Positions 1 through 64,000 of a stretch of DNA of 64,000 nt are shown in pieces. The position numbers were made by a program, and so were the translations under genes. Below the pieces are notes generated by a model, which made no database searches, was not told where the DNA came from, and saw only the letters and a program-made list of their open reading frames with translations. Position 1 is the first letter of the stretch, and every line of letters begins with the position of its first letter. The stretch is from assembly GCA_947495075.1 (NCBI GenBank), contig CANLXH010000002.1, positions 1,261,849 through 1,325,848 on the forward strand, written 5' to 3'. The DNA comes from an uncultured Croceitalea sp. Its GTDB lineage: Bacteria > Bacteroidota > Bacteroidia > Flavobacteriales > Flavobacteriaceae.

Positions 1-217
1 TAGGGATAGAATCAACAGAGATTCCAGTCATATCTAGACCCTTTAAATAGGAGTGGTGTGCAACTTCTTTTAAATAAGAAATATTTTTACGCATTACATA
101 CCGCCATACTGCCTGATTTATGGGAGAATAATCCTCATAACTTTGTGGCTTTATAAATTGTTTTAAATGTGGTGGTAACCTATCAATTAATGGGTTAGAT
201 TCAATCTCTTTCTTCAT
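1..217 (-). CDS. phhA: phenylalanine 4-hydroxylase (aromatic amino acid hydroxylase), N-terminal part
   Basis: Partial gene entering from the left edge; only about the first 72 codons are here. Reading the minus strand from the ATG at 217 gives a protein starting MKKEIESNPLIDRLPPHLKQ and continuing through YSPINQAVWRYVMR and YLKGLDMTGI. I recognise these as the conserved N-terminal part of the long Bacteroidota aromatic amino acid hydroxylases. The family uses tetrahydropterin, iron and O2 to convert phenylalanine to tyrosine. The catalytic iron ligands lie further on and are outside the window. The ATG at 234 runs into a stop after six codons, so 217 is the start. The gene is divergent from the TetR gene and next to the phenylacetyl-CoA pathway, which fits a phenylalanine node. 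Confidence 0.82.
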   Translation of the reverse strand, partial: MKKEIESNPLIDRLPPHLKQFIKPQSYEDYSPINQAVWRYVMRKNISYLKEVAHHSYLKGLDMTGISVDSIP

Positions 218-374
218 TGCAATAAATAGTTCATGCTATTTAGTCGATAAAATTACCAATTAATAAATTGCACTCATCAGTAATTGTATAAAGGATTTCT
301 ATAAGACGATATGAATATATATCTTGCTAAAACTCAAAATTCAGCCATTTGTATTTGGCCGAAAAAGATTGAAA

Positions 375-944
375 ATGAAATTTGAAACTCGAAAAGAGGA
401 AATAATAAAAGTTGCGGCTACACTTTTTAAAGAAAAAGGATATAGTGCGGTTACAATGAGAGATATTGCTGCAGAGATGGGTATGAAAGCAGCCAGTCTT
501 TATAATCATATTAGTTCTAAGCAACATATCTTAAAAGATATCATTATTAAACTGGCAGAAGAATTTACAACTGGTTTGACCCAAATAAAAAACTCTAAGG
601 CTACGAGTCTTGAGAAAATGCAAGCTATAGTAGCCTTGCATATTAAGATTACCAGTTCTAATACAGACGGTATGGCTTCTTTAAATAATGATTGGATGCA
701 TTTAGAAGAGAAGTTGGAGTACTATTTAAAACTACGTTCTGATTATGAAGATGATATAAGGGTTATAATAAAAGATGGAATTTTAAAAAAGGAGATTGCG
801 GATGTTAGTGTAGACGTTATTCTTTTCTCTATGCTCTCAACCCTAAGATCATTGTATTTATGGATACCTAAGAAGGATGACCTTCATCCTGAAAAACTTA
901 CTAAAGACCTTAGCAAAGTGTTAATTAGCGGGGTTAATAAGTAA
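375..944 (+). CDS. TetR/AcrR family repressor, probable regulator of the paa and 2-oxoacid dehydrogenase operons
   Basis: The protein has 189 residues from the ATG at 375. The open frame extends upstream to a TTG at 324, but the helix-turn-helix begins right after MKFETRKEEI, so 375 is preferred. Residues about 6-52 form a typical TetR N-terminal domain: an IIKVAATLF helix, then TMRDIAAEMGMKAASLYNHI as the helix-turn-helix. The C-terminal half is the variable ligand and dimer domain. The gene lies 55 bp upstream of paaE on the same strand. Palindromic sequences made of ACTAAC/GTTAGT half sites lie between the two genes, and a close copy precedes the E2 gene at 12942. By analogy with PaaR-type TetR repressors, the inducer may be phenylacetyl-CoA. 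That is inference. Confidence 0.85.
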   Translation: MKFETRKEEIIKVAATLFKEKGYSAVTMRDIAAEMGMKAASLYNHISSKQHILKDIIIKLAEEFTTGLTQIKNSKATSLEKMQAIVALHIKITSSNTDGMASLNNDWMHLEEKLEYYLKLRSDYEDDIRVIIKDGILKKEIADVSVDVILFSMLSTLRSLYLWIPKKDDLHPEKLTKDLSKVLISGVNK

Positions 945-951
945 TATTTTG

Positions 952-959
952 TAAATTTG
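952..959 (+). promoter_or_regulatory. candidate -7 element of the paaE promoter (TAAATTTG)
   Basis: TAAATTTG matches the Bacteroidota TAnnTTTG -7 consensus. It lies about 40 bp upstream of the paaE start, with the palindromic operator just downstream of it, where a repressor would cover the transcription start. No clear -33 TTTG was seen at the usual distance. Confidence 0.45.
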
Positions 960-986
960 TTAGTTAAACTAACAAGCGTTAGTTAG
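959..986 (+). promoter_or_regulatory. operator-like palindromes before paaE
   Basis: GTTAGTT-A-AACTAAC (959-973) is a perfect 7+1+7 palindrome. ACTAAC (968-973) also pairs with GTTAGT (978-983) across AAGC. The 18-mer at 968-985 recurs with 16 of 18 identical bases at 12920-12937, in front of the next operon. The position between the TetR gene and paaE, overlapping the expected transcription start, suggests a TetR operator. Binding is inferred. Confidence 0.65.
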
Positions 987-999
987 TCAATTATTTTTT

Positions 1000-2073
1000 A
1001 TGTCAGATTTTCACGAAGTTAAAATAGCCGAAGTTTATAAGGAAACTAAAGACTGTAGTGTAGTTTCTTTTGATATTCCAGGGAATTTACATGATAAATT
1101 TTCTTATAAACAAGGTCAATATTTAACCTTACGTAAAGAATTAAATGGTGAAGAGGTTAGAAGATCTTACTCCTTATGCTCAAGCCCATTAGAGAACAAA
1201 TGGCAAGTAGCCATAAAACAAATTCCCGGAGGTATTTTTTCTACCTATGCAAATCAAGAGTTAAAGCATGGTGATAGTATAGAACTGATGCCGCCGGCTG
1301 GTAAATTCTATGTTGATGTTGATGAGAATAAAGCGAGGAACCATATTGCCTTTGCAGCCGGAAGCGGAATAACTCCTATCCTCTCTATAATAAAAACCCA
1401 TTTAATAAAAGAACCACAAAGTACCTTTAAATTATTCTACCTAAATAGAACCGTTAAATCCATTATCTTTAAAGAAGAAATAGAAAGGCTTAAGAATCAG
1501 TTTTTTGGACGCTTTCAAGTATTTTATTTCTTGACCAAGGAAAAAAGAGATATTCCTTTTTTAAATGGGAGATTCGATAAAGAGAAGTTAGCTGTACTAA
1601 CAAAATCTTTTATCGACGTTAAAGATACTTCAAGTTGTTTTTTATGTGGTCCGCAAGAAATGGTTTTTTTGATTAGAGATAGTTTGCAAGAAGCTGGTTT
1701 AGCCAAAGAGAAGATACATTTTGAATTATTTTTTACTGGAACTAATGAAGCTTCAGAAAAACAAATCGCAGCGGCTCTTGAGCAAAAAGTAGAAGGCACG
1801 GAAGTTACAATCATTGATGCCGGAAAGGAGTTTCATTTTGTCATGGATGATGATTTTGATAATATCCTTGATGGTGCTTTAGCTGCAGGAGCAGATTTGC
1901 CATTTGCATGTAAAGGTGGAGTATGTAGTACTTGTAAATGTAAAATAGTAGAAGGTTCTGTAGAAATGAAAGTTAATTATGCATTAGAAGAGGATGAAGT
2001 TGCTAAAAACTTAGTGTTAAGTTGCCAAGCAGTTCCTACGAGCAATATCGTAAAAGTCGATTTTGATGTTTAA
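1000..2073 (+). CDS. paaE: phenylacetyl-CoA epoxidase reductase subunit PaaE
   Basis: 357 residues, the usual PaaE length. The N-terminal ferredoxin-NADP reductase module has a flavin-binding RSYS motif (55-58), GSGIT (121-125) for the nucleotide and CGPQ (216-219). The C-terminal module is a plant-type [2Fe-2S] ferredoxin with cysteines at 304, 309, 312 and 342. It passes electrons from NADPH to the di-iron oxygenase PaaA for ring epoxidation of phenylacetyl-CoA. It comes first in the operon here, whereas the Escherichia coli order is A-B-C-D-E. The next gene starts 22 bp downstream. Confidence 0.95.
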   Translation: MSDFHEVKIAEVYKETKDCSVVSFDIPGNLHDKFSYKQGQYLTLRKELNGEEVRRSYSLCSSPLENKWQVAIKQIPGGIFSTYANQELKHGDSIELMPPAGKFYVDVDENKARNHIAFAAGSGITPILSIIKTHLIKEPQSTFKLFYLNRTVKSIIFKEEIERLKNQFFGRFQVFYFLTKEKRDIPFLNGRFDKEKLAVLTKSFIDVKDTSSCFLCGPQEMVFLIRDSLQEAGLAKEKIHFELFFTGTNEASEKQIAAALEQKVEGTEVTIIDAGKEFHFVMDDDFDNILDGALAAGADLPFACKGGVCSTCKCKIVEGSVEMKVNYALEEDEVAKNLVLSCQAVPTSNIVKVDFDV

Positions 2074-2095
2074 TAATTCGCAAATAACATAAGCT

Positions 2096-3052
2096 ATGAG
2101 TGAAGAACAAATAAAGAGTTTAGAAGCCGATTTTGACGCGCGTATTGTACGTGACGAAAAAATTGAGCCAAAAGATTGGATGCCAGAGAAATACCGGAAA
2201 ACCCATATTAGGCAGATTTCTCAACATGCACATTCTGAAATTGTTGGGATGCTTCCAGAAGGTAATTGGATTACAAGAGCACCTTCTTTAAGAAGAAAAG
2301 TTGCTTTGTTGGCAAAGGTTCAAGATGAGGCAGGTCACGGTTTGTATTTGTACAGTGCCTGTGAAACATTAGGGATTTCAAGAGATGAATTGTACGAACA
2401 ACTACATTCTAGAAAAGCTAAATATTCGAGTATTTTTAACTATCCAACGGTAACATGGGCAGACATGGGTGCTATTGGTTGGCTGGTAGATGGTGCTGCC
2501 ATTATAAATCAGGTTCCACTTTGTAGTACTTCTTATGGTCCTTATGCGCGAGCTATGGTTCGTGTTTGTAAAGAAGAGAGTTTTCACCAGAGACAAGGAT
2601 TTGAGATTATGCATAAGTTGTGTAATGGTACGCCTGAGCAAAAAGAAATGGCGCAAGATGCCTTAAATAGATGGTGGTGGCCATCGTTAATGATGTTAGG
2701 CCCAACTGATGCTGAATCTGTGCATACAGAGCAATCCATGAAATGGAAGCTAAAGCGTAAGACAAATGACGAATTACGCCAGCAATTTATAGACCAGACA
2801 GTTCCACAAGCCGATATTCTTGGCTTAAAAATTCCTGATGCAGATTTAAAATGGAATGAGGAAACTGGGCATTATGACTTTGGTGAAATTCAATGGGATG
2901 AATTTTGGCAAGTTGTAAAAGGTCATGGTCCATGCAATAAAGAACGTTTAAATGCTAGAAAAAAAGCATGGGAAAGAGGAGCTTGGGTTCGTGATGCCGC
3001 TATGGCTCATGCAGAAAAGCAATCTAATAAAAAAATAGGAAAAGTAGTTTAA
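2096..3052 (+). CDS. paaA: phenylacetyl-CoA epoxidase catalytic subunit PaaA
   Basis: 318 residues, close to E. coli PaaA. This ferritin-like di-iron oxygenase subunit forms the 1,2-epoxide of phenylacetyl-CoA. The helical bundle with metal-ligand signatures is visible: QDEAGH (about 76-81) and a second EESFH (about 160-164), plus E48 in the first helix. It works with PaaC (structural partner), PaaB (bridge), PaaE (reductase) and PaaD (assembly). paaB follows after one base, so the two are probably translated together. Confidence 0.97.
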
Positions 3053-3053
3053 G

Positions 3054-3338
3054 ATGAAAAAGAATTGGCCACTTTGGGAAGTTTTTGTTCGTAGTAAAAA
3101 TGGTTTGGAGCACCGTCATTTTGGAAGCTTACATGCTGCTGATGAAGAAATGGCATTAGAAAATGCTAGAGATGTGTATACCAGACGAAATGAAGGTGTA
3201 AGTATTTGGGTGGTAGAATCTAAACATATTACAGCTTCTAATCCTGAGAATAACGGAGAATTGTTTGAACCAGCACAAGATAAGGTGTATAGACATCCTA
3301 CTTTCTATGACTTGCCTGATGATGTAAAGCATATGTAA
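3054..3338 (+). CDS. paaB: phenylacetyl-CoA epoxidase subunit PaaB
   Basis: 94 residues, typical of PaaB, a small protein without metal that bridges PaaAC heterodimers. It starts with WPLWEVFVRSKNGLEHRH, the conserved PaaB opening, and ends with YDLPDDVKHM. Its start is one base after the paaA stop. The stop codon lies inside an 11-bp inverted repeat (3334-3359), which separates paaB from paaC. Confidence 0.95.
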   Translation: MKKNWPLWEVFVRSKNGLEHRHFGSLHAADEEMALENARDVYTRRNEGVSIWVVESKHITASNPENNGELFEPAQDKVYRHPTFYDLPDDVKHM

Positions 3339-3359
3339 ATTGGGTAGTCCCAATTTACA
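3334..3359 (+). repeat. intercistronic hairpin paaB-paaC
   Basis: TGTAAATTGGG (3334-3344) and CCCAATTTACA (3349-3359) form a perfect 11-bp stem with loop TAGT, overlapping the paaB stop codon. No T-run follows, so it is unlikely to be an intrinsic terminator. It may stabilise the 3' end of paaB mRNA or mark a processing point. Confidence 0.6.
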
Positions 3360-3413
3360 TTTCGTGTGAAAACAGGAAACTCGTAAAATTAAATTAATGT
3401 TTAATTTAAATGA

Positions 3414-3431
3414 TTTCCACTTGAGTGGAAA
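3414..3431 (+). repeat. start-proximal hairpin before paaC
   Basis: TTTCCACT (3414-3421) pairs with AGTGGAAA (3424-3431), ending six bases before the paaC ATG. It is a member of the family of small hairpins repeated before several paa genes. Immediately upstream lies an AT-rich inverted repeat, AAATTAAA...TTTAATTT (about 3387-3410). Confidence 0.6.
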
Positions 3432-3437
3432 GTAAAC

Positions 3438-4193
3438 ATGAAAAACGAAAATCTATATAATTACATCCTTGGGATTGCTGATAACAACTTAATTCTTGGG
3501 CAACGCCTAGGAGAGCTCTGTGGTCATGGGCCTAGTTTGGAGACAGACATTGCATGTACTAATATTTCTTTAGATTTATTGGGTCAGGTAAGAAGCTACT
3601 ATCAATATGCTTCAAAACTAAAAGGGGAAGAAACCACGGAAGACAGTATTGCTTTTTTACGAAAAGAAAGAGAATACGTAAATGTACTTTTAGTAGAGCA
3701 ACCTAATACAGATTTTGCATATACTATTGTTCGTCAATTTTTGTTTGATATTTATCATAACCTTTTTTTAGAAGAATTACAGAAAAGTCACGATATCACC
3801 CTGACAGCAATAGCAAAGAAAAGTATTAAGGAGGCTAACTACCATAAAAGATTCTCCTCTGATTGGGTAAGACGGTTAGGAGATGGAACTCCAGAAAGTA
3901 ACGCTAAGATTCAGGAAGCTATAGATAATCTTTGGACGTACACAGATGAATTATTTCATCAAACAGAAGCTGATAAAGCTATGGTGAAAGAAGGCATTGG
4001 AGTAGACGTAACCTTACTTAAGTCTAAATATTATGAAATCGTAAATGAAGTACTTACCGAAGCTACGATTACGGTACCTGATACAAAATGGTTTCAAAAA
4101 GGTGGTAAAAACGGTATACATACAGAGCATATGGGGTATTTGTTGAACGATATGCAGTTCATGCAGCGTACTTATCCAAATATGGAATGGTAA
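3438..4193 (+). CDS. paaC: phenylacetyl-CoA epoxidase structural subunit PaaC
   Basis: 251 residues, the normal PaaC length. It is a ferritin-like helical protein that pairs with PaaA but is not itself the oxygenase. Typical stretches are ADNNLILGQRLGELCGHGP near the N-terminus and EANYHKRFSSDWVRRLGDGT near residues 135-155. The C-terminus contains GGKNGIHTEHMGYLL, characteristic of PaaC. It is separated from paaB by 99 bp containing two hairpins, yet clearly belongs to the same cluster. Confidence 0.95.
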   Translation: MKNENLYNYILGIADNNLILGQRLGELCGHGPSLETDIACTNISLDLLGQVRSYYQYASKLKGEETTEDSIAFLRKEREYVNVLLVEQPNTDFAYTIVRQFLFDIYHNLFLEELQKSHDITLTAIAKKSIKEANYHKRFSSDWVRRLGDGTPESNAKIQEAIDNLWTYTDELFHQTEADKAMVKEGIGVDVTLLKSKYYEIVNEVLTEATITVPDTKWFQKGGKNGIHTEHMGYLLNDMQFMQRTYPNMEW

Positions 4194-4258
4194 TCAATTC
4201 CAGAGTAGGTAGGAATCTTATAATCAAAAGAGTAAAAGCTTAAGATTAGAATACAAAT

Positions 4259-4273
4259 ATCACTTCGAGTGAT
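4259..4273 (+). repeat. short hairpin in the paaC-paaD gap
   Basis: ATCACT (4259-4264) and AGTGAT (4268-4273) pair around TCG. It resembles the CACT-TG-AGTG core before paaC and is probably a degenerate member of the same repeat family. Confidence 0.4.
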
Positions 4274-4317
4274 TTGTGAAGAATGAGCAAATTGTATCGA
4301 GAAGAAATATAATAAGA

Positions 4318-4337
4318 TTTCTGTTTTCACACGAAAT
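4318..4337 (+). repeat. start-proximal repeat before paaD, inverted copy of 3360-3379
   Basis: CTGTTTTCACACGAA (4321-4335) is the exact reverse complement of 3361-3375. The match extends to about 20 bp with one extra base. The pair therefore flanks paaC as an inverted repeat nearly 1 kb apart. The right copy sits directly before the paaD start, where other paa genes have the CCTGC-type hairpin. Confidence 0.55.
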
Positions 4338-4341
4338 GTAT

Positions 4342-4842
4342 ATGACAACAACAGCGCAAAATATAGATAAGAGACTAGAGGAAATCCTCACGAGTGTTTC
4401 TGATCCCGAAATCCCAGTATTATCTATCATGGATATGGGAGTTGTTCGTTCTGCTATCATAAAGGATGATATGGTCCACGTGGAAATAACACCTACATAC
4501 AGTGGGTGCCCAGCAATGGATGTTATTGGTGACGATATTCAAAAAGCTTTAGCTGAGGCAGACTACAAATCAAGAGTAGAATTGGTGTTGGCACCAGCAT
4601 GGACAACGGATTGGATTACACCCAAAGGCAGAAGAGCGTTAGAAGCCTATGGTATTGCAGCACCTTTAAATGAAGAAGCTGATAAAAACGTTTTATTGGG
4701 AGGGAAACAATTGGTAAAATGTACCAATTGTGGTTCTAAAAATACTAGAATGGTAAGTCAGTTTGGTTCTACAGCTTGCAAAGCACAGTTTCAATGTAAT
4801 GATTGCCAAGAACCCTTTGATTATTTCAAATGTTTAAAATAA
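4342..4842 (+). CDS. paaD: PaaD, phenylacetyl-CoA epoxidase assembly protein
   Basis: 166 residues from the ATG at 4342. The open frame begins at 4276, and another ATG lies at 4336. The 4342 start is preferred by comparison with paaH and paaI, where the start follows the hairpin by a similar distance, and because it gives the normal PaaD length. The N-terminal half is a DUF59/MIP18-like domain (DPEIPVLSIMDMGVV). The C-terminal tail has Cys pairs: CTNC, then CKAQF, then CNDC and a final C. PaaD-like proteins act in iron cluster or metal maturation of the PaaABCE complex. Confidence 0.93.
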   Translation: MTTTAQNIDKRLEEILTSVSDPEIPVLSIMDMGVVRSAIIKDDMVHVEITPTYSGCPAMDVIGDDIQKALAEADYKSRVELVLAPAWTTDWITPKGRRALEAYGIAAPLNEEADKNVLLGGKQLVKCTNCGSKNTRMVSQFGSTACKAQFQCNDCQEPFDYFKCLK

Positions 4843-4846
4843 CAAT

Positions 4847-5623
4847 ATGTCAATAGCATTAAAGATTGAAAATCAGGTGGCTTACATAACATTGAATAGA
4901 CCTGAGGTTTTCAATAGTTTTAATAGAGAAATGGCTTTAAGTCTGCAATCTATCATGGATGATTGTGAGACCAACCCGCAGGTTAGAGCAATAGTTCTAA
5001 CCGGAAATGGAAAAGCATTCTGCGCTGGTCAAGATTTAAAAGAAGTAACAGACCAAGAGTTGAATCCAGGATTTAAAAAAATACTCGAAGAACATTACAA
5101 TCCAATCATAACAAGAATACGAACTATAAAAAAACCAATAATTGCTGCCGTAAATGGAGTAGCAGCAGGAGCAGGAGCGAATATTGCGTTGGCGTGTGAT
5201 ATTGTTGTGGCACATGATAAAGTAAGCTTTATTCAAGCTTTTAGTTTAATTGGTTTAGTTCCCGATAGCGCAGGAACTTTTTTCTTACCACGTTTAATTG
5301 GATTTCAAAAAGCATCGGCATTGGCTATGTTAGGGGATAAAATTGGTGCAGAAGAAGCTGAAAAAATGGGAATGATTTACAAATGTGTCTCTTTAGAGGA
5401 ATTTGATGAAACCATAAACAAACTAGCTGTAAAATTGGCTAGCATGCCGACCAAAGCACTTGGATTTATTAAAGAGCTATTTAATCACTCTATGACAAAT
5501 ACACTTGAAGAACAATTGACATTAGAATCTAAATTACAGATTGAAGCAGCACAAAGTGAAGATTATGCAGAAGGTGTAGCTGCGTTCATTGAAAAACGTA
5601 AACCAAACTTTAAAGGGAATTAG
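4847..5623 (+). CDS. paaG: 1,2-epoxyphenylacetyl-CoA isomerase (PaaG), crotonase family
   Basis: 258 residues with a crotonase fold. The oxyanion-hole motif AFCAGQDLKE (about 57-66) is characteristic of PaaG, as is AAGAGANIALACD (about 106-118). D140 in GLVPDSAG corresponds to the catalytic aspartate used by PaaG in place of the usual glutamate. It converts the ring epoxide to the oxepin-CoA and also handles double-bond isomerisation later in the path. It starts four bases after paaD. Confidence 0.92.
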   Translation: MSIALKIENQVAYITLNRPEVFNSFNREMALSLQSIMDDCETNPQVRAIVLTGNGKAFCAGQDLKEVTDQELNPGFKKILEEHYNPIITRIRTIKKPIIAAVNGVAAGAGANIALACDIVVAHDKVSFIQAFSLIGLVPDSAGTFFLPRLIGFQKASALAMLGDKIGAEEAEKMGMIYKCVSLEEFDETINKLAVKLASMPTKALGFIKELFNHSMTNTLEEQLTLESKLQIEAAQSEDYAEGVAAFIEKRKPNFKGN

Positions 5624-5642
5624 TATATAGTTTAGTTGTCTT

Positions 5643-5704
5643 CCTGAACTGGTTTCAGGATTTCATAAATGTTAATACTATCTGTTCGAGCGTAGTCGCG
5701 AACA
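5643..5704 (+). repeat. two short inverted repeats in the paaG-paaH gap
   Basis: CCTGAA (5643-5648) pairs with TTCAGG (5654-5659), and TGTTCG (5683-5688) pairs with CGAACA (5699-5704). The sequences resemble the dispersed repeat fragments seen at 6926-6955 and 30295-30500. No coding potential was seen. Confidence 0.4.
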
Positions 5705-5739
5705 AAGTAAAATAGAAATACAAGTTTAATTAAAAAAGA

Positions 5740-5757
5740 TTCCTGCTTTCGCAGGAA
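5740..5757 (+). repeat. start-proximal CCTGC/GCAGG hairpin before paaH
   Basis: TTCCTGC (5740-5746), loop TTTC, GCAGGAA (5751-5757): a perfect 7-bp stem ending six bases before the ATG at 5764. This is the best copy of the repeat family found in this operon. Confidence 0.7.
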
Positions 5758-5763
5758 ATGAAT

Positions 5764-6918
5764 ATGAATGTAGGGATTATTGGTTCAGGTACAATGGGGA
5801 GTGGTATTGCGCAAGTTGCGGCTACTGCTGGTTGTAAAGTAAAATTATTCGATACCAATCAAGCTGTTTTAGATAAAGCAAAAGTTAGTTTAGAAAAGAT
5901 TCTAAATCGGTTAATTGAAAAAGGAAGAATCAACGCTGATGAGAAAAATAGAATTCAGTCTAACATTTCTTATGTTGATAGTTTAAAAGACTTGGCTGAT
6001 TCAAACTTAACGATTGAAGCAATTATAGAAAATCTTGAGATTAAAAAGAAAGTGTTCGTTGAACTTGAAAGCTATGTTGCCGATGATTGTATTATAGCAT
6101 CAAATACATCTAGTTTGTCAATTGCTTCAATTGCATCTTCCTTAGAGAAGCCAGAACGTTGCGTTGGTATTCACTTTTTTAATCCAGCACCTTTAATGAA
6201 ATTGGTTGAGGTGATTCCTGCGATTCAAACCTCAAAAACAGTATTGAATAAATCTGTAGAAGTAATAACCAGTTGGAAAAAGACAGTTGCCGTCGCCAAA
6301 GATACCCCAGGTTTTATTGTTAATAGAGTGGCGAGACCATTTTATGGGGAAGCCTTGCGAATTTATGAAGAAGGTATTGCAGATTTTGCGACTATAGATT
6401 GGAGTTTAAAAACTATTGGTGGTTTTAAAATGGGACCATTTGAACTGATGGATTTTATTGGTAACGATGTCAATTATACAGTAACAGAAACTGTGTTTAC
6501 AGCATTTTATTACGACCCAAGATACAAGCCAGCATTTACGCAAAAACGTTTTTCGGAAGCAGGTTATTTAGGACGTAAATCTGGGAGAGGTTATTATGAT
6601 TACGCAGAAGGAGCAATTAAACCAAATCCAATAGAAGATAAAGAGCTTGCAGAAAAGATTTTTAATCGTGTTTTAGTCATGCTCATTAACGAAGCTGCAG
6701 ATGCCTTGTTTTTAAATATTGCATCGGCAGAAGATATAGACAATGCCATGACTAAAGGTGTTAATTATCCCAAGGGATTATTGACTTGGGCAGATGAAAT
6801 AGGAATTAATAAATGTGTTACAGCATTAGATAGGTTGTATGATGAATACCATGAAGATAGATACAGGTGTAGCCTATTATTACGTAAAATGAATAGAGAA
6901 CATAAAACATTTTTTTAA
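5764..6918 (+). CDS. paaH: 3-hydroxyadipyl-CoA dehydrogenase (PaaH)
   Basis: About 384 residues. Rossmann motif GIIGSGTMGSGIAQ is at the N-terminus, NTSSLSI lies in the middle, and the active-site region GIHFFNPAPLMKLVEV is typical of 3-hydroxyacyl-CoA dehydrogenases. A C-terminal dimerisation domain is present (from about 190, TPGFIVNRVARP). It oxidises 3-hydroxyadipyl-CoA with NAD+ in the beta-oxidation-like end of the pathway. An ATG at 5758 is also in frame. The second ATG at 5764 is chosen because the equivalent position is used in paaI. Confidence 0.93.
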   Translation: MNVGIIGSGTMGSGIAQVAATAGCKVKLFDTNQAVLDKAKVSLEKILNRLIEKGRINADEKNRIQSNISYVDSLKDLADSNLTIEAIIENLEIKKKVFVELESYVADDCIIASNTSSLSIASIASSLEKPERCVGIHFFNPAPLMKLVEVIPAIQTSKTVLNKSVEVITSWKKTVAVAKDTPGFIVNRVARPFYGEALRIYEEGIADFATIDWSLKTIGGFKMGPFELMDFIGNDVNYTVTETVFTAFYYDPRYKPAFTQKRFSEAGYLGRKSGRGYYDYAEGAIKPNPIEDKELAEKIFNRVLVMLINEAADALFLNIASAEDIDNAMTKGVNYPKGLLTWADEIGINKCVTALDRLYDEYHEDRYRCSLLLRKMNREHKTFF

Positions 6919-6925
6919 TTATTAA

Positions 6926-6955
6926 GGTCACCTTGAGCACAGTCGAAAGGTCTTA
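6926..6955 (+). repeat. dispersed repeat fragment
   Basis: The CCTTGAGCACAGTCGAAAGG core lies within the paaH-paaI gap. It has the look of the short TTGAGC...GTCGAAA repeats common between genes in Flavobacteriia, and is related in style to the copies at 30295-30500. Noncoding. Confidence 0.4.
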
Positions 6956-6977
6956 TAATTAGAGTGAAATAATAAGA

Positions 6978-6995
6978 TTTCCACTTTCGTGGGAA
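6978..6995 (+). repeat. start-proximal hairpin before paaI
   Basis: TTTCCAC (6978-6984), loop TTTC, GTGGGAA (6989-6995), with one wobble pair, ending six bases before the paaI ATG. The loop and the spacing to the start are the same as before paaH, but four stem positions are changed, mostly in compensating pairs (CCTGC/GCAGG versus CCAC/GTGG). Confidence 0.65.
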
Positions 6996-7001
6996 ATAAA
7001 T

Positions 7002-7409
7002 ATGAAAGGAGAGCAGATTCCACATAAAATGTTATCAGAAGACCCGTTCAGCACTTGGATGGGGATTGAAATATTGGAATGTGAGATAGGGCGATGTAAA
7101 GTAGGGATGAAAGTTAGAGGAGATATGCTAAACAGTATGGGCAAAGCACATGGTGGTATTAGCTATACACTAGCCGATACGGCTTTTGGCTTTATAGCGA
7201 ACACGCATGGTAAATATGCTGTGTCTATTGAAACAAGCATTAACCATATTGAAGCTTTAAATGAGGGTGACTATTTGGTTGCTGAATCAGTAATAGAAAA
7301 AGTAAATAACAAATTAGGGTTTAATATCATTGAGGTGAAACGAGGTGATGAATTAATAGCGCTTTTTAAAGGTGTGGTGTATAGAACTCAAAAAGATTGG
7401 GAAGAATGA
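7002..7409 (+). CDS. paaI: hotdog-fold thioesterase PaaI
   Basis: 135 residues. The hotdog signature is clear: MGKAHGGISYTLADTAFGF (about 46-64), including the HGG and the catalytic Asp of LAD. PaaI hydrolyses CoA esters that stall the pathway, freeing trapped CoA. Its stop codon overlaps the ATG of the following thiolase gene (ATGA), indicating translational coupling. Confidence 0.92.
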   Translation: MKGEQIPHKMLSEDPFSTWMGIEILECEIGRCKVGMKVRGDMLNSMGKAHGGISYTLADTAFGFIANTHGKYAVSIETSINHIEALNEGDYLVAESVIEKVNNKLGFNIIEVKRGDELIALFKGVVYRTQKDWEE

Positions 7410-8614
7410 AAGAAGCATATATAATAGATGGTGTTCGCACGCCAATAGGAAATTATAAAGGAACCTTATCAGCTGTTCGCACAGATGATTTAGGAGCCTT
7501 GGTTATTGCAGAAGTTGTAAAACGAAATCCAAATATACCAAAAGAAGCCTATGATGATGTAATTATGGGTTGCGCCAATCAAGCAGGTGAAGATAATCGT
7601 AATGTTGCAAGGATGTCTTCACTATTGGCAGGGTTGCCCTTTACGGTACCGGGCGAAACGGTGAACAGATTATGTAGTTCAGGATTGTCAGCGATTATTC
7701 ATGCAAACAGAGCAATAAAAGCAGGCGATGGTGATGTATTTATTTCTGGTGGAGTAGAAAACATGACAAGAGGACCTTACGTGATGGCGAAACCATCCAC
7801 GGCATTTGGTGGAGATTCCAAAATGTATGATTCTACATTTGGCTGGCGCTTTATCAACCCTAAAATGCAACAACTTTACGGAACTGATGGTATGGGCAAT
7901 ACTGCGGAAAATCTTGTAGAGAAATATAATATTTCTAGAGAAGACCAAGATAAGTTTGCGTATTGGAGCCAGATAAAGGCTACCAAAGCACAAGAAAATG
8001 GGCGTTTGGCTAAAGAAATAATTGCTGTAGAAATTCCACAACGTAAAAAAGACCCAATTCAATTTTCAAAAGATGAATTTGTAAAACCAAATACATCATT
8101 GGAGATTTTAGGAAAATTAAGGGCGGCTTTTAAAAAAGAAGGAGGCAGTGTAACTGCTGGAAATTCATCAGGATTAAACGATGGTGCAGCGGCTACTATT
8201 ATAGCTTCTGAAAATGCTGTAAAAAAATATAATTTAAAACCATTAGCAAAGATTGTAAGTTCTGCTGTGGTTGGAGTAGAACCAAGAATTATGGGAATAG
8301 GTCCAGTACAAGCTTCAAATAAAGCATTGGAAAAGGCTGGACTAACGCTGAATGATATTGATGTTATTGAACTCAATGAAGCCTTTGCTGCACAAGCTTT
8401 AGCATGCACGAGAGCTTGGGGGCTAGCCGATGATGACCTAAGATTAAATCCTAATGGTGGATCAATTGCCATTGGTCACCCATTGGGAGTAACTGGTGCT
8501 AGAATTGCCTATTCAGCGGCACTAGAGTTACAAGAGCAAAACAAAAGATATGCACTAATTACCATGTGTGTTGGTGTAGGACAAGGTTATGCTGCAATTA
8601 TAGAAAGAGCTTAA
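7406..8614 (+). CDS. paaJ: 3-oxoadipyl-CoA / 3-oxo-5,6-dehydrosuberyl-CoA thiolase (PaaJ)
   Basis: 402 residues from the ATG at 7406; a TTG at 7397 is in frame but less likely. It is a biosynthetic/degradative thiolase with nucleophilic C90 in NRLCSSGLSA, the NEAFAAQ loop, H358 in GHPLG and C388 in MCVGVGQG. It cleaves 3-oxoadipyl-CoA to succinyl-CoA and acetyl-CoA, and also the eight-carbon intermediate. It is the last gene before the inserted GIY-YIG remnant. Confidence 0.93.
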   Translation: MKEAYIIDGVRTPIGNYKGTLSAVRTDDLGALVIAEVVKRNPNIPKEAYDDVIMGCANQAGEDNRNVARMSSLLAGLPFTVPGETVNRLCSSGLSAIIHANRAIKAGDGDVFISGGVENMTRGPYVMAKPSTAFGGDSKMYDSTFGWRFINPKMQQLYGTDGMGNTAENLVEKYNISREDQDKFAYWSQIKATKAQENGRLAKEIIAVEIPQRKKDPIQFSKDEFVKPNTSLEILGKLRAAFKKEGGSVTAGNSSGLNDGAAATIIASENAVKKYNLKPLAKIVSSAVVGVEPRIMGIGPVQASNKALEKAGLTLNDIDVIELNEAFAAQALACTRAWGLADDDLRLNPNGGSIAIGHPLGVTGARIAYSAALELQEQNKRYALITMCVGVGQGYAAIIERA

Positions 8615-8633
8615 TTCCTGCAAAAGCAGGAAT
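8614..8633 (+). repeat. CCTGC/GCAGG hairpin after paaJ
   Basis: ATTCCTGC (8614-8621), loop AAAA, GCAGGAAT (8626-8633): a perfect 8-bp stem overlapping the end of paaJ. It lies 15 bp before the GIY-YIG remnant. The matching hairpin beyond that gene is at 8977-8990. Confidence 0.65.
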
Positions 8634-8648
8634 CCCATAATAGATAAA

Positions 8649-8969
8649 ATGAAATATTGGTATGTCTACATAATGTCAAATAAACCTAATAGAGTAATTT
8701 ATATTGGAGTGACTGATAATATTGATGAAAGAGTAAAAGAACATAAACTGAAATTGTATTCTAAAGCTTTTACAGCAAGATATAATTGTAATAAATTGGT
8801 TTATTTCGAAGAATATAGAGATGTTAATGAAGCGTTGATAAGGGAAAGACGATTCAAAAAATAGAAAAGGAATTGGAAAATTAAATTAATTGAGGAAATG
8901 AATCCAAGTTGGTCTGATTTAAGTACTAATTGGAATTTGGATATGACTCGATTGAGAAATAATAACTAA
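8649..8969 (+). pseudogene. GIY-YIG nuclease family gene interrupted by a nonsense codon
   Basis: The ATG at 8649 opens WYVYIMSNKPNRVIYIGVTD, the GIY-YIG core of the small UPF0213-type nucleases (VYI...YIG). The frame then continues with RERRFKK and an in-frame TAG at 8862-8864. Reading through gives KRNWKIKLIEEMNPSWSDLS and a stop at 8967-8969, which is the expected family C-terminus. The codon at the stop would be Trp (TGG to TAG) in intact relatives. The gene is thus 106 codons with one nonsense mutation. It sits inside the paa operon between paaJ and paaZ, bounded on both sides by CCTG...CAGG hairpins, and looks like a late insertion. Confidence 0.8.
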
Positions 8970-8976
8970 TAAGATA

Positions 8977-8990
8977 CCTGTCTTCGCAGG
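8977..8990 (+). repeat. start-proximal hairpin before paaZ
   Basis: CCTG (8977-8980) and CAGG (8987-8990) pair around TCTTCG, eight bases before the paaZ ATG. It is preceded by AAGAT as in the copies before paaH and paaI. It is a member of the same family and closes the right side of the GIY-YIG segment. Confidence 0.55.
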
Positions 8991-8998
8991 CATTTATT

Positions 8999-11536
8999 AT
9001 GAAAAAAATACAACATTATGTTCAAGGTAATTGGACGACAGGAAAAGAAGAAGGAATACCAATTTTGGATGCCGTTACTGGAGAAACTTTTACTAGTGTA
9101 GCTACAGAAGGATTAGATATTCCTGAAATACTCAACTACGGTAGAACAAAAGGTGGTGAAAAACTTCGTAAAATGACTTTTCAAGAGCGAGGTAACATGC
9201 TGAAGAAGTTAGCATTATACTTAAATAAAAGAAAAAAAGATTTTTACGAGCTAAGTTATAGGACTGGAGCTACCAGAGTAGATAGTTGGATTGATATTGA
9301 AGGTGGTTTTGGTAATCTTTTTGCCAATGCATCTTTAAGAAAGTTATTTCCAAATCAACCTTATCATGTAGAAGGTGACCCAATAGATTTGTCTAGAGGT
9401 GGTAGGTTTATGGCGCATCATATAATGGTTCCTAAAAAAGGTGTAGCAGTACATATAAATGCCTTTAATTTTCCTGTTTGGGGAATGCTTGAAAAATGTG
9501 CAGTGAATTGGATGGCGGGTATGCCAGCTGTCGTATTGCCAGCGCCTTCATCATCATATTTAGCAGAAGCTGTTGCCCGAAGCATTATAGAATCTGGAAT
9601 TTTGCCCGAAGGAGCACTTCAAATAATAAATGGAACCATTAAAACCATACTTGATACGGTAGAGTCTCAAGACGTAGTAACCTTTACAGGTTCAGCGACT
9701 ACAGGACGTCTATTGAAAGCACATTCCCGTTTAATACAAGAAGCTGTTCCATTTACTATGGAGGCAGATTCTTTAAATGCTTCAATTTTAGGTGAAGATG
9801 CAGTTCCTGGAACACCAGAGTTCGATTTGTTCATAAAAGAAGTGCGAAAAGAAATGACTGTAAAAGCAGGTCAAAAATGTACTGCAATTCGCAGAATTAT
9901 TGTACCTGAAAATTTGGTCGAAGATGTTCAAATTTCTTTAGGAAAAGCACTCGATAAAGTCACTATTGGTGACCCGAGAAGCAAAGAAGTGCGTATGGGT
10001 TCTTTAGTGAGTCAGCAACAGGTTCAAAATGTAAAAGATTCAGTTAACGATTTAGCTAAAGAAGCCGAAATCGTGTATGGTGATTTAGATAAAATCGAAA
10101 TTATTGGTGCAGATGCTAAAAAAGGTGCGTTTATAAGTCCAATACTCTTACGAGCGAACAACCCGTTTAAAAATACGGTTATTCACGAACGTGAGGCTTT
10201 TGGCCCAGTAAGTACGCTAATGCCCTATAAGAATTTGGATGAAGCCATTACTTTGGCACAAATGGGTAAGGGTTCTTTGGTTTCATCAATTACAACGTTT
10301 GATGATAAAATTGCAAAGGACTATGTGGTAAATGCCGCTAGCCATCATGGTCGTATTTTGGTGTTAAATAGAGAAAGTGCTAAAGAGAGCACAGGGCATG
10401 GTTCACCGCTTCCTAATTTAGTGCATGGAGGTCCAGGTCGTGCTGGTGGTGGAGAAGAGATGGGTGGTATGCGCGGAATAAAGCATTATTTGCAACGTAC
10501 GGCAATTCAAGGCTCGCCAACGACTATTACAGAGATTACAGGAATATACCAAGCGAATGCCAAATATATAGAGGCAGAACAACACCCATTTAAATACCAC
10601 TGGGAAGATATTCGGCCAGGAATGTCCTTAAAGACGCATAAAAGGACTTTGACGGATACTGACATTATCAATTTTGCTAACGTTACTTGGGACCATTTTT
10701 ATGCACATACAGATATCACATCTTTGGATGGTAGCATTTTTGAAAAGCGTACAGCACATGGCTATTTTATAATTTCTGCAGCGGCAGGATTGTTTGTGTA
10801 CCCAAATAAAGGTCCGGTTGCAGCAAATTATGGCTTAGATAGTATTCGATTTTTGAGGCCATTATATCATAACGATACTATTTATGTAAGATTAACGTGT
10901 AAGGAAAAAGTAGATAGAGATGTAGCTTCTACAGAGCATCCAAGCGGTATAGTAAAATGGCACGTAGAAGTATTTGATGCGAACTTTGAAAATAGGCCTG
11001 AAAGTCAAAAAACAGAGAAAGATAGCCCGTTGGTTGCTATTGCTACGATTTTGACAATGGTTGAGAAGAAGCAAGAGACATTTGTTACTATAGATGAGGT
11101 AAAAATAAAAGAGTGTTTAGCTAAACTAGATGAGAACACTACTCCAATGTGGGGTGATATAAACGCGCAGTGTATGGTGGAGCATTTAGAATATAGTTAT
11201 CGGATTGCATCTGGAGAGATACGGGATTTTAAAATCGCTACACCAGAAAAAATATTGGATAAAGTTCATGCCACCCTTTATAATTATAAAAAAATGCCAC
11301 ATGATTATGATTTTCCACTAGCAGAAAAATCAGATATTAATATTCCAAAACACAAGAGCTTAGCAATTGCTAAAGAGATGATGCTAGAAGCTCGAAAACA
11401 GTATATCTCGTTTTTTAATGAAAATCCAGAAGCGAGAACTAATAACCCTGTTTTTGGTGCTTTAAATAAATATGAATGGTCTTTATTGGAGCGAAAACAT
11501 TTGAATCATCATTTTGAACAATTTGGATTAATATGA
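8999..11536 (+). CDS. paaZ: bifunctional oxepin-CoA hydrolase / semialdehyde dehydrogenase PaaZ with extra C-terminal DUF1569-like domain
   Basis: 845 residues, against about 680 for E. coli PaaZ. Residues 1-520 are an aldehyde dehydrogenase with E255 and catalytic C294 (GQKCTA), which oxidises the ring-opened semialdehyde. Residues about 535-690 are a MaoC-type hotdog hydratase with the D565-x4-H570 pair, which opens the oxepin-CoA ring. The remaining 150 residues (about 696-845) are not part of standard PaaZ. They resemble a DUF1569/DinB-like four-helix domain ([33 protein letters not shown]). The role of that domain is unknown. The stop overlaps the next ATG (ATGA). Confidence 0.92.
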
Positions 11537-12285
11537 CACAACCGTATGTAAAGCAGACTATAGAAAATGAAGTAGGATATATCGAATTTTTTCATCCTGC
11601 CCATAACTCTCTGCCAGGTGATATTTTAGCCAAATTGGCTAATACAATAACTGAAGCTGGTCAAAATAATGCTATAAAAGTTATCGTATTAAAAAGTGGA
11701 GGAGAAAGAACTTTTTGTGCAGGAGCAAGTTTTAAGGAGCTCATTAATATTAATGACTCAGCAACTGGGAAAATCTTCTTTTCGGGATTTGCCAATGTAA
11801 TTAATGCTATGCGTAAATGTCCAAAGTTCATTATAGGTAGAATACAAGGAAAAACTGTTGGCGGTGGTGTAGGGTTAGCAGCTTCAACCGACTACTGTAT
11901 GGGAACAAAGTTTGCTGCCATTAAGTTAAGCGAACTGAATATTGGAATTGGACCATTTGTGGTTGGCCCTGCAATTGAACGTAAAATGGGATTAAGTGCG
12001 ATGTCTCAAATTGCTATTGATGCAAATTCCTTTTATCCTGCAGAATGGGCTAAACAAAAAGGTTTATTCACCCATATTTATGAGAGCACAGAGGCGCTAG
12101 ATGAAGCAGTAAAAGCCACAGCTGAGCATTTGTGTACCTATAATACCGAAGCCATGTCCGAAATGAAAAAAGTATTTTGGAAAGGGACCGACGATTGGGA
12201 TGAGCTCTTGACAGCGCGTGCACAAACCAGCGGTAGATTGGTGTTGTCTGATTTTACAAAAGAAAAGTTGAAAGGATTTAAGTAG
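11533..12285 (+). CDS. paaF: enoyl-CoA hydratase/isomerase family protein, probable PaaF role
   Basis: 250 residues with a crotonase fold. The oxyanion-hole segment TFCAGASFKEL (about 60-70) and GGGVGLAASTDY (about 110-121) are visible. The usual GGG-x-ELA glutamate is replaced by glycine (GGGVGLA). E134 in SELNIGIGP is at the position of the second family glutamate. By elimination it supplies the 2,3-dehydroadipyl-CoA hydratase step, but the lost glutamate leaves room for an isomerase or other role. It overlaps paaZ by four bases and ends one base before the paaY-like start. Confidence 0.75.
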   Translation: MTQPYVKQTIENEVGYIEFFHPAHNSLPGDILAKLANTITEAGQNNAIKVIVLKSGGERTFCAGASFKELININDSATGKIFFSGFANVINAMRKCPKFIIGRIQGKTVGGGVGLAASTDYCMGTKFAAIKLSELNIGIGPFVVGPAIERKMGLSAMSQIAIDANSFYPAEWAKQKGLFTHIYESTEALDEAVKATAEHLCTYNTEAMSEMKKVFWKGTDDWDELLTARAQTSGRLVLSDFTKEKLKGFK

Positions 12286-12286
12286 C

Positions 12287-12883
12287 ATGATTTATAGTTT
12301 TAAAGGATACATACCCGTAGTGCATAAAAGTAGTTTTGTGCATCCTTTGGCTGCTGTAACTGGTAACGTAATTATCGGAAAACATTGTTATGTTGGTCCT
12401 GGAGCAGCTATAAGAGGAGATTGGGGTCAAATAATTTTGAAAGATGGTGTAAATGTGCAAGAAAATTGCACAGTTCATATGTTTCCAGGAAAGTCAATTA
12501 TATTAGATGAGAGTGCGCATATAGGACATGGTGCTATTATTCATGGTGCAAATATTGGCAAAAATGTATTGGTAGGTATGAATACTGTAATTATGGATGA
12601 TACTGAGATTGGTGACGAAAGTATTATTGGAGCAATGGCATTTATAAAAGCAGAAACAAAAATTCCAAGACGGAGTTTGGTGGTTGGAAACCCTGGAAAG
12701 ATAGTAAAAGAAGTTACAGATGATATGATTGCTTGGAAAACTAAAGGAACTCAACTATATCAGAAGTTGCCAGCAGAATGTCACGATAGCTTAAAAGAAG
12801 TGGAACCATTAAGAGAAATTCCAAAAGATAGAACCGTGCAAGATGCCATTTACGATACGCTTCGGGGTTTTATGAAGAAATAA
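12287..12883 (+). CDS. paaY: PaaY-like left-handed beta-helix (gamma carbonic anhydrase/thioesterase) protein
   Basis: 198 residues, as for E. coli PaaY (196). Hexapeptide repeats run from about residue 20 to 135 (GNVIIGKHCYVGPGAAIRGD). The His pattern of the gamma carbonic anhydrase family is present: VHMF, then HIGHGAIIHG. PaaY in other bacteria is a thioesterase that protects the pathway from dead-end CoA esters. It is the last gene of the paa operon proper. A 58-bp gap follows that holds the second operator. Confidence 0.88.
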   Translation: MIYSFKGYIPVVHKSSFVHPLAAVTGNVIIGKHCYVGPGAAIRGDWGQIILKDGVNVQENCTVHMFPGKSIILDESAHIGHGAIIHGANIGKNVLVGMNTVIMDDTEIGDESIIGAMAFIKAETKIPRRSLVVGNPGKIVKEVTDDMIAWKTKGTQLYQKLPAECHDSLKEVEPLREIPKDRTVQDAIYDTLRGFMKK

Positions 12884-12888
12884 GATTG

Positions 12889-12907
12889 CTGTTTGTGTGA
12901 TAAACAG
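12889..12907 (+). repeat. hairpin between paaY and the E2 gene
   Basis: CTGTTT (12889-12894) pairs with AAACAG (12902-12907). Composition and position resemble the CTGTTTTCACACGAA element before paaD. Confidence 0.4.
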
Positions 12908-12919
12908 GAAAATATATAA

Positions 12920-12937
12920 ACTAACAAACGCTAGTTA
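12920..12937 (+). promoter_or_regulatory. second copy of the paa operator, before the E2 gene
   Basis: The 18-mer ACTAACAAACGCTAGTTA matches ACTAACAAGCGTTAGTTA at 968-985 at 16 of 18 positions, and ends five bases before the E2 start codon. It suggests that the TetR protein encoded at 375-944 controls both operons. Confidence 0.6.
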
Positions 12938-12941
12938 ATTT

Positions 12942-14249
12942 ATGTCGAAGTTAGAATTAAAGATGCCCAAAATGGGTGAGAGTATTACTGAAGGAACTAT
13001 TATTGATTGGATGGTAAAAGAAGGGGATTCATTTAATGAAGGTGACATTCTTTTAGAAGTAGCCACAGATAAGGTGGATAATGAGGTGCCAGCAAATTCT
13101 TCTGGAATATTGATAAAAACTTTATTTCAAGCTAAAGATGTAGTACCTGTTGGTGAAGTTATTGCAATTATAGAGGTTACAGGTGAAAGCTTATCAGATA
13201 AAGATGTAGCAAAAGACAAGACTCCTAAAACAAATAGCTCAAAGGAGGCTGAGATTAAAAAAACCATAAAAAATAAAAAAGCAAAATCGGTACCTAGTAC
13301 TACTTCTAATGCAGTACGGAATAATACATTCTTCTCACCTTTAATTACAAGCATTGCAAAAGAACAGCACATAAGCTATGAAGAATTAGCACGTATTCCT
13401 GCGACAGGTAATGATGGACGTCTTAAAAAAAGCGATCTATTCAACTATATAAATGATGGTAGACCTTATCAATTTGTGCAACCAACTGCTGAACCTGACC
13501 CAACAGCATACAGGATTCCACAATTAAATTTAGATAAAGGAACAGGTAAAATTATAGAAATGGACCGCATGCGTCAAATAATTGCGGACCACATGGTATA
13601 TTCTAAACATACATCACCCCATGTAACGGCATATGTTGAAGCTGACCTTACAGATATGGTTAATTGGCGAAATAATAATAAGGTCAAGTTTCAAGAAAAA
13701 TATGGAGAGCGTTTAACATTTACACCACTTTTTGTGGAAGCTGTAGCAAAAGCGGTTAATGATTTTCCAATGATAAATGCTTCTTTAGATGATAAAAATA
13801 TTATTGTAAAAGAAGACATAAATATAGGTATGGCGACGGCGTTACCTACAGGTAACCTTATTGTGCCAGTAGTTAAGAATGCTGATAAAAAACAATTACA
13901 AGAACTGGCGTCTGAAGTAAACATGTTAGCTACAAAAGCTCGTGAAAACAAATTGAGCGGAGATGATATTAAGGGTAGCACTTTTACCATTTCTAATGTT
14001 GGCACCTTTGGTAGTTTAATGGGTACACCTATTATTAATCAGCCAGAAGTTGCTATTCTAGCTTTGGGAATCATTAAAAAAAGAGCAGAGGTAATTACAA
14101 CGGATAAAGGTGACGAAATTGCTATTCGTAGTATGATGTATTTATCACTTTCTTTTGACCATAGAGTGGTAGATGGTTATTTAGGTGGTTCTTTTTTAAG
14201 AAGAATAGGTGATTATTTAGAAAAATTTGATGTTAATAGAACGATATGA
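12942..14249 (+). CDS. 2-oxoacid dehydrogenase E2 component (dihydrolipoamide acyltransferase)
   Basis: 435 residues. The N-terminal lipoyl domain carries the lipoyl lysine K44 (EVATDKVDNEV). A Lys/Ser-rich linker follows, then a peripheral subunit-binding domain (about 125-165, PLITSIAKEQHISYEELARI). The catalytic acyltransferase core ends with HRVVDG (H407, D411). It belongs to the branched-chain 2-oxoacid type by its E1 partner two genes downstream. It moves the acyl group from E1 to CoA. No E3 gene is nearby, so a general lipoamide dehydrogenase must be supplied from elsewhere. The stop overlaps the aminotransferase start. Confidence 0.9.
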   Translation: MSKLELKMPKMGESITEGTIIDWMVKEGDSFNEGDILLEVATDKVDNEVPANSSGILIKTLFQAKDVVPVGEVIAIIEVTGESLSDKDVAKDKTPKTNSSKEAEIKKTIKNKKAKSVPSTTSNAVRNNTFFSPLITSIAKEQHISYEELARIPATGNDGRLKKSDLFNYINDGRPYQFVQPTAEPDPTAYRIPQLNLDKGTGKIIEMDRMRQIIADHMVYSKHTSPHVTAYVEADLTDMVNWRNNNKVKFQEKYGERLTFTPLFVEAVAKAVNDFPMINASLDDKNIIVKEDINIGMATALPTGNLIVPVVKNADKKQLQELASEVNMLATKARENKLSGDDIKGSTFTISNVGTFGSLMGTPIINQPEVAILALGIIKKRAEVITTDKGDEIAIRSMMYLSLSFDHRVVDGYLGGSFLRRIGDYLEKFDVNRTI

Positions 14250-15313
14250 TGAAGAAGATTACAATTACCAAAACCTCAGACTCAAAAGTTAAAAATCTGG
14301 ACTTTGATAACATTCCGTTGGGAACTACATTCACAGACCACATGTTGATATGTGATTATGAAAATGGTGAATGGATAAACCCTAGAATAGAACCTTTAGC
14401 TTTAATCCCAACGCACCCAGCAGCAATGGCATTGCACTATGGGCAGGCAATTTTTGAAGGTATGAAAGCTACGAAACACATAGATGGAACTCCTTTATTG
14501 TTTAGACCAGCATTGAACGCTGCCCGATTAAACCAAAGCGCAAATCGAATGGGAATGCCAGAATTTCCAGAGGATTTATTTGTTGAAGGACTAAAAAGGC
14601 TAGTGGAAATAGAGGAAAACTGGATTCCACCTCAAAAAGGTAGTGCTTTATATCTTAGGCCGTTTATGTATGCTGACGAAGCTTTTATTGGTATGAGAGC
14701 CTCTACCAAGTATAAATTTATCATTATGGCCTCACCAGCTGGACCTTTATATGCGAAACCTATTCGATTATTTGCGGAAACTAAATATATACGAGCTATT
14801 GAAGGAGGAACTGGAGAGGCAAAAGCAGCAGGGAATTATGCAGCCGCAATTAGACCCACAGAATTAGCTAAAGCAAAAGGTTATGACCAAGTGCTTTGGT
14901 TAGATGGTAAAGACTTCAATTATGTACAAGAGGTTGGTACTATGAATATCTTTTTTAAGATAAATGGAGAGTTTTATACACCTAGTTTAGATGGGGCTAT
15001 ACTCCACGGAATTACTAGAAAAAGTGTTATTGAGTTATTGAGAGCAGAAGGTTATAAAGTAAATGAGCGTCCTATTACCATAAGTGAGATAATCACTGCA
15101 TCAAAAGAAGGCACTTTAGAAGAAGCTTTTGGAACAGGTACTGCAGTTGGTATTGCAATGATTGAAGAAATAGGGTACAAAGACCAAACTATTCTGGTTT
15201 CTAAAGAGAATACAGTAGGAAAGCATGTACTAGATAAGCTAAATGGTATTCGTTTAGGAGAATATAAAGACACATTAAACTGGATGGTTGCCATAGAAAA
15301 AGAAATTGCTTAG
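14246..15313 (+). CDS. ilvE: branched-chain amino acid aminotransferase (fold-type IV)
   Basis: 355 residues, the longer BCAT form. Signatures: HYGQAIFEGMKA (about 64-75), the PLP lysine K193 within GEAKAAGNYAA, and the cofactor-binding VQEVGTMNIFF. It catalyses reversible transfer of amino groups between Val/Leu/Ile and 2-oxoglutarate, and some members accept phenylalanine. It is embedded between the E2 and E1 genes: four bases overlap with E2 and none separate it from E1. Its product 2-oxoacids therefore feed the dehydrogenase. The co-regulation with paa raises the possibility that phenylalanine is a physiological substrate. Confidence 0.9.
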   Translation: MMKKITITKTSDSKVKNLDFDNIPLGTTFTDHMLICDYENGEWINPRIEPLALIPTHPAAMALHYGQAIFEGMKATKHIDGTPLLFRPALNAARLNQSANRMGMPEFPEDLFVEGLKRLVEIEENWIPPQKGSALYLRPFMYADEAFIGMRASTKYKFIIMASPAGPLYAKPIRLFAETKYIRAIEGGTGEAKAAGNYAAAIRPTELAKAKGYDQVLWLDGKDFNYVQEVGTMNIFFKINGEFYTPSLDGAILHGITRKSVIELLRAEGYKVNERPITISEIITASKEGTLEEAFGTGTAVGIAMIEEIGYKDQTILVSKENTVGKHVLDKLNGIRLGEYKDTLNWMVAIEKEIA

Positions 15314-17380
15314 ATGAAGAAATCGAATTTGCAAAAAGGTTTTGAAAAGTTATGTACTGCTAAGGCAATGACAGAGTTGTATGAGGAGAACTTTAAAACA
15401 GTTTCCAAATATGTACATGCTACTTCAAGAGGTCATGAGGCTATCCAGATTGCAGTAGGGATGCAACTACTACCTCAGGATTATGCTTTTCCATACTACA
15501 GAGACGATGCGATGTTACTAGCTCTAGGTATGAAGCCTTATGATTTAATGCTTCAACTTTTAGCAAAGAAAGAAGATCCATTTTCTGGAGGACGTACCTA
15601 TTATTCACACCCTAGTTTAAAAGATGATGATAAGCCTAAAATTCCACATCAGTCTTCTGCAACGGGCATGCAAACTATTCCTGCTACAGGAGTTGCTATG
15701 GGAATGCAATACAAAGAAAAGCAAGGAATTCCTCATAATGATTCCGGTAATAGTGAGATAATAAAACCACCAATGGTGGTGTGCTCTTTAGGGGATGCAT
15801 CTGTTACCGAGGGCGAAATTGCTGAAGCTTTTCAAATGGCTGCTTTAAAGCAAATGCCTATTCTTTATTTGATTCAAGATAATGGATGGGATATTTCTGC
15901 AAATGAAGCAGAGACAAGAGCTCAAAACGCCTATGAATATGCTCAAGGTTTTAAAGGTCTAGAAGCTATTTCTATTGATGGTGCAAATTTTAGTGAGAGC
16001 TATTTGGCAGTAGAAAAAGTTATTGAAACTATCCGTAAGGAGAGAAGACCGTTTTTAATTCATGCAAAAGTACCTTTATTAAATCACCATACTTCTGGGG
16101 TTCGTATGGAATGGTACCGAGATGATTTGGATGAAGCACGTTCTCGAGACCCATACCCTGTTCTAAAACAGCAACTATTAGCTAACGGTTTCACAGAAGC
16201 AGAAATTAAAGCTATTGAGTCTAATGCAATTGAGATTGTAAAAAATGATTTTGAAAATGCTTTAAAAACTGAAGATCCAAAACCTGAGGATTTATTTACG
16301 CATGATTTTGCTCCAACACCAATTATAGAAGAATTGGGCGAACGTTCACCAAAAAGAGAAGACGGCGAAAAGGTTGTAATGGTAGATTGTGCTTTGTTTG
16401 CCGTTGAAGAGTTAATGAAAAAACACAAAGAATGTCTTTTATATGGTCAAGATGTTGGAGGAAGATTAGGAGGTGTATTTAGAGAAGCAGCTACTTTAGC
16501 ACAGAAATTTGGAGATGATAGAGTATTTAATACACCAATTCAAGAAGCCTTTATTGTAGGTTCTACTGTTGGGATGAGTGCTGTAGGTCTAAAACCCATT
16601 GTTGAAGTACAATTTGCAGATTATATCTGGCCTGGACTCAACCAACTATTTACTGAAGTAAGTAGAAGTTGTTATTTATCTAATGGAAAATGGCCAGTCA
16701 GTATGATTTTGAGGGTCCCAATTGGTGCTTATGGTAGTGGTGGACCATATCATTCCTCATCTGTTGAAAGTGTGGTTACAAATATTAGAGGAATTAAAAT
16801 TGCTTATCCTAGCAATGGTGCCGATTTAAAAGGCTTAATGAAAGCAGCTTATTACGACCCAAATCCTGTAGTTATCTTAGAACACAAAGGATTGTATTGG
16901 AGTAAAGTTCCCGGAACAAAAGGAGCGACATCTATAGAGCCTTCCGAGGACTATGTGTTGCCTTTTGGTAAGGCAAATGTTTTACAAGAAATTTGGAAAC
17001 AGGAAGATGAAGAAACGACAACTATAGTAAGTTATGGAATGGGAGTGCATTGGGCTATGAATGCCACAAAAGGAATGCGTGATAAGGTTGAAGTGATAGA
17101 TTTACGAACGCTAGCTCCATTGGATGAAGCAACTGTAATGGAATCTGTTAGAAAGACAGGTAAGTGTTTAGTTGTTACGGAAGAACCATCTGATAATAGT
17201 TTTGCCAGAGCATTAGCAGGAAAAATACAGGAAGAATGTTTTATGTACTTAGATGCTCCGGTAATGACTATAGGAAGTGAAAATATGCCAGCTATACCTT
17301 TAAATTCGACTTTAGAGACTACCATGATTCCTTCTACTGAGAAAGTAAAGAATAAACTATTATCACTTTTAGCATATTAG
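15314..17380 (+). CDS. 2-oxoisovalerate-type dehydrogenase E1, alpha and beta fused
   Basis: 688 residues. Residues 1 to about 330 are the alpha part, with the thiamine-diphosphate motif beginning G160-D161 and ending N190. Residues about 350-688 are the beta part (YGQDVGGRLGGVFR, TPIQEAFIVG, RVPIGAYGSGGPYHS). Alpha-beta fusion is usual in Bacteroidota. It decarboxylates branched-chain, and possibly aryl, 2-oxoacids and loads the E2 lipoyl group. It starts directly after the aminotransferase stop. Its own stop abuts the convergent DUF3291 gene with no spacer, so no terminator fits between them. Confidence 0.9.
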   Translation: MKKSNLQKGFEKLCTAKAMTELYEENFKTVSKYVHATSRGHEAIQIAVGMQLLPQDYAFPYYRDDAMLLALGMKPYDLMLQLLAKKEDPFSGGRTYYSHPSLKDDDKPKIPHQSSATGMQTIPATGVAMGMQYKEKQGIPHNDSGNSEIIKPPMVVCSLGDASVTEGEIAEAFQMAALKQMPILYLIQDNGWDISANEAETRAQNAYEYAQGFKGLEAISIDGANFSESYLAVEKVIETIRKERRPFLIHAKVPLLNHHTSGVRMEWYRDDLDEARSRDPYPVLKQQLLANGFTEAEIKAIESNAIEIVKNDFENALKTEDPKPEDLFTHDFAPTPIIEELGERSPKREDGEKVVMVDCALFAVEELMKKHKECLLYGQDVGGRLGGVFREAATLAQKFGDDRVFNTPIQEAFIVGSTVGMSAVGLKPIVEVQFADYIWPGLNQLFTEVSRSCYLSNGKWPVSMILRVPIGAYGSGGPYHSSSVESVVTNIRGIKIAYPSNGADLKGLMKAAYYDPNPVVILEHKGLYWSKVPGTKGATSIEPSEDYVLPFGKANVLQEIWKQEDEETTTIVSYGMGVHWAMNATKGMRDKVEVIDLRTLAPLDEATVMESVRKTGKCLVVTEEPSDNSFARALAGKIQEECFMYLDAPVMTIGSENMPAIPLNSTLETTMIPSTEKVKNKLLSLLAY

Positions 17381-17842
17381 CTAGATTTTATTTCCTTGAA
17401 AATCGTAGAATTCTTTAATGGTAAAAGCAGAAGGTGTAGACCCATTACGTTCTAGTTCTTCTAACTTTTGTTTGGTCACTTGCAAGGTGGGGAATTCACC
17501 TTCAGGTAGCCACCACATCACAAATTGTGATGTTCCATCCATATCAAACCATTTCTTTTTATTTCTAAGGAAATAACTATGGACAGAGCCATATACAAAG
17601 TCTTTAAAGGATTCTAAATCTTCCCAAACACTAATATTAATTGCCATCATTTCATCTTTAAATGGCGATTCTATATAGGAAGCTGATCTACCATCATCAT
17701 CTTTTAATCGCCAAACAAAGCCTTTACTTTCTTCTGCGAACCTATTAACTGGTTCTAAAAAGTCTACAAATTCTTTCATTTTGGGATTGTCAAGTGAAGC
17801 TTTAAAACGAGCGATATTAGCTTGTGCTAAATGATATTTCAT
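17381..17842 (-). CDS. DUF3291 domain-containing protein
   Basis: 153 residues, starting MKYHLAQANIARFKASLDNP, the conserved opening of DUF3291. It has a ferredoxin-like monooxygenase (ABM/EthD-like) look: FVWRLKDDDG, then ISVWEDLESFKDFVY, and a tryptophan-rich WFDMDGTSQFVMWWLPEGE segment. The function of the family is not established. It converges with the E1 gene with zero intergenic bases. Confidence 0.8.
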   Translation of the reverse strand: MKYHLAQANIARFKASLDNPKMKEFVDFLEPVNRFAEESKGFVWRLKDDDGRSASYIESPFKDEMMAINISVWEDLESFKDFVYGSVHSYFLRNKKKWFDMDGTSQFVMWWLPEGEFPTLQVTKQKLEELERNGSTPSAFTIKEFYDFQGNKI

Positions 17843-17886
17843 AAAAGTAGATTTAATGGGAAGATAGCTAATACCCTAAAAAAATA

Positions 17887-17918
17887 GAGGTCTTTTTGGT
17901 ATTCACCAAAAAGACCTC
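17887..17918 (-). terminator. intrinsic terminator of the DUF4136 gene
   Basis: GAGGTCTTTTTGGT (17887-17900) and ACCAAAAAGACCTC (17905-17918) form a perfect 14-bp stem with loop ATTC. On the minus strand it is followed by a T-rich run. It lies downstream of the gene at 18011-18613. Confidence 0.75.
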
Positions 17919-17930
17919 CTTATAAGATAA

Positions 17931-17993
17931 AGCGAAGTAGCTGTTTCACTTTTCTGCATAAACACTCAAACTTGGTTACGCAGCTACTTCGCT
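17931..17993. repeat. 13-bp inverted repeat
   Basis: AGCGAAGTAGCTG (17931-17943) and CAGCTACTTCGCT (17981-17993) are perfect inverted copies 37 bases apart, in the gap between two minus-strand genes. The purpose is unknown. It could fold into a long hairpin in the 3' region of the DUF4136 transcript. Confidence 0.55.
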
Positions 17994-18010
17994 CAGCTTA
18001 AATATATTAT

Positions 18011-18613
18011 TTAGTTTGCTGCTATAGCAGGTGGATACGCTTCAAGAATTTGAGAGACAAATTCTTTGATACGTTCTTCCTTCTTTTCAATATTTGTAGT
18101 ACTGTTTAATGTGCCAATACCACGACCTTGCCATACTAAAGATTTGTTTTTAGAATCAATTAAATCAATGTATAGTGAGCCCTCTGTTCTTGTAGATACG
18201 TTTGGACCAAAGCCGCCGCCCCAACCAAAACCAGGACCAAAGCCACCCCAACCAAAACCAGGACCAAAGCCGCCCCAACCGAAACCTCCCCAGCCATATC
18301 CACCCCAACCAAAGTTGTTGTTGTAGACATCTACTTGTTCACGTTCTTTAGTAAATATACTCACTAGAATATCTGGATTCTGTGATTTGGTAAAACCACG
18401 TGAAGCCATTTCAGTATCAATAGCTTTTAAAATACGTTTTTTATCAAGGTCAGAAATCTGTGCTTTGTCTATGCCTGTTTTATAAAACGCATAGGTTTTG
18501 TATTCTTTAAAATTAGTTTCACGGTCATAATCTGAAGCTACGCGCACTGAAACACAAGAGCCTAGAAATAAAACAACCAATAATGGTAAGGCAAGAAATT
18601 TCACTTTTTTCAT
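18011..18613 (-). CDS. DUF4136 lipoprotein with Gly/Trp/Phe-rich insert
   Basis: 200 residues with a lipoprotein signal (LFLGSC, lipid-attached C20), then SDYDRETNFKEYKTYAFYKT, the DUF4136 opening. A low-complexity insert at about residues 98-140 is built from GWGG, GFGW and GFGPGF units. The domain then resumes with TEGSLYIDLIDSKNKSLVWQGRG. DUF4136 proteins are outer-membrane-associated lipoproteins of unknown role. The tandem coding repeat (about 18205-18315) is likely to vary in length between strains. Confidence 0.8.
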   Translation of the reverse strand: MKKVKFLALPLLVVLFLGSCVSVRVASDYDRETNFKEYKTYAFYKTGIDKAQISDLDKKRILKAIDTEMASRGFTKSQNPDILVSIFTKEREQVDVYNNNFGWGGYGWGGFGWGGFGPGFGWGGFGPGFGWGGGFGPNVSTRTEGSLYIDLIDSKNKSLVWQGRGIGTLNSTTNIEKKEERIKEFVSQILEAYPPAIAAN

Positions 18614-18689
18614 ATCAATTTTTTTTTTGAGTTAAACCAAAATCCACATTTTACTAACCACAAAGACTATGCCGAAAATTAACATTTAG

Positions 18690-18857
<168 letters not shown>

Positions 18858-18985
18858 CTAAATACAATAGTAAAGGTACATTTTTTACAAATAAGCACTA
18901 AAATTCTTATAGTTGCCAATTGGTTATCCACCGATATTGTTAGTAATATCAACGAATATTCTTACAGTTAAACCAATTGAACTAA

Positions 18986-18993
18986 TATATTTG
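18986..18993 (+). promoter_or_regulatory. candidate -7 element (TATATTTG) for the 19020 gene
   Basis: TATATTTG matches TAnnTTTG, 27 bp before the ATG at 19020. The next three genes (19020-21109) are tightly packed, so this could be their promoter. No good -33 element was seen. Confidence 0.4.
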
Positions 18994-19019
18994 AGTATCC
19001 CTCGTTTTAAAATGAGCAA

Positions 19020-19352
19020 ATGATTTTAGTATTTAAACATTTTTTTCGGAGAAACTACGTAGGTCTTACACTTTGGCCTTTCATTTTTATTAAAGAGGGC
19101 GGTCTTAAAGAAGATGTAGTATTAATTAATCATGAAAAAATTCATCTTAAGCAACAACTAGAACTTTTTATACTACCTTTCTATATTTGGTATATCAGCG
19201 AATGGTTGTTTAGAACTATACTTTACTTAGATACCTATAGAGCTTATCAAAACATTTCATTTGAGCGTGAAGCATATGCTAATGAAAATGATTTAGGCTA
19301 TACACAACGTAGGAAGTCGTACAATTTTTTAAATTATATTTTTCGACCATAA
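19020..19352 (+). CDS. small membrane-associated protein with metallopeptidase-like NHEKIH motif
   Basis: 110 residues. Hydrophobic stretches run at about 15-25 and 49-68. VLINHEKIHLKQQLEL (about 35-50) looks like a shortened HExxH zinc site. Related flavobacterial proteins are known to me only as hypothetical. It is directly followed, three bases later, by the desulfhydrase-like gene. Function not assigned. Confidence 0.65.
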   Translation: MILVFKHFFRRNYVGLTLWPFIFIKEGGLKEDVVLINHEKIHLKQQLELFILPFYIWYISEWLFRTILYLDTYRAYQNISFEREAYANENDLGYTQRRKSYNFLNYIFRP

Positions 19353-19355
19353 CCT

Positions 19356-20258
19356 TTGGATGTAGAGAATCAGAAAATTGATTTACCCTTATTGGATAGA
19401 AAAGAAATTAGTCTTTTTATTAAAAGGGAAGACACTATCCATCCTATTGTATCAGGTAATAAATACCGCAAACTTAAATACAATATACAAGAAGCAAGAA
19501 AATTGAGATTTTCTACGCTTCTAACCTATGGAGGAGCTTATTCAAATCATATTGCAGCCACAGCTTGCGTTGGTCAAGAATTTAATTTTAAGACTATCGG
19601 TGTTATTAGAGGGGAAGAACTTATAGATAAATGGAAAACCAATCCAACTCTTGCTTCTGCAAAAGAACACGGCATGGACTTCCATTTTGTATCTCGAGAA
19701 ACGTATCGGAATAAGCAGAAAGATGAATTTTCATATCAACTTAAAAAGAAGTTTGGAAATTTTTATGCCATACCAGAGGGTGGAACCAATAATCTAGCAG
19801 TAAAAGGCTGTGAAGAAATATTAACTACTAAGGATACCCAGTTTGATTTTATCTGTTGTTGCGTGGGTACAGGTGGGACTTTAACAGGTTTAATTAATTC
19901 AGCTATGGCACATCAGATTGTTCTAGGATTTCCTGCGTTAAAAGGAGATTTTTTAAAAAACGATATTCGTAAATTTGTTCAAAATGAGGATTGGAAATTA
20001 ATAACCAACTATCATTTTGGTGGTTATGCCAAAATTAATGCCAATTTAGTGACCTTTATTAATAATTTTAAAAGTGAAACTAAGATTCAGTTAGATCCCA
20101 TTTATACAGGTAAAATGGTTTACGGGCTTTTAGATTTAATTGCTAAAGACTACTTTCAAAAAGGCAGTAAAATTCTGGTAATCCATACTGGGGGACTACA
20201 GGGGATTCTTGGTATGAATATGGTATTGAAAAAGAAAAATTTACCCTTATTAAAATGA
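19356..20258 (+). CDS. 1-aminocyclopropane-1-carboxylate deaminase / D-cysteine desulfhydrase family PLP enzyme
   Basis: 300 residues, fold-type II PLP enzyme. The PLP lysine is K36 in SGNKYRKLKYN. TYGGAYSNHIAA (about 57-68) and the phosphate-binding CVGTGGTLTG are present. The start appears to be TTG at 19356: an in-frame stop lies just upstream and no ATG occurs before the PLP lysine. The N-terminus is correspondingly short. The family deaminates ACC or D-cysteine, and the exact substrate cannot be told here. It overlaps the next gene by four bases. Confidence 0.82.
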   Translation: MDVENQKIDLPLLDRKEISLFIKREDTIHPIVSGNKYRKLKYNIQEARKLRFSTLLTYGGAYSNHIAATACVGQEFNFKTIGVIRGEELIDKWKTNPTLASAKEHGMDFHFVSRETYRNKQKDEFSYQLKKKFGNFYAIPEGGTNNLAVKGCEEILTTKDTQFDFICCCVGTGGTLTGLINSAMAHQIVLGFPALKGDFLKNDIRKFVQNEDWKLITNYHFGGYAKINANLVTFINNFKSETKIQLDPIYTGKMVYGLLDLIAKDYFQKGSKILVIHTGGLQGILGMNMVLKKKNLPLLK

Positions 20259-21109
20259 TAAAACGGTTTGGATATGTAATCTTGGTTCTTGTGATACTAG
20301 TTGGTTGTAAAGCAAAGAAACGTGCTACATCAAGTACAAAAGTGAAAACTGAAGAACAAAAAAGAGGTGTGTATAAGCCTAATGATGGTATAGAGGGCAC
20401 TAAGTTTAATAAGTCAGAACTATATCCACTCCCTGCAGACCCAGGAAAGTTTGTAAAATTTCCTATTAATTCTACCACAGAATATGTAGAAGAGTTTGCC
20501 GAGATGGCACAATATGAGATGCGTGCATTTGGAATACCGGCGAGTATTACACTCGCGCAAGGTATTTTAGAAAGTGGTTCGGGTAAAGGACAATTAACTC
20601 AGAAAACAAATAACCATTTTGGAATAAAATGTCATACAGGTTGGCAGGGAGAATATGATTTTCATGATGATGATGCCAAAGGCGAATGCTTTAGAAAGTA
20701 CAACCATCCCATGTTTTCTTATAGAGACCACAGTATTTTCCTTGCTTCACGTTCACGTTATCGCTTTCTGTTTAATTACCGTAGGGATGATTATAAGAAA
20801 TGGGCACATGGTTTGCGTAAAGCGGGTTATGCAACAGATAAAAAATATCCACAAAAACTAATTGCTTTAATAGATAGGTATAATTTAGATGACTATGATG
20901 AAGAGGTGGTTCGTAATGGTCTAGATACTGTTAGGCAGCCAAAAGAATATGAAGTTTTTACCCATATGGTAGAAAAAGGAGATACACTTTATGGGCTTTC
21001 TAGAAAGTATTCAATTTCTGTAGATGAAATCAAACAATTAAATAGCCTAGAGAATAATAATTTGGCCATAGGTCAGGTGATAAACCTTAGAAAGGTAAAA
21101 AGAAAATAG
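20255..21109 (+). CDS. lipoprotein glucosaminidase with LysM domain
   Basis: 284 residues. Lipoprotein signal LVGC with C18. A glucosaminidase domain (about 70-205) has ASITLAQGILESGSGKGQL and NNHFGIKCH, which contains the family catalytic Glu region. The C-terminal LysM domain (about 235-281, VEKGDTLYGLSRKYSISVDE) binds peptidoglycan. It is a likely cell-wall hydrolase on the inner face of the outer membrane. Coupled to the preceding gene by ATGA overlap. Confidence 0.9.
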   Translation: MIKRFGYVILVLVILVGCKAKKRATSSTKVKTEEQKRGVYKPNDGIEGTKFNKSELYPLPADPGKFVKFPINSTTEYVEEFAEMAQYEMRAFGIPASITLAQGILESGSGKGQLTQKTNNHFGIKCHTGWQGEYDFHDDDAKGECFRKYNHPMFSYRDHSIFLASRSRYRFLFNYRRDDYKKWAHGLRKAGYATDKKYPQKLIALIDRYNLDDYDEEVVRNGLDTVRQPKEYEVFTHMVEKGDTLYGLSRKYSISVDEIKQLNSLENNNLAIGQVINLRKVKRK

Positions 21110-21130
21110 TAATTTTTTTCATAATACTAC

Positions 21131-22408
21131 ATGCGATACCAAAGAAGCAGTGCATTATTTACAGAAGCGAAGAAATATATTCCAGGAGGTGTAAATTCTC
21201 CGGTTAGAGCATTTAAGGCTGTAGGTGGAGACCCTATTTTTATCAAAGAAGCAAAAGGCGCTTATCTTTTTGATGAAGATGATAATAAATACATTGATTA
21301 TATCGCCTCTTGGGGTCCATTAATTTTAGGACATGCGCATCAACCTGTTTTAGATGCGGTAATAGAAAAAGCTAAAAAGGGAACTTCTTTTGGTATCCCA
21401 ACCGAAATTGAAACCGAACTTGCTAAACTAGCCGTAAGCATGGTGCCCAATATTGATAAGATTAGGTTTGTGAATTCAGGTACCGAAGCTTGTATGAGTG
21501 CGGTTCGTTTGGCACGTGGATATACCGGAAAAGATAAAATTATCAAGTTTGCGGGTTGCTACCATGGACATTCAGATTCGTTTTTAATACAAGCGGGTAG
21601 CGGTGCGGTAACCTTTGGTAGCCCTAATAGTCCTGGAGTAACACAAGGCACAGCTAAAGATACTTTGTTGGCAAATTATAATGATTTGGAAGGTGTAAAA
21701 AACTTAGTTGAAGCTAATAAAGGAGAAATTGCTGCGATTATTATCGAGCCTGTGGCAGGGAATATGGGTTGTATTATTCCTTCAGATGAATTTATTAAGG
21801 GTCTGCGTGAACTATGCACACAAGAAGGTATTTTATTACTTTTTGATGAGGTAATGACTGGTTTTAGATTAGGAAAAGGTGGTGCTCAAGAGGCGTTGGG
21901 AGTAGATGCGGATATAGTAATGTTTGGTAAAGTAATTGGCGGTGGCCTACCTGTAGGCGCTTTTGCAGCCAGAGGGGAAATTATGAGCCATTTAGCACCA
22001 GAAGGACCAGTATACCAAGCGGGAACTTTAAGTGGAAATCCTTTAGCAATGAGCGCTGGATTGGCCATGTTAACTGAACTGAATACCAAACCGGAAATTT
22101 TTACTAGTCTCGCTAAAAAAACAGAATATCTACATAAAGGTATTGAAGTGGTGTTGACTGAAAAAGGAGTTACGCACCAAATCAACCGATATGGCAGTAT
22201 GATTTCTGTACATTTCTGTGAAAATCCCGTAGTGGATTTTGAGTCTTCGACAAAAGGGAATAACAATACCTTTAAAAAGTATTTTCATGAGATGCTGGAT
22301 CAGGGTATTTATTTACCACCTTCTGCTTTTGAAAGTTACTTTTTAAACGATGCCATTAGCTATTCGGATTTGGACAAAACCATTGAAGCGGTAAGAAAGC
22401 TTTTTTAA
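21131..22408 (+). CDS. hemL: glutamate-1-semialdehyde 2,1-aminomutase
   Basis: 425 residues, full length. It opens [20 protein letters not shown], typical of HemL. The PLP lysine K267 lies in [32 protein letters not shown] and YHGHSD are conserved. It converts glutamate-1-semialdehyde to 5-aminolevulinate in tetrapyrrole synthesis. It converges with the next gene; a small TTCCTT/AAGGAA hairpin (22416-22430) lies in the gap. Confidence 0.96.
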
Positions 22409-22439
22409 ATTGTTGTTCCTTTTTAAGGAAGCTTATAAT

Positions 22440-23000
22440 TCATGATTTAACTGAATACTTCCAAATCCTCCAACCAAATATAACTCCGGATAATACAATA
22501 ATGGCCAGCATCATATAATGGAACCAAAAAGGTTCTGCACCTTCAAAATCACCTTTGGCCCTTGACAAATAGGTAACAAACATTACAAGGCTTACATAAT
22601 AAAAATACAATAGTTGCCAGCCTAGTTTTAACTTGTGAAGTACTAAAGGAGCCAAAACTATCATTAAATAAGCCAACGTACCTCCTGTCAGTTTTACCGG
22701 TACAATGGGAATGTTATTTAAAACTACATTGGTTGCCAAAAAGCCAAAATGGATGACATGCACCATTGCAAAGAGTAACAGCCAATTCTTTAGTTTTGTA
22801 TTTTCTTTTATTGGTTTTGGACGTCCAAAAGCAAATAGGTAAAAAGTTGCTAAAAAAACAAAAGCAGATAATCTGCCAGAATATCGTGCGGCATGCCTAA
22901 AGGTTTCTTCTATAGATGGTTGCTGAAGATAACAGACCAAAAAGATACCCAACTCAACTAATACTCCAAAAAAAAGTAATTTTTTAATTGAGTCTTTCAT
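22440..23000 (-). CDS. polytopic membrane protein, ferric reductase-like heme-binding fold possible
   Basis: 186 residues with about five to six hydrophobic segments. RYSGRLSAFVFLATFYLFAFGR and HVIHFGF resemble the transmembrane part of ferric reductase-like or YedZ-like proteins, with His residues in helices that could hold heme. That resemblance is weak. No other domain is seen. It is followed on the same strand by the MFS carrier side of the region. Confidence 0.6.
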   Translation of the reverse strand: MKDSIKKLLFFGVLVELGIFLVCYLQQPSIEETFRHAARYSGRLSAFVFLATFYLFAFGRPKPIKENTKLKNWLLLFAMVHVIHFGFLATNVVLNNIPIVPVKLTGGTLAYLMIVLAPLVLHKLKLGWQLLYFYYVSLVMFVTYLSRAKGDFEGAEPFWFHYMMLAIIVLSGVIFGWRIWKYSVKS

Positions 23001-23050
23001 GTCGGGTTTGGTTGATATTGGTAATTAAAGGTATAAAATCACAAATTTAA

Positions 23051-24220
23051 TTAAGATTTGGTCTTATATAAACTTAGCAAACCAAATAGAGGTCCTAAGG
23101 CCAAAACCATAAAAAGATATGCTGATGGGATAATCGTTTGTAAAATAGTAATCGTCTGTAAACTTATAATGGTAATAGCAAAACCAATAGAGTTAACAAT
23201 AGTTAATGCAGTACCTTTAATTTTCATTGGGGCATTTTGTGCCACAAGGGTAGAAAAAAGAGGTGAATCTGCAATTACTACCATACCCCAAAACAGTAGA
23301 AATGTTATAAAAACAGGTGTAGGGGCATAAAGTAGTAGCAGTGGAGATGCCAAGCAGCAAACCCCAGAGAGAAATAAAGCTATTGCTGCAGTACGTTTGG
23401 TGCCTTTATGTTGTGAGATATAACCACCGATTACACAGGCTACCCCTCCAATAGCAATCACCCAAAAAGACCAAAACGAAACCCGAAACAAATTATGGTC
23501 CTGTATTTCTGCATGTAATCCAAGTAACATGGGAACAAAGGCCCAGAAAGTATAGAGTTCCCACATATGTCCAAAATACCCATAGGCAGCAGCTCTAAAA
23601 TCTGTCTTCTTAAAAATAGAAAAACAGGCGGTAAAATTTTGATGTTGACTTGGCTTCCTATAAGGTCCATTGGGCACTAAAACAACCATAAGCAGCCCAC
23701 CCAAAACAGCAAGGAAAGAAGTTGCATAAATAACATATTGCCACAAAAAGACTGCGGAAAGCCATTTTAGAAAATGAGGAAGCGCAGTACCCAAAACTAA
23801 GGCACCTACAAGATAGCCTAGAGATTTGCCCAATCCTTTATCAAAATAATCGGCAGCGATTTTCATACCTATGGGATAAATACCAGCAAGGAAAAAACCG
23901 GTTAAAAATCGAAACAAAAGTATGCTAGTAGAGCTATTGCCTTCCCAAACAATACCCAAATTAAAAATAGCTCCCAAGACAGCGCACCATAAAAATACTT
24001 TTGAGGGCGAAAAACGGTCCGTAAGGGTAAATATGGCAAAAATTAAGGTGCCTACTATAAAACCAAATTGAACAGCGGAAGTAATATCACCTAAACCAGT
24101 TCCTTTAAAATTGAAGTGGGCAATTAATGAGAACATAACGCCATTTCCTGCAAACCAAAGCGAGGTGCAAAAAAATTGTGCCAATACGATTATGGGTAGA
24201 ATATGCTTTGGTATTTTCAT
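23051..24220 (-). CDS. MFS transporter
   Basis: 389 residues with about 12 hydrophobic segments. The N-terminal half has the loop DRFSPSKVFLW after the second helix. FLTGFFLAGIYPIGMKIAADYF is a typical fourth/fifth helix region of drug/anion-type MFS carriers. The substrate is unknown. A single gene, with start codon 24 bp from the upstream VOC gene stop. Confidence 0.85.
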   Translation of the reverse strand: MKIPKHILPIIVLAQFFCTSLWFAGNGVMFSLIAHFNFKGTGLGDITSAVQFGFIVGTLIFAIFTLTDRFSPSKVFLWCAVLGAIFNLGIVWEGNSSTSILLFRFLTGFFLAGIYPIGMKIAADYFDKGLGKSLGYLVGALVLGTALPHFLKWLSAVFLWQYVIYATSFLAVLGGLLMVVLVPNGPYRKPSQHQNFTACFSIFKKTDFRAAAYGYFGHMWELYTFWAFVPMLLGLHAEIQDHNLFRVSFWSFWVIAIGGVACVIGGYISQHKGTKRTAAIALFLSGVCCLASPLLLLYAPTPVFITFLLFWGMVVIADSPLFSTLVAQNAPMKIKGTALTIVNSIGFAITIISLQTITILQTIIPSAYLFMVLALGPLFGLLSLYKTKS

Positions 24221-24244
24221 ATGGTGATGCGAATGTAAGAAAAC

Positions 24245-24625
24245 CTAGTTTTTAATGCGCCAAGGCGGATTTAACCGATTCTCCCCAGCAAAGTATAAAA
24301 TAAGTTGGTTGCCATCCGGATCTTTTAAACGAGCCTCTCGCCATAACCAAGTCCTATCACTGGGAGTTTCATCAAATACAATACCTTGTTCCTGTAGTTT
24401 GGCAACATAGGTATCCAAATTTTCGCATTCAAAATACACATAGATACCGTCACCTTTTGGTAACTCTTCTACCAAATGCACAGAAAAAGTTCCTGAACCA
24501 ATAGGGCAAATAAAGCGTGCGTAATGGGGTAGGGCTTCTACAATAAGTTCCAGTCCCAAAATTTTATAGAATGTGATGGATTTGGACAGGTCTAGTGAAG
24601 GAACGGTTATTTGGTTGAGGTTCAT
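24245..24625 (-). CDS. VOC (glyoxalase/bleomycin resistance) superfamily protein
   Basis: 126 residues. Two beta-alpha-beta-beta-beta modules are visible: LDLSKSITFYKILGLELIVE, then LKDPDGNQLILYFAGENR with the family DPDGN signature. The metal-site pattern is incomplete to the eye. Substrate not predictable. Confidence 0.85.
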   Translation of the reverse strand: MNLNQITVPSLDLSKSITFYKILGLELIVEALPHYARFICPIGSGTFSVHLVEELPKGDGIYVYFECENLDTYVAKLQEQGIVFDETPSDRTWLWREARLKDPDGNQLILYFAGENRLNPPWRIKN

Positions 24626-24655
24626 ATTTCTAAGTTAAGACAAAGCTTTTAGCTA

Positions 24656-25114
24656 TTACTTCTCTTTTCTAGGAAGCATAGGGGCTAATTTTTCTCCTCC
24701 TAAAAGATGCATGTGTAAGTGGAATACAGATTGCCCTGCATCTTCATTGATGTTCATTGCTAAACGATAACCTGTTTCCGAAATACCATTTTCTTTAGCC
24801 AGTTTTTTAGCTACCAAAAAGAGCTTCCCCAATACGAGTGCATCTTCTTCTTCAACATCATTTATGGTATGGATTTCTTTTTTGGGAACTATAAGAAAAT
24901 GAACAGAAGCCTGTTTTCTTAAGGGTAAAAAAGCGATTACTTCTTCATCTTCGTAGGCAATAGTGGCGGGTAGTTCTCTATTGATAATTTTAGTGAATAC
25001 AGACCCTTCTGCTATTTTTTCTGCTTTTTGTTTTTGGTAGGCTTTACTTTGAGCATAGGTTGCAAAACAAGAAAGAGCTAAGATTGCAAGTAGTAGTTTT
25101 TTCATGATTTTCAT
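24656..25114 (-). CDS. HIT-family nucleotide-binding protein with signal peptide
   Basis: 152 residues. Residues 1-22 form a signal peptide (KKLLLAILALSCFATYAQ). The HIT domain follows: FTKIINRELPATIAYED, HFLIVPKKEIHT, and the histidine triad HLHMHLL near residue 135. HIT proteins hydrolyse nucleoside phosphoramidates and related molecules and are normally cytoplasmic. An export signal is unusual. A downstream in-frame start near the HIT domain is not obvious, so export seems real. Confidence 0.85.
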   Translation of the reverse strand: MKIMKKLLLAILALSCFATYAQSKAYQKQKAEKIAEGSVFTKIINRELPATIAYEDEEVIAFLPLRKQASVHFLIVPKKEIHTINDVEEEDALVLGKLFLVAKKLAKENGISETGYRLAMNINEDAGQSVFHLHMHLLGGEKLAPMLPRKEK

Positions 25115-25139
25115 ACTTTTAAAGTGATAAAATCACACT

Positions 25140-25658
25140 TTAAGATAATTTTAATTCTTTAATTAGTGTTGTTCTATCCATTTTAGTGGATTTAACCATG
25201 TTTAGAATAAATAAAGTTAGTTTGACCTCGTCAATTTTTTGAATTTGCCCTAGATTAATATTTAGTTCTTGTGCACCGATTACCTCATTTAATTTGCCCA
25301 CACTTTTGTAAAATCGATTCTTTTTTTTAGAAGGTTTAAAGTGCTCATCAATAAGTAAACAAATAAATTTTTGCCCACCGATATTAATGGGGTAGGCATC
25401 ATTTATTAGTTCCCAGTTGATAAATTCGTTATGGGTACTACGGTCAAAGAGGCCAATCTCATTGAAGATTAGCATGGGTCTTTTATCCAATAGATTAAAA
25501 ATACCCATAGGGTAGGCCAAACCAAAAAATGCTACACTAAACCAACCCAACCATGGATTTTTGCCAATCATTAGAATACCCAGTACCACAAAAGGGGTGC
25601 ATAGGGCCATTACCTTGATTGCTTTTTTGTTGGATTTATAGAGTTTTATCTCGGTCAT
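25140..25658 (-). CDS. membrane protein of unknown function (STM3941-like)
   Basis: 172 residues. Two hydrophobic helices near the N-terminus (about 15-50) are followed by a soluble part with GLFDRSTHNEFINWELINDAY, resembling PH-like membrane proteins of the STM3941 group. Function unknown. Confidence 0.6.
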   Translation of the reverse strand: MTEIKLYKSNKKAIKVMALCTPFVVLGILMIGKNPWLGWFSVAFFGLAYPMGIFNLLDKRPMLIFNEIGLFDRSTHNEFINWELINDAYPINIGGQKFICLLIDEHFKPSKKKNRFYKSVGKLNEVIGAQELNINLGQIQKIDEVKLTLFILNMVKSTKMDRTTLIKELKLS

Positions 25659-25708
25659 TTAATTTGTATTGGTGATTAAAGTTAACCTATTCTTGATTTA
25701 TTGCTTGT

Positions 25709-26203
25709 TTATAAATACCAATAGTCTTTTTCTTTCGTATCTAAAATTTCATCTTTTGGTACCAAACCAAGTTTTATCAAGAGCTTTTTAGACTTTATAT
25801 TGGCCTTCGTTGTTATCGCTAAGATGGTCTCTAGGTTCAGATAATTTAAACCGTACTGTATAATTGCTTTGGCTGCCTCATAGGTATACCCTTTTCCTTC
25901 GTATTTAGGTAAAGTAGCAAAACCAATATCAGGTTTGTCTAAATAGTCCCGTTTTAAAAACCCACAGATGCCAATGGGTGTGCTGGTAGATTTTAAAGAT
26001 ACTTTATATAGACCGAAACCATTTTCTTGGTAAGAGTAAATTAAGCTCTCTTGAATATATTTTTTAGCATCTGCTAAAGTGTGAATGCCTCTATCCCCAA
26101 TAAATGCTAACCAATTGGGGCTATTGACCAATTCTAAAATAAATGGAGCGTCGTTTAAAATAGCTTCTTCTAGTAGGAGTCTTTTTGTACTTAGAATTTT
26201 CAT
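25709..26203 (-). CDS. GNAT family N-acetyltransferase (RimJ/RimL type)
   Basis: 164 residues. It begins STKRLLLEEAILNDAPFILELVNSPNW, the RimJ/L-type opening. The acetyl-CoA loop is PKYEGKGYTYEAAKAII (about 97-113), close to the Q/R-x-x-G-x-A/G pattern. The target is unknown. It overlaps the upstream minus-strand gene by four bases. Confidence 0.85.
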   Translation of the reverse strand: MKILSTKRLLLEEAILNDAPFILELVNSPNWLAFIGDRGIHTLADAKKYIQESLIYSYQENGFGLYKVSLKSTSTPIGICGFLKRDYLDKPDIGFATLPKYEGKGYTYEAAKAIIQYGLNYLNLETILAITTKANIKSKKLLIKLGLVPKDEILDTKEKDYWYL

Positions 26204-27099
26204 GATTTTTCCCTTCTCTTAAGGTAATAGGTGAATTGAATTCCTATTCCTAAGCTAACCTCGTTAAAACTACCTATCTTATTATATTTTATAAACCCTG
26301 AAATACCTCTGTAGCTACTTCTTATTTCAGCTTGGTATTCACTTAGGTTTTTATAAATACTAGTTTTGACAAAAACGGTGACATAAAATGGGCGACCAAT
26401 TCGTGTTCCAAGTCCAATTAACGGACCGTTAGAATTAATTATCCTGTTTGCGCTAAGATTTGTAAAACTGATATTACTATACCCGATAAGTGCTTTTATC
26501 CCATTAAAATTAGTGCCGGTTTCTATACTATACCTTTTTGAATCAATGTTGTTTTTAAAATGAATACTTTGAAAAGAGCTATTTAAATCTATTCTGTAAC
26601 CACAATCGAAAAATAAGTGTTCTAAATTTAGATATGCATCTAACAAGCTGTTCTCCCTAAGATTGGTTTGGTACCCAATACCACTTTTTAACGTAGGTTT
26701 GCCGAAAATAGTCGGAAAAGATAAGTTGAATTCTCCACCAATAGGATTATCTAAAATTCCATTCTGAGCATAAATGCTTATTTGTTGAGCATCTAGAAAG
26801 CAAATATTGCAATCTTCTTTTAATTCTATTTCAAGAAATGATTCTTTCCCTAGTTTATATTCCATCGGTTTAACTCCTAAGTACGAAAATGAAATAATTT
26901 TTAGAGAATCGGGGACTATTATTTTAAACTTTCCATCAAAATCTGTCTGAGTACTGATTTCGGCTCCTTTCACTAAAATAGTTACTCCTGGCAATGGATA
27001 TTTATCACCTTTTATTTTTACTATTCCTGAATATTCTATTGTTTGGGCAACGATGATGGTGGATATCAGAAAAAAAAGATAGATTATATATTTTTTCAT
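26200..27099 (-). CDS. exported carboxypeptidase-regulatory-like domain protein with beta-rich C-terminus
   Basis: About 299 residues from the ATG at 27099; the open frame reaches 27126, but the signal peptide begins at MKKYIIYLFFLIS. After the signal comes a CarboxypepD_reg-like domain (about 20-95, GVTILVKGAEISTQTDFDGKF). A beta-rich region reads like a small outer-membrane barrel (LGTRIGRPFYVTVFVKTS, ending FTYYLKRREKS). Role unknown. Confidence 0.7.
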   Translation of the reverse strand: MKKYIIYLFFLISTIIVAQTIEYSGIVKIKGDKYPLPGVTILVKGAEISTQTDFDGKFKIIVPDSLKIISFSYLGVKPMEYKLGKESFLEIELKEDCNICFLDAQQISIYAQNGILDNPIGGEFNLSFPTIFGKPTLKSGIGYQTNLRENSLLDAYLNLEHLFFDCGYRIDLNSSFQSIHFKNNIDSKRYSIETGTNFNGIKALIGYSNISFTNLSANRIINSNGPLIGLGTRIGRPFYVTVFVKTSIYKNLSEYQAEIRSSYRGISGFIKYNKIGSFNEVSLGIGIQFTYYLKRREKS

Positions 27100-27195
27100 G
27101 CTAGGTTGGTAAAAGTATAAGACCAAAATATAGTATACCTATATTTAAAAAAAAGTATATTGAGTAAAACACCTATTTGATTGAGCGAAATTGAA

Positions 27196-27739
27196 TTACT
27201 GAAACAAAACATACCTAGGTGGTACCAACCTATTTAGTCGTATATGTACCAGCATTTGTGCTCGGTGATGCGTGATATAATCTGCAAGCAGCATAAAAAT
27301 TTGACGTTTTGTTCTATCCAAACCAAAATAATCTAGCCTATCTTCTAGTTTGGTGGTATCGAATTCTTTTAGCAGCTTTGCGGTGGCATCAAAAGTCTTT
27401 TCCACTAAGTCAATCATCTCTTTTTTAGACTTGCCTTTTACCTTAAAAATGGTGTCCGTTTGCCAAACTCGAGCTTCTCGTCCACCTAAAAGTGACTGGC
27501 TATGCCAGTCCATAGCATAGGCGATATGCAACAGGTTTTGGGCAAAGCTTAACGATTCTGGTGTTGCTTTAAAGTTGTAGTTATCCTCTGGCATGGTCTC
27601 TGCCAAAAGAACCAAATATTTTTTGGAGTTTTCCAAACGCTCTACAAAGTCTCTGATAAAGTTGTCTTCTTGTGCAAATAGCTGTGAAGAAACGAAGCTA
27701 AAGAATAAAACTATATATTAGAATTAATTGTTGTTTCAT
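27196..27739 (-). pseudogene. exported DinB-family protein, frameshifted in the signal peptide
   Basis: The minus-strand ATG at 27739 opens MKQQLILIYSFIL and then hits TAG. A shift of +1 at that point continues FSFVSSQLFAQEDNFIRDFV and joins a clean DinB-like domain running to 27196 (ERLENSKKYL, HIAYAMDWHSQSLLGG, DYITHHRAQM). The composite is a classic signal peptide plus mature domain, so one base appears lost or gained. The 146-codon downstream frame has only a TTG to start from. Either the gene is recently inactivated or the frame is corrected by slippage. The DinB His residues (HIAYAMDWH, THH) are intact. Confidence 0.7.
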
Positions 27740-27797
27740 AATATTTAATTTTACTCGGAGCTCATAAGTTCAATATTAAAACTAATATATAGGTATT

Positions 27798-30122
27798 TTA
27801 TCCAAGTTTAGTTATTAAAAAACCCTCTATTAGCTCTACTGATTTTTTCCAATTATCATTTTCCTTTAACTGTTTCTTATAATCTGGATGAATATATATT
27901 CTTAACCATTGTAAATGTGAATCAAAATAATTATTTATCCCGCTTACTATTCCAGATATGTCAGTGAGCTTTGCAACAGATTTATCATATTTTACTACAT
28001 TAATATCTTTTCCCAATTTTTTATTCTCATCTCTTGGGATATCTATTAGTAAGTTAATCTTATCTTTTTCGAAATTGATAACATTAGAAAGTCTATTTTC
28101 TAATTCAATTCTTAACTCATCTAATTCAGAATACTTCATACTAGCGACTCTCTCACAAATACCACTTAAAACACTATCCTCTTCAGATTTGTTAATTATA
28201 TAAAGACGTTTGAAGATACGGGGTCTTTTTGCATTTATTAGGTTTAATAAGTTTAATATGTCAGGTTTCTCTAAGGCAAAATCTTTGAATATTTTTAATA
28301 ACTCATTTGGAGTTGCGAATAAAAATTCATCAATAATTTTACTTTCAAAATCACTTAAAGATGCAAGTTCAAAAATAATTTGTTTAAGCATAGCTGTATA
28401 TGCTCTATTGGGTTGATTCCAATATATGTTTTTATAAAGCCAATATCTTGCTGAAATGACTTGTTCCACAGAACTAACACCTTGACTTTTTATGGCAATT
28501 TTATTGTTATAAACATCTAAAAAGGCAACAAGACTTTCAATATCTAGTTGAAAGCCATTGGACATCCCTAAATGATGGGGGTCTCTTTGGAGGAAATCTA
28601 GTACTCTTACATCAATTGAGGAATTCAATAAAGAATATATTATTTGTACTTCCTGATTTTCAAAACCACTAGGAGATCCACATATGATTTTTTTTACAAG
28701 TTCAATATCTATGTTATCAAAATGTTCATTGATAGTATCTAATAAGCTATATTTAAAACCATTAGATTCTTCTTTGTAATTAAGTACTTTATGTAGTAGA
28801 TTTTTTTGATTAATATTTTTTAAAAGTGATTTCTCAGAATTTCTTAGTTCATGAATTGCAAAGGAAAATGGGAATCGTGTTGAATTTGCAAGTAGAGAAG
28901 AAATTAATGCTAGCTCGAGTAAATCTTTGCTAAATAATTCAATAAACTTTTCTTTTTTTAATAAACCAATTAATACCCTTCGCATGTTTTCATATGTTCC
29001 TAAAAGATGCTCATACCTTGTATGATTAGAACCAGGAAAGATTATTGAGCCCATTAATAGTTGAGGGACATTTTTTAATCTTATTAAAGAGGGATGATTG
29101 GTTATTTTCTTTACTCTATATGTGAATAATACATCATTTAAAGGGATTAACTTCTTCCAACTACCTCCATCCGATTCGGAGAGTTCTGGTAGGCCAGCAA
29201 TAGTCCTATGGATCGGCCTTACACGTTCAATAGCTCTTTCTAAGTCTTCTAATGAATAATATTTTTTCTTTAAAACAGAAATCAATGCGTTTAGCCAAGA
29301 GTGTTCACTCTTATCTGTCATGGATATGCGTAAGATTTTTTCAATACACTTTTCAAATGTTAATTTTACAGAATGAATATCCCAATTAGGCTGTAATTTT
29401 TTGAATACTTTAAAATTTACTTTTTTGTTTTTTATTTTGAGTACCTCTTCTGGCATATAAGCACTGGTGCCAGTAACTAATAGTTCTTTAGTATTTGCCA
29501 TTGCGCTACTCCCTAAAGTATGTCCTACACCTAAGTCTCCAATAATTACATGGAAACCTTCACTTGTAAGATTAATGAAGATATTTTTAGGAGCAATATC
29601 ACAATGAAAAAATTTTCTGTTATGTAAATAAATTAATCCATTAAGGATTTGTTGAAAAAGATCAAAAATTGACTCATGATTTTTAAAATACTTTTCTTTT
29701 GTTTCGTTGTCTTCAAATATTTCTTCAAGTGTCTTGCCGGAAACAAAATCTGATACAATGTAGGGTATGTTTACTTCATCTCGATTATAGTAACCTCCAT
29801 CAATAATTTTTAAAATGTTTTGATGATTGAACTTTGATATATTTACAATCTCATCTTCAAAATTTATTGAGGAAATATATTTATCCAGTGATTTGATTAA
29901 GTCATCTTTGAAAACAAAAAACTTAATGGCTCTGGTAGTTGCAACTTCTGGAACGAATTCTTGATTTACTTTGAAGACAATACCGGACCCTCCTTCTCCT
30001 AAAACAATATTATCAGAATTTTCATCTTTTTGAAATTTATAGTTATCTATTTTAATATTTTTTATTGATAAAAGCTCAGTTCTTGTTTTTTTAGCCATTG
30101 ATTTTTTAATTATACCAACCAT
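27798..30122 (-). CDS. Ser/Thr protein kinase fused to a degenerate SAMHD1/COG1078-like HD domain
   Basis: About 774 residues; numbering here is from a TTG one codon upstream of the ATG at 30122, and another ATG is at 30098. Residues about 30-300 are a Hanks-type kinase. Visible motifs are GEGGSG (43-48), the AIK lysine K68, HCDIAPKN (D176, N181), DLG (197-199) and MPEE in place of APE. Residues about 340-600 match the dNTPase-like HD fold: NHTRYEHLLG (H368), SIDVRVLDFLQRDPHH (503-518) and an SARYWLYKNIYWN helix. The HD pair expected near 413 is replaced by LANSTRFPF, and the third metal Asp near 507 is Arg. The enzyme half is therefore probably catalytically dead but could bind a nucleotide. 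No transmembrane segment is seen. The gene stands alone and is AT-rich, next to a repeat cluster. It may be a signalling or defence protein. Confidence 0.8.
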   Translation of the reverse strand: MVGIIKKSMAKKTRTELLSIKNIKIDNYKFQKDENSDNIVLGEGGSGIVFKVNQEFVPEVATTRAIKFFVFKDDLIKSLDKYISSINFEDEIVNISKFNHQNILKIIDGGYYNRDEVNIPYIVSDFVSGKTLEEIFEDNETKEKYFKNHESIFDLFQQILNGLIYLHNRKFFHCDIAPKNIFINLTSEGFHVIIGDLGVGHTLGSSAMANTKELLVTGTSAYMPEEVLKIKNKKVNFKVFKKLQPNWDIHSVKLTFEKCIEKILRISMTDKSEHSWLNALISVLKKKYYSLEDLERAIERVRPIHRTIAGLPELSESDGGSWKKLIPLNDVLFTYRVKKITNHPSLIRLKNVPQLLMGSIIFPGSNHTRYEHLLGTYENMRRVLIGLLKKEKFIELFSKDLLELALISSLLANSTRFPFSFAIHELRNSEKSLLKNINQKNLLHKVLNYKEESNGFKYSLLDTINEHFDNIDIELVKKIICGSPSGFENQEVQIIYSLLNSSIDVRVLDFLQRDPHHLGMSNGFQLDIESLVAFLDVYNNKIAIKSQGVSSVEQVISARYWLYKNIYWNQPNRAYTAMLKQIIFELASLSDFESKIIDEFLFATPNELLKIFKDFALEKPDILNLLNLINAKRPRIFKRLYIINKSEEDSVLSGICERVASMKYSELDELRIELENRLSNVINFEKDKINLLIDIPRDENKKLGKDINVVKYDKSVAKLTDISGIVSGINNYFDSHLQWLRIYIHPDYKKQLKENDNWKKSVELIEGFLITKLG

Positions 30123-30243
30123 CAAATTGGCTTATTAATAGATTTATTTGTTAAAACCATTAGATAATCCTCTATTTGATATTTTTCGGGGAAAGAAAAT
30201 AAGGGGTTAATATAGAAGTAAAAACACTTTTTTGCAATAGACA

Positions 30244-30267
30244 AAAACCCTAAATATTTAGGGTTTT
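30244..30267 (-). terminator. palindromic terminator
   Basis: AAAACCCTAAAT (30244-30255) and ATTTAGGGTTTT (30256-30267) form a perfect 12+12 palindrome followed on the minus strand by a T-rich run. It lies downstream of the ankyrin/PD40 gene and upstream of the kinase gene. Confidence 0.65.
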
Positions 30268-30294
30268 GCTGTAGATGTTTGTAGTGCAAAGGAA

Positions 30295-30500
30295 GAGATT
30301 TCTCACGCTCACTACGTTCAATTCGAAATGACGGTATTTTCGGTTTCAGTCATTTCGACATAAGTAGTTTTACTACGATTGAGAAATCCCACGTAAAAGG
30401 TATACTTGGACGGGGCTGCCTGTTCTGTTTAGGCAGGCTCAACGTAACAATGTTTAAAGTATTAGATTTCTCACGCTCGCTACGCTCGGTTCGAAATGAC
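30295..30500. repeat. dispersed repeat cluster (TTTCTCACGCTC...TTCGAAATGAC)
   Basis: Copy 1 (30295-30332) and copy 2 (30464-30500) share GATTTCTCACGCTC-x-CTACG-x-TC and TTCGAAATGAC. Between them, GTCATTTCGAC...GATTGAGAAATC (30345-30390) is an inverted relative. The arrangement suggests short nonautonomous repeats inserted next to one another. Confidence 0.6.
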
Positions 30501-30508
30501 AGCTAATT

Positions 30509-31897
30509 TTATTTGAATACAGTTGCTTTTAGCTCAGCAATAATTTCTGTGCTAATCCAGTAAATATCTTGCTTGCTGGTATAGAAAAAGTATTTTCCGT
30601 CTTGGGTCACAAAAGGGCAGAGCTCATGACCTTCAGTATTTATTTTGTTCCCCATGTTTGCAGCGGTCGACCAAGAACCATCGGCTTTCTTAAAACTGAT
30701 ATAGAGGTCGCCTCTACCAAGACCTTCTCGTCTTTGTGCACAAAAAATTAAATAGGTCTCGTCTGGGGCAACAAAAACATCGGCTTCATAAGCATCGGTA
30801 TTTATAGCATCACCCAATCTCATCGCTTTTTGAAATTCCCCATTCACAAATTTGGAATAGTAAATATCATGGTTCTTGTTACTTTCGTCGCTGTAAGCAT
30901 CAGTAGCAAAATACATAGTACCCTTATTGGTGAACGAGATGTAGTATTCTTCACTACTCGTGTTGATGTTAGGTCCTGCATTTATAGGTTTAGACCAACC
31001 ATTTTCTGTTCGGTTTACATACCAAATATCGATATCTTTTTGTTCTCCGATACCGTCCATTGCTTGGTTAGAAATAAAATATAATCTGTTCTCGTCAGGT
31101 GATAAAAAAGGATCGTTATACCCGTACTCCTCATGAGAAAGTAGGATTCTTGGAGAGCTCCATTTGTTGTCTTTCAGTTCTGCGTAGCGTATCTCGCTTT
31201 TTCCACCAGTGTCTACACCATAATAGAATTCGGTACCATCCGCATTAAAAACAGAACCAAATTCATATTCTTCTGTAGAGATAAAATTAGACGCAAATAC
31301 TCTGGCTGTATTCCCAGGGGGTTCTTGCCCCATAAAAGGTCCCTTTAAAATGATATTTTGAACTAGTTTTTTGTCTGCCCCGCTCTCGGTAAGCCAAGTA
31401 GCAATTTCATTGGCTTTTGTTTTCTGTGCAATTGTCAAAGCGGTATTCCCTCTTTTGTTCTTTGCATTGATATCGACTCCGTTGGCAACCAGCTGTTGTA
31501 CAAAAGCGAGGTCTTTATTTAAAACCGCCTTAGCCAATAACTCACCTCCGTGGCGTTTTTTCCATTTAGTGTTAGGTTGTAAGGCCAATATCTTATTAAA
31601 AAGAGACATATTTTGAAAACGTACCGCCATGTACAAAGGGGTAACACCATCATTATCTTCTGTAGTTACTATAATCCCTTTAGCAACTAGGTACTCAAAA
31701 ATCTCTTTTTTGTTGCAACCCACTGCCCAGTGTAGCAAGGAACGCCCTCGTTCGTCTTGAGCATTGATTTCTACTTTTTGTAATAAACTATCTAAACGAG
31801 CAATATTTCCTTGGCATACGGTTCTATATATGTTTTGGGCATTACTGGCGAAGCAACAAAGTAATAGCAGTGTTGAAAAGGGTAGTAGCGATTTCAT
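30509..31897 (-). CDS. exported protein with ankyrin repeats and WD40-like PD40 beta-propeller
   Basis: 462 residues. A signal peptide (LLPFSTLLLLCCFASNAQ) is followed by ankyrin repeats at about 30-185 (DERGRSLLHWAVGCNKKEIF, NKRGNTALTIAQKTKANEIA). PD40/TolB-like blades run at about 215-455 (DPFLSPDENRLYFISNQ, DVFVAPDETYLIFCAQRREG). It is probably periplasmic or surface-associated, with a protein- or glycan-binding role rather than an enzyme. Confidence 0.85.
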   Translation of the reverse strand: MKSLLPFSTLLLLCCFASNAQNIYRTVCQGNIARLDSLLQKVEINAQDERGRSLLHWAVGCNKKEIFEYLVAKGIIVTTEDNDGVTPLYMAVRFQNMSLFNKILALQPNTKWKKRHGGELLAKAVLNKDLAFVQQLVANGVDINAKNKRGNTALTIAQKTKANEIATWLTESGADKKLVQNIILKGPFMGQEPPGNTARVFASNFISTEEYEFGSVFNADGTEFYYGVDTGGKSEIRYAELKDNKWSSPRILLSHEEYGYNDPFLSPDENRLYFISNQAMDGIGEQKDIDIWYVNRTENGWSKPINAGPNINTSSEEYYISFTNKGTMYFATDAYSDESNKNHDIYYSKFVNGEFQKAMRLGDAINTDAYEADVFVAPDETYLIFCAQRREGLGRGDLYISFKKADGSWSTAANMGNKINTEGHELCPFVTQDGKYFFYTSKQDIYWISTEIIAELKATVFK

Positions 31898-31943
31898 TTG
31901 TGATTTGATTTTCGTTTTTTGATTGTTCTAAAGTTACTTTATC

Positions 31944-32978
31944 TCATTTAAATATGGAATAGATTGTAATTTCTGTTTGTTTTCCTTTAAGTGGGATAGC
32001 GCCTTTTTTTGAGAATGAATACTCTTCTAATAGCAATTGATTTTTTAAAGTTTCTGAAATTAATAAAGAAGCTTCTAATTTATTGCATTGCCCTTGTATA
32101 CGGGCAGCCGTGTTAATAGTGTCGCCATGGTAAGCGATTTCTTTTTTATACTTTCCAACTTCGGTTACGGTAACTAAACCAGCATGTAAACCTGCTTTAA
32201 AAAAAGGTTCACAATTGTATTTTTCTTGGTAGTAATCGCTTCGTCGTTTTAAGAATTCTGCAAAATTAAAATAGGCCTCTAGGCAGTTTTGATTTTTTAG
32301 ACCTTTTTCTAGTTGCCATGTTAGTACAGCTTCGTCTCCGACATATTGGTAGATTTCGGCTTCATGTTCGAGTACAATAGCTAAATCGTTAAAACAGTCT
32401 TGAATAAGCATGCTGTATTTTATATGTCCGAGACGTTCAGCTAAGACAGTAGAGGCTTGCAAATCTAAAAACATAAAAATGCGTTCTTCTTCACTTGGGG
32501 TATAGAATTTACCACGGATTAGCTTCATTAAGTTACCTTCTCCTAGCATTAGATTTACTTGTCTTAGTACCGTTAAAACGGAATCTGTTACCCAAATGTA
32601 GAAATAGATGGCACCGCTCCCCTTATCCATTGCAAAAGTTTGCAAACTTATATCTGTGCCAAAATAGAATTGATAGACCCAGTAAGCCACAAAAGTCATG
32701 AAAATGATAAAAAGGAAGGCATATAGGGTCCTTAAAAGCAAAAGCTTGCCTAAAGTGAGTTTTCGATACAGTTTTTTTTCTACCCAAATAGAAGCTAGCC
32801 CAGAAATGATACCCAAAATAGGCCCGAGCGTTAGTCCAATAATTATACCTGATTTAAAGTCAAACTTTAATTGCCCTAATTCTTCGGTACCAACGCCTCT
32901 GATAATTACAAGAAATAGCATAGATAGTGTCCACCCAATACTATAAAACTTTAGAATGTGCCAACTTCGCTTACTCAT
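31944..32978 (-). CDS. membrane-anchored class III adenylate/guanylate cyclase
   Basis: 344 residues. The N-terminal membrane region has three to four helices (about 10-30, 43-65, 80-103, 122-140). The cyclase domain (about 165-344) has metal aspartates D172 in FMFLDLQAST and D215 in YVGDEAVLTW. HGDTINTAARI (284-294) supplies the D286/N289/R293 transition-state residues. All key residues appear intact, so it should be active, most likely on ATP. It is transcribed away from the ankyrin gene upstream boundary, as a single gene. Confidence 0.9.
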   Translation of the reverse strand: MSKRSWHILKFYSIGWTLSMLFLVIIRGVGTEELGQLKFDFKSGIIIGLTLGPILGIISGLASIWVEKKLYRKLTLGKLLLLRTLYAFLFIIFMTFVAYWVYQFYFGTDISLQTFAMDKGSGAIYFYIWVTDSVLTVLRQVNLMLGEGNLMKLIRGKFYTPSEEERIFMFLDLQASTVLAERLGHIKYSMLIQDCFNDLAIVLEHEAEIYQYVGDEAVLTWQLEKGLKNQNCLEAYFNFAEFLKRRSDYYQEKYNCEPFFKAGLHAGLVTVTEVGKYKKEIAYHGDTINTAARIQGQCNKLEASLLISETLKNQLLLEEYSFSKKGAIPLKGKQTEITIYSIFK

Positions 32979-33048
32979 GGTAACTTTTTCCTATGATTTT
33001 AAATATTTGCTATTGACAGCCAGCCGATATACTTTTTCTGAGTAAGTT

Positions 33049-33774
33049 TCAGATTAAAGTAATCAAATGATTATACGCCAATCCTGCCAAAATTGCTAGA
33101 CCGAAACTTAGTAAGGTTCCTATAAGTACATATTCTGTGAGTTTCCGGTTTTTACCTTTGTTGAGATCACCAAAACGAAAGACAGATTTTGCGGTTATCA
33201 ATAGCCCAATAGCTGACCATTGCCCTAAGAGTATAAATACAAAAACAAAAATACGCTCCAACATGCCAATATAGCGACCTGCATTTTTAAGTGATGTTCC
33301 TTCGCCTTCATCTTGGTCTTTGACTAGTTCATCTATATATGGTGCTAATAGCATCTTGATTAAAATTGCCGCCACATAGCTTACAAAGGCGATCATAGCT
33401 ACAAAGAGAAGAATTTCAGGTGCCAGTAATAGGCTAAAATCTATTGCAAAAGGCTCTAGTATATAGACAACAGCAGCTAGTACCAGTAAATGCGCTATTT
33501 GGTCTACTACAAAAAGCCAACGGAAGTTTTTTTCGTTAGTAAGGCTGAGTTTTGTTAAATCGATGAGGTAATGACTTACAACAATGATTGCGATACTGCC
33601 TATATGCTTAAACTGCAATAAAAGTAAGAGCGCAATTAAATGCACTCCAATATGGTAGTACAGGTATTTTGACCTTGCCTTTTTTTTGAGCTTGTCTGCT
33701 ACCCAATAGGCGGGTTGTAAGACAAAATCTCCAAGAAAGTGCGCTAGTACAAGTTTTAAAGCTAAAAGAATCAT
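33049..33774 (-). CDS. DUF3307 membrane protein, partner of SatD
   Basis: 241 residues with about six hydrophobic segments. The N-terminus LVLAHFLGDFVLQPAYWVAD is the DUF3307 signature, and ends of helices carry His/Asp pairs (HYLIDLTKL). Function is unknown. It starts inside the last codons of the SatD gene (four-base overlap), and the SatD-DUF3307 pairing recurs in Bacteroidota and Firmicutes. Confidence 0.85.
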   Translation of the reverse strand: MILLALKLVLAHFLGDFVLQPAYWVADKLKKKARSKYLYYHIGVHLIALLLLLQFKHIGSIAIIVVSHYLIDLTKLSLTNEKNFRWLFVVDQIAHLLVLAAVVYILEPFAIDFSLLLAPEILLFVAMIAFVSYVAAILIKMLLAPYIDELVKDQDEGEGTSLKNAGRYIGMLERIFVFVFILLGQWSAIGLLITAKSVFRFGDLNKGKNRKLTEYVLIGTLLSFGLAILAGLAYNHLITLI

Positions 33775-34379
33775 AGTTGCTGAAGTTGGGTTGTATAAAA
33801 TTGCATCATTTTTTTTACTTCATCAAACCCGGTACGTAATAAAGCTTCGCTGATACTACTTTGAGACTTTCCTAAAAGTTTTGCGAGCTCTTTTTGATTA
33901 GACTTAGGATTTTCTATTGCCGTTTTTAAGGTTCTTGAGCTAGCAGGGTGCCAATTGTCCATCGTTAACAAGGCTAATTGCAACATTAGGTTAATAGTAT
34001 CGTCAAATGCTTGGTTATTGGATTTTATGCCTAGGGTTTGTTTTTTTAAGCCTTCAAAGCATTCACCAGAGTTTACAAAAGCAGAACCATTAGATTCTGT
34101 TAGTTTTTCAGCATCGTAATCTTTTTCTCCAAGACCAATGGCCATGCGAACATCTATTATTGATTCTTGCTTTAAACAGGATTTTATGTAAATAGCAGCT
34201 TCTAAAGCTTTTTCTGGTATAACTTCTAATTGAAAGCTGTCTCCTCTATAGACTTCCCAATGCTTAGGTTCTTGGCCATAATTGTTTAATGCCTCTTTTA
34301 AATGAGGAAGCCATATTTGTGGAGCTTCTTTTCTAGAGTTAATAATATCTCCGGTAATAATAGCAGTTGTCATACTCAT
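33771..34379 (-). CDS. SatD family protein with C-terminal HTH
   Basis: About 202 residues from the ATG at 34379; another ATG lies at 34373, and TTG at 34388 is unlikely. It opens with the family motif TTAIITGDIINSRKE. The C-terminus ends in a helix-turn-helix (KELAKLLGKSQSSISEALLRTGF). The upstream region holds several TATCGGTA-type palindromes (34390-34437), so autoregulation is plausible. It is coupled to DUF3307. The biochemical role of SatD is not established. Confidence 0.85.
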   Translation of the reverse strand: MSMTTAIITGDIINSRKEAPQIWLPHLKEALNNYGQEPKHWEVYRGDSFQLEVIPEKALEAAIYIKSCLKQESIIDVRMAIGLGEKDYDAEKLTESNGSAFVNSGECFEGLKKQTLGIKSNNQAFDDTINLMLQLALLTMDNWHPASSRTLKTAIENPKSNQKELAKLLGKSQSSISEALLRTGFDEVKKMMQFYTTQLQQL

Positions 34380-34389
34380 AGAATACAAA

Positions 34390-34437
34390 TATCGGTAAAA
34401 ATACCGATAATTAAAAATATCGTTTATATAGACGATA
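34390..34437 (-). promoter_or_regulatory. palindromic operator candidates upstream of the SatD gene
   Basis: TATCGGTA (34390-34397) pairs with TACCGATA (34402-34409) across AAAA. TATCGTTTATATAGACGATA (34418-34437) is a 20-bp near-palindrome with one mismatched pair. A further TATCGGTTAA follows at about 34447. The repeated TATCG-x-T half sites sit 11-60 bp upstream of the start, where a repressor such as the SatD HTH would act. Confidence 0.55.
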
Positions 34438-34487
34438 ATAATATATATCGGTTAATTAGCAGATATATTGTTTTAAGAAAGTAAAAA

Positions 34488-34509
34488 GCCCCTGACATTC
34501 ATCAGGGGC
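34488..34509 (-). terminator. intrinsic terminator
   Basis: GCCCCTGA (34488-34495), loop CATTCA, TCAGGGGC (34502-34509), followed on the minus strand by TTTTT. It terminates the gene at 34534-34980. Confidence 0.75.
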
Positions 34510-34533
34510 CTTTCAAAAATCAACAAAAAATAT

Positions 34534-34980
34534 TTATCCTCTTCTACCAACTTTCTGCATTTTCTTTTTGTCGTGCATACCTTTTCGATGGCGTGCTTTT
34601 TTCCAAAGCTCAAACTGCTCATCGGTAAGTATTTCTTTTAATTTTTCTTGTTGTGCTAGTTTGCGGTCCAATAATTCATTTTGCATTTTAAACCTTTCAT
34701 CACTTGTGGGCCTCTTAGCTTCATCATTTTCTTTTCTCGCCTTTCGTTCTGCTATTTTTGCTTTACGAAATTCTGCTTCTTCTAGATTAATTTTTAAAAC
34801 TTCATCTTGTTGTTTAGATGTTAACTCTAAAGTTAAAGCCATCCTTTTTGTCTTAAGCGTAGCCAATTGCTCAGCAGTCATATCATGTGCTGCTCTTTGA
34901 CGGTTATGGTCACGTTTGCCAGGTTGTGCAATTGCTGTTAGGCTCAACAACAAAGCCATTGTTAAAATTAAATTCTTCAT
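34534..34980 (-). CDS. periplasmic Spy/CpxP-like (DUF4890) helical protein
   Basis: 148 residues. A signal peptide (LTMALLLSLTAIAQ) is followed by a highly charged helical protein with LTSKQQDEVLKINLEEAEFRK and LKEILTDEQFELWKKA. These are the LTxxQ-like motifs of Spy/CpxP-type and DUF4890 proteins. It may act as a periplasmic chaperone or stress protein. The C-terminus is rich in Arg/Lys. Confidence 0.75.
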   Translation of the reverse strand: MKNLILTMALLLSLTAIAQPGKRDHNRQRAAHDMTAEQLATLKTKRMALTLELTSKQQDEVLKINLEEAEFRKAKIAERKARKENDEAKRPTSDERFKMQNELLDRKLAQQEKLKEILTDEQFELWKKARHRKGMHDKKKMQKVGRRG

Positions 34981-35076
34981 GTTATAGATTTTAAATGATT
35001 TGCCTATTTGACCAATGCGGCCGTAATAGGTTTAAAGCCATTTAGAAGTTTATGAAGCTTTTAACAAGTATGGTAA

Positions 35077-35262
35077 TTATTGTATAGGGGTTTCGAGCTC
35101 ATCAGTCTCGGAATCTTCAAGTTGTTCTGTGTCGATATCGACAACTTCATTTGAAGTAATCTGATCTTGAAATTTTTTGTCTTGCTCAATATTATTATAG
35201 AAGAATGCTGCTACAGCAAATAATAGAAAATAAATAAAGCTTTTGATTTTGTAGGTCTTCAT
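35077..35262 (-). CDS. 61-residue single-pass membrane protein, acidic tail
   Basis: One hydrophobic helix (about 9-24, FIYFLLFAVAAFFYNN), then an acidic tail (DIDTEQLEDSETDELETP). The family is not recognised. Codon pattern and the isolated minus-strand position between two minus-strand genes support a real gene. Confidence 0.55.
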   Translation of the reverse strand: MKTYKIKSFIYFLLFAVAAFFYNNIEQDKKFQDQITSNEVVDIDTEQLEDSETDELETPIQ

Positions 35263-35355
35263 AATGTTTATGATTTGGGTGAGATAAATGTAGGAATTTA
35301 TATCAAGGGATATTCAGATATGTTGTGAAACAGCAATTTATGTAGGTAAAAATAA

Positions 35356-35380
35356 AAAGGGGCAATTTGATTGCCCCTTT
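35356..35380 (-). terminator. intrinsic terminator of the metalloprotease gene
   Basis: AAAGGGGCAA (35356-35365) and TTGCCCCTTT (35371-35380) form a 10-bp stem, followed on the minus strand by a T-run. Confidence 0.8.
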
Positions 35381-35404
35381 CATCGATAAAACAGTTTCTA
35401 TTTA

Positions 35405-37906
35405 TTATCCATTAGGATTTAAAATAGCATCTATACGTTCTAGTGCATCTTGTAAATGATACCTACTCATACTATTAGAGGTTCTTGCAAGTCCGTTTCT
35501 AATATCACGCTTTAAATTATTTAACTCTGCACGTGCTACCGAACGAATATCTGACTGACTTGTATTAACAGCAGTAGACTTCTGATACCCCCCAAAACTT
35601 GGTTGCTTACGTTGGTTTTTAGCAGTCATTAAATAACCAAGTCTATCTATATGTGCTTTTTGTAAATTTCTACGATACGTATCTATAGATTTTCCACTTC
35701 TAGTTTCTGACCAAATACCTTTTCTAAGATCTCCCATAATATCTGTAATCTTATACGCATCACTACCATTTATAGTTTCATTCTCAATAGCTCTGGCCAA
35801 TTTACCCAAGCTCAACATGGTATTTAAAGTTCTAGTCTGTACAGAACGAACACGTTCTACAGAACCAGAATATTGAATTTTATTGAAAATTTCTTGGTCT
35901 AACATCCATTCTGGAGTTTGGAACAATTGCTCTTGAATAAAGTTCATACATTTTTTTTGATGTGCTTTATCCACATGCGTGTATACCGCACCTTCTTGGT
36001 CAAATGTTTTGTTGTATTCATAAACACCACCAATATTATTAGCAACGTGCCCCATGTATCTATTAAACTGACCTACAACTTGTCCATATAAAGTAGCTAA
36101 GTCATCATAGTTTTTACCATCTTCTGCTATCCATTCATTTAAATTAGGAACGATACGTTTAAGGTTTGCAATACCATAAAGGCTTGCTTTAACAGCATCG
36201 TCCCCTAAATCTTCGGTTTGTGAACTTGGGTCATGGATATCACCTACTTGTTGGTGACCAAAACGATACATTGGATCGTCTGCATGATCTAGTATCCATT
36301 TGTCCAACGTAGATTTTTCATCCTTTGCTGTCTTATCTAAAATAGGACGATATCCCCAGTTTATTGCATGCTTGTCGTATATACCTATGTCTGGCATTAA
36401 AGCAACACCCTCATCGCCTGGCTGAGCTACATAGTTAAAACGGGCATAATCCATTATAGAAGGAGCAGTACCATATTTCTTAGTGAAGGCCGCAGAACGT
36501 AAAGAGTCTACAGGATAGGCAACACTACTACCCATATTATGTGGTAAACCTAATGTATGCCCAACTTCATGAGAAGAGACAAAACGTATTAAGCGTCCCA
36601 TGATTTCATCTTTAAACTCAACTCCTCTAGCTTCTGGGTTAATAGCAGCTGTTTGTACAAAGAACCAGTTACGTAATAAGGTCATCACGTTGTGGTACCA
36701 ATTAATATCAGATTCTAAAATTTCTCCACTTCTTGGGTCACTTACGTGAGGTCCGTTTGCATTTGGTATTGGAGATGCCAAATAGCGTACTACGGAGTAG
36801 CGCACATCTTCTGGTGACCATTCTGGGTCTTCTTCTACAGATGGAGGGTCTTTGGCGATAATTGCGTTTTTAAAACCAGCGGCTTCAAATGCAACTTGCC
36901 AATCTTCTATACCTTGTTTAATAAAAGGTACCCATACTTTTGGTGTAGCTCTATCTATGTAGTATACAATTTGTTTTTTTGGTTCTACTAATTCCCCAGC
37001 CTTAAACTTAGCCAAATCTTCATCCTTAACCTCTAAACGCCATCTGTCTAAATAAGTAACACGCTTGCTTTCTTGTGCATCTAGACCGTAATCTACTTGG
37101 CCACGGGCAAACCAACCTACACGCTTGTCAAAATAGCGTCTTTTCATTGGCTCGGCAGGTAATAAGATCATCGAATTATTAATTTCAATAGAAATAGACC
37201 CTAAGCTTTGATTGCTTGGCGCAGATTTAGCAACATATGTTTTAACGTGTCTCGCTTCTACATTTAAAGGATAACTTTTTACACTTTCAATATAACTTCT
37301 AGCGGCATCTAAACGGCTTACTTTGTAACGTGTTCTATAAAGGTCTGGCATACCCAAGGCATTTACATCTTTGGTAAATAATGGGTCAATTTCAATTACA
37401 GTAGCAGGATTAAGGGAATCTTTTTTATTTATAGCTTTAATATCAAAAGCATAGAGAACAGGCTCAAAATTAGAATTTACTACTGCTTCATGTATAGGTA
37501 ATGAATCTGCAGCAACATTACCGTAAGAAACTACTCTTAATAATACTTTCTTTGGTTTTTTCTCCCAGCGGAGTACCTGAGTGTTTATTTTACCACCCCC
37601 AAAACCAATTCCAGTAGCAGTTTTTGAAATTCTACTTACCATTAACATTTCGCGATTAAAAAGCGAATCTGGAATTTCATAAAAGTGTTTATCCTCAACC
37701 TTATGTATATGAAAAAGACCTTCATCTGTTTCTGCATCTTTGGTTATTACTTTGTTGTAAGGTTGAATGCCTCCTTTTTTAGGTTTTGTAGGAGCTTTTT
37801 GTTCTGTTTTTTTCTTTTTCTTTTTAAAGAGTTGAGCCTCTGTAGTTTGAAAACTTGCTAGGGTAAAAATTACCAAAAGCAATTTAGGAAGTAAATTTTT
37901 CATCAT
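35405..37906 (-). CDS. exported zinc metalloprotease (DUF5117/DUF5118/DUF4953 type)
   Basis: 833 residues. A signal peptide (LLPKLLLVIFTLASFQTTEAQ) is followed by a Lys-rich stretch (KKKKKKTEQKAPTKPKK). The N-terminal region matches the DUF5118/DUF5117 style (MVSRISKTATGIGFGGG, KQIVYYIDRATPKVWVPFIKQG). The catalytic zinc site is HEVGHTLGLPHNMGSS, an extended HExxHxxGxxH. The C-terminal part ends in a helical DUF4953-like region. It is probably periplasmic or secreted. The physiological substrate is unknown. Confidence 0.9.
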   Translation of the reverse strand: MMKNLLPKLLLVIFTLASFQTTEAQLFKKKKKKTEQKAPTKPKKGGIQPYNKVITKDAETDEGLFHIHKVEDKHFYEIPDSLFNREMLMVSRISKTATGIGFGGGKINTQVLRWEKKPKKVLLRVVSYGNVAADSLPIHEAVVNSNFEPVLYAFDIKAINKKDSLNPATVIEIDPLFTKDVNALGMPDLYRTRYKVSRLDAARSYIESVKSYPLNVEARHVKTYVAKSAPSNQSLGSISIEINNSMILLPAEPMKRRYFDKRVGWFARGQVDYGLDAQESKRVTYLDRWRLEVKDEDLAKFKAGELVEPKKQIVYYIDRATPKVWVPFIKQGIEDWQVAFEAAGFKNAIIAKDPPSVEEDPEWSPEDVRYSVVRYLASPIPNANGPHVSDPRSGEILESDINWYHNVMTLLRNWFFVQTAAINPEARGVEFKDEIMGRLIRFVSSHEVGHTLGLPHNMGSSVAYPVDSLRSAAFTKKYGTAPSIMDYARFNYVAQPGDEGVALMPDIGIYDKHAINWGYRPILDKTAKDEKSTLDKWILDHADDPMYRFGHQQVGDIHDPSSQTEDLGDDAVKASLYGIANLKRIVPNLNEWIAEDGKNYDDLATLYGQVVGQFNRYMGHVANNIGGVYEYNKTFDQEGAVYTHVDKAHQKKCMNFIQEQLFQTPEWMLDQEIFNKIQYSGSVERVRSVQTRTLNTMLSLGKLARAIENETINGSDAYKITDIMGDLRKGIWSETRSGKSIDTYRRNLQKAHIDRLGYLMTAKNQRKQPSFGGYQKSTAVNTSQSDIRSVARAELNNLKRDIRNGLARTSNSMSRYHLQDALERIDAILNPNG

Positions 37907-38082
37907 TTAATGTCAGTTTGATTTTTTGTAGTGGGCCAAAGAACTTAAAAATTGATAGAATCTTCTGTTAAATAAATACTAACTCTAATTTTTTTTATAA
38001 AAATGTGGAACTTCTGGGAGTATTGCCTTTTACTGATAGTTTGCGTTTAAATACCTGCTATAACTGGGATGCAAGCGGATAC

Positions 38083-38090
38083 TAAATTTG
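38083..38090 (+). promoter_or_regulatory. candidate -7 element (TAAATTTG) before the repeat-protein gene
   Basis: TAAATTTG matches TAnnTTTG and lies about 84 bp before the ATG at 38174, in the divergent gap with the metalloprotease. No convincing -33 element was seen. Confidence 0.35.
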
Positions 38091-38173
38091 TTAAAAAAGT
38101 TAAAATGGTGTAACAATTAAATTTCTAAGTAGTCTTATAAGCATACAACATCAATCATCAAATCAATCAAAAA

Positions 38174-38899
38174 ATGAACAAATTATTATTAATTTATGGT
38201 TGCGCACTCTTTAGTGGTTCGCCCATATTAGAAGAACAAGAAAGTACGGTAACTGTTAATCAAGAACAAAACAAAACTGAAACTACGCGTACATTAGAAG
38301 ACAATTTAACTGCACTTAATATTAGTGCTGAGAAAGCAAAAACTACTGTACTATACACTACAGCTAAAGAGAACTTTGATATAAAAGATATTGAGTTCTT
38401 AGAAGTAGAAGAGGAATTTGACTTAGGTTTTGATACTTCGGAATATTTACCGAATGGCTTTAATCCTTATGAAGCAAATTTTGAGATTACTTCAGTAGAA
38501 TTCATCAACTCTGAAGATAATGTAGAACTAGGTTTTGATACTGTAACTTACCTTCCTGAAGGTTTTAATCCATATGAGACCACAGTAAACATAAAGTCTA
38601 TCAACTTTATGGAAGAAGATGAAATCGACTTAGGTTTTAATACAGAAGATTACTTGCCAGAAGGTTTTAACCCTTACGAAACATACTTTGATATTAGAAG
38701 GGTACAATTTGGGGAAGAAAATTTAGAGTATGACCTAGGTTTCGATACCACAAAATACCTTCCAATAGGATTTAATGCATATACTAATGAAGTTGCGATG
38801 CAAACAGTAAACTTTATTGAAGATGAAGAAATAGATTTAGGTTTTGATACTTCTAAGTATCTACCAGAAAACTTTGACCCTTACGCAAGGGCAAACTAG
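38174..38899 (+). CDS. exported protein with five LGFDT-x2-YLP-x2-FNPY repeats
   Basis: 241 residues. A short hydrophobic N-terminus (LLLIYGCALFSG) suggests export. From about residue 68 there are five tandem units of 34-35 residues. Each has a variable beta-like lead (IxFMEEDE) and the motif D/E-LGF-D/N-T-x-x-YLP-x-x-F-N/D-x-Y. The conserved Leu of LGF is at 84, 119, 153, 188 and 222. The units are acidic. I do not recognise a named family. A two-repeat relative follows 342 bp downstream. Confidence 0.75.
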   Translation: MNKLLLIYGCALFSGSPILEEQESTVTVNQEQNKTETTRTLEDNLTALNISAEKAKTTVLYTTAKENFDIKDIEFLEVEEEFDLGFDTSEYLPNGFNPYEANFEITSVEFINSEDNVELGFDTVTYLPEGFNPYETTVNIKSINFMEEDEIDLGFNTEDYLPEGFNPYETYFDIRRVQFGEENLEYDLGFDTTKYLPIGFNAYTNEVAMQTVNFIEDEEIDLGFDTSKYLPENFDPYARAN

Positions 38900-39240
38900 A
38901 TAGGATGTTTTTATTTTATCAATTTTTTTGAATTAGTTAGTTGAAAGTCCCAGTTCCACACTGGGATTTTTCAATTTAAAAACCCTCTAAAAGAATCAAT
39001 AAAATACACTTAACAAGAAATTAACAAAAAAATCGATGAAGTGTATTTGCTAAAATTGTGTGTTTAAAATTACGATTATCGCAAAATTTTGAAATTAGAG
39101 TTATCAGATTAAGAGTCTTTACAGATGTTAATTATAAATACTTTTCTTACAGATAAATTTGCAATTGTTAAGTGAAACTAAAACATACTAAACCTTATTT
39201 TTTACGGTTTTACCTTTGTCTCAAATTATTAAAAAACGAC
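38900..39240. other. gap between the two repeat-protein genes
   Basis: It holds a terminator (38948-38966) and then about 270 AT-rich bases without a coding frame. That part is presumably the promoter and leader of the second repeat-protein gene. No clear consensus promoter was picked out. Confidence 0.5.
38948..38966 (+). terminator. intrinsic terminator
   Basis: TCCCAG (38948-38953) pairs with CTGGGA (38961-38966), with an outer TTGAAA/TTTTTCAA extension and T-run. It ends the five-repeat gene. Confidence 0.65.
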
Positions 39241-39540
39241 ATGAAATATAAAAAATACATATCTACTGCTTTTTTGGCATTTCTTTTACTGCCTTTATTA
39301 AGCGCAAAAACTACACCATCATCTAAAGAAGATTTTGATGTTAGTAAAATCTCTTTTATTGAAGAAGACCAGCAAATAGATTTAGGTTTTGATACAACAG
39401 AATATCTTCCAGAGGATTTTAATCCTTATCAAGAAGAGGTTTCTATAGAGGGAATAAATTTTATGGAAGATGAACTTATTGACTTAGGTTTTGATACAGA
39501 AAATTACCTACCAGAAAATTTTAATCCCTATAAAAAATAG
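39241..39540 (+). CDS. exported protein with two LGFDT-x2-YLP-x2-FNPY repeats
   Basis: 99 residues from the ATG at 39241; the frame extends to a GTG at 39172, but the signal peptide begins at 39241 (STAFLAFLLLPLLSA). The mature part carries two units with LGF at 48 and 82: 34-residue spacing and the same FMEDE-DLGFDT-x-x-YLPE-x-FNPY pattern as the preceding gene. It looks like a shortened paralogue. Confidence 0.75.
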   Translation: MKYKKYISTAFLAFLLLPLLSAKTTPSSKEDFDVSKISFIEEDQQIDLGFDTTEYLPEDFNPYQEEVSIEGINFMEDELIDLGFDTENYLPENFNPYKK

Positions 39541-39564
39541 TTCCACAAATTTTGAGTTAGTCTG

Positions 39565-39604
39565 CAAAGCCCTATTCTTTGATTTTTCAAAGAATAGGGC
39601 TTTG
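39565..39604 (+). terminator. strong intrinsic terminator
   Basis: CAAAGCCCTATTCTTTGA (39565-39582) and TCAAAGAATAGGGCTTTG (39587-39604) form an 18-bp perfect stem followed by TTTTG. Confidence 0.8.
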
Positions 39605-39730
39605 TTTTGCATTTCATCGAATAAATATGGAATTCATAGATGCTAGAAACTTTTTTTTATATTTTCAACGTTGCTCATAGGTACTACCTATTTATGCATT
39701 TTAATATAACTAAAACCAAATCTTTAGACT

Positions 39731-40477
39731 ATGAGAATTTCTAAACTTACCTGTTCTTTCCTAGGATTATTCTTACTATGTTTTAATTTACTTATTGCAC
39801 AATTAGAGATTAGTGAAAGAGAAGCAATAGCACTTCTTGAACTAAGAGCTAAAACTAAAGGCGATTTATGGACCAACCAATGGGATACGGAAACTCCAAT
39901 ATCTGAATGGTACGGCGTAACTATCAAAAACGGAAAAGTTGTTGGTTTAGACTTGTCTAATAACAACTTACAAGGTAGAATTCCAATTACAATTGGGAAC
40001 CTTAAAAACTTAGAGACTCTTAATTTATCTCAAAATAAGATTTCTGGAAGAATACCAGGGTTATTTCGCAAGTTCAAAAATTTGAAGGAGGTTAATTTTG
40101 AAAATAATCAGTTAGTGGGTAATATCCCTAATACAATTAATAAGCTTCAGAATTTAGAAGAATTAAATTTAAGTAACAATAAGTTAGAAGGTACTTTGCC
40201 TAAGACCATAAATGAGTTAGGAAAATTAAGCACCTTAGCACTTGCAAATAATGATTTGAATGGTGATATTCCATCTGGAATGGAGAACTTAAAGAAACTT
40301 AAGAAATTATATCTTTCTAATAATGAGTTCGCCAGTATGAATGGTTTAAGAGCTCTTTCTAAGCAACAATTGGTATTAACGGATTTTAGATTAAAAGACG
40401 GAAACGTAATGCCAGTAGATTTTTCAAAAGCCCAGGAAGGATTATCCAAATTAGAATTTGAAGACTATCAAGATTAG
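39731..40477 (+). CDS. exported leucine-rich repeat protein
   Basis: 248 residues. A signal peptide (CSFLGLFLLCFNLLIAQ) is followed by a cap with TKGDLWTNQWDTETPISEW, common in Bacteroidota LRR proteins. About six LRRs of plant-like type follow at about 76-215 (NLETLNLSQNKISGRIP, NLEELNLSNNKLEGTLP). No membrane anchor or T9SS tail is seen. Probably a protein-binding exported factor. Confidence 0.88.
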   Translation: MRISKLTCSFLGLFLLCFNLLIAQLEISEREAIALLELRAKTKGDLWTNQWDTETPISEWYGVTIKNGKVVGLDLSNNNLQGRIPITIGNLKNLETLNLSQNKISGRIPGLFRKFKNLKEVNFENNQLVGNIPNTINKLQNLEELNLSNNKLEGTLPKTINELGKLSTLALANNDLNGDIPSGMENLKKLKKLYLSNNEFASMNGLRALSKQQLVLTDFRLKDGNVMPVDFSKAQEGLSKLEFEDYQD

Positions 40478-40498
40478 TTTTTGAACAAAACATATAAG

Positions 40499-40526
40499 AA
40501 AAGGCTCCAATTTATTGGAGCCTTTT
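40499..40526. terminator. bidirectional terminator between convergent genes
   Basis: AAAAGGCTCCAA (40499-40510) and TTGGAGCCTTTT (40515-40526) form a 12-bp stem with flanking A- and T-runs, usable by the LRR gene and the convergent SLC13 gene. Confidence 0.75.
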
Positions 40527-40530
40527 CTTT

Positions 40531-41961
40531 TTAGAATAATAATGGGATTATAAATTGAAATACGAATATAAGTAGTGCAACAGCTATTAAATTTAATATA
40601 ATACCTACTCTAGCCATCTGGGGTACTTTAACATAGCCACTTGCAAATACTATAGCATTAGGTGGTGTAGCCATAGGTAACATAAAGGCACAACTACTTG
40701 CCATTGTAACAGGAATTAGCAGATAAAGTATAGGAATCTCTAATCCAATAGCTATACCGGCGACTACTGGTGCAAGTACTGCGACTAAGGCTACATTACT
40801 CATTAATTCTGTCATGAACAGCATTAATAAAATTAATAATGAAGCGGTTAATAAAATACTTATATCACTAGAAGCAATTGCGTTAGCTACTAAATCTACA
40901 ATACCACTCACAGACATGCCTTTGGCCAGTGCTAATCCACCACCAAAAAGAATTAAAATTCCCCAAGCTAGTTTAGAAGTATCTTTCCAGTTAATAATAA
41001 AATCCCCCTTTTTAATATTGTAGGGAATTGCAAATAATGCTATTGCTGCAAAGATGCTAATCATTGTATCGGATAACCCTAAAGTAGGAAAGATACTATT
41101 GATGAGTGTTCGAAATATCCATAAGAATACAGTTACTCCAAATATGATTAAAACCATCTTTTCTTTCCCAGATGTAGCTCCTAGTTTTTTAAGTTCTATT
41201 TGTATTACTTCCTTTGAAGCATTAAATTTTAAATCCTTGTTTGGGAACATCCATTTTACCAAAACTAAATAGGTGATAGTAATCATAACAATTGAAAATG
41301 GAAGTCCTAAGGTCATCCATTTTAAAAATGAAATCTGAATATTGTATTCGTTCTCTAGAAGCCCAATTAATATTGAATTAGGAGGTGTACCTATAACAGT
41401 TGCAATTCCTCCTGCATTGGCGGAGAAAGCAATTCCTAACATTACACTTAATGCAAAGTTTTTATCATTTTTTGTAAACCCGTCTTCATCATCTATTAAA
41501 AGATTAATAACAGATAGCGCTATAGGTAACATTACCACGGTACTTGCTGTATTGCTTATCCACATACTTAAAGAAGCTGTGGCAATCATAAAACCTAAAA
41601 CCACTTTGTTGGGAGTTGTACCTGTAAGTTTTATGATATTTAAAGCAATGCGTTTGTGAAGATTTACTTTTTCTAGTGCTAGTGCCATCACAAACCCTCC
41701 AAAAAATAGAAATACTATTGGACTTCCATAATTGGCGCCAACATCTGCGATAGGGAGAATTTTAAGTAACGGGAAAAGTAAAAGTGGTAATAAAGCGGTT
41801 ACTGAAATAGATACTGCTTCAGCAATCCACCAAATGAGCATCCAAGCAGCAACGGCAATCACGGCGTCACCTTTTTCAGAGACCAATTCTATTGGTAGGT
41901 TGATAAGAATTAAAAATAGGATGGGCCCCACTATAAGGCCTAGTTTTTTGCTAAGCTCCAT
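40531..41961 (-). CDS. SLC13/DASS family sodium-coupled anion or dicarboxylate transporter
   Basis: 476 residues with about 11-12 hydrophobic segments. Family motifs: a SNT-type substrate loop (WISNTASTVVMLPIALS) and a second repeat loop with FMTELMSNVALVAVLAPV. The terminal signature SCAFMLPMATPPNAIVFASG is typical of the Na/dicarboxylate group. It imports C4-dicarboxylates or sulfate. The exact substrate is not determined. Confidence 0.9.
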   Translation of the reverse strand: MELSKKLGLIVGPILFLILINLPIELVSEKGDAVIAVAAWMLIWWIAEAVSISVTALLPLLLFPLLKILPIADVGANYGSPIVFLFFGGFVMALALEKVNLHKRIALNIIKLTGTTPNKVVLGFMIATASLSMWISNTASTVVMLPIALSVINLLIDDEDGFTKNDKNFALSVMLGIAFSANAGGIATVIGTPPNSILIGLLENEYNIQISFLKWMTLGLPFSIVMITITYLVLVKWMFPNKDLKFNASKEVIQIELKKLGATSGKEKMVLIIFGVTVFLWIFRTLINSIFPTLGLSDTMISIFAAIALFAIPYNIKKGDFIINWKDTSKLAWGILILFGGGLALAKGMSVSGIVDLVANAIASSDISILLTASLLILLMLFMTELMSNVALVAVLAPVVAGIAIGLEIPILYLLIPVTMASSCAFMLPMATPPNAIVFASGYVKVPQMARVGIILNLIAVALLIFVFQFIIPLLF

Positions 41962-42000
41962 TGGGATTCTAAGCTATACTAAATTCTTTAAGTAAAAAAA

Positions 42001-43704
42001 TCAATCTTTAAATCTAATTAAAAGATCATCGTTACTTTTAAAGATTTCGATAATTTTTTTTGATTTCAGTGATTTTGTGGTTTTATCCCATTTTTTGCCA
42101 CTAAAACCAGACTTTTCTTTTATCTCAGCTAGGTAATATTTGTCATCATTATAAACATTGGATTTGAGAATATCAATTATAGTTTTCTCATCTTCAGTTA
42201 ATTCAACAGCTTTTTTCTCTGGGCGCATTTGTGGGAAGAACAATACTTCTTGGATAGAAGAATTATTGGTCATTAACATAACCAAACGGTCAATACCAAT
42301 ACCAATACCAGAAGTAGGAGGCATACCATATTCTAAGGCGCGGATAAAGTCTTGGTCAATAAACATGGCTTCATCATCACCCTTTTCAGATAGTTTTAAT
42401 TGCTCTTCAAAACGTTCACGTTGGTCGATAGGGTCATTAAGCTCAGAGTAGCAATTTGCCAATTCTTTGCCGTTAACCATTAACTCAAAACGCTCGGTTA
42501 AGGCTGGATTATCACGATGTTCTTTGGTTAATGGACTCATTTCTTTTGGATAGTCTGTAATAAATGTGGGCTGGATATAATGGTGCTCACATTTTTCCCC
42601 AAAAATTTCATCAATCAATTTTCCAACGCCCATGGTATCATCAACTTCAATACCTAAACTTTTAGCAACCTCACGTAACTCATTTTCATCTTTGCCCACA
42701 ACATCATGTCCTGTGTGAATTTTTATGGCTTCTAAAATAGGTACTCGTGCATATGGTGCCTTAAATTCAATTTCATTTTCTCCCACAGTAACTTTAGATG
42801 TGCTGTTAGCATCTATGGCAATCTTTTCTAGCAACTGTTCGGTAGTTTCCATCATCCAATGGTAATCTTTGTAAGCTACATACAATTCCATTACTGTAAA
42901 CTCTGGATTATGGGTACGGTCCATTCCTTCGTTTCTAAAATCTTTAGAAAACTCATAAACACCATCAAAACCACCTACAATTAGCCTTTTTAGATATAGT
43001 TCGTTTGCAATTCTTAAATACAATGGAATATTTAGTGCATTATGATGTGTTAAAAATGGTCTTGCTGCTGCGCCCCCAGGTATTGGTTGTAGAATAGGAG
43101 TTTCAACCTCCAAATACCCACGTTCATTATAAAACTCACGAATACTATTGGTGATTTTTGTACGCTTTATAAATGTTTCTTTAACCTTTGGGTTTACCAC
43201 CAAATCTACATAACGCTGGCGATACCGTAATTCTGGGTCGTTAAACTCATCATAAGTATTGCCATCTGCATCGACCTTGGGTAAAGGTAGTGGACGTAAG
43301 GCCTTACTTAACAACGAAAAGTTTTTCACCATCACAGTTTTCTCGCCTACTTGAGTAGTAAAAAGCTCTCCTTCAATCCCGATGATATCACCAATGTCTA
43401 ATAATTTTTTATAGACATCATTATACAAGGTTTTGTCTTCACCAGTACAGATTTCATCTCGGTTAAAATATACTTGGATGCGACCTTCACTATCTTGTAA
43501 CTCAGCAAAAGAGGCTTTTCCTTGTATTCTCCTAGACATTAAGCGGCCGGAAATGACCACCTGTTTACCTTCCTTAAAATCGTTCTTTATGCTCTTAGAA
43601 GTAGCATCTACTGGATATAAAGCTGCAGGATAAGGGTTGATACCCATTTCCCTAAGTTTGGTTAATTTTTCTCTACGTACGATTTCTTGTTCCGATAACT
43701 GCAT
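42001..43704 (-). CDS. lysS: lysyl-tRNA synthetase, class II
   Basis: 567 residues. The OB-fold anticodon domain (about 50-150, [19 protein letters not shown]) is followed by the class II catalytic core with motif 2 ([15 protein letters not shown]) and motif 3 ([11 protein letters not shown]). An extra C-terminal module of about 65 residues (from [14 protein letters not shown]) has a winged-helix look. Extended C-termini are seen in Bacteroidota LysS. Essential translation enzyme. Confidence 0.97.
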
Positions 43705-43723
43705 GCTGGAAAGCTATTAAAAA

Positions 43724-43757
43724 ATTAAAGCGCAAAATTACACTTTTGCGCTTTAAT
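43724..43757 (-). terminator. intrinsic terminator of the thioredoxin-like gene
   Basis: ATTAAAGCGCAAAA (43724-43737) and TTTTGCGCTTTAAT (43744-43757) form a 14-bp stem. On the minus strand a run of six Ts follows. It lies between the thioredoxin-like gene and lysS. Confidence 0.85.
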
Positions 43758-43776
43758 TATATGCATGTATGCGTGC

Positions 43777-44322
43777 TCACTTTAATGAATAATTGGGGAT
43801 ATAGGTTTTACCACTCAATATCGCTAGCATGTCCTCTTCTAAAGATGCAATTGGACTTTCAACAATGCGATTCACTTCTTTGTTATTTTTAAAGAAAATC
43901 AAAGTGGGTACTTTAATAATATTTAAACCTTTTTCTTCCCCACTAGGACTCTTTTTGTAAAAACCTCTTCTTCTATCTAAGGCTATGATTTCAAGATTCT
44001 TCATTGGAAATTTTGATTCTTTTAAAATTTTTAGAATTCTCGGTATTTCTCGCTTACTGTCGCCACACCAAGTACCTAAAAACAATTTAATTTTATATTT
44101 TTCCAATGACTTTTTCATCATTTTGATTAATGACTCATCCACTGTATAGTTTTCGTAAGATGATTTAAACCAATCTTTATAAGGCTCGCTTTGAAGCTTT
44201 TCTAAAGTAATAGGTCCTACTAAGAACTGAAGCCCTTTTTCAGTTTTAATTTCTTGATTGATTTTTTGCGAACTGCCAATAGTAATACTTAATAACATAA
44301 CAAAAAGGAAAGATGTTTTCAT
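43777..44322 (-). CDS. exported thioredoxin-fold protein with a single active-site cysteine
   Basis: 181 residues. A signal peptide (FLFVMLLSITIGSS) is followed by a thioredoxin-like core with FLGTWCGDSKREIP, where the usual CxxC is CGDS. KVPTLIFFKNNKE contains the cis-Pro. The loss of the second cysteine argues against classical disulfide exchange. A peroxidase- or bacilliredoxin-like role is possible. Function unknown. Confidence 0.8.
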   Translation of the reverse strand: MKTSFLFVMLLSITIGSSQKINQEIKTEKGLQFLVGPITLEKLQSEPYKDWFKSSYENYTVDESLIKMMKKSLEKYKIKLFLGTWCGDSKREIPRILKILKESKFPMKNLEIIALDRRRGFYKKSPSGEEKGLNIIKVPTLIFFKNNKEVNRIVESPIASLEEDMLAILSGKTYIPNYSLK

Positions 44323-44420
44323 GATTTCTAGATTTTGAATCTAAAAATCATGTTTGACCTATGAAAAATGAAACTTTGTTGGTTTGAAATAAGGACTAGA
44401 CCCAGGTTGATTTTCTATAA

Positions 44421-45467
44421 TTAGAATAATGATTTAATCTCTTCTCGGGAAGAAACTTCTAATTTTTTGTAAAGATTATTGATATGTGTTTTTACGGTAC
44501 TTAAGCTAATAAATAGCTCTGTTGCAATCTCTTTGTTTGATTTTCCTTCAGATATTTTTATCATAATAGTTCTTTCCTGTGAAGTAAGAGTGTCAAAAGG
44601 ATTTTTCTTTTTTCCGCGTTCACGCCTTTTAAAATTAAAATAGAATACTTGAATTATTAGAAAGAGTACTCCTCCCCAAAGAAGATATGGCCAAAAAAAA
44701 CTTCTTGATTTTTTGTTAGGTTGGTTTAAAACTATCTGGTCAGCTCCTATTTCGTTTTCATATTGAGACGTAAAAGAAGCATCTGGATATTTTTTACTTA
44801 ACCTGCTTTTTAATTCTTCATAGTAAGGATTATTTTCGATATCTTTTAAATAGAAAGAATGAGTTTCGCTACTACGGTCAGATAAAAAATCATAGAAATA
44901 AAGATCTACTAAAGGTTCTTTGTTTTGTTCTCCGAATTCTTGAAAAGTAGCAAACCATTTTTCAAAATTTAGGGACCGACTAGCTTCACTGCTATACTCC
45001 ATAAAATCCAATATCATTTCTTCTTTAAGTGTATTTATTTCTAATAGGAGTCCAGATTTAGAATTTGTAGAGGCTATTTCGCAAAGCGCTTGATTGTTCT
45101 GTAGGAGGGGGAATGTTATGGTGTCGCCTTTCTTTGCTATAAATAATACACTTTGGGTATTGTTACAATCTCTTAAAAAGTGGCTCCCCTCTGTATTGCT
45201 ATCTATACAGCCATCTATGTGTATACGGTAAATTCTATTTTTAGTAGAAAGATTATCGCCTTCAAACGTAAAACGTCCATTAGCATCAGCTTTTATCTCT
45301 TTTATAATCTGATCTGAATATACCCGAGAAGATTTTCTGTAGTTTTCAATCAAGGATAAATAAATAGATTGATTGGCATTCTCTTGAGCCACTTCACCGG
45401 TAAATTGATATTGTGCATTTAATAATACCAAATTCCCAAAAAAGACTAAAAGGAGCATTTGCTTCAT
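44421..45467 (-). CDS. membrane-tethered LuxR-type regulator with exported sensor part
   Basis: 348 residues. A signal peptide (1-19) is followed by an extracytoplasmic domain (about 20-255). The early part looks like the DUF4369/thioredoxin-like lipoprotein style (YQFTGEVAQENANQSIYLSL; DANGRFTFEGDNL). One transmembrane helix runs at about 257-278, then a short cytoplasmic linker and a LuxR HTH (about 293-348, LTSQERTIMIKISEGKSNKE). No receiver domain or kinase is present, so this is a one-component sensor that can reach DNA from the membrane. Divergent from the Pmp3-like gene. Confidence 0.85.
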   Translation of the reverse strand: MKQMLLLVFFGNLVLLNAQYQFTGEVAQENANQSIYLSLIENYRKSSRVYSDQIIKEIKADANGRFTFEGDNLSTKNRIYRIHIDGCIDSNTEGSHFLRDCNNTQSVLFIAKKGDTITFPLLQNNQALCEIASTNSKSGLLLEINTLKEEMILDFMEYSSEASRSLNFEKWFATFQEFGEQNKEPLVDLYFYDFLSDRSSETHSFYLKDIENNPYYEELKSRLSKKYPDASFTSQYENEIGADQIVLNQPNKKSRSFFWPYLLWGGVLFLIIQVFYFNFKRRERGKKKNPFDTLTSQERTIMIKISEGKSNKEIATELFISLSTVKTHINNLYKKLEVSSREEIKSLF

Positions 45468-45546
45468 TAGTTAAAAATAATAGATTTAAGTGTAACAATT
45501 TCTGTATTTGAGAGACTGATGTTATACATCAATCAAAAATCAAAGA

Positions 45547-45702
45547 ATGAGTTTCTGGAGAGTACTTTTAGCTATATTATTTCCGCCTTTATCAGTTATT
45601 GGAAAAGGTTGTGGTTCATTTTTAATTGTTTTACTTTTAACCTTTTGTGGATGGGTTCCCGGGGTAATTGCTGCCTTGGTAATCTTAAATAACACCAATT
45701 AA
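45547..45702 (+). CDS. YqaE/Pmp3 family small membrane protein
   Basis: 51 residues, ATG at 45547 to TAA at 45702, read directly from the sequence. Two hydrophobic helices (VLLAILFPPLSVIGKG, and FLIVLLLTFCGWVPGVIAAL) with FPP and CGWVPG, the signature of Pmp3/YqaE proteolipids. These small proteins are linked to membrane potential and stress in other organisms. The lipoprotein gene starts five bases after its stop. Confidence 0.85.
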   Translation: MSFWRVLLAILFPPLSVIGKGCGSFLIVLLLTFCGWVPGVIAALVILNNTN

Positions 45703-45707
45703 TATTT

Positions 45708-46454
45708 ATGAAAAAACTTAAATATCTCATCCTATTATTTTTAGTAGGGTTCGTTGCTGCATGTAATTTTACTGAAGAAATCCATATAAGTAATAATGGC
45801 TCAGGCAAACTAGCTATAAATTTTGATGGGAATGAACTTATGGAGATGATGAGTTCTTTGGATAGTTTAAAACAAGATGAAGCTATTGACTCTACCATTG
45901 TATTCAAGGCTTTATTGAAAGAGAAGAGTGATAGTATTTCTAAACTGCCATTAGAAGAACAGGAAAAATTAAGGAAATTAGAACCATTTAGCTTGCATAT
46001 GGTTATGAAACCTGAAGAGCAAGTAATGAAGTTTGAACTTTTTAGTGAGTTTAATGACATATCAGAAGTAAAAGATGCTTTTAATTCTTTTCAAAATGCG
46101 AGTGCACTTAGCCCTCCTCCTGGTAGTAATACTTCGCAAGCGCCGCCTATGGGTTCATCAAATCCAGCTACTGAAGTTAATTATAACTTTACAGGAAATA
46201 AGTTTTCTAGAACAACAAGAATTATAGATCAAGAATTGTTTGAGAAAAGCATAGACAGTATGGCAAGTGCCGAAATGTTTTTATCCAGTTCTAAATATAC
46301 TTTTAAATATCATTTTCCTAGAAGAATAAAAAATGTAAACGTAGAAGGAGCCACATTTTCTATGGATGGAAAAACAATGATTTACGAAGTAAGTTTTCTT
46401 GATATGATGAAGACCCCTGAGAAGATGGACCTCCAGATAGAGCTTGAAGACTAA
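45708..46454 (+). CDS. lipoprotein of unknown function
   Basis: 248 residues. A lipoprotein signal (LFLVGFVAAC, C19) is followed by TEEIHISNNGSGKLAINFDG. The pattern is typical of a small group of Bacteroidota lipoproteins with a beta-sandwich look. A Pro-rich stretch (SPPPGSNTSQAPPMGSS) lies around 138-155. No catalytic motif is seen. Confidence 0.65.
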   Translation: MKKLKYLILLFLVGFVAACNFTEEIHISNNGSGKLAINFDGNELMEMMSSLDSLKQDEAIDSTIVFKALLKEKSDSISKLPLEEQEKLRKLEPFSLHMVMKPEEQVMKFELFSEFNDISEVKDAFNSFQNASALSPPPGSNTSQAPPMGSSNPATEVNYNFTGNKFSRTTRIIDQELFEKSIDSMASAEMFLSSSKYTFKYHFPRRIKNVNVEGATFSMDGKTMIYEVSFLDMMKTPEKMDLQIELED

Positions 46455-46477
46455 CCCTGTGTTTGTATCTTTACAGA

Positions 46478-47194
46478 ATGAATAAAAAAGTCCTTTTAAA
46501 AGACTTAGGAAACAGAGATTATAAAGAAACTTGGGATTACCAAGAAGAGCTTTTTAAGACTATTATAGACCTTAAAATAAAAAATAGGAGAGAAGACACG
46601 CAGCTAGAAACTCCCAATCATTTTCTTTTTGTAGAACACCCACATGTGTATACTTTAGGTAAAAGTGGTGATATTAATAATCTATTGATTGATGAAGCCA
46701 AGCTTAAAGAAAAACAAGCAACTTTTTATAAGATTAATAGGGGCGGGGATATTACTTATCACGGTCCTGGACAAATAGTTGGGTACCCTATTTTAGATTT
46801 AGACAATTTCTTTACGGATATTCATAAATACCTTCGTTTTCTAGAGGAAATGGTGATTTTAACTTTGGCTGAATATGGACTAAAAGCAGAACGCTCTGAA
46901 GGAGAGACGGGTGTTTGGTTAGATGTGGGGACACCTTTTGCCCGTAAAATATGTGCGATGGGTGTTCGTGCTAGCCGTTGGGTGACCATGCATGGCTTTG
47001 CATTGAACGTAAATGCTGATTTAGGATATTTTGATTTAATGATTCCCTGTGGAATTAAAGACAAAGCAGTTACTTCTTTAAATGTAGAACTAGGTAAAAA
47101 AGTAGTTGATATAGAAGAAGTGAAACAAAAATTGCTCAGACATTTCCAGTCTCTTTTCGAAGCAGAATTGATAAAAGAAAAAACCACGGTGTGA
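46478..47194 (+). CDS. lipB: octanoyltransferase LipB
   Basis: 238 residues from the ATG at 46478; an in-frame ATG at 46463 is also possible. The signatures are RGGDITYHGPGQIVGYPILDL and KICAMGVRASRWVTMHGFALN, with the catalytic Cys in the IPCGI segment (about residue 187) and Lys in RKICAMG. It moves octanoyl from acyl carrier protein to lipoyl domains such as the E2 encoded at 12942. Confidence 0.95.
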   Translation: MNKKVLLKDLGNRDYKETWDYQEELFKTIIDLKIKNRREDTQLETPNHFLFVEHPHVYTLGKSGDINNLLIDEAKLKEKQATFYKINRGGDITYHGPGQIVGYPILDLDNFFTDIHKYLRFLEEMVILTLAEYGLKAERSEGETGVWLDVGTPFARKICAMGVRASRWVTMHGFALNVNADLGYFDLMIPCGIKDKAVTSLNVELGKKVVDIEEVKQKLLRHFQSLFEAELIKEKTTV

Positions 47195-47206
47195 GCTGAG
47201 GTTTTT
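47179..47206. terminator. weak terminator between lipB and the convergent gene
   Basis: AAAAACC (47179-47185) pairs with GGTTTTT (47200-47206) around a 14-base loop overlapping the lipB stop. Marginal. Confidence 0.35.
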
Positions 47207-47212
47207 ATAATT

Positions 47213-47905
47213 TTATTTGCTGTATGCAGTGAGAACGGTACTCACCATTAGCTTACCATTTTTATTATAACTTTCCTGTTTTATCATTCCCACGCCTTCG
47301 GCAAACCAGACACGTGATAGGAACGCTTGTTTTACCATCATAGACTTAATGTTATTATTGGTATAAATAACATAACAATCAAAAGTTCCAGCAGCGGTAG
47401 TAACGCTTTCTTTTTTCTCTACTTTTCTATTCACCAAATCAATTGTTGTATTCATATTAATACCACTCATGCTTAATTTCACAGAAATATTTGCATCAGC
47501 TAACTGCTGTCCAATACTTAAATTATTGGGTAATTCTAAATCCGTTCCAGAAATATCCATTTCCATATCTTTATATTGCTCCAACATACTAGCAGGGATT
47601 AATGATTTGTAGTCTACATTTACCATGTTTCCGGTACAAGTAAACTTATAATCAGTTTTATATATTTCTTTTCCTTTTTTATCATTGAGTTCCATGGCCA
47701 TAGTCGCAAACGTATTTTCCCCACTAGTTGAAACATTGGTAACCTTATATGAAGCTGTTCCGTCTGATTTTCCTTTTTTATCGTAATTGGTATATTCAAA
47801 AGTAGCACCCTCAATCATGGGGTAGTATTTGCTACAATTGTTTTGGCTTACACTTAGCTGAATAAAAAATACTGATAGTAGCATTACAGTAATAAGTCTT
47901 TTCAT
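47213..47905 (-). CDS. exported protein of unknown function (DUF3108/TapB-like)
   Basis: 230 residues. A signal peptide (ITVMLLSVFFIQLSVS) is followed by a protein that opens NCSKYYPMIEGATFEYTNYDK. It contains ESVTTAAGTFDCYVIYTNNN and VWFAEGVGMIKQESYNKNGK, the style of the DUF3108/TapB group of periplasmic beta-barrel-like proteins. Function unknown. Confidence 0.7.
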   Translation of the reverse strand: MKRLITVMLLSVFFIQLSVSQNNCSKYYPMIEGATFEYTNYDKKGKSDGTASYKVTNVSTSGENTFATMAMELNDKKGKEIYKTDYKFTCTGNMVNVDYKSLIPASMLEQYKDMEMDISGTDLELPNNLSIGQQLADANISVKLSMSGINMNTTIDLVNRKVEKKESVTTAAGTFDCYVIYTNNNIKSMMVKQAFLSRVWFAEGVGMIKQESYNKNGKLMVSTVLTAYSK

Positions 47906-47996
47906 TTTAAGTATTTTAATGGGGTAATATACAAATACTTAGATGTAATATTTAGCTAAAGATGTATGTGTTGTAGTAAAAGGTGTATAAAAAGTA

Positions 47997-50456
47997 CTAA
48001 TTAATCTTATAAACAATAATACTGTTTTCTTGGTCTTTTGCGACAAGTTCTAATTTTTTGTCTCCATCCATATCTACCATGTCAATAATAGAACTTCCAT
48101 ATACTGGAAAGTTGGAAATAGGTTTAGCTTGGCTATCGTATAGATATATTTTTTGATTTTGAATATCGGTTACTGCAACATATATTTTATCGTAGATATA
48201 AAAGATTTTGGGTTTAGTGTAGACACCCAATTCAAGTTCAACTTTTTTTCCTTTAATGCTTAAAATATTATCATTCATTAAAACCAAAGTCTTACTGGTG
48301 GCGAACATGCCATGGTCTTGATTCAAATTAAAATTGGTAGTAATTACTTTTCCTTTAGTATCTATTTGGTAGAAAATACCTTTTTTATCGGTTAGGGAGA
48401 ATTTATTCTTGTAAAGAAAAATTCCATTATCAGAAAAGTCAATTGTATTAGAAACCTTAATTCTATCTTGACCAGCTCGGTGTCTAATTTTTAGCTTATT
48501 ATTTTCAAGTTTAAAGAGTAAATAGTCTTTTTTATTTAATTGAAAATGCTCAGGAGTTGCAATAATTGGGCTTTCAGCTTCTTTGTAGGTAAAACCATTT
48601 ACAATGTCTCCTTTATTATTGTACATAAATATTTTTTTGCCTTGGGTAATCAAAAACCTATAGTTCTTGTTGTTATCATAATCAAAAACTGCAAGTGGAT
48701 TTAGATTCCCACCTTCGTAAGTTTTATTAAAAGGTTTTACTTCCTCCCCATTTCTGTCTAAAATTAAAAACTGACTATTGGTGCAAAAAGCGAGTTGTAG
48801 TCTGCCATTTTTATAAATGTCTACTTGGTGTATTTTTCCTTGAACCCTTCCGTTCAGTTGTTTTTTCCATAACACTTTACCGTCTGAAGAAATTAGATAT
48901 AAAAAATTGTCTTTGTCTTGAACTATAATTTCTTGCTTATTTGTACGATGATTTTTTACAAACTGAGGATTGGCAACTAAATCTGTGTCTAGTTCTATTG
49001 TAAAAAGAGGTCCAACGGAATTGGTTTCTATCTCTTTTTTGGTTTTGGAGGCTAAAATATTTAAATGGTAAAAATCGATATCGGCTACTACTTGCGCAGC
49101 AAAGACATAATCATCAAATTCTATTTTTTTAGAATCTTTAAAAATCTGAGGTGAAAAATCTAGTTCTAAAAAGTTTTGAATGCCTGTTTGGTTTGAAATA
49201 AAAAGTAATGAAGATTCATTCGCAAGAGCTAGTTTAGCTGTAGTGTAAATTTCAGTTTTATTAAATGTAGTGCCGCTTTTAGAATTGGCAATAATATTTT
49301 GTAGGGTTTCTTTTTTTGAAGCAAATACAAAAGTGTTTTCTAATACACTGTAAAAATTAGATTCAAAATTTTTGACAAGCGGATTAAACCCTTTGGAAAT
49401 AAAATCCTTATCGTTTAGCGCTATAATTTCAATCCCTTGATACGAAGACCCACCACTACTAAATTGGTTTATGAATTTAGTTAAATTATCGGTACCAAAA
49501 GAATTTAAGACAACTGCCTTTTCTTTATTTAAATAAATAATGCCTATTTCTTCAATAGTACTAAAAAGTGTATCCGTCTGTTGAACTCTATCTAAATATT
49601 TTTTCTGGTTAGACACAAACTTATTATAGTCATTGAAACTAAAAGAGAGGATAGCGTCTGTATTTTTTGGAGCGATAGCTCCAACTTTTTCAGAGATGGG
49701 GAATGTATCTTTAAATAGATTGATGAAATTCTTAATAGAGTCATTTGCAATTGCAATACCGCTGAATGAAGTTTTATTGGAATCGGTACTTAAGTCAATA
49801 GAAATCCAATCTGCAAATGTGCTTATGTTTTTGGACGAAGCATTCTTTAAGTTTGCCGTTATTAGATTTTCACCTTTTTTTAGATTAATTAGTATTGAGG
49901 CTGATTTACTGTTGTCTGTAGTATTAAATAATTTTCTAAGCTTATTTGAAACCTTTTTGTTTTTCCCTACTCTGATAAAGTTTTCCAACAACATTTGTGA
50001 TGAACTAGCAATAATTTTGTCATCTACTTCAAAAACAAATAGAGTGTTATCTTCTATTGTATATTTTTTAAGCTCACGATTTTCATAAGTTAAAGTCTCA
50101 ATAGTTTTATCACTTACTTTTTCTAGATTAAAAAAACTAGAATGTTTATTGGAAACATATAAAAATTCAAAGTTTTCTTTCCCTAATTCATAAAAGCCAA
50201 TAGTGCAACTCACATTAGGATTTAAAAAATTGATTCCATTAACTTTATTGATTACGGTCTTAAATAATCTGCTCTCATCCGTTTTTGAAAAGAACTCACT
50301 ATTCTTAAGTTCACTTTTAAAATTGGATAAATTGTTAATTTTAATAATTGCAGCTGCGTCTTGCGGAAAGTAATCCAGAACAGAATCTGTTGTTGTGGTT
50401 TTTTGTGTACAAGAAAGTATAAATAGAAAAAGAAATAGAATTCTGAATTTCATCAT
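47997..50456 (-). CDS. large lipoprotein with C-terminal beta-propeller-like part
   Basis: 819 residues. A lipoprotein signal (LFLFILSC, C16) opens the protein. The N-terminal half (about 30-470) has the DUF3352-like pattern of LDYFPQDAAAIIKINNLSNFKSE and repeated VFASKKETLQNIIA elements. The C-terminal half (about 500-819) resembles PQQ/WD-type blades (YLISSDGKVLWKKQLNGRVQG; FDYDNNKNYRFLITQGKK; DMDGDKKLELVAKDQENS). Function unknown. Likely located on the inner face of the outer membrane or in the periplasm. Confidence 0.7.
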   Translation of the reverse strand: MMKFRILFLFLFILSCTQKTTTTDSVLDYFPQDAAAIIKINNLSNFKSELKNSEFFSKTDESRLFKTVINKVNGINFLNPNVSCTIGFYELGKENFEFLYVSNKHSSFFNLEKVSDKTIETLTYENRELKKYTIEDNTLFVFEVDDKIIASSSQMLLENFIRVGKNKKVSNKLRKLFNTTDNSKSASILINLKKGENLITANLKNASSKNISTFADWISIDLSTDSNKTSFSGIAIANDSIKNFINLFKDTFPISEKVGAIAPKNTDAILSFSFNDYNKFVSNQKKYLDRVQQTDTLFSTIEEIGIIYLNKEKAVVLNSFGTDNLTKFINQFSSGGSSYQGIEIIALNDKDFISKGFNPLVKNFESNFYSVLENTFVFASKKETLQNIIANSKSGTTFNKTEIYTTAKLALANESSLLFISNQTGIQNFLELDFSPQIFKDSKKIEFDDYVFAAQVVADIDFYHLNILASKTKKEIETNSVGPLFTIELDTDLVANPQFVKNHRTNKQEIIVQDKDNFLYLISSDGKVLWKKQLNGRVQGKIHQVDIYKNGRLQLAFCTNSQFLILDRNGEEVKPFNKTYEGGNLNPLAVFDYDNNKNYRFLITQGKKIFMYNNKGDIVNGFTYKEAESPIIATPEHFQLNKKDYLLFKLENNKLKIRHRAGQDRIKVSNTIDFSDNGIFLYKNKFSLTDKKGIFYQIDTKGKVITTNFNLNQDHGMFATSKTLVLMNDNILSIKGKKVELELGVYTKPKIFYIYDKIYVAVTDIQNQKIYLYDSQAKPISNFPVYGSSIIDMVDMDGDKKLELVAKDQENSIIVYKIN

Positions 50457-50487
50457 TAAGACTTTAAAAACAAATTTACAGTCTTTC

Positions 50488-51084
50488 TTAGATTTCTAAA
50501 GTTAATTGCTCTGGTAATTGTTTAAAGCTTTTTCTATGGTATTTGGTAATTCCGTATTTACGTATCGCTTCGCGATGTTCTTTAGTGGGGTATCCTTTGT
50601 TTTTAGCCCAATTATACATGGGAAATTCTTCATGTAGCTTTAGCATGTAATCATCTCGATAGGTTTTTGCTAATATCGAAGCAGCTGCAATGCTCATATA
50701 TTTACTGTCCCCTTTAACAATACATTTATAGGGAATGTTTTTATATGGTTTAAATCTATTTCCATCTACTAGAATTAGAGACGGATTGCTTTTTAATTTA
50801 TCTAATGATTTATGCATGGCAAGGATAGATGCATTTAGAATATTTATTTTATCAATTTCATTTTCAAATATGTGACATACTGCAAATTGTATGGCATTCT
50901 GTTCAATAATAGGCTTAAGGAGCTCTCTTTTAGATTCTGAAAGTTGTTTAGAATCATTAAGAATTTTATTTTGAAATTTTTTTGGAAGAATAACGGCAGA
51001 TGCAGTAACGGGTCCTGCCAAACAGCCTCTACCGGCTTCATCTGTACCAGCTTCATTTTCTCCCAAATGAAATTTTTTCAACAT
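50488..51084 (-). CDS. rnhB: ribonuclease HII
   Basis: 198 residues. The signature [21 protein letters not shown] carries the catalytic DE pair (D15, E16). VDGNRFKP and [15 protein letters not shown] supply the remaining acidic residues. It removes ribonucleotides and RNA from RNA-DNA hybrids. Divergent from the SusC gene. Confidence 0.96.
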
Positions 51085-51302
51085 ATAACCTCCAAAATAA
51101 GCTAAAATTCCACTTTACTGCTGTAACGTTAAAGGTAAAAGTGTTAAAAAATTAAAGATGTTTCAAATCAAATGGTCATACCTCAAAAAATTAATAATTA
51201 TTAAGGTTATTTTAACATAGCTCTAACGGCTTTGCAAGTATTTTTTGGATAATTAACTATTTATTATGACTTTTGGCGTTGACTAATTCAAAATTCAAAT
51301 AA

Positions 51303-54300
51303 ATGAGATCAAAGCTAACTTTGATGCTTACACCATTATTGGTGTTGTGCATGACGTTCTCTTTTGCACAAGAGAAAACGATTTCTGGTAATGTTTCAGA
51401 CCAAAATGGACTGCCATTGCCAGGTGTTTCTATAGTAGTAGTAGGTACTAGTAATGGAACGCAGACAGATTTCGATGGGAATTATGCCATCAACGCCTCA
51501 ACAGGGCAAGTATTACGTTTTACGTATGTTGGACAAAAAACTGTTAATAGAACGGTTGGGAGTTCAACCACTATTAATGTTCAGATGGAGGATGATGCTC
51601 AAGCGCTTGAAGAAGTGGTTGTAGTAGCTTATGGTTCTCAAACTAAAGAAAAAATTGTTCAAAACGTTTCTATTGTTGGAGAAGAAGCTCTAGAAAATTT
51701 GGTTGTTACTTCACCTGATCAATTATTACAAGGTCAAGCAGCTGGTGTCAATTTAACAAATACATCAGGTCTTTTAGGAGCTAATGTAAACATACAAGTA
51801 AGAGGTGTAAATACTATCAATGCGGGTAGTGGTCCCTTATTTGTTGTAGATGGTGTTGTTATAACTGATAATGATAACACTTTTGCTCGTGGAGGTCAAG
51901 TAGGAAGTAACCCTCTTACTTTCTTGAATCCAAGTGATATTGCCAGTCTTACAGTCTTAAAGGATGCCGGAGCAACTGCGATATATGGTACTAGAGGTGC
52001 TAACGGTGTGGTTTTAATTACCACAAAAAAGGGTACAGTTAATACTGATGCTACTGTTACCGTTAATAATTTTACGCAGTTTACTAAGGTTAACGATTTG
52101 TTTCAAGGGCTTACGGCAGATGAGTATAGACAATTTAGAACAGATGTTTTTAACATTCAAAATGGAGCTTCTGTGGCTCCTCAAGCTTTAGGTCTTGGAG
52201 CTATTGGTGATCCAGGTACCGATTTTGTAGACGAAATTTCTAGAACAGGTTTCACACAGCACGTGGATGTTTCTGTAAGAGGTGGTAGTGAAAAAACCAC
52301 TTATTTTGTAAGCGCAACATACGAAGATGCTGAAAGTTTTGCAGTAGGTAATGACTTAACTAGAGCAGCAGTTAGAGTTAATTTAGATACGCAGGCAAAT
52401 AAATGGTTAAAAATAGGTACAAACATTGGTGTGACCAATACATTGCTTAACACTATTGGGCGAGAAAATAACACGTTTGCACCATTCACTTCTGCCTTCT
52501 TAACAAATCCTACTTTTATCCCAAGGGATGTAGATGGGAACTTCCTTAGGTCTCCTAACTTTATTCCAAACATTGCAGCAGTTGCAGAGTTAAACACGGA
52601 TAGAACTGAAAATACTAGAATAATTGGTAGTATTTTTGGTGAAGCTACTCTTGCTCCAGGATTAAAATTTAGATCAGAATTTGGTGTAGATAGAATTAAT
52701 AGCTCATCTAGACTAAGAAGTGTAGAAATTGTAACTGCAGGAGGTAGCGCAAACTTTTTTACTGTAGAGGATTATCTTTACAGAGTAACAAATTCTTTAA
52801 GTTATGCGAAAACTTTTGGTGAAAAACATAATTTAAATGCTCTTGTTTTACAAGAATTTGAAGAAAGAAGAAGAAGAACAACTCAAGTATCGGGTACTGG
52901 ATTTTTATCTGACGATCAGTTGAACGTAGGTGCTGCAACCACGCAGATTGTAGATGCTTCTAACAGGTCTGGAAGTGCAATTCGTGGGTTCTTAGGAAGA
53001 ATATCTTATGACTATGACAGCAGATATTTATTAGAGGTAACTGGGAGAACAGATGAATCATCTCGTTTGGGTGTAGATAACAATACTGGTAGTTTCTATT
53101 CGGTAGCTGCAGGTTGGACTCTTTCTAATGAAAAATTCTTTGATGTCGATTTTATAGATTTCCTTACCTTAAGAGGTAGTATAGGTACAGCTGGTAATGA
53201 CAGACTTGGAAATTTCCCTGCATTGGCATTGTTTGGAACCAATCAATTTGGCGGACTTGCATCTGCGAATGTAACATCACCTGCTAATACTCAACTTGGG
53301 TTTGAGCAAACTAGAACCATAGATGTTGGTATTAGATCCAGCTTTTTCAATAATAGATTAAATTTGAATGTTTCTTATTACAAGAGAAACACTACAGATT
53401 TATTATTCAATGTTCCAGTGCCCGAACAGGCTGGAACTGCAACTGTATCTCTTAATGCTGGTGAGATTCAAAATTCAGGATGGGAATTGGAATTATCCTC
53501 AACTAACTTCAGATCTCAAGATTTTGAATGGACAACTAGTATAAACTTGTCTACTTTAGATAATGAATTAATTGATATTGTTTCTAATGAGATTGATAAT
53601 GAAGGTAGAAAGTTTATTGAAACTGGTGCGCAAAGAGCAATTGAAGGTGAGTCTTTAAGTAATTTCTTTTTGGTTAGATTCAATGGAATTAATTCTCAAA
53701 CTGGTGATGCCGAATGGTTAGATATTGATGGTAATGTTACTACAACACCAAACTTTAATACAGATCGTGTAGTGGCTGGAAGTGCACTTCCCGATTTAAC
53801 AGGTGGTTTTACGAATACGTTTAGATATAAAAACTTTGATTTAAGTGGAGTATTCAATTTTAGTATAGGTAATCAGGTTTTAATAGATGGTTTGAGATTT
53901 ATTGATGGCTTTGATGCTATTGGAGGAACTATTAATGTGAGAAGACAAAATCTTAATTTTTGGAGAAATCCAGGAGATCAAGCTTTTTTGCCAAGTCCAG
54001 CTAGCCCAACAGCGAATAATGCCAATCAACGTTCTACTGCCCAACTACTTGATGGAGATTACTTAAGACTAAAGAACCTTACACTAGGATATAGGTTGCC
54101 ACAATCTTTCTTAGAAAAAACTAAATTTCTTTCTTCAGTTAGAGTGTACGCAACTGCTACTAATTTGTGGACTATTAAAGGAGACGATTTAGATGGGATA
54201 GACCCAGAAAATAATGATACTAATGACCCACTTGGTTTGGGTGAGTCTTTCTTTACTGCTCCGCAAGCAATTACTTATTTAGTTGGTTTAAATGTACAAT

Positions 54301-54305
54301 TCTAA
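51303..54305 (+). CDS. SusC/RagA family TonB-dependent outer-membrane transporter
   Basis: 1000 residues. A signal peptide (about 1-23, ending FSFAQ) is followed by a CarboxypepD_reg-like domain (about 26-105, DQNGLPLPGVSIVVVGTSNG). The plug has the SusC signature LLQGQAAGVNLTNTSG and DAGATAIYGTRGANGVVLIT. A beta-barrel ends in an aromatic C-terminus (YLVGLNVQF). It forms the lidded nutrient importer with the SusD-like protein encoded next. No glycosidase or sulfatase neighbours, so the substrate is open (peptide, glycan or other). Confidence 0.96.
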   Translation: MRSKLTLMLTPLLVLCMTFSFAQEKTISGNVSDQNGLPLPGVSIVVVGTSNGTQTDFDGNYAINASTGQVLRFTYVGQKTVNRTVGSSTTINVQMEDDAQALEEVVVVAYGSQTKEKIVQNVSIVGEEALENLVVTSPDQLLQGQAAGVNLTNTSGLLGANVNIQVRGVNTINAGSGPLFVVDGVVITDNDNTFARGGQVGSNPLTFLNPSDIASLTVLKDAGATAIYGTRGANGVVLITTKKGTVNTDATVTVNNFTQFTKVNDLFQGLTADEYRQFRTDVFNIQNGASVAPQALGLGAIGDPGTDFVDEISRTGFTQHVDVSVRGGSEKTTYFVSATYEDAESFAVGNDLTRAAVRVNLDTQANKWLKIGTNIGVTNTLLNTIGRENNTFAPFTSAFLTNPTFIPRDVDGNFLRSPNFIPNIAAVAELNTDRTENTRIIGSIFGEATLAPGLKFRSEFGVDRINSSSRLRSVEIVTAGGSANFFTVEDYLYRVTNSLSYAKTFGEKHNLNALVLQEFEERRRRTTQVSGTGFLSDDQLNVGAATTQIVDASNRSGSAIRGFLGRISYDYDSRYLLEVTGRTDESSRLGVDNNTGSFYSVAAGWTLSNEKFFDVDFIDFLTLRGSIGTAGNDRLGNFPALALFGTNQFGGLASANVTSPANTQLGFEQTRTIDVGIRSSFFNNRLNLNVSYYKRNTTDLLFNVPVPEQAGTATVSLNAGEIQNSGWELELSSTNFRSQDFEWTTSINLSTLDNELIDIVSNEIDNEGRKFIETGAQRAIEGESLSNFFLVRFNGINSQTGDAEWLDIDGNVTTTPNFNTDRVVAGSALPDLTGGFTNTFRYKNFDLSGVFNFSIGNQVLIDGLRFIDGFDAIGGTINVRRQNLNFWRNPGDQAFLPSPASPTANNANQRSTAQLLDGDYLRLKNLTLGYRLPQSFLEKTKFLSSVRVYATATNLWTIKGDDLDGIDPENNDTNDPLGLGESFFTAPQAITYLVGLNVQF

Positions 54306-54315
54306 AAAAAAAACT

Positions 54316-55734
54316 ATGAAACATATAATTAAAATAGGTTCTGTGTTAGCTTTAGCTTTAATTACATGGAACTGCAGTGAAAAGATTGATGACATTGTTC
54401 CAGAGAACGCTTTATCTTCAGATGTTATTTTTTCAACATTTGGTACGATAGAAGCGGCGACTATAGGTATCTATGATGGTATGCAAGACGGTGATTTTAT
54501 TGGATCTCCAGAAATGTTCCAAGATTATTCATCAGATAATGTGAATTTTGTAGGTAGTTTTACCACTTTGCAAGATATTAGAGATTTTGATGCAAATGCT
54601 ACCAATGGTAGTGTAGCGGCTATGTGGTTTGATGTATTTGATGTTATTAGAGATGCTAATAATATTATTGTAAACTTACCAAATGTTAATCAGGAAGATG
54701 TTTCTTTTACTGTAAGTTCAGACGCTGCAAATTTCGAAACTTTACGTACTCAATTTTTAGGAGAGGCACATTTTTCTAGAGCGCTTGCTACGTTCCAAGG
54801 AGCTAATGTATTTGCACAACCATTCCAATTTTCGAACGGTAGTTCACTTGGTATGCCTTTAGTTACGGAATTTTTTGAAGGTGATATCTCGCCATTTCAA
54901 AATGCTAGAACTACTCTAAATGAAACTCATGCTTTTATAGAACAGGATTTGATACTGGCGATGAATAGTTTGCCAGAGACAAACGATATACGTGCCAGTA
55001 GTACTGCGGCCAAAGCTTTGCTTGCTAGACTATATCTATATAGAGAACAGTGGACAGATGCTGCTACAATGGCAAATGAAGTTATAAATACTAATGGATT
55101 TAGTTTAGCGCCTGATTTTACTTTTTATAATAATCCATCAACTGAGCATATTTTTAGAGTTATCAATCAAGCAAATGATGATGGATTCGCAGGTATAGAT
55201 TTTGATACTTTTTACAATCCAACATCTAACAATGGAAGAGGAGATATGCCTTTTTCTCAGGATTTGATTGATGCTTTCGAAGCTGAGCCAGGAGACTTAA
55301 GGCTAGACATTTCGATAATTTCAGTAGATGCAGGTAATAATGATGCTAGATTTACATCAAAATACCCAAATGGAGCTACAGGTGAATCTGACCCTAACGT
55401 TTTAAGAATGGGTGAGGTTTACCTTAATAGAGCGGAAGCTAATTTTAGAGGTGGTACAAGTATTGGAGATACTCCTTTAAATGATGTTAATGCTATTAGA
55501 ACAAGAGCTGGTCTTGCTCCTCTTACTACATTAACTTTAGATGATATTCTTTTAGAAAGAAGAAAGGAATTATGTTTTGAAGGACATAGAAGAATGGATT
55601 TGTTAAGAAATAACTTAAACTTAAAACCGGATAATGGTGCTATTTCAGCTCCTGGAAGTGATAAGGTTATTTTACCCATCCCTGATGATGAGTTAAACAT
55701 TAATCCAAATGCTCAACAGAATCCTGGTTACTAA
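54316..55734 (+). CDS. SusD/RagB family nutrient-binding lipoprotein
   Basis: 472 residues from the ATG at 54316. The frame opens earlier, inside the end of the SusC gene, but the lipoprotein signal starts at MKHIIKIGS, with C20 in WNC. A helical N-terminal TPR-like region (LARLYLYREQWTDAATMANEVI) and the SusD C-terminal RTRAGL-type and RRKELCFEGHRRMDLLRNN signatures are present. It forms the extracellular lid on the SusC-like transporter. It starts just after the SusC stop. Confidence 0.95.
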   Translation: MKHIIKIGSVLALALITWNCSEKIDDIVPENALSSDVIFSTFGTIEAATIGIYDGMQDGDFIGSPEMFQDYSSDNVNFVGSFTTLQDIRDFDANATNGSVAAMWFDVFDVIRDANNIIVNLPNVNQEDVSFTVSSDAANFETLRTQFLGEAHFSRALATFQGANVFAQPFQFSNGSSLGMPLVTEFFEGDISPFQNARTTLNETHAFIEQDLILAMNSLPETNDIRASSTAAKALLARLYLYREQWTDAATMANEVINTNGFSLAPDFTFYNNPSTEHIFRVINQANDDGFAGIDFDTFYNPTSNNGRGDMPFSQDLIDAFEAEPGDLRLDISIISVDAGNNDARFTSKYPNGATGESDPNVLRMGEVYLNRAEANFRGGTSIGDTPLNDVNAIRTRAGLAPLTTLTLDDILLERRKELCFEGHRRMDLLRNNLNLKPDNGAISAPGSDKVILPIPDDELNINPNAQQNPGY

Positions 55735-55760
55735 GTAATAACAACGTACTTTTTACTAAG

Positions 55761-55787
55761 AAACCCGTATGACTATCATACGGGTTT
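55761..55787 (+). terminator. intrinsic terminator of the SusCD operon
   Basis: AAACCCGTATGA (55761-55772), loop CTA, TCATACGGGTTT (55776-55787), followed by TTTT. Confidence 0.85.
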
Positions 55788-55964
55788 TTTTATTTAATTT
55801 TTTTGCCATGTATCAATATAGTACAGATTAATATGTTTTCTTCTACTTATAAGCCATGACAGTATTTTATACTTCTATGCAAGCTTTATATATAGAGAAT
55901 TAACAAACCTTTAAGTTGTTACAAAGCCTATTATTAACTAATTTTACTATTTATAATTTATGCT

Positions 55965-56651
55965 ATGAGACACATCTTTTTAATTATTTTTTTCCTATCG
56001 TTGACTAATCTATTTGCTCAAATAAACGAAGGTGCTTTTGATGATTATATTTATTTTGTGAATCAAAATAGACCAAAATATGAAGGTGTAGAGGGAACCC
56101 CTTATTTGACTGAAGATTTTGTACCAACAATAATTAACGATAAAAAAAGTAGTGTTGTATATGTAAAGTTCAATGCTTTTAATAAGAGTATAGAATTAAG
56201 AAAACCTGATGGTGAGATTGTAATATTATCACAATCTGAAAATTATAGATTTAGATTGATGGATGGTTCCAATAAGCAATTTGAAAGCCATTTTTATAAA
56301 AATGACAAAGGCAAAAAAAGTAAAAGTTTTTTTGAGAAAGTTTACGAAGGAAAAGACTACGTAATATTTTTAAAGGAAAATATAAAATATACTCCTAAAA
56401 AAATAGCTACAAGCGGTTATGAACAAAACTTACCTGCTAAATTTACTTGGGGTAAGGCTACTTTTTATGTAAGTAATTTATCTTCTGATTCAAAGGAATT
56501 AGTTAAAGTTCCTACTAAGAAAAAAGAAATCTCTAAGTTATTTAGAGATAAATCGAAATCTATTCAGCAGTCGATAAAAAATGAAAAGTTCAAATTAGAT
56601 GATATAGAGGATTTAGTTAAACTTTATAATCTTTACTTTGATGAAAACTAG
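55965..56651 (+). CDS. exported protein of unknown function
   Basis: 228 residues. A signal peptide (FLIIFFLSLTNLFAQ) is followed by YIYFVNQNRPKYEGVEGTPYL, no recognised domain, and a Lys-rich C-terminal half. It stops directly against the convergent lipoprotein gene with no spacer. Confidence 0.65.
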   Translation: MRHIFLIIFFLSLTNLFAQINEGAFDDYIYFVNQNRPKYEGVEGTPYLTEDFVPTIINDKKSSVVYVKFNAFNKSIELRKPDGEIVILSQSENYRFRLMDGSNKQFESHFYKNDKGKKSKSFFEKVYEGKDYVIFLKENIKYTPKKIATSGYEQNLPAKFTWGKATFYVSNLSSDSKELVKVPTKKKEISKLFRDKSKSIQQSIKNEKFKLDDIEDLVKLYNLYFDEN

Positions 56652-57374
56652 TTACAATACCCTGAAGGAAAAGATTTCTGATTGCGAAGTATTATTTTGA
56701 TCATCTTTACTAATAACTCTCCAAAAATATACTGAACCAGAAGTCGTATCAACTGAGATATTAGTCTCCGTTGTAATAGCTATCGAACTAGTTGGATTCT
56801 CAGTTATGCCAAAAAGGATTTCGTATTCTAAGGGGTCATTATCGATATCATTAGTTTCCCATTCTAACAAAACAGAAGTCATTTCTGAACTAATACTTGC
56901 TCCACGAGAAGGATTTATAGCATTTGCAGGAAAAGGAGCATAATTTTGGATTCCAGGGCCTTCATTAAAAAATCGGAATAAGCTACTAGATGCAGTTTCG
57001 TTAGTGCCATTTGCTCTAGATTCTACTGACCACTCATAAGGAGTACCTCTTTCTAATGTAATATCTGCTTCAGGATTAGTAACTACTTGGGAAGTTACAA
57101 TAGTGTTTGTATTTAAATTTCTAATACTTATTTGATAAGTATCTGTGTTTTGAGAAGAATTCCACACAAAAGGAACAGTACTTTGAGTACTACTTAATAC
57201 TTCACTAATATTGCATTCTGTGTTGTTTTCTGGAAAAACGAGAGTAGCTGCAACAGGAGGAGGAGTTGGAGCCATTGGTACTGACCCATCATCACTATTA
57301 CTTTCACTACCGCCACCACACGAAACAGTGAATACTAATAATATTAATAGAGTTATATATTTTAACTTTTTCAT
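56652..57374 (-). CDS. lipoprotein with fibronectin-type-III-like domains
   Basis: 240 residues. A lipoprotein signal (VFTVSC, C19) is followed by a Gly/Ser/Asp-rich linker. Two Fn3-like domains follow (about 40-130, WNSSQNTDTYQISIRNL; about 145-240, LLEWETNDIDNDPLEYEILFG). Its ATG overlaps the stop of the upstream T9SS protein gene (TAATG), so the two are translationally coupled. It may be a surface partner. Confidence 0.75.
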   Translation of the reverse strand: MKKLKYITLLILLVFTVSCGGGSESNSDDGSVPMAPTPPPVAATLVFPENNTECNISEVLSSTQSTVPFVWNSSQNTDTYQISIRNLNTNTIVTSQVVTNPEADITLERGTPYEWSVESRANGTNETASSSLFRFFNEGPGIQNYAPFPANAINPSRGASISSEMTSVLLEWETNDIDNDPLEYEILFGITENPTSSIAITTETNISVDTTSGSVYFWRVISKDDQNNTSQSEIFSFRVL

Positions 57375-60300
57375 TATTTTCTAATTATTTTATAATTGGA
57401 TAAAGTATTTTCTGTTTTCACATTTAATAAATAAATACCTGTCCTTAAAGCATCTACGTTAAATTCTACTTTACCATTAACAATAGGCATTGACTTACTA
57501 AAAATTAGATTGCCTTTAATACTATATAAAGCTATAATAGATGATGTAACAAATCTGTCTTGTTCACCTATTATAATAGTTAAATTTCCATTGGATATTG
57601 GATTTGGATAGATAAATGCTTCGGAATTTAATAGTATAGTTTCTGTATGTATTCCTTGACAATCTTTGTCTGTTCTAACTTGTAGTACATTTTCCAACTT
57701 GGGTAGGGCTATGGTGATTTCATCCTCAGTAGTATTAAAAGATCTGCCATTAAGCGTAATAGTGTAGTTAGAACCACCAGATAGGTTTAATGTAATTTCT
57801 TTTTTTAAGGTACTTACTTTGGAGCTAACAGAAAGAGCATTAGGTTCTGTTATAGATACATTTAAACAATTTTCATATTCTTCTTGATTTTCAACAGTTA
57901 TACAAAGAGTGTACATGCCAGAGGATAAATCATTAAAATCAACAGTATCAGTGAAATTTTGCGATACTGAAAATGAATTTCCAACTCCAGATAGAACAGC
58001 TGTATAATTTAAATTAGCTTCTGCCTCTATTCGAATCACCCCATTCTCGTTATTTATACATGACTCACCAACTGTTAAAACCCTGAAGTTTGATGTGGGT
58101 AGCGAAAAAATTTCACATCCGTCAACATCTACAGTAGCACCTTCTGGTGTTTCAGGACATAAGTCAAATTCATTTAGAACTCCATCGTTATCTATGTCTG
58201 TTTCACAACTATCGCCTATTCCATCATTGTCAAAATCTGCTTGATCTATGTTAAATATATCAGGGCAATTGTCACAGGGTTCTCCAAAGCCATCTCCGTC
58301 TGTATCTAGTTGATTTGAATTTCCTACTAAAGGACAATTATCATCTACATCTAAAACCCCATCATTATCATCATCATCATCTTGTATGCCTGCAACAATA
58401 AAATCGTCAATTACAACACCTTCTTGATTAAGAGCTTCATCCGACTGAAAGATAATTCTAAAGATTATATTATCCTCGTTAGTTAAGTCTGTTTCGCCAT
58501 TAGCGGCATTAGCTTCAAAGTCATAAGCATATTCTGTTAGGGTAGTATTTGTACCAGTCCATTGCGCGCCAGGACAATTTTGGCAGTCGTTAGCTGCTCC
58601 AGAACTTTCATTAGTTCTGTTACTATTATACCAATTTGGGATACTATTAGTATTTCCTAATACATTCCAAGATGTACCATTATCTGTTGAATACTCAACA
58701 AAAACAATATCAAAATTTATTTCGAGATCGTAGGCCATTGAGAAACGTAGTACAGGTGAAACTATAGAAGAAAATTCGTAGCATTCACTTACAAGTGCTC
58801 CTGTTGTGTTATCCGGATAATTACCGCTGAGATTGGTTGCAAATACTTGATTTCCAGAACTAGTTGCATTTAGAAGTGTTCCAGATGGCACTCCCTTTTC
58901 CCAAACACTACCGCTACCTGTAGTATTAAATGCTATTATAGTCTCTTCTTCTGTTTCAAAAGTGTTTAATTCATCTCCAACCCCAAATTTGTTAAAATAG
59001 AACTCTCCAAAAGAAGAGTTGTTTGCCGTTAAACTCTCATCAGGTATGGAAACAGATGCATCTATTATATTAAATCCAAAATCAGAAATATTTATTGAAG
59101 GTAATGGAATAACAAAAGTTTCTTCAGGTTCTATAACTCCAGTCCATAAAAAGTCTTGCGGTTCACCTCCATTAACATTAAAAGTAACATTCACCTCAGT
59201 TATTTGGGCAGATCCATTGTTTATAACATTGATTTCTGGAAAAATTTCACCACATAAAATAGCATTATTACTTGGATTTATACTTTCCAATGCTATATCA
59301 TTTTCAAAAGGTATTCTGGGGATAGGGGTTATCCATGAACCTCTTCCGTATGTGCCTGCTACTAATACATTTTCATTTAAATTAAATTCTAAATCTCCTA
59401 CAGCTGTGGCTGGTAGGTTTGTAAAATAGTTTTCCCATTCCGTTAATGTATCATCTAATCTATAAACCCCTAGGTTTGTGCCTACAAAAATTGGATTGGT
59501 ACTATCATTTCCTTGATGCGCGATAGAAAAAAATGCCAAATCAACAGGAAGGTTTAAGGTTAAATCTTCTACTAAAGAATTAGAGAGATTTGTTTCGTCT
59601 ATGGTGACTCTAAAAACACCTCTAGATGTTGGCTGATTTCGTTGACCATTTTCTAAAGTTAGGGAAGTGGTAACATAAACAATGTTGCTATCATTGTTGT
59701 TTATTTCAATATCTGAAATCTCAATTCCAGAAAAGAAGGTTACCTCTCTAAAAGTTACTCCGCCATCCTCACTCCTTCTTAGAACGTTACTGTCCGCGAT
59801 ATATATAATGGAATCATCATTTTGATCAATTTCCATATCCTCAATAGGATTTGCAGCTGTAAAACCCGTAGAAACAAGAGACCATTGATTCCCATCTAAT
59901 CTATATATTTGATTATAACCGGCAAAAACCTCTCCTTTTCCATTAATTTCTAAAGGTGTAATCCAATTACCTTGAATGAATTCTCCAGGATTATCCGGAT
60001 CTGCCGGGGATCTAATTGCAGAAACTGTTTGCCCCTGATTGGTGCTTATGAAAAGGACGTTGCCAAATTGGACAAAACCATAAACTAGATTTTCATTATT
60101 TGGATCAATCTCATAATCCATACCATCTCCACCAGTAAAAACATTCCATTCACTACCGTTAAAAACAATTCCAGAATTATCCTGAGTACCACCTACAATG
60201 AAATTAGAATCTTCTGCTGAAACTGAAATTTTATAAAATTGTGTAACGGCTATTCCATCTGTTCTATTTGTAAAAGTGCTACCATTATTATTAGATACAT

Positions 60301-61648
60301 ATAATCCTCCGTCTGTTCCCGTAAAAAGACGATTATTAAAAAACTTTAAGGTGTGGATATCCACATGAGTATAAGCTGGACCAACAGTATTGTCATTATT
60401 GTTTAATCTTATAAAAGATTCTCCAGAATCTGTGGTGCGCCATATATTTATTGCTCCTGTGAAGACAGTATTTTCATCAGTTGGTGATACTGCAATTGCA
60501 AAATCGTAAAATACCTGATTACGTTCAACTATATTTTGAGTGCTACCGCCTTCAGTAAAAGTTTGACCACCATTACTAGATTTAAAAAGCCCAACAAATG
60601 CGTTGTCATCGTCTGCACCTCTATTTCCGATTAATATATAAACTACTTCTGGATTTGCTTCTGTGACTCCTAATACCATTCTATTAGCTGTGCTAGAGGG
60701 TAAAACAGAATTGGTCAAAGGAATAAAGTTGTCTCCACCATTGAGTGATCTAAAAAATGTATCAGAGGTTACAGCATATATAACGTTTGGGTCACCAGGT
60801 TTTAATCTAAAATCTGTAATATTTTCCTCAAGTACAATTTCCCAAGTATCGCCAGCATCTAAAGATCTTTGCAATCCACCGTTTGTTGCTACCCAGATAA
60901 TGTTTGTGTTCTGCGGATTTATGAAAATTTCGTTCATTCGATTAAAGTTCTCAGAATTTAAAGGATTTAATCCAGTTTCGTTCCAAGTATCACCACCATC
61001 TAATGATTTAAAAACGCCAATGCTAAATGAGTCAGAAGCATCATCATCTCCAGTAGCAATATATATAATATTAGAGTCCGTTGGGTCGATAGCGATGCCA
61101 GAAACACCGATTTGAGGAAAATCATCAAAAATATTAACCCAAGAATCTCCTGCGTCAATTGATTTCCAAATACCCCCAGCAGGTGCGCCTGCGTACCAGA
61201 TGTTCTCATTATTTGGGTCTACGGCAATTGCGTTTATTCTGCCAATTCCAGGTTGCCCTTGCGCTTGCGATTGTGAGATAAAGGGACCTATTGATGTCCA
61301 GTCACTCGTAAGATTAGTTGTATTAGTATTTCTTTCCCTATTTAACCAGTCTTCCCAAAGATTAGTGGATGAAGGTAAATATCCATTTTCATCTATAAAA
61401 TGACTCCAATAATATTCCCATCTTTTAAAGGGTTTATAACCAATACCCTTTTTTGTGATGTCTTTACCAGTCCAATAATCTTCAAAAGCTTTAGATATTT
61501 CCCATAAAGTGTAACCTTTATTTTCAACCTTAGAGAAGGTGGTCTTCTTTTTCTTTTCTAACTCCATCATCCATGGTGCACTTTCAATATATTGGGCATA
61601 GGAAAAAGTTGCTGTTAAGAAAAACAGCAGGAGTAATTTTCTTTTCAT
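57374..61648 (-). CDS. secreted BNR/sortilin-like repeat protein with thrombospondin type 3 repeats and T9SS C-terminal domain
   Basis: About 1424 residues from the ATG at 61648; the frame extends to 61675, but the signal peptide starts at MKRKLLLLFF. Sortilin/BNR-type beta-propeller repeats fill about 110-800 (GGIWKSIDAGDSWVNIF; VFKSLDGGDTWNETG). A region of beta-sandwich domains comes next. Calcium-binding thrombospondin-3 repeats run at about 1120-1190 (DDDNDGVLDVDDNCP). A type A T9SS sorting domain closes the protein (FIYPNPISNGNLTI ... GIYLLNVKTENT). Probably cell-surface-attached and possibly adhesive. The N-terminal EKKKKTTFSKVENKG region is unusual. Confidence 0.9.
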   Translation of the reverse strand: MKRKLLLLFFLTATFSYAQYIESAPWMMELEKKKKTTFSKVENKGYTLWEISKAFEDYWTGKDITKKGIGYKPFKRWEYYWSHFIDENGYLPSSTNLWEDWLNRERNTNTTNLTSDWTSIGPFISQSQAQGQPGIGRINAIAVDPNNENIWYAGAPAGGIWKSIDAGDSWVNIFDDFPQIGVSGIAIDPTDSNIIYIATGDDDASDSFSIGVFKSLDGGDTWNETGLNPLNSENFNRMNEIFINPQNTNIIWVATNGGLQRSLDAGDTWEIVLEENITDFRLKPGDPNVIYAVTSDTFFRSLNGGDNFIPLTNSVLPSSTANRMVLGVTEANPEVVYILIGNRGADDDNAFVGLFKSSNGGQTFTEGGSTQNIVERNQVFYDFAIAVSPTDENTVFTGAINIWRTTDSGESFIRLNNNDNTVGPAYTHVDIHTLKFFNNRLFTGTDGGLYVSNNNGSTFTNRTDGIAVTQFYKISVSAEDSNFIVGGTQDNSGIVFNGSEWNVFTGGDGMDYEIDPNNENLVYGFVQFGNVLFISTNQGQTVSAIRSPADPDNPGEFIQGNWITPLEINGKGEVFAGYNQIYRLDGNQWSLVSTGFTAANPIEDMEIDQNDDSIIYIADSNVLRRSEDGGVTFREVTFFSGIEISDIEINNNDSNIVYVTTSLTLENGQRNQPTSRGVFRVTIDETNLSNSLVEDLTLNLPVDLAFFSIAHQGNDSTNPIFVGTNLGVYRLDDTLTEWENYFTNLPATAVGDLEFNLNENVLVAGTYGRGSWITPIPRIPFENDIALESINPSNNAILCGEIFPEINVINNGSAQITEVNVTFNVNGGEPQDFLWTGVIEPEETFVIPLPSINISDFGFNIIDASVSIPDESLTANNSSFGEFYFNKFGVGDELNTFETEEETIIAFNTTGSGSVWEKGVPSGTLLNATSSGNQVFATNLSGNYPDNTTGALVSECYEFSSIVSPVLRFSMAYDLEINFDIVFVEYSTDNGTSWNVLGNTNSIPNWYNSNRTNESSGAANDCQNCPGAQWTGTNTTLTEYAYDFEANAANGETDLTNEDNIIFRIIFQSDEALNQEGVVIDDFIVAGIQDDDDDNDGVLDVDDNCPLVGNSNQLDTDGDGFGEPCDNCPDIFNIDQADFDNDGIGDSCETDIDNDGVLNEFDLCPETPEGATVDVDGCEIFSLPTSNFRVLTVGESCINNENGVIRIEAEANLNYTAVLSGVGNSFSVSQNFTDTVDFNDLSSGMYTLCITVENQEEYENCLNVSITEPNALSVSSKVSTLKKEITLNLSGGSNYTITLNGRSFNTTEDEITIALPKLENVLQVRTDKDCQGIHTETILLNSEAFIYPNPISNGNLTIIIGEQDRFVTSSIIALYSIKGNLIFSKSMPIVNGKVEFNVDALRTGIYLLNVKTENTLSNYKIIRK

Positions 61649-61819
61649 TTGATTTTTTTTGTTATCGGGCATCAAAATATGTATTTTTTAATCAATAATA
61701 AAACCAAAACTCATAAATTCTATAAAAGGGTTGCTTTTAGATTTAATTTACCAATAGGTTAAAAATTTTCACATTTCTTTACGAACAAAAAAATTACCTT
61801 TGGCATGTAAGAACAAAGA

Positions 61820-63838
61820 ATGAAATACTTTCCTCTGGTTATTATCCTATTAGCCTTTTGTCAGTTAAATGCTCAAATAAAGCCTAGTCCAAAACTTAAT
61901 ACAAAAGATTCTTTATCAAGAGATTCCGTTGGTTTTAGTAAGGATATTTTAAAACCAAAAAAAAAGAACCAAACAAAACCATTAACAGCAGAAGATTATA
62001 AACTAATTTCTCTCAAAAGAGATACTACTTCTTTAGATACTACTTTATCGATAAAGAAAGAATACAAATACAACTATTTAAGAAGAGATGATTTTGAATT
62101 AATGCCATTCTCTAATATTGGACAACCATATAATTCACTTGGAAGAAATTTTGAAAACAACTCAATCTATCCACAATTAGGAGCAGTAGCTAAAAATCAA
62201 AAGTATCTTGAAGTAGAAGATATCCTCTATTACAATGTGCCTACACCATTAACTGAACTGATGTTTAAAACAACTTTTGAGCAAGGACAGTTTTTAGACG
62301 CTATGTTAACTCTTAATACATCTAAAAGATTTAATGTCTCTATTGCTTTTACTGGTTCTAGGTCTTTAGGTAAATATGATTTTGACCAAAGTGAAGCAGG
62401 TCTTTTTCGAACAACTTTTAACTATAGGACCAAGAATAATAGATATTGGGTTAGAGGGCATTATGCTTCACAAGACATTGAAACGGAAGAAAATGGAGGG
62501 CTTTTGGATAAAGAATTACAATTTGAATCTGGAAATGAAGACTTTTTAGATAGATCAAGAATAGATGTTGTCTTTAATAATTCTAATAATACTCTAGCTG
62601 ATAATCGAATACTGGGAAAACGGTACTTCTTGGATCATCAAATTAACCTTGTAAGACCAAGAAAAGATTCTTTAAAAACGAGGTCTACACTTTTAGCTAT
62701 TCAGCATCAATTTAACTATGAATCAAAGTTTTATCAATTTAACCAGACTACAGCAAATCCTAGTTTCGGTGATGCTTTTGTAACTCCCATTAAAGATAAA
62801 CCTACTCTTAAAACAATGTTTAATGAAGTGTCTGCTGTTTTTTCTAATAATACATTGGGTTCTTTATCAGGTAGTATAAGCTTGTACAATTACAACTATT
62901 TTTTTAATAGTATTCTTGTGCAGAGTGAGGAGCTTACTATACCCAATAGCTTAGAAGGGGAGGAGATTTCTGTGGGTGCTGATTATAAAAATAAAATTGG
63001 TCCATTGATGCTTTCGGGAAGGATTAGATATAACGTATCAGGTGAATTAGCAGGTAATTTATTTGATGCTAGCGCTACATACAAGATTAACGCTAACAAT
63101 TCTTTGACGGCTGCTATACATGGTTCTTCAAAAGCTCCAAATTTTAATTTTCTTTTATACCAAAGTGATTATCAAAATTTTAATTGGTTGTATGATAATT
63201 TTGAAAAACAACAAACTCAAAGTTTAACTTTTGGGTTTGATTCTAAATTTTTAGGTAACCTTTCTGCTAAATACTCGGCGATTGATAATTATACTTATTT
63301 TACCGCAAGTAACAGTATTACTCAAGGAGATATTGATAATGGCATCCAAAATGCATTTGTTAGACCCTTTCAAGAAAATGAGACTATAAATTATTTGAAG
63401 GTTAAATATCAAAAAGAGTTTAAGTGGAGAAAATGGGCATTGAATAATACGCTAATGTACCAGGAAGTTTCGCAAATAAATCAGGTATTAAATGTACCTA
63501 AATTTGTGACTCGTAACTCTTTATATTTTTCTAGTGATGTGTTTAGTAAAGCGATGTTTTTACAGACGGGGGTAACCTTCAAATACTTCACCGCTTATAA
63601 TATGGATGCCTATCATCCTTTATTAGGGGAGTTTTACACGCAGAATAATGAAGAATTGGGAGGGTTCCCATTAATAGACTTCTTTATTAATGCTAAAGTG
63701 CGCCAAACGCGAATTTTTTTAAAAGCAGAGCATCTAAATACTATTTGGACGAAACAATATAATTATTACTCTGCTCCAAACTATCCTTATAGAGATTTTG
63801 TGATAAGATTTGGTCTGGTTTGGAATTTCTTTTCATAA
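61820..63838 (+). CDS. putative porin (Bacteroidota outer-membrane beta-barrel)
   Basis: 672 residues. A signal peptide (FPLVIILLAFCQLNAQ) is followed by a Lys/Ser-rich leader, a conserved block with YNSLGRNFENNSIYPQLG and DILYYNVPTPLTELMFKT, and alternating strands to a C-terminal aromatic (RFGLVWNFFS). It fits the putative-porin family of Bacteroidota. Substrate unknown. Single gene with its own promoter region. Confidence 0.85.
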   Translation: MKYFPLVIILLAFCQLNAQIKPSPKLNTKDSLSRDSVGFSKDILKPKKKNQTKPLTAEDYKLISLKRDTTSLDTTLSIKKEYKYNYLRRDDFELMPFSNIGQPYNSLGRNFENNSIYPQLGAVAKNQKYLEVEDILYYNVPTPLTELMFKTTFEQGQFLDAMLTLNTSKRFNVSIAFTGSRSLGKYDFDQSEAGLFRTTFNYRTKNNRYWVRGHYASQDIETEENGGLLDKELQFESGNEDFLDRSRIDVVFNNSNNTLADNRILGKRYFLDHQINLVRPRKDSLKTRSTLLAIQHQFNYESKFYQFNQTTANPSFGDAFVTPIKDKPTLKTMFNEVSAVFSNNTLGSLSGSISLYNYNYFFNSILVQSEELTIPNSLEGEEISVGADYKNKIGPLMLSGRIRYNVSGELAGNLFDASATYKINANNSLTAAIHGSSKAPNFNFLLYQSDYQNFNWLYDNFEKQQTQSLTFGFDSKFLGNLSAKYSAIDNYTYFTASNSITQGDIDNGIQNAFVRPFQENETINYLKVKYQKEFKWRKWALNNTLMYQEVSQINQVLNVPKFVTRNSLYFSSDVFSKAMFLQTGVTFKYFTAYNMDAYHPLLGEFYTQNNEELGGFPLIDFFINAKVRQTRIFLKAEHLNTIWTKQYNYYSAPNYPYRDFVIRFGLVWNFFS

Positions 63839-63925
63839 AATTTCACTATATTTTATTTCCTAGCACCTGAAAATCAATAAGATGATTTTTTAGTTTTAAA
63901 AAGATTAAAAAATAGTTTCAGAAGT

Positions 63926-63957
63926 TTTGCTGAGTTAAAAAAAGGGTTTTATATTTG
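63926..63957 (+). promoter_or_regulatory. strong Bacteroidota promoter firing off the right edge
   Basis: TTTG (63926-63929), 20 bases, then TATATTTG (63950-63957) matches the TTTG / TAnnTTTG consensus very well. The transcript would start near 63964. No complete gene follows in the remaining bases. Confidence 0.6.
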
Positions 63958-64000
63958 CACCCGCTTTGCAGGATAAGTGAGGCGATAATTGCGGGAATTG

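Follow-up and report, generated by a model that had tools for sequence, protein, structure and literature searches.

GCN2 of eukaryotes is an active protein kinase joined to a degenerate HisRS, and it is this half that is used as a tRNA sensor. A comparable change of role is described for RelA, whose hydrolase-type HD domain is no longer catalytic and has come to regulate the linked enzyme (PMC9974481). SAMHD1 and its homologue EF1143 (PMC7045340) carry an HD-type active site. According to the available text of PMC7311409, Gln149 and residue 319 of SAMHD1 (printed there as Glu319 and taken here as Asp319) hold the 3'-OH, Leu150 and Tyr374 shut out ribose, and Arg164, His210, Lys312 and Arg366 hold the phosphates. 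The H206R/D207N variant has neither metal nor catalysis, yet a crystal structure shows dNTP in its site; the catalytic site of H210A is reported to lack nucleotide (PMC7045340). In Clover, the SAMHD1-superfamily protein CloA responds to dTTP during infection (PMC12265719).

Here, we describe a gene from an uncultured Croceitalea sp. that combines a kinase with a SAMHD1-like domain. The window analysed is a stretch of 64,000 nucleotides. The first-pass annotation of this DNA proposed that one gene joins a kinase to a catalytically dead SAMHD1/COG1078 domain, and the reading frame, profile matches, alignment and predicted fold all confirm it (Table 1). A Balneola MAG (JAEPNB010000004.1; Balneolota in the NCBI taxonomy) encodes a protein that is 76% identical to the window protein over 766 aa and shows the same losses. 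It is the only full-length close homologue, and since its match begins at the ATG of residue 10, translation more likely starts there.

Table 1. Features of the gene and of the gap upstream of it (window positions; SAMHD1 equivalents in brackets)
Feature	Position	Strand	Remark
Kinase + pseudo-HD (pseudo-dNTPase) fusion gene	27798..30125	-	ORF; 775 aa from TTG
Likelier start, ATG	30096-30098	-	Residue 10, gives 766 aa; codon check and Balneola match
Hanks-type protein kinase domain	29418..30005	-	Residues 41-236; G43-x-G45-x-x-G48, K68, H174-C-D176-I-A-P-K-N181, D197-L-G
SAMHD1/EF1143-like domain	27801..29225	-	Residues about 301-775
H373 (H167), retained metal-type His	29007..29009	-	Alignment; R370 (R164), 3 codons upstream, also kept
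A413-N414 replacing the HD pair (H206-D207)	28884..28889	-	Alignment
R507 replacing the third metal Asp (D311), then V508 for K312	28605..28607	-	Alignment
D515 (D319), retained deoxyribose-contact position	28581..28583	-	Alignment
HD_assoc_2 region, with R560 (R366) and Y568 (Y374)	27861..28544	-	Residues 528-755; Pfam PF19276, 1.5e-7
Intergenic gap on the upstream side, with a 45-nt repeat present twice	30288..30500		Copies at 30288-30332 and 30456-30500

The core motif residues of a Hanks kinase noted earlier (G43, G45, K68, D176, N181 and D197) are all present, and the Pkinase profile PF00069 scores 76.2 bits against a cut-off of 31.7. Hanks kinases usually, though not universally, have a Lys at +2 from the catalytic Asp. 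In the loop HCDIAPKN of the window protein, A178 occupies this +2 position and K180 stands at +4, an arrangement that we take to resemble the tyrosine-kinase loop. The same loop is found in both copies with a dead HD domain, that is, in the window and in the Balneola locus (L043). In the four intact-HD fusions described below, Lys is at +2; loss of the HD pair thus goes together with a different kinase loop. E226, invariant in the six kinases aligned, corresponds to a Lys in the Balneola copy. Since the predicted models of the kinase are of low confidence (pLDDT below 50 over most of it in the full-length model; mean pLDDT 60.9 for the kinase alone), conclusions about this half rest on sequence. 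The best PADLOC matches of the protein are to the kinases MADS MAD6, PD-T4-6 and MkoA, all to the kinase domain.

An HD-type fold had been expected after residue 340; structure prediction and fold search place it after residue ~300, with a SAMHD1-like fold spanning the whole of residues 301-775 and including the COG1078 C-terminal region on the HD-superfamily fold. The structures 2o6i and 4lrl are presumably those of EF1143, and the SAMHD1 numbering used here is anchored on H206/D207. Alignment to SAMHD1 upholds the replacement of the HD pair by Ala-Asn and of the third metal Asp by Arg. One metal His is kept, as had been claimed, but it is H373 rather than residue 368, and it is the only one of the four ligands of the H...HD...D site to be retained, with A413, N414 and R507 in place of the others. 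The catalytic residues H210, D218 and H233 are replaced by R417, H425 and N439; further, H215 is replaced by F422, K312 by V508, and D137 by N343. The retained equivalents are H373 (H167), R370 (R164), Q355 (Q149), L356 (L150), D515 (D319), R560 (R366) and Y568 (Y374). Thus, the deoxyribose-selecting set (Q149, L150, 319 and Y374) is fully kept, as are two of the four phosphate contacts (R370 and R560).

With metal site and catalytic residues lost, the SAMHD1-like half should not hydrolyse dNTPs. The idea that it is a sensor gains from the retention of the deoxyribose-reading residues. By analogy, the H206R/D207N result favours a pseudo-enzyme that binds, and the H210A result tells against it. 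The pocket might not bind triphosphates, the phosphate-holding Lys (V508) and two pocket His (R417 and F422) being lost.

The alignment of HD domains has 60 rows, made up of 54 stand-alone proteins, the window and Balneola proteins and four further fusions (P0003-P0006). H206, D207, H215 and D311 are kept in 58 of them, and the exceptions are the window and Balneola proteins only, both of which keep the equivalents of Q149, L150, R164, H167, D319, R366 and Y374. The HD loss is shared by the window and Balneola proteins and is absent from the other four fusions. The stand-alone rows comprise 28 from the genome search (26 of one family, f18), seven genus paralogues and 19 viral sequences. The viral rows and P0006 were retrieved by a scan with patterns, one of which demanded the HD motif, so that HD conservation can be judged fairly only on the 35 genome rows and P0003-P0005. 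Not among the 60 rows are twelve of the 32 viral loci, which were near-copies, fragments or lacking a matched ORF, and L048, which duplicates L062. In an earlier alignment (A6), five kinase-only proteins had been set against the HD region; they and L063 were dropped from its successor, A7 (19 of 25 rows).

P0003-P0006 all have an intact HD pair and third Asp. P0003 and P0004 come from the genomes G440 and G836, the two matched in a search of 79; P0005 comes from G941, matched together with G440 in a search of 391; and P0006 lies on the IMG/VR contig 3300042261_002397. They share with the window protein the domain order, a PEL motif that precedes the HD domain and R-x-x-x-HP near the C-terminus, and differ from it in the intact metal residues and the usual Lys of the kinase loop. 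P0003 and P0006 are 23-27% identical to the window protein (P0001). A weakly supported branch (87/65) of the HD tree, in which branches are very long, has the dead pair on one side together with three of the intact fusions, and a single origin of the kinase-HD fusion is plausible on this topology.

The gene is rare at the cut-offs used. Its own genome was the only one matched among 397 genomes of the family and among 365 of the class (cut-off 1e-35, which would miss intact fusions such as P0003, at 1.9e-24 to P0001), and the Balneola MAG was the only match among 244 genomes of its class. In six of seven genus relatives, the sole counterpart is a distant HD paralogue with intact motifs (28-31% identity). 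A genome search with 97 matches gave, among the best ~30, frames longer than 600 aa only for the window, Balneola and P0003. The scan of genome contigs found one full-length relative (Balneola) and four loci with the kinase region only; as it used only two peptide patterns, the method itself accounts for part of the rarity. Cut-offs differed between the genome searches, which overlapped in their sets and, when strict, scored few candidates per genome. A single place covering 80% of the query was found in none of the matching plasmid records (0 of 33 for P0001, 0 of 44 for P0003) or phage records (0 of 9 and 0 of 20, respectively). IMG/VR scans gave no relative with P0001, two HD-only loci with query A2, two kinase-only loci with A3, and 32 loci with A4, one of which (L084) has a fusion and two of which (L091 and L093) have no matched ORF.

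The gene appears to have moved horizontally between distant hosts, judging from a sequence comparison with one comparator gene: between the window's genome and the Balneola MAG that gene, presumably TatD-like, is 40% identical, against 76% for the kinase-pseudo-HD protein, which points to transfer. As had been noted for the window, the gene is AT-rich, and this holds for both copies relative to their surroundings (G+C 28.5% vs 34.2% for the window and 30.1% vs 38.8% for the Balneola locus). The ankyrin/PD40 gene upstream was found in two of the seven genus relatives at the cut-off used; in these two, the slot beside it lacks the kinase fusion and holds other genes. Of the repeat cluster proposed beside the gene, two 45-nt copies upstream, 84% alike, are borne out, and a search with a 24-nt core pattern gave no third copy in the window. 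An 18-nt core of the repeat is absent from all 94 loci except L001 and L050, both of which cover the same place.

Enrichment of such fusions near defence genes had been suggested as a check. The locus of P0006 (L094) is a phage contig that carries genes for a portal, a head protease, a Sak4-like protein and an integrase; the fusion, at 5479-8076, is read in the opposite direction to the portal and protease genes. A serine recombinase gene is 584 bp and an AEP-like (PF24387) gene 423 bp away from P0005, and this cluster (L058, 6996-14824), with its resolvase-type recombinase, is possibly a mobile conflict system. P0004 follows, after 212 bp, a DUF2971 gene that matches the PADLOC candidate PDC-S31 at 3.9e-39. 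The Balneola copy lies 80 bp before a GmrSD_N-HNH gene directly downstream on the same strand (L038, 11094-12638); its product, with a weak PADLOC match only (NsnA, 6.1e-9), is a candidate substrate or effector of the kinase. Ordinary genes surround the window copy and adjoin P0003 on the one side that can be seen, P0003 being at a contig end. Neighbours of a defence type or of mobile character are thus seen for four of the six fusion members and not for the window copy, and as a raw count this is only suggestive.

A defence island in the window itself is not supported. PADLOC matches occur in three of ten flanking proteins, all with widespread domains: HIT (1.6e-7), ankyrin (PDC-M72A at 1.1e-17, Ankyrin at 7.6e-6) and class III cyclase (PycC, 6.6e-8); none of the flanking proteins scanned matches an NTase. 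In two relatives, the matching slot was scanned with ten proteins in all: a cyclase has PADLOC matches, and the other nine have none. The class III cyclase-domain protein of the window (31944-32978, minus strand) is also present in the two relatives (L054 and L055), and the slot in L054 (genome G777) holds a second, more distant cyclase copy. On the other side, a DinB-family neighbour (27196-27737, minus strand) is split over two frames, and its signal-peptide-like start (ATG near 27737) runs into a stop; the gene looks frame-shifted.

Taken as a whole, the best explanation of the locus, to which we give slightly less than an even chance, is a cytosolic regulatory protein kinase that is switched by its C-terminal half, a pseudo-dNTPase acting as sensor, and that has a phage-related use. 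Its firmest part is that the kinase is controlled by the pseudo-dNTPase domain, which is somewhat more likely than not. The SAMHD1-like half would most likely still bind a deoxynucleotide or a related ligand, because the fold, the residues that read the 2'-deoxyribose and part of those that hold the phosphates are kept; that the ligand is a deoxynucleotide proper is proposed tentatively. Binding may change the conformation or oligomeric state of the HD half and thus turn the N-terminal kinase on or off. A weaker step is that phage infection would cause a change in the dNTP pool that is sensed in this way, followed by phosphorylation of a growth-arrest or effector target. Phage sensing would be the likeliest use, given that the gene appears mobile and that other fusions are found next to a recombinase, next to candidate defence genes or within a phage contig; a role in defence is put forward with similar reserve. 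Wider still, and doubtful, is a mobile family of deoxynucleotide-receptor kinases, in one lineage of which the dNTPase turned into a pure sensor of phage-caused changes in dNTP pools.

The loss of active-site residues while fusions with intact motifs exist could mean that the gene is decaying or that its HD half is a functionless relic. The first-pass annotation had tied decay to the existence of homologues with intact HD motifs; such homologues exist, but the dead form is also found in a very distant host and is strongly conserved. The window and Balneola genes have saturated synonymous sites (pS 0.81), which speaks against two recently related copies, and still carry the same substitutions. 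Neither frame has an internal stop. Identity between the two proteins is 85% over residues 311-600, 74% over the C-terminus and 70% over the kinase, so that the HD half is the best conserved (246/290 vs 159/226 for HD against kinase, p 9e-5; HD against C-terminus, p 0.007). The pocket segments 340-430 and 490-580 reach 89-90%, with a rough dN/dS of 0.02-0.03 where dS is near saturation. In this one gene pair, the sequences indicate that the dead domain is held harder by selection than the live kinase. Decay is rejected on this evidence, within the limits of a single pair, and a relic is scarcely credible.

The main rival, unlikely though it seems, is that the HD half serves only as a structural or oligomerisation scaffold, or as a platform for proteins or nucleic acids, without binding nucleotides. 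The loss of the K312, H210 and H215 equivalents agrees with it, as do the nucleic acid-bound SAMHD1 structures among the fold matches (6u6z and 8d94) and the spread of conservation between the two copies over the whole domain rather than the pocket alone. The retention of Q355, L356, D515 and Y568 together with R370 and R560 tells against a scaffold, as does the high identity of the pocket segments. A shade less likely again is regulation of the host's own nucleotide supply or replication, unrelated to phage. The solitary gene with ordinary neighbours in the window would suit such a function; its patchy distribution in family and class at the cut-offs used, its absence from the slot in two genus relatives, the signs of transfer and the relative on a phage contig would not. 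That the HD half has gained a new catalytic activity through a different set of residues is quite improbable: R417, R507 and H425 are identical in both copies, but three of the four metal ligands are gone, and we know of no catalysis by such an alternative set on a SAMHD1-like fold. The reading preferred here remains that of a kinase switched by a pseudo-dNTPase sensor.

How does this architecture relate to described systems? No Pfam or NCBIfam match listed, and none of 25 of the 29 PADLOC matches, spans both halves. Among the matches shown, those to MADS MAD6, PD-T4-6 and MkoA are limited to the kinase part; the protein scores 48 bits against the NCBIfam MAD6 equivalog, below the cut-off of 460, and its best PD-T4-6 match is 8e-21, to a profile without a stated cut-off. 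In the literature searched (PMC-indexed preprints and, for the most part, open papers), no title or abstract opening names a kinase-COG1078/SAMHD1 fusion, in agreement with the earlier statement that no described system with this architecture is known. Although each domain, like the principle of a pseudo-enzyme, is known, their combination and the split into dead and intact forms appear undescribed in that literature. The word "kinase" is absent from the available text of the Clover paper (PMC12265719), according to which CloA is an active dGTPase with a strict HD motif and an NTase partner, CloB, whereas the window protein lacks the HD pair. Nucleotide-pool sensing is an emerging theme of phage defence, and Clover senses through the hydrolase itself; with a pseudo-dNTPase serving a kinase, sensing would be parted from hydrolysis and dNTP levels tied to protein phosphorylation. 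With the COG1078/EF1143/SAMHD1 dNTP triphosphohydrolases (PF01966 and PF19276), the protein has in common the fold of its residues 301-775 and the residues that read the deoxyribose, and it differs in lacking the HD pair, the third Asp and the catalytic His and in having an N-terminal kinase. The intact and dead fusions form a natural experiment that allows direct comparison of one architecture in a catalytic and a non-catalytic form. RelA, a long RSH stringent factor, is the nearest shown precedent; the layout alone is comparable, and allostery in the window protein is proposed by analogy, as the HD domain of RelA belongs to another HD family (alarmone hydrolase) and is coupled to a synthetase, not to a kinase. 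GCN2 likewise unites a kinase with a degenerate metabolic enzyme, although that half is a HisRS and senses tRNA. A deoxynucleotide-receptor kinase, if true, would repeat the logic of GCN2 in bacteria, dNTPs replacing tRNA.
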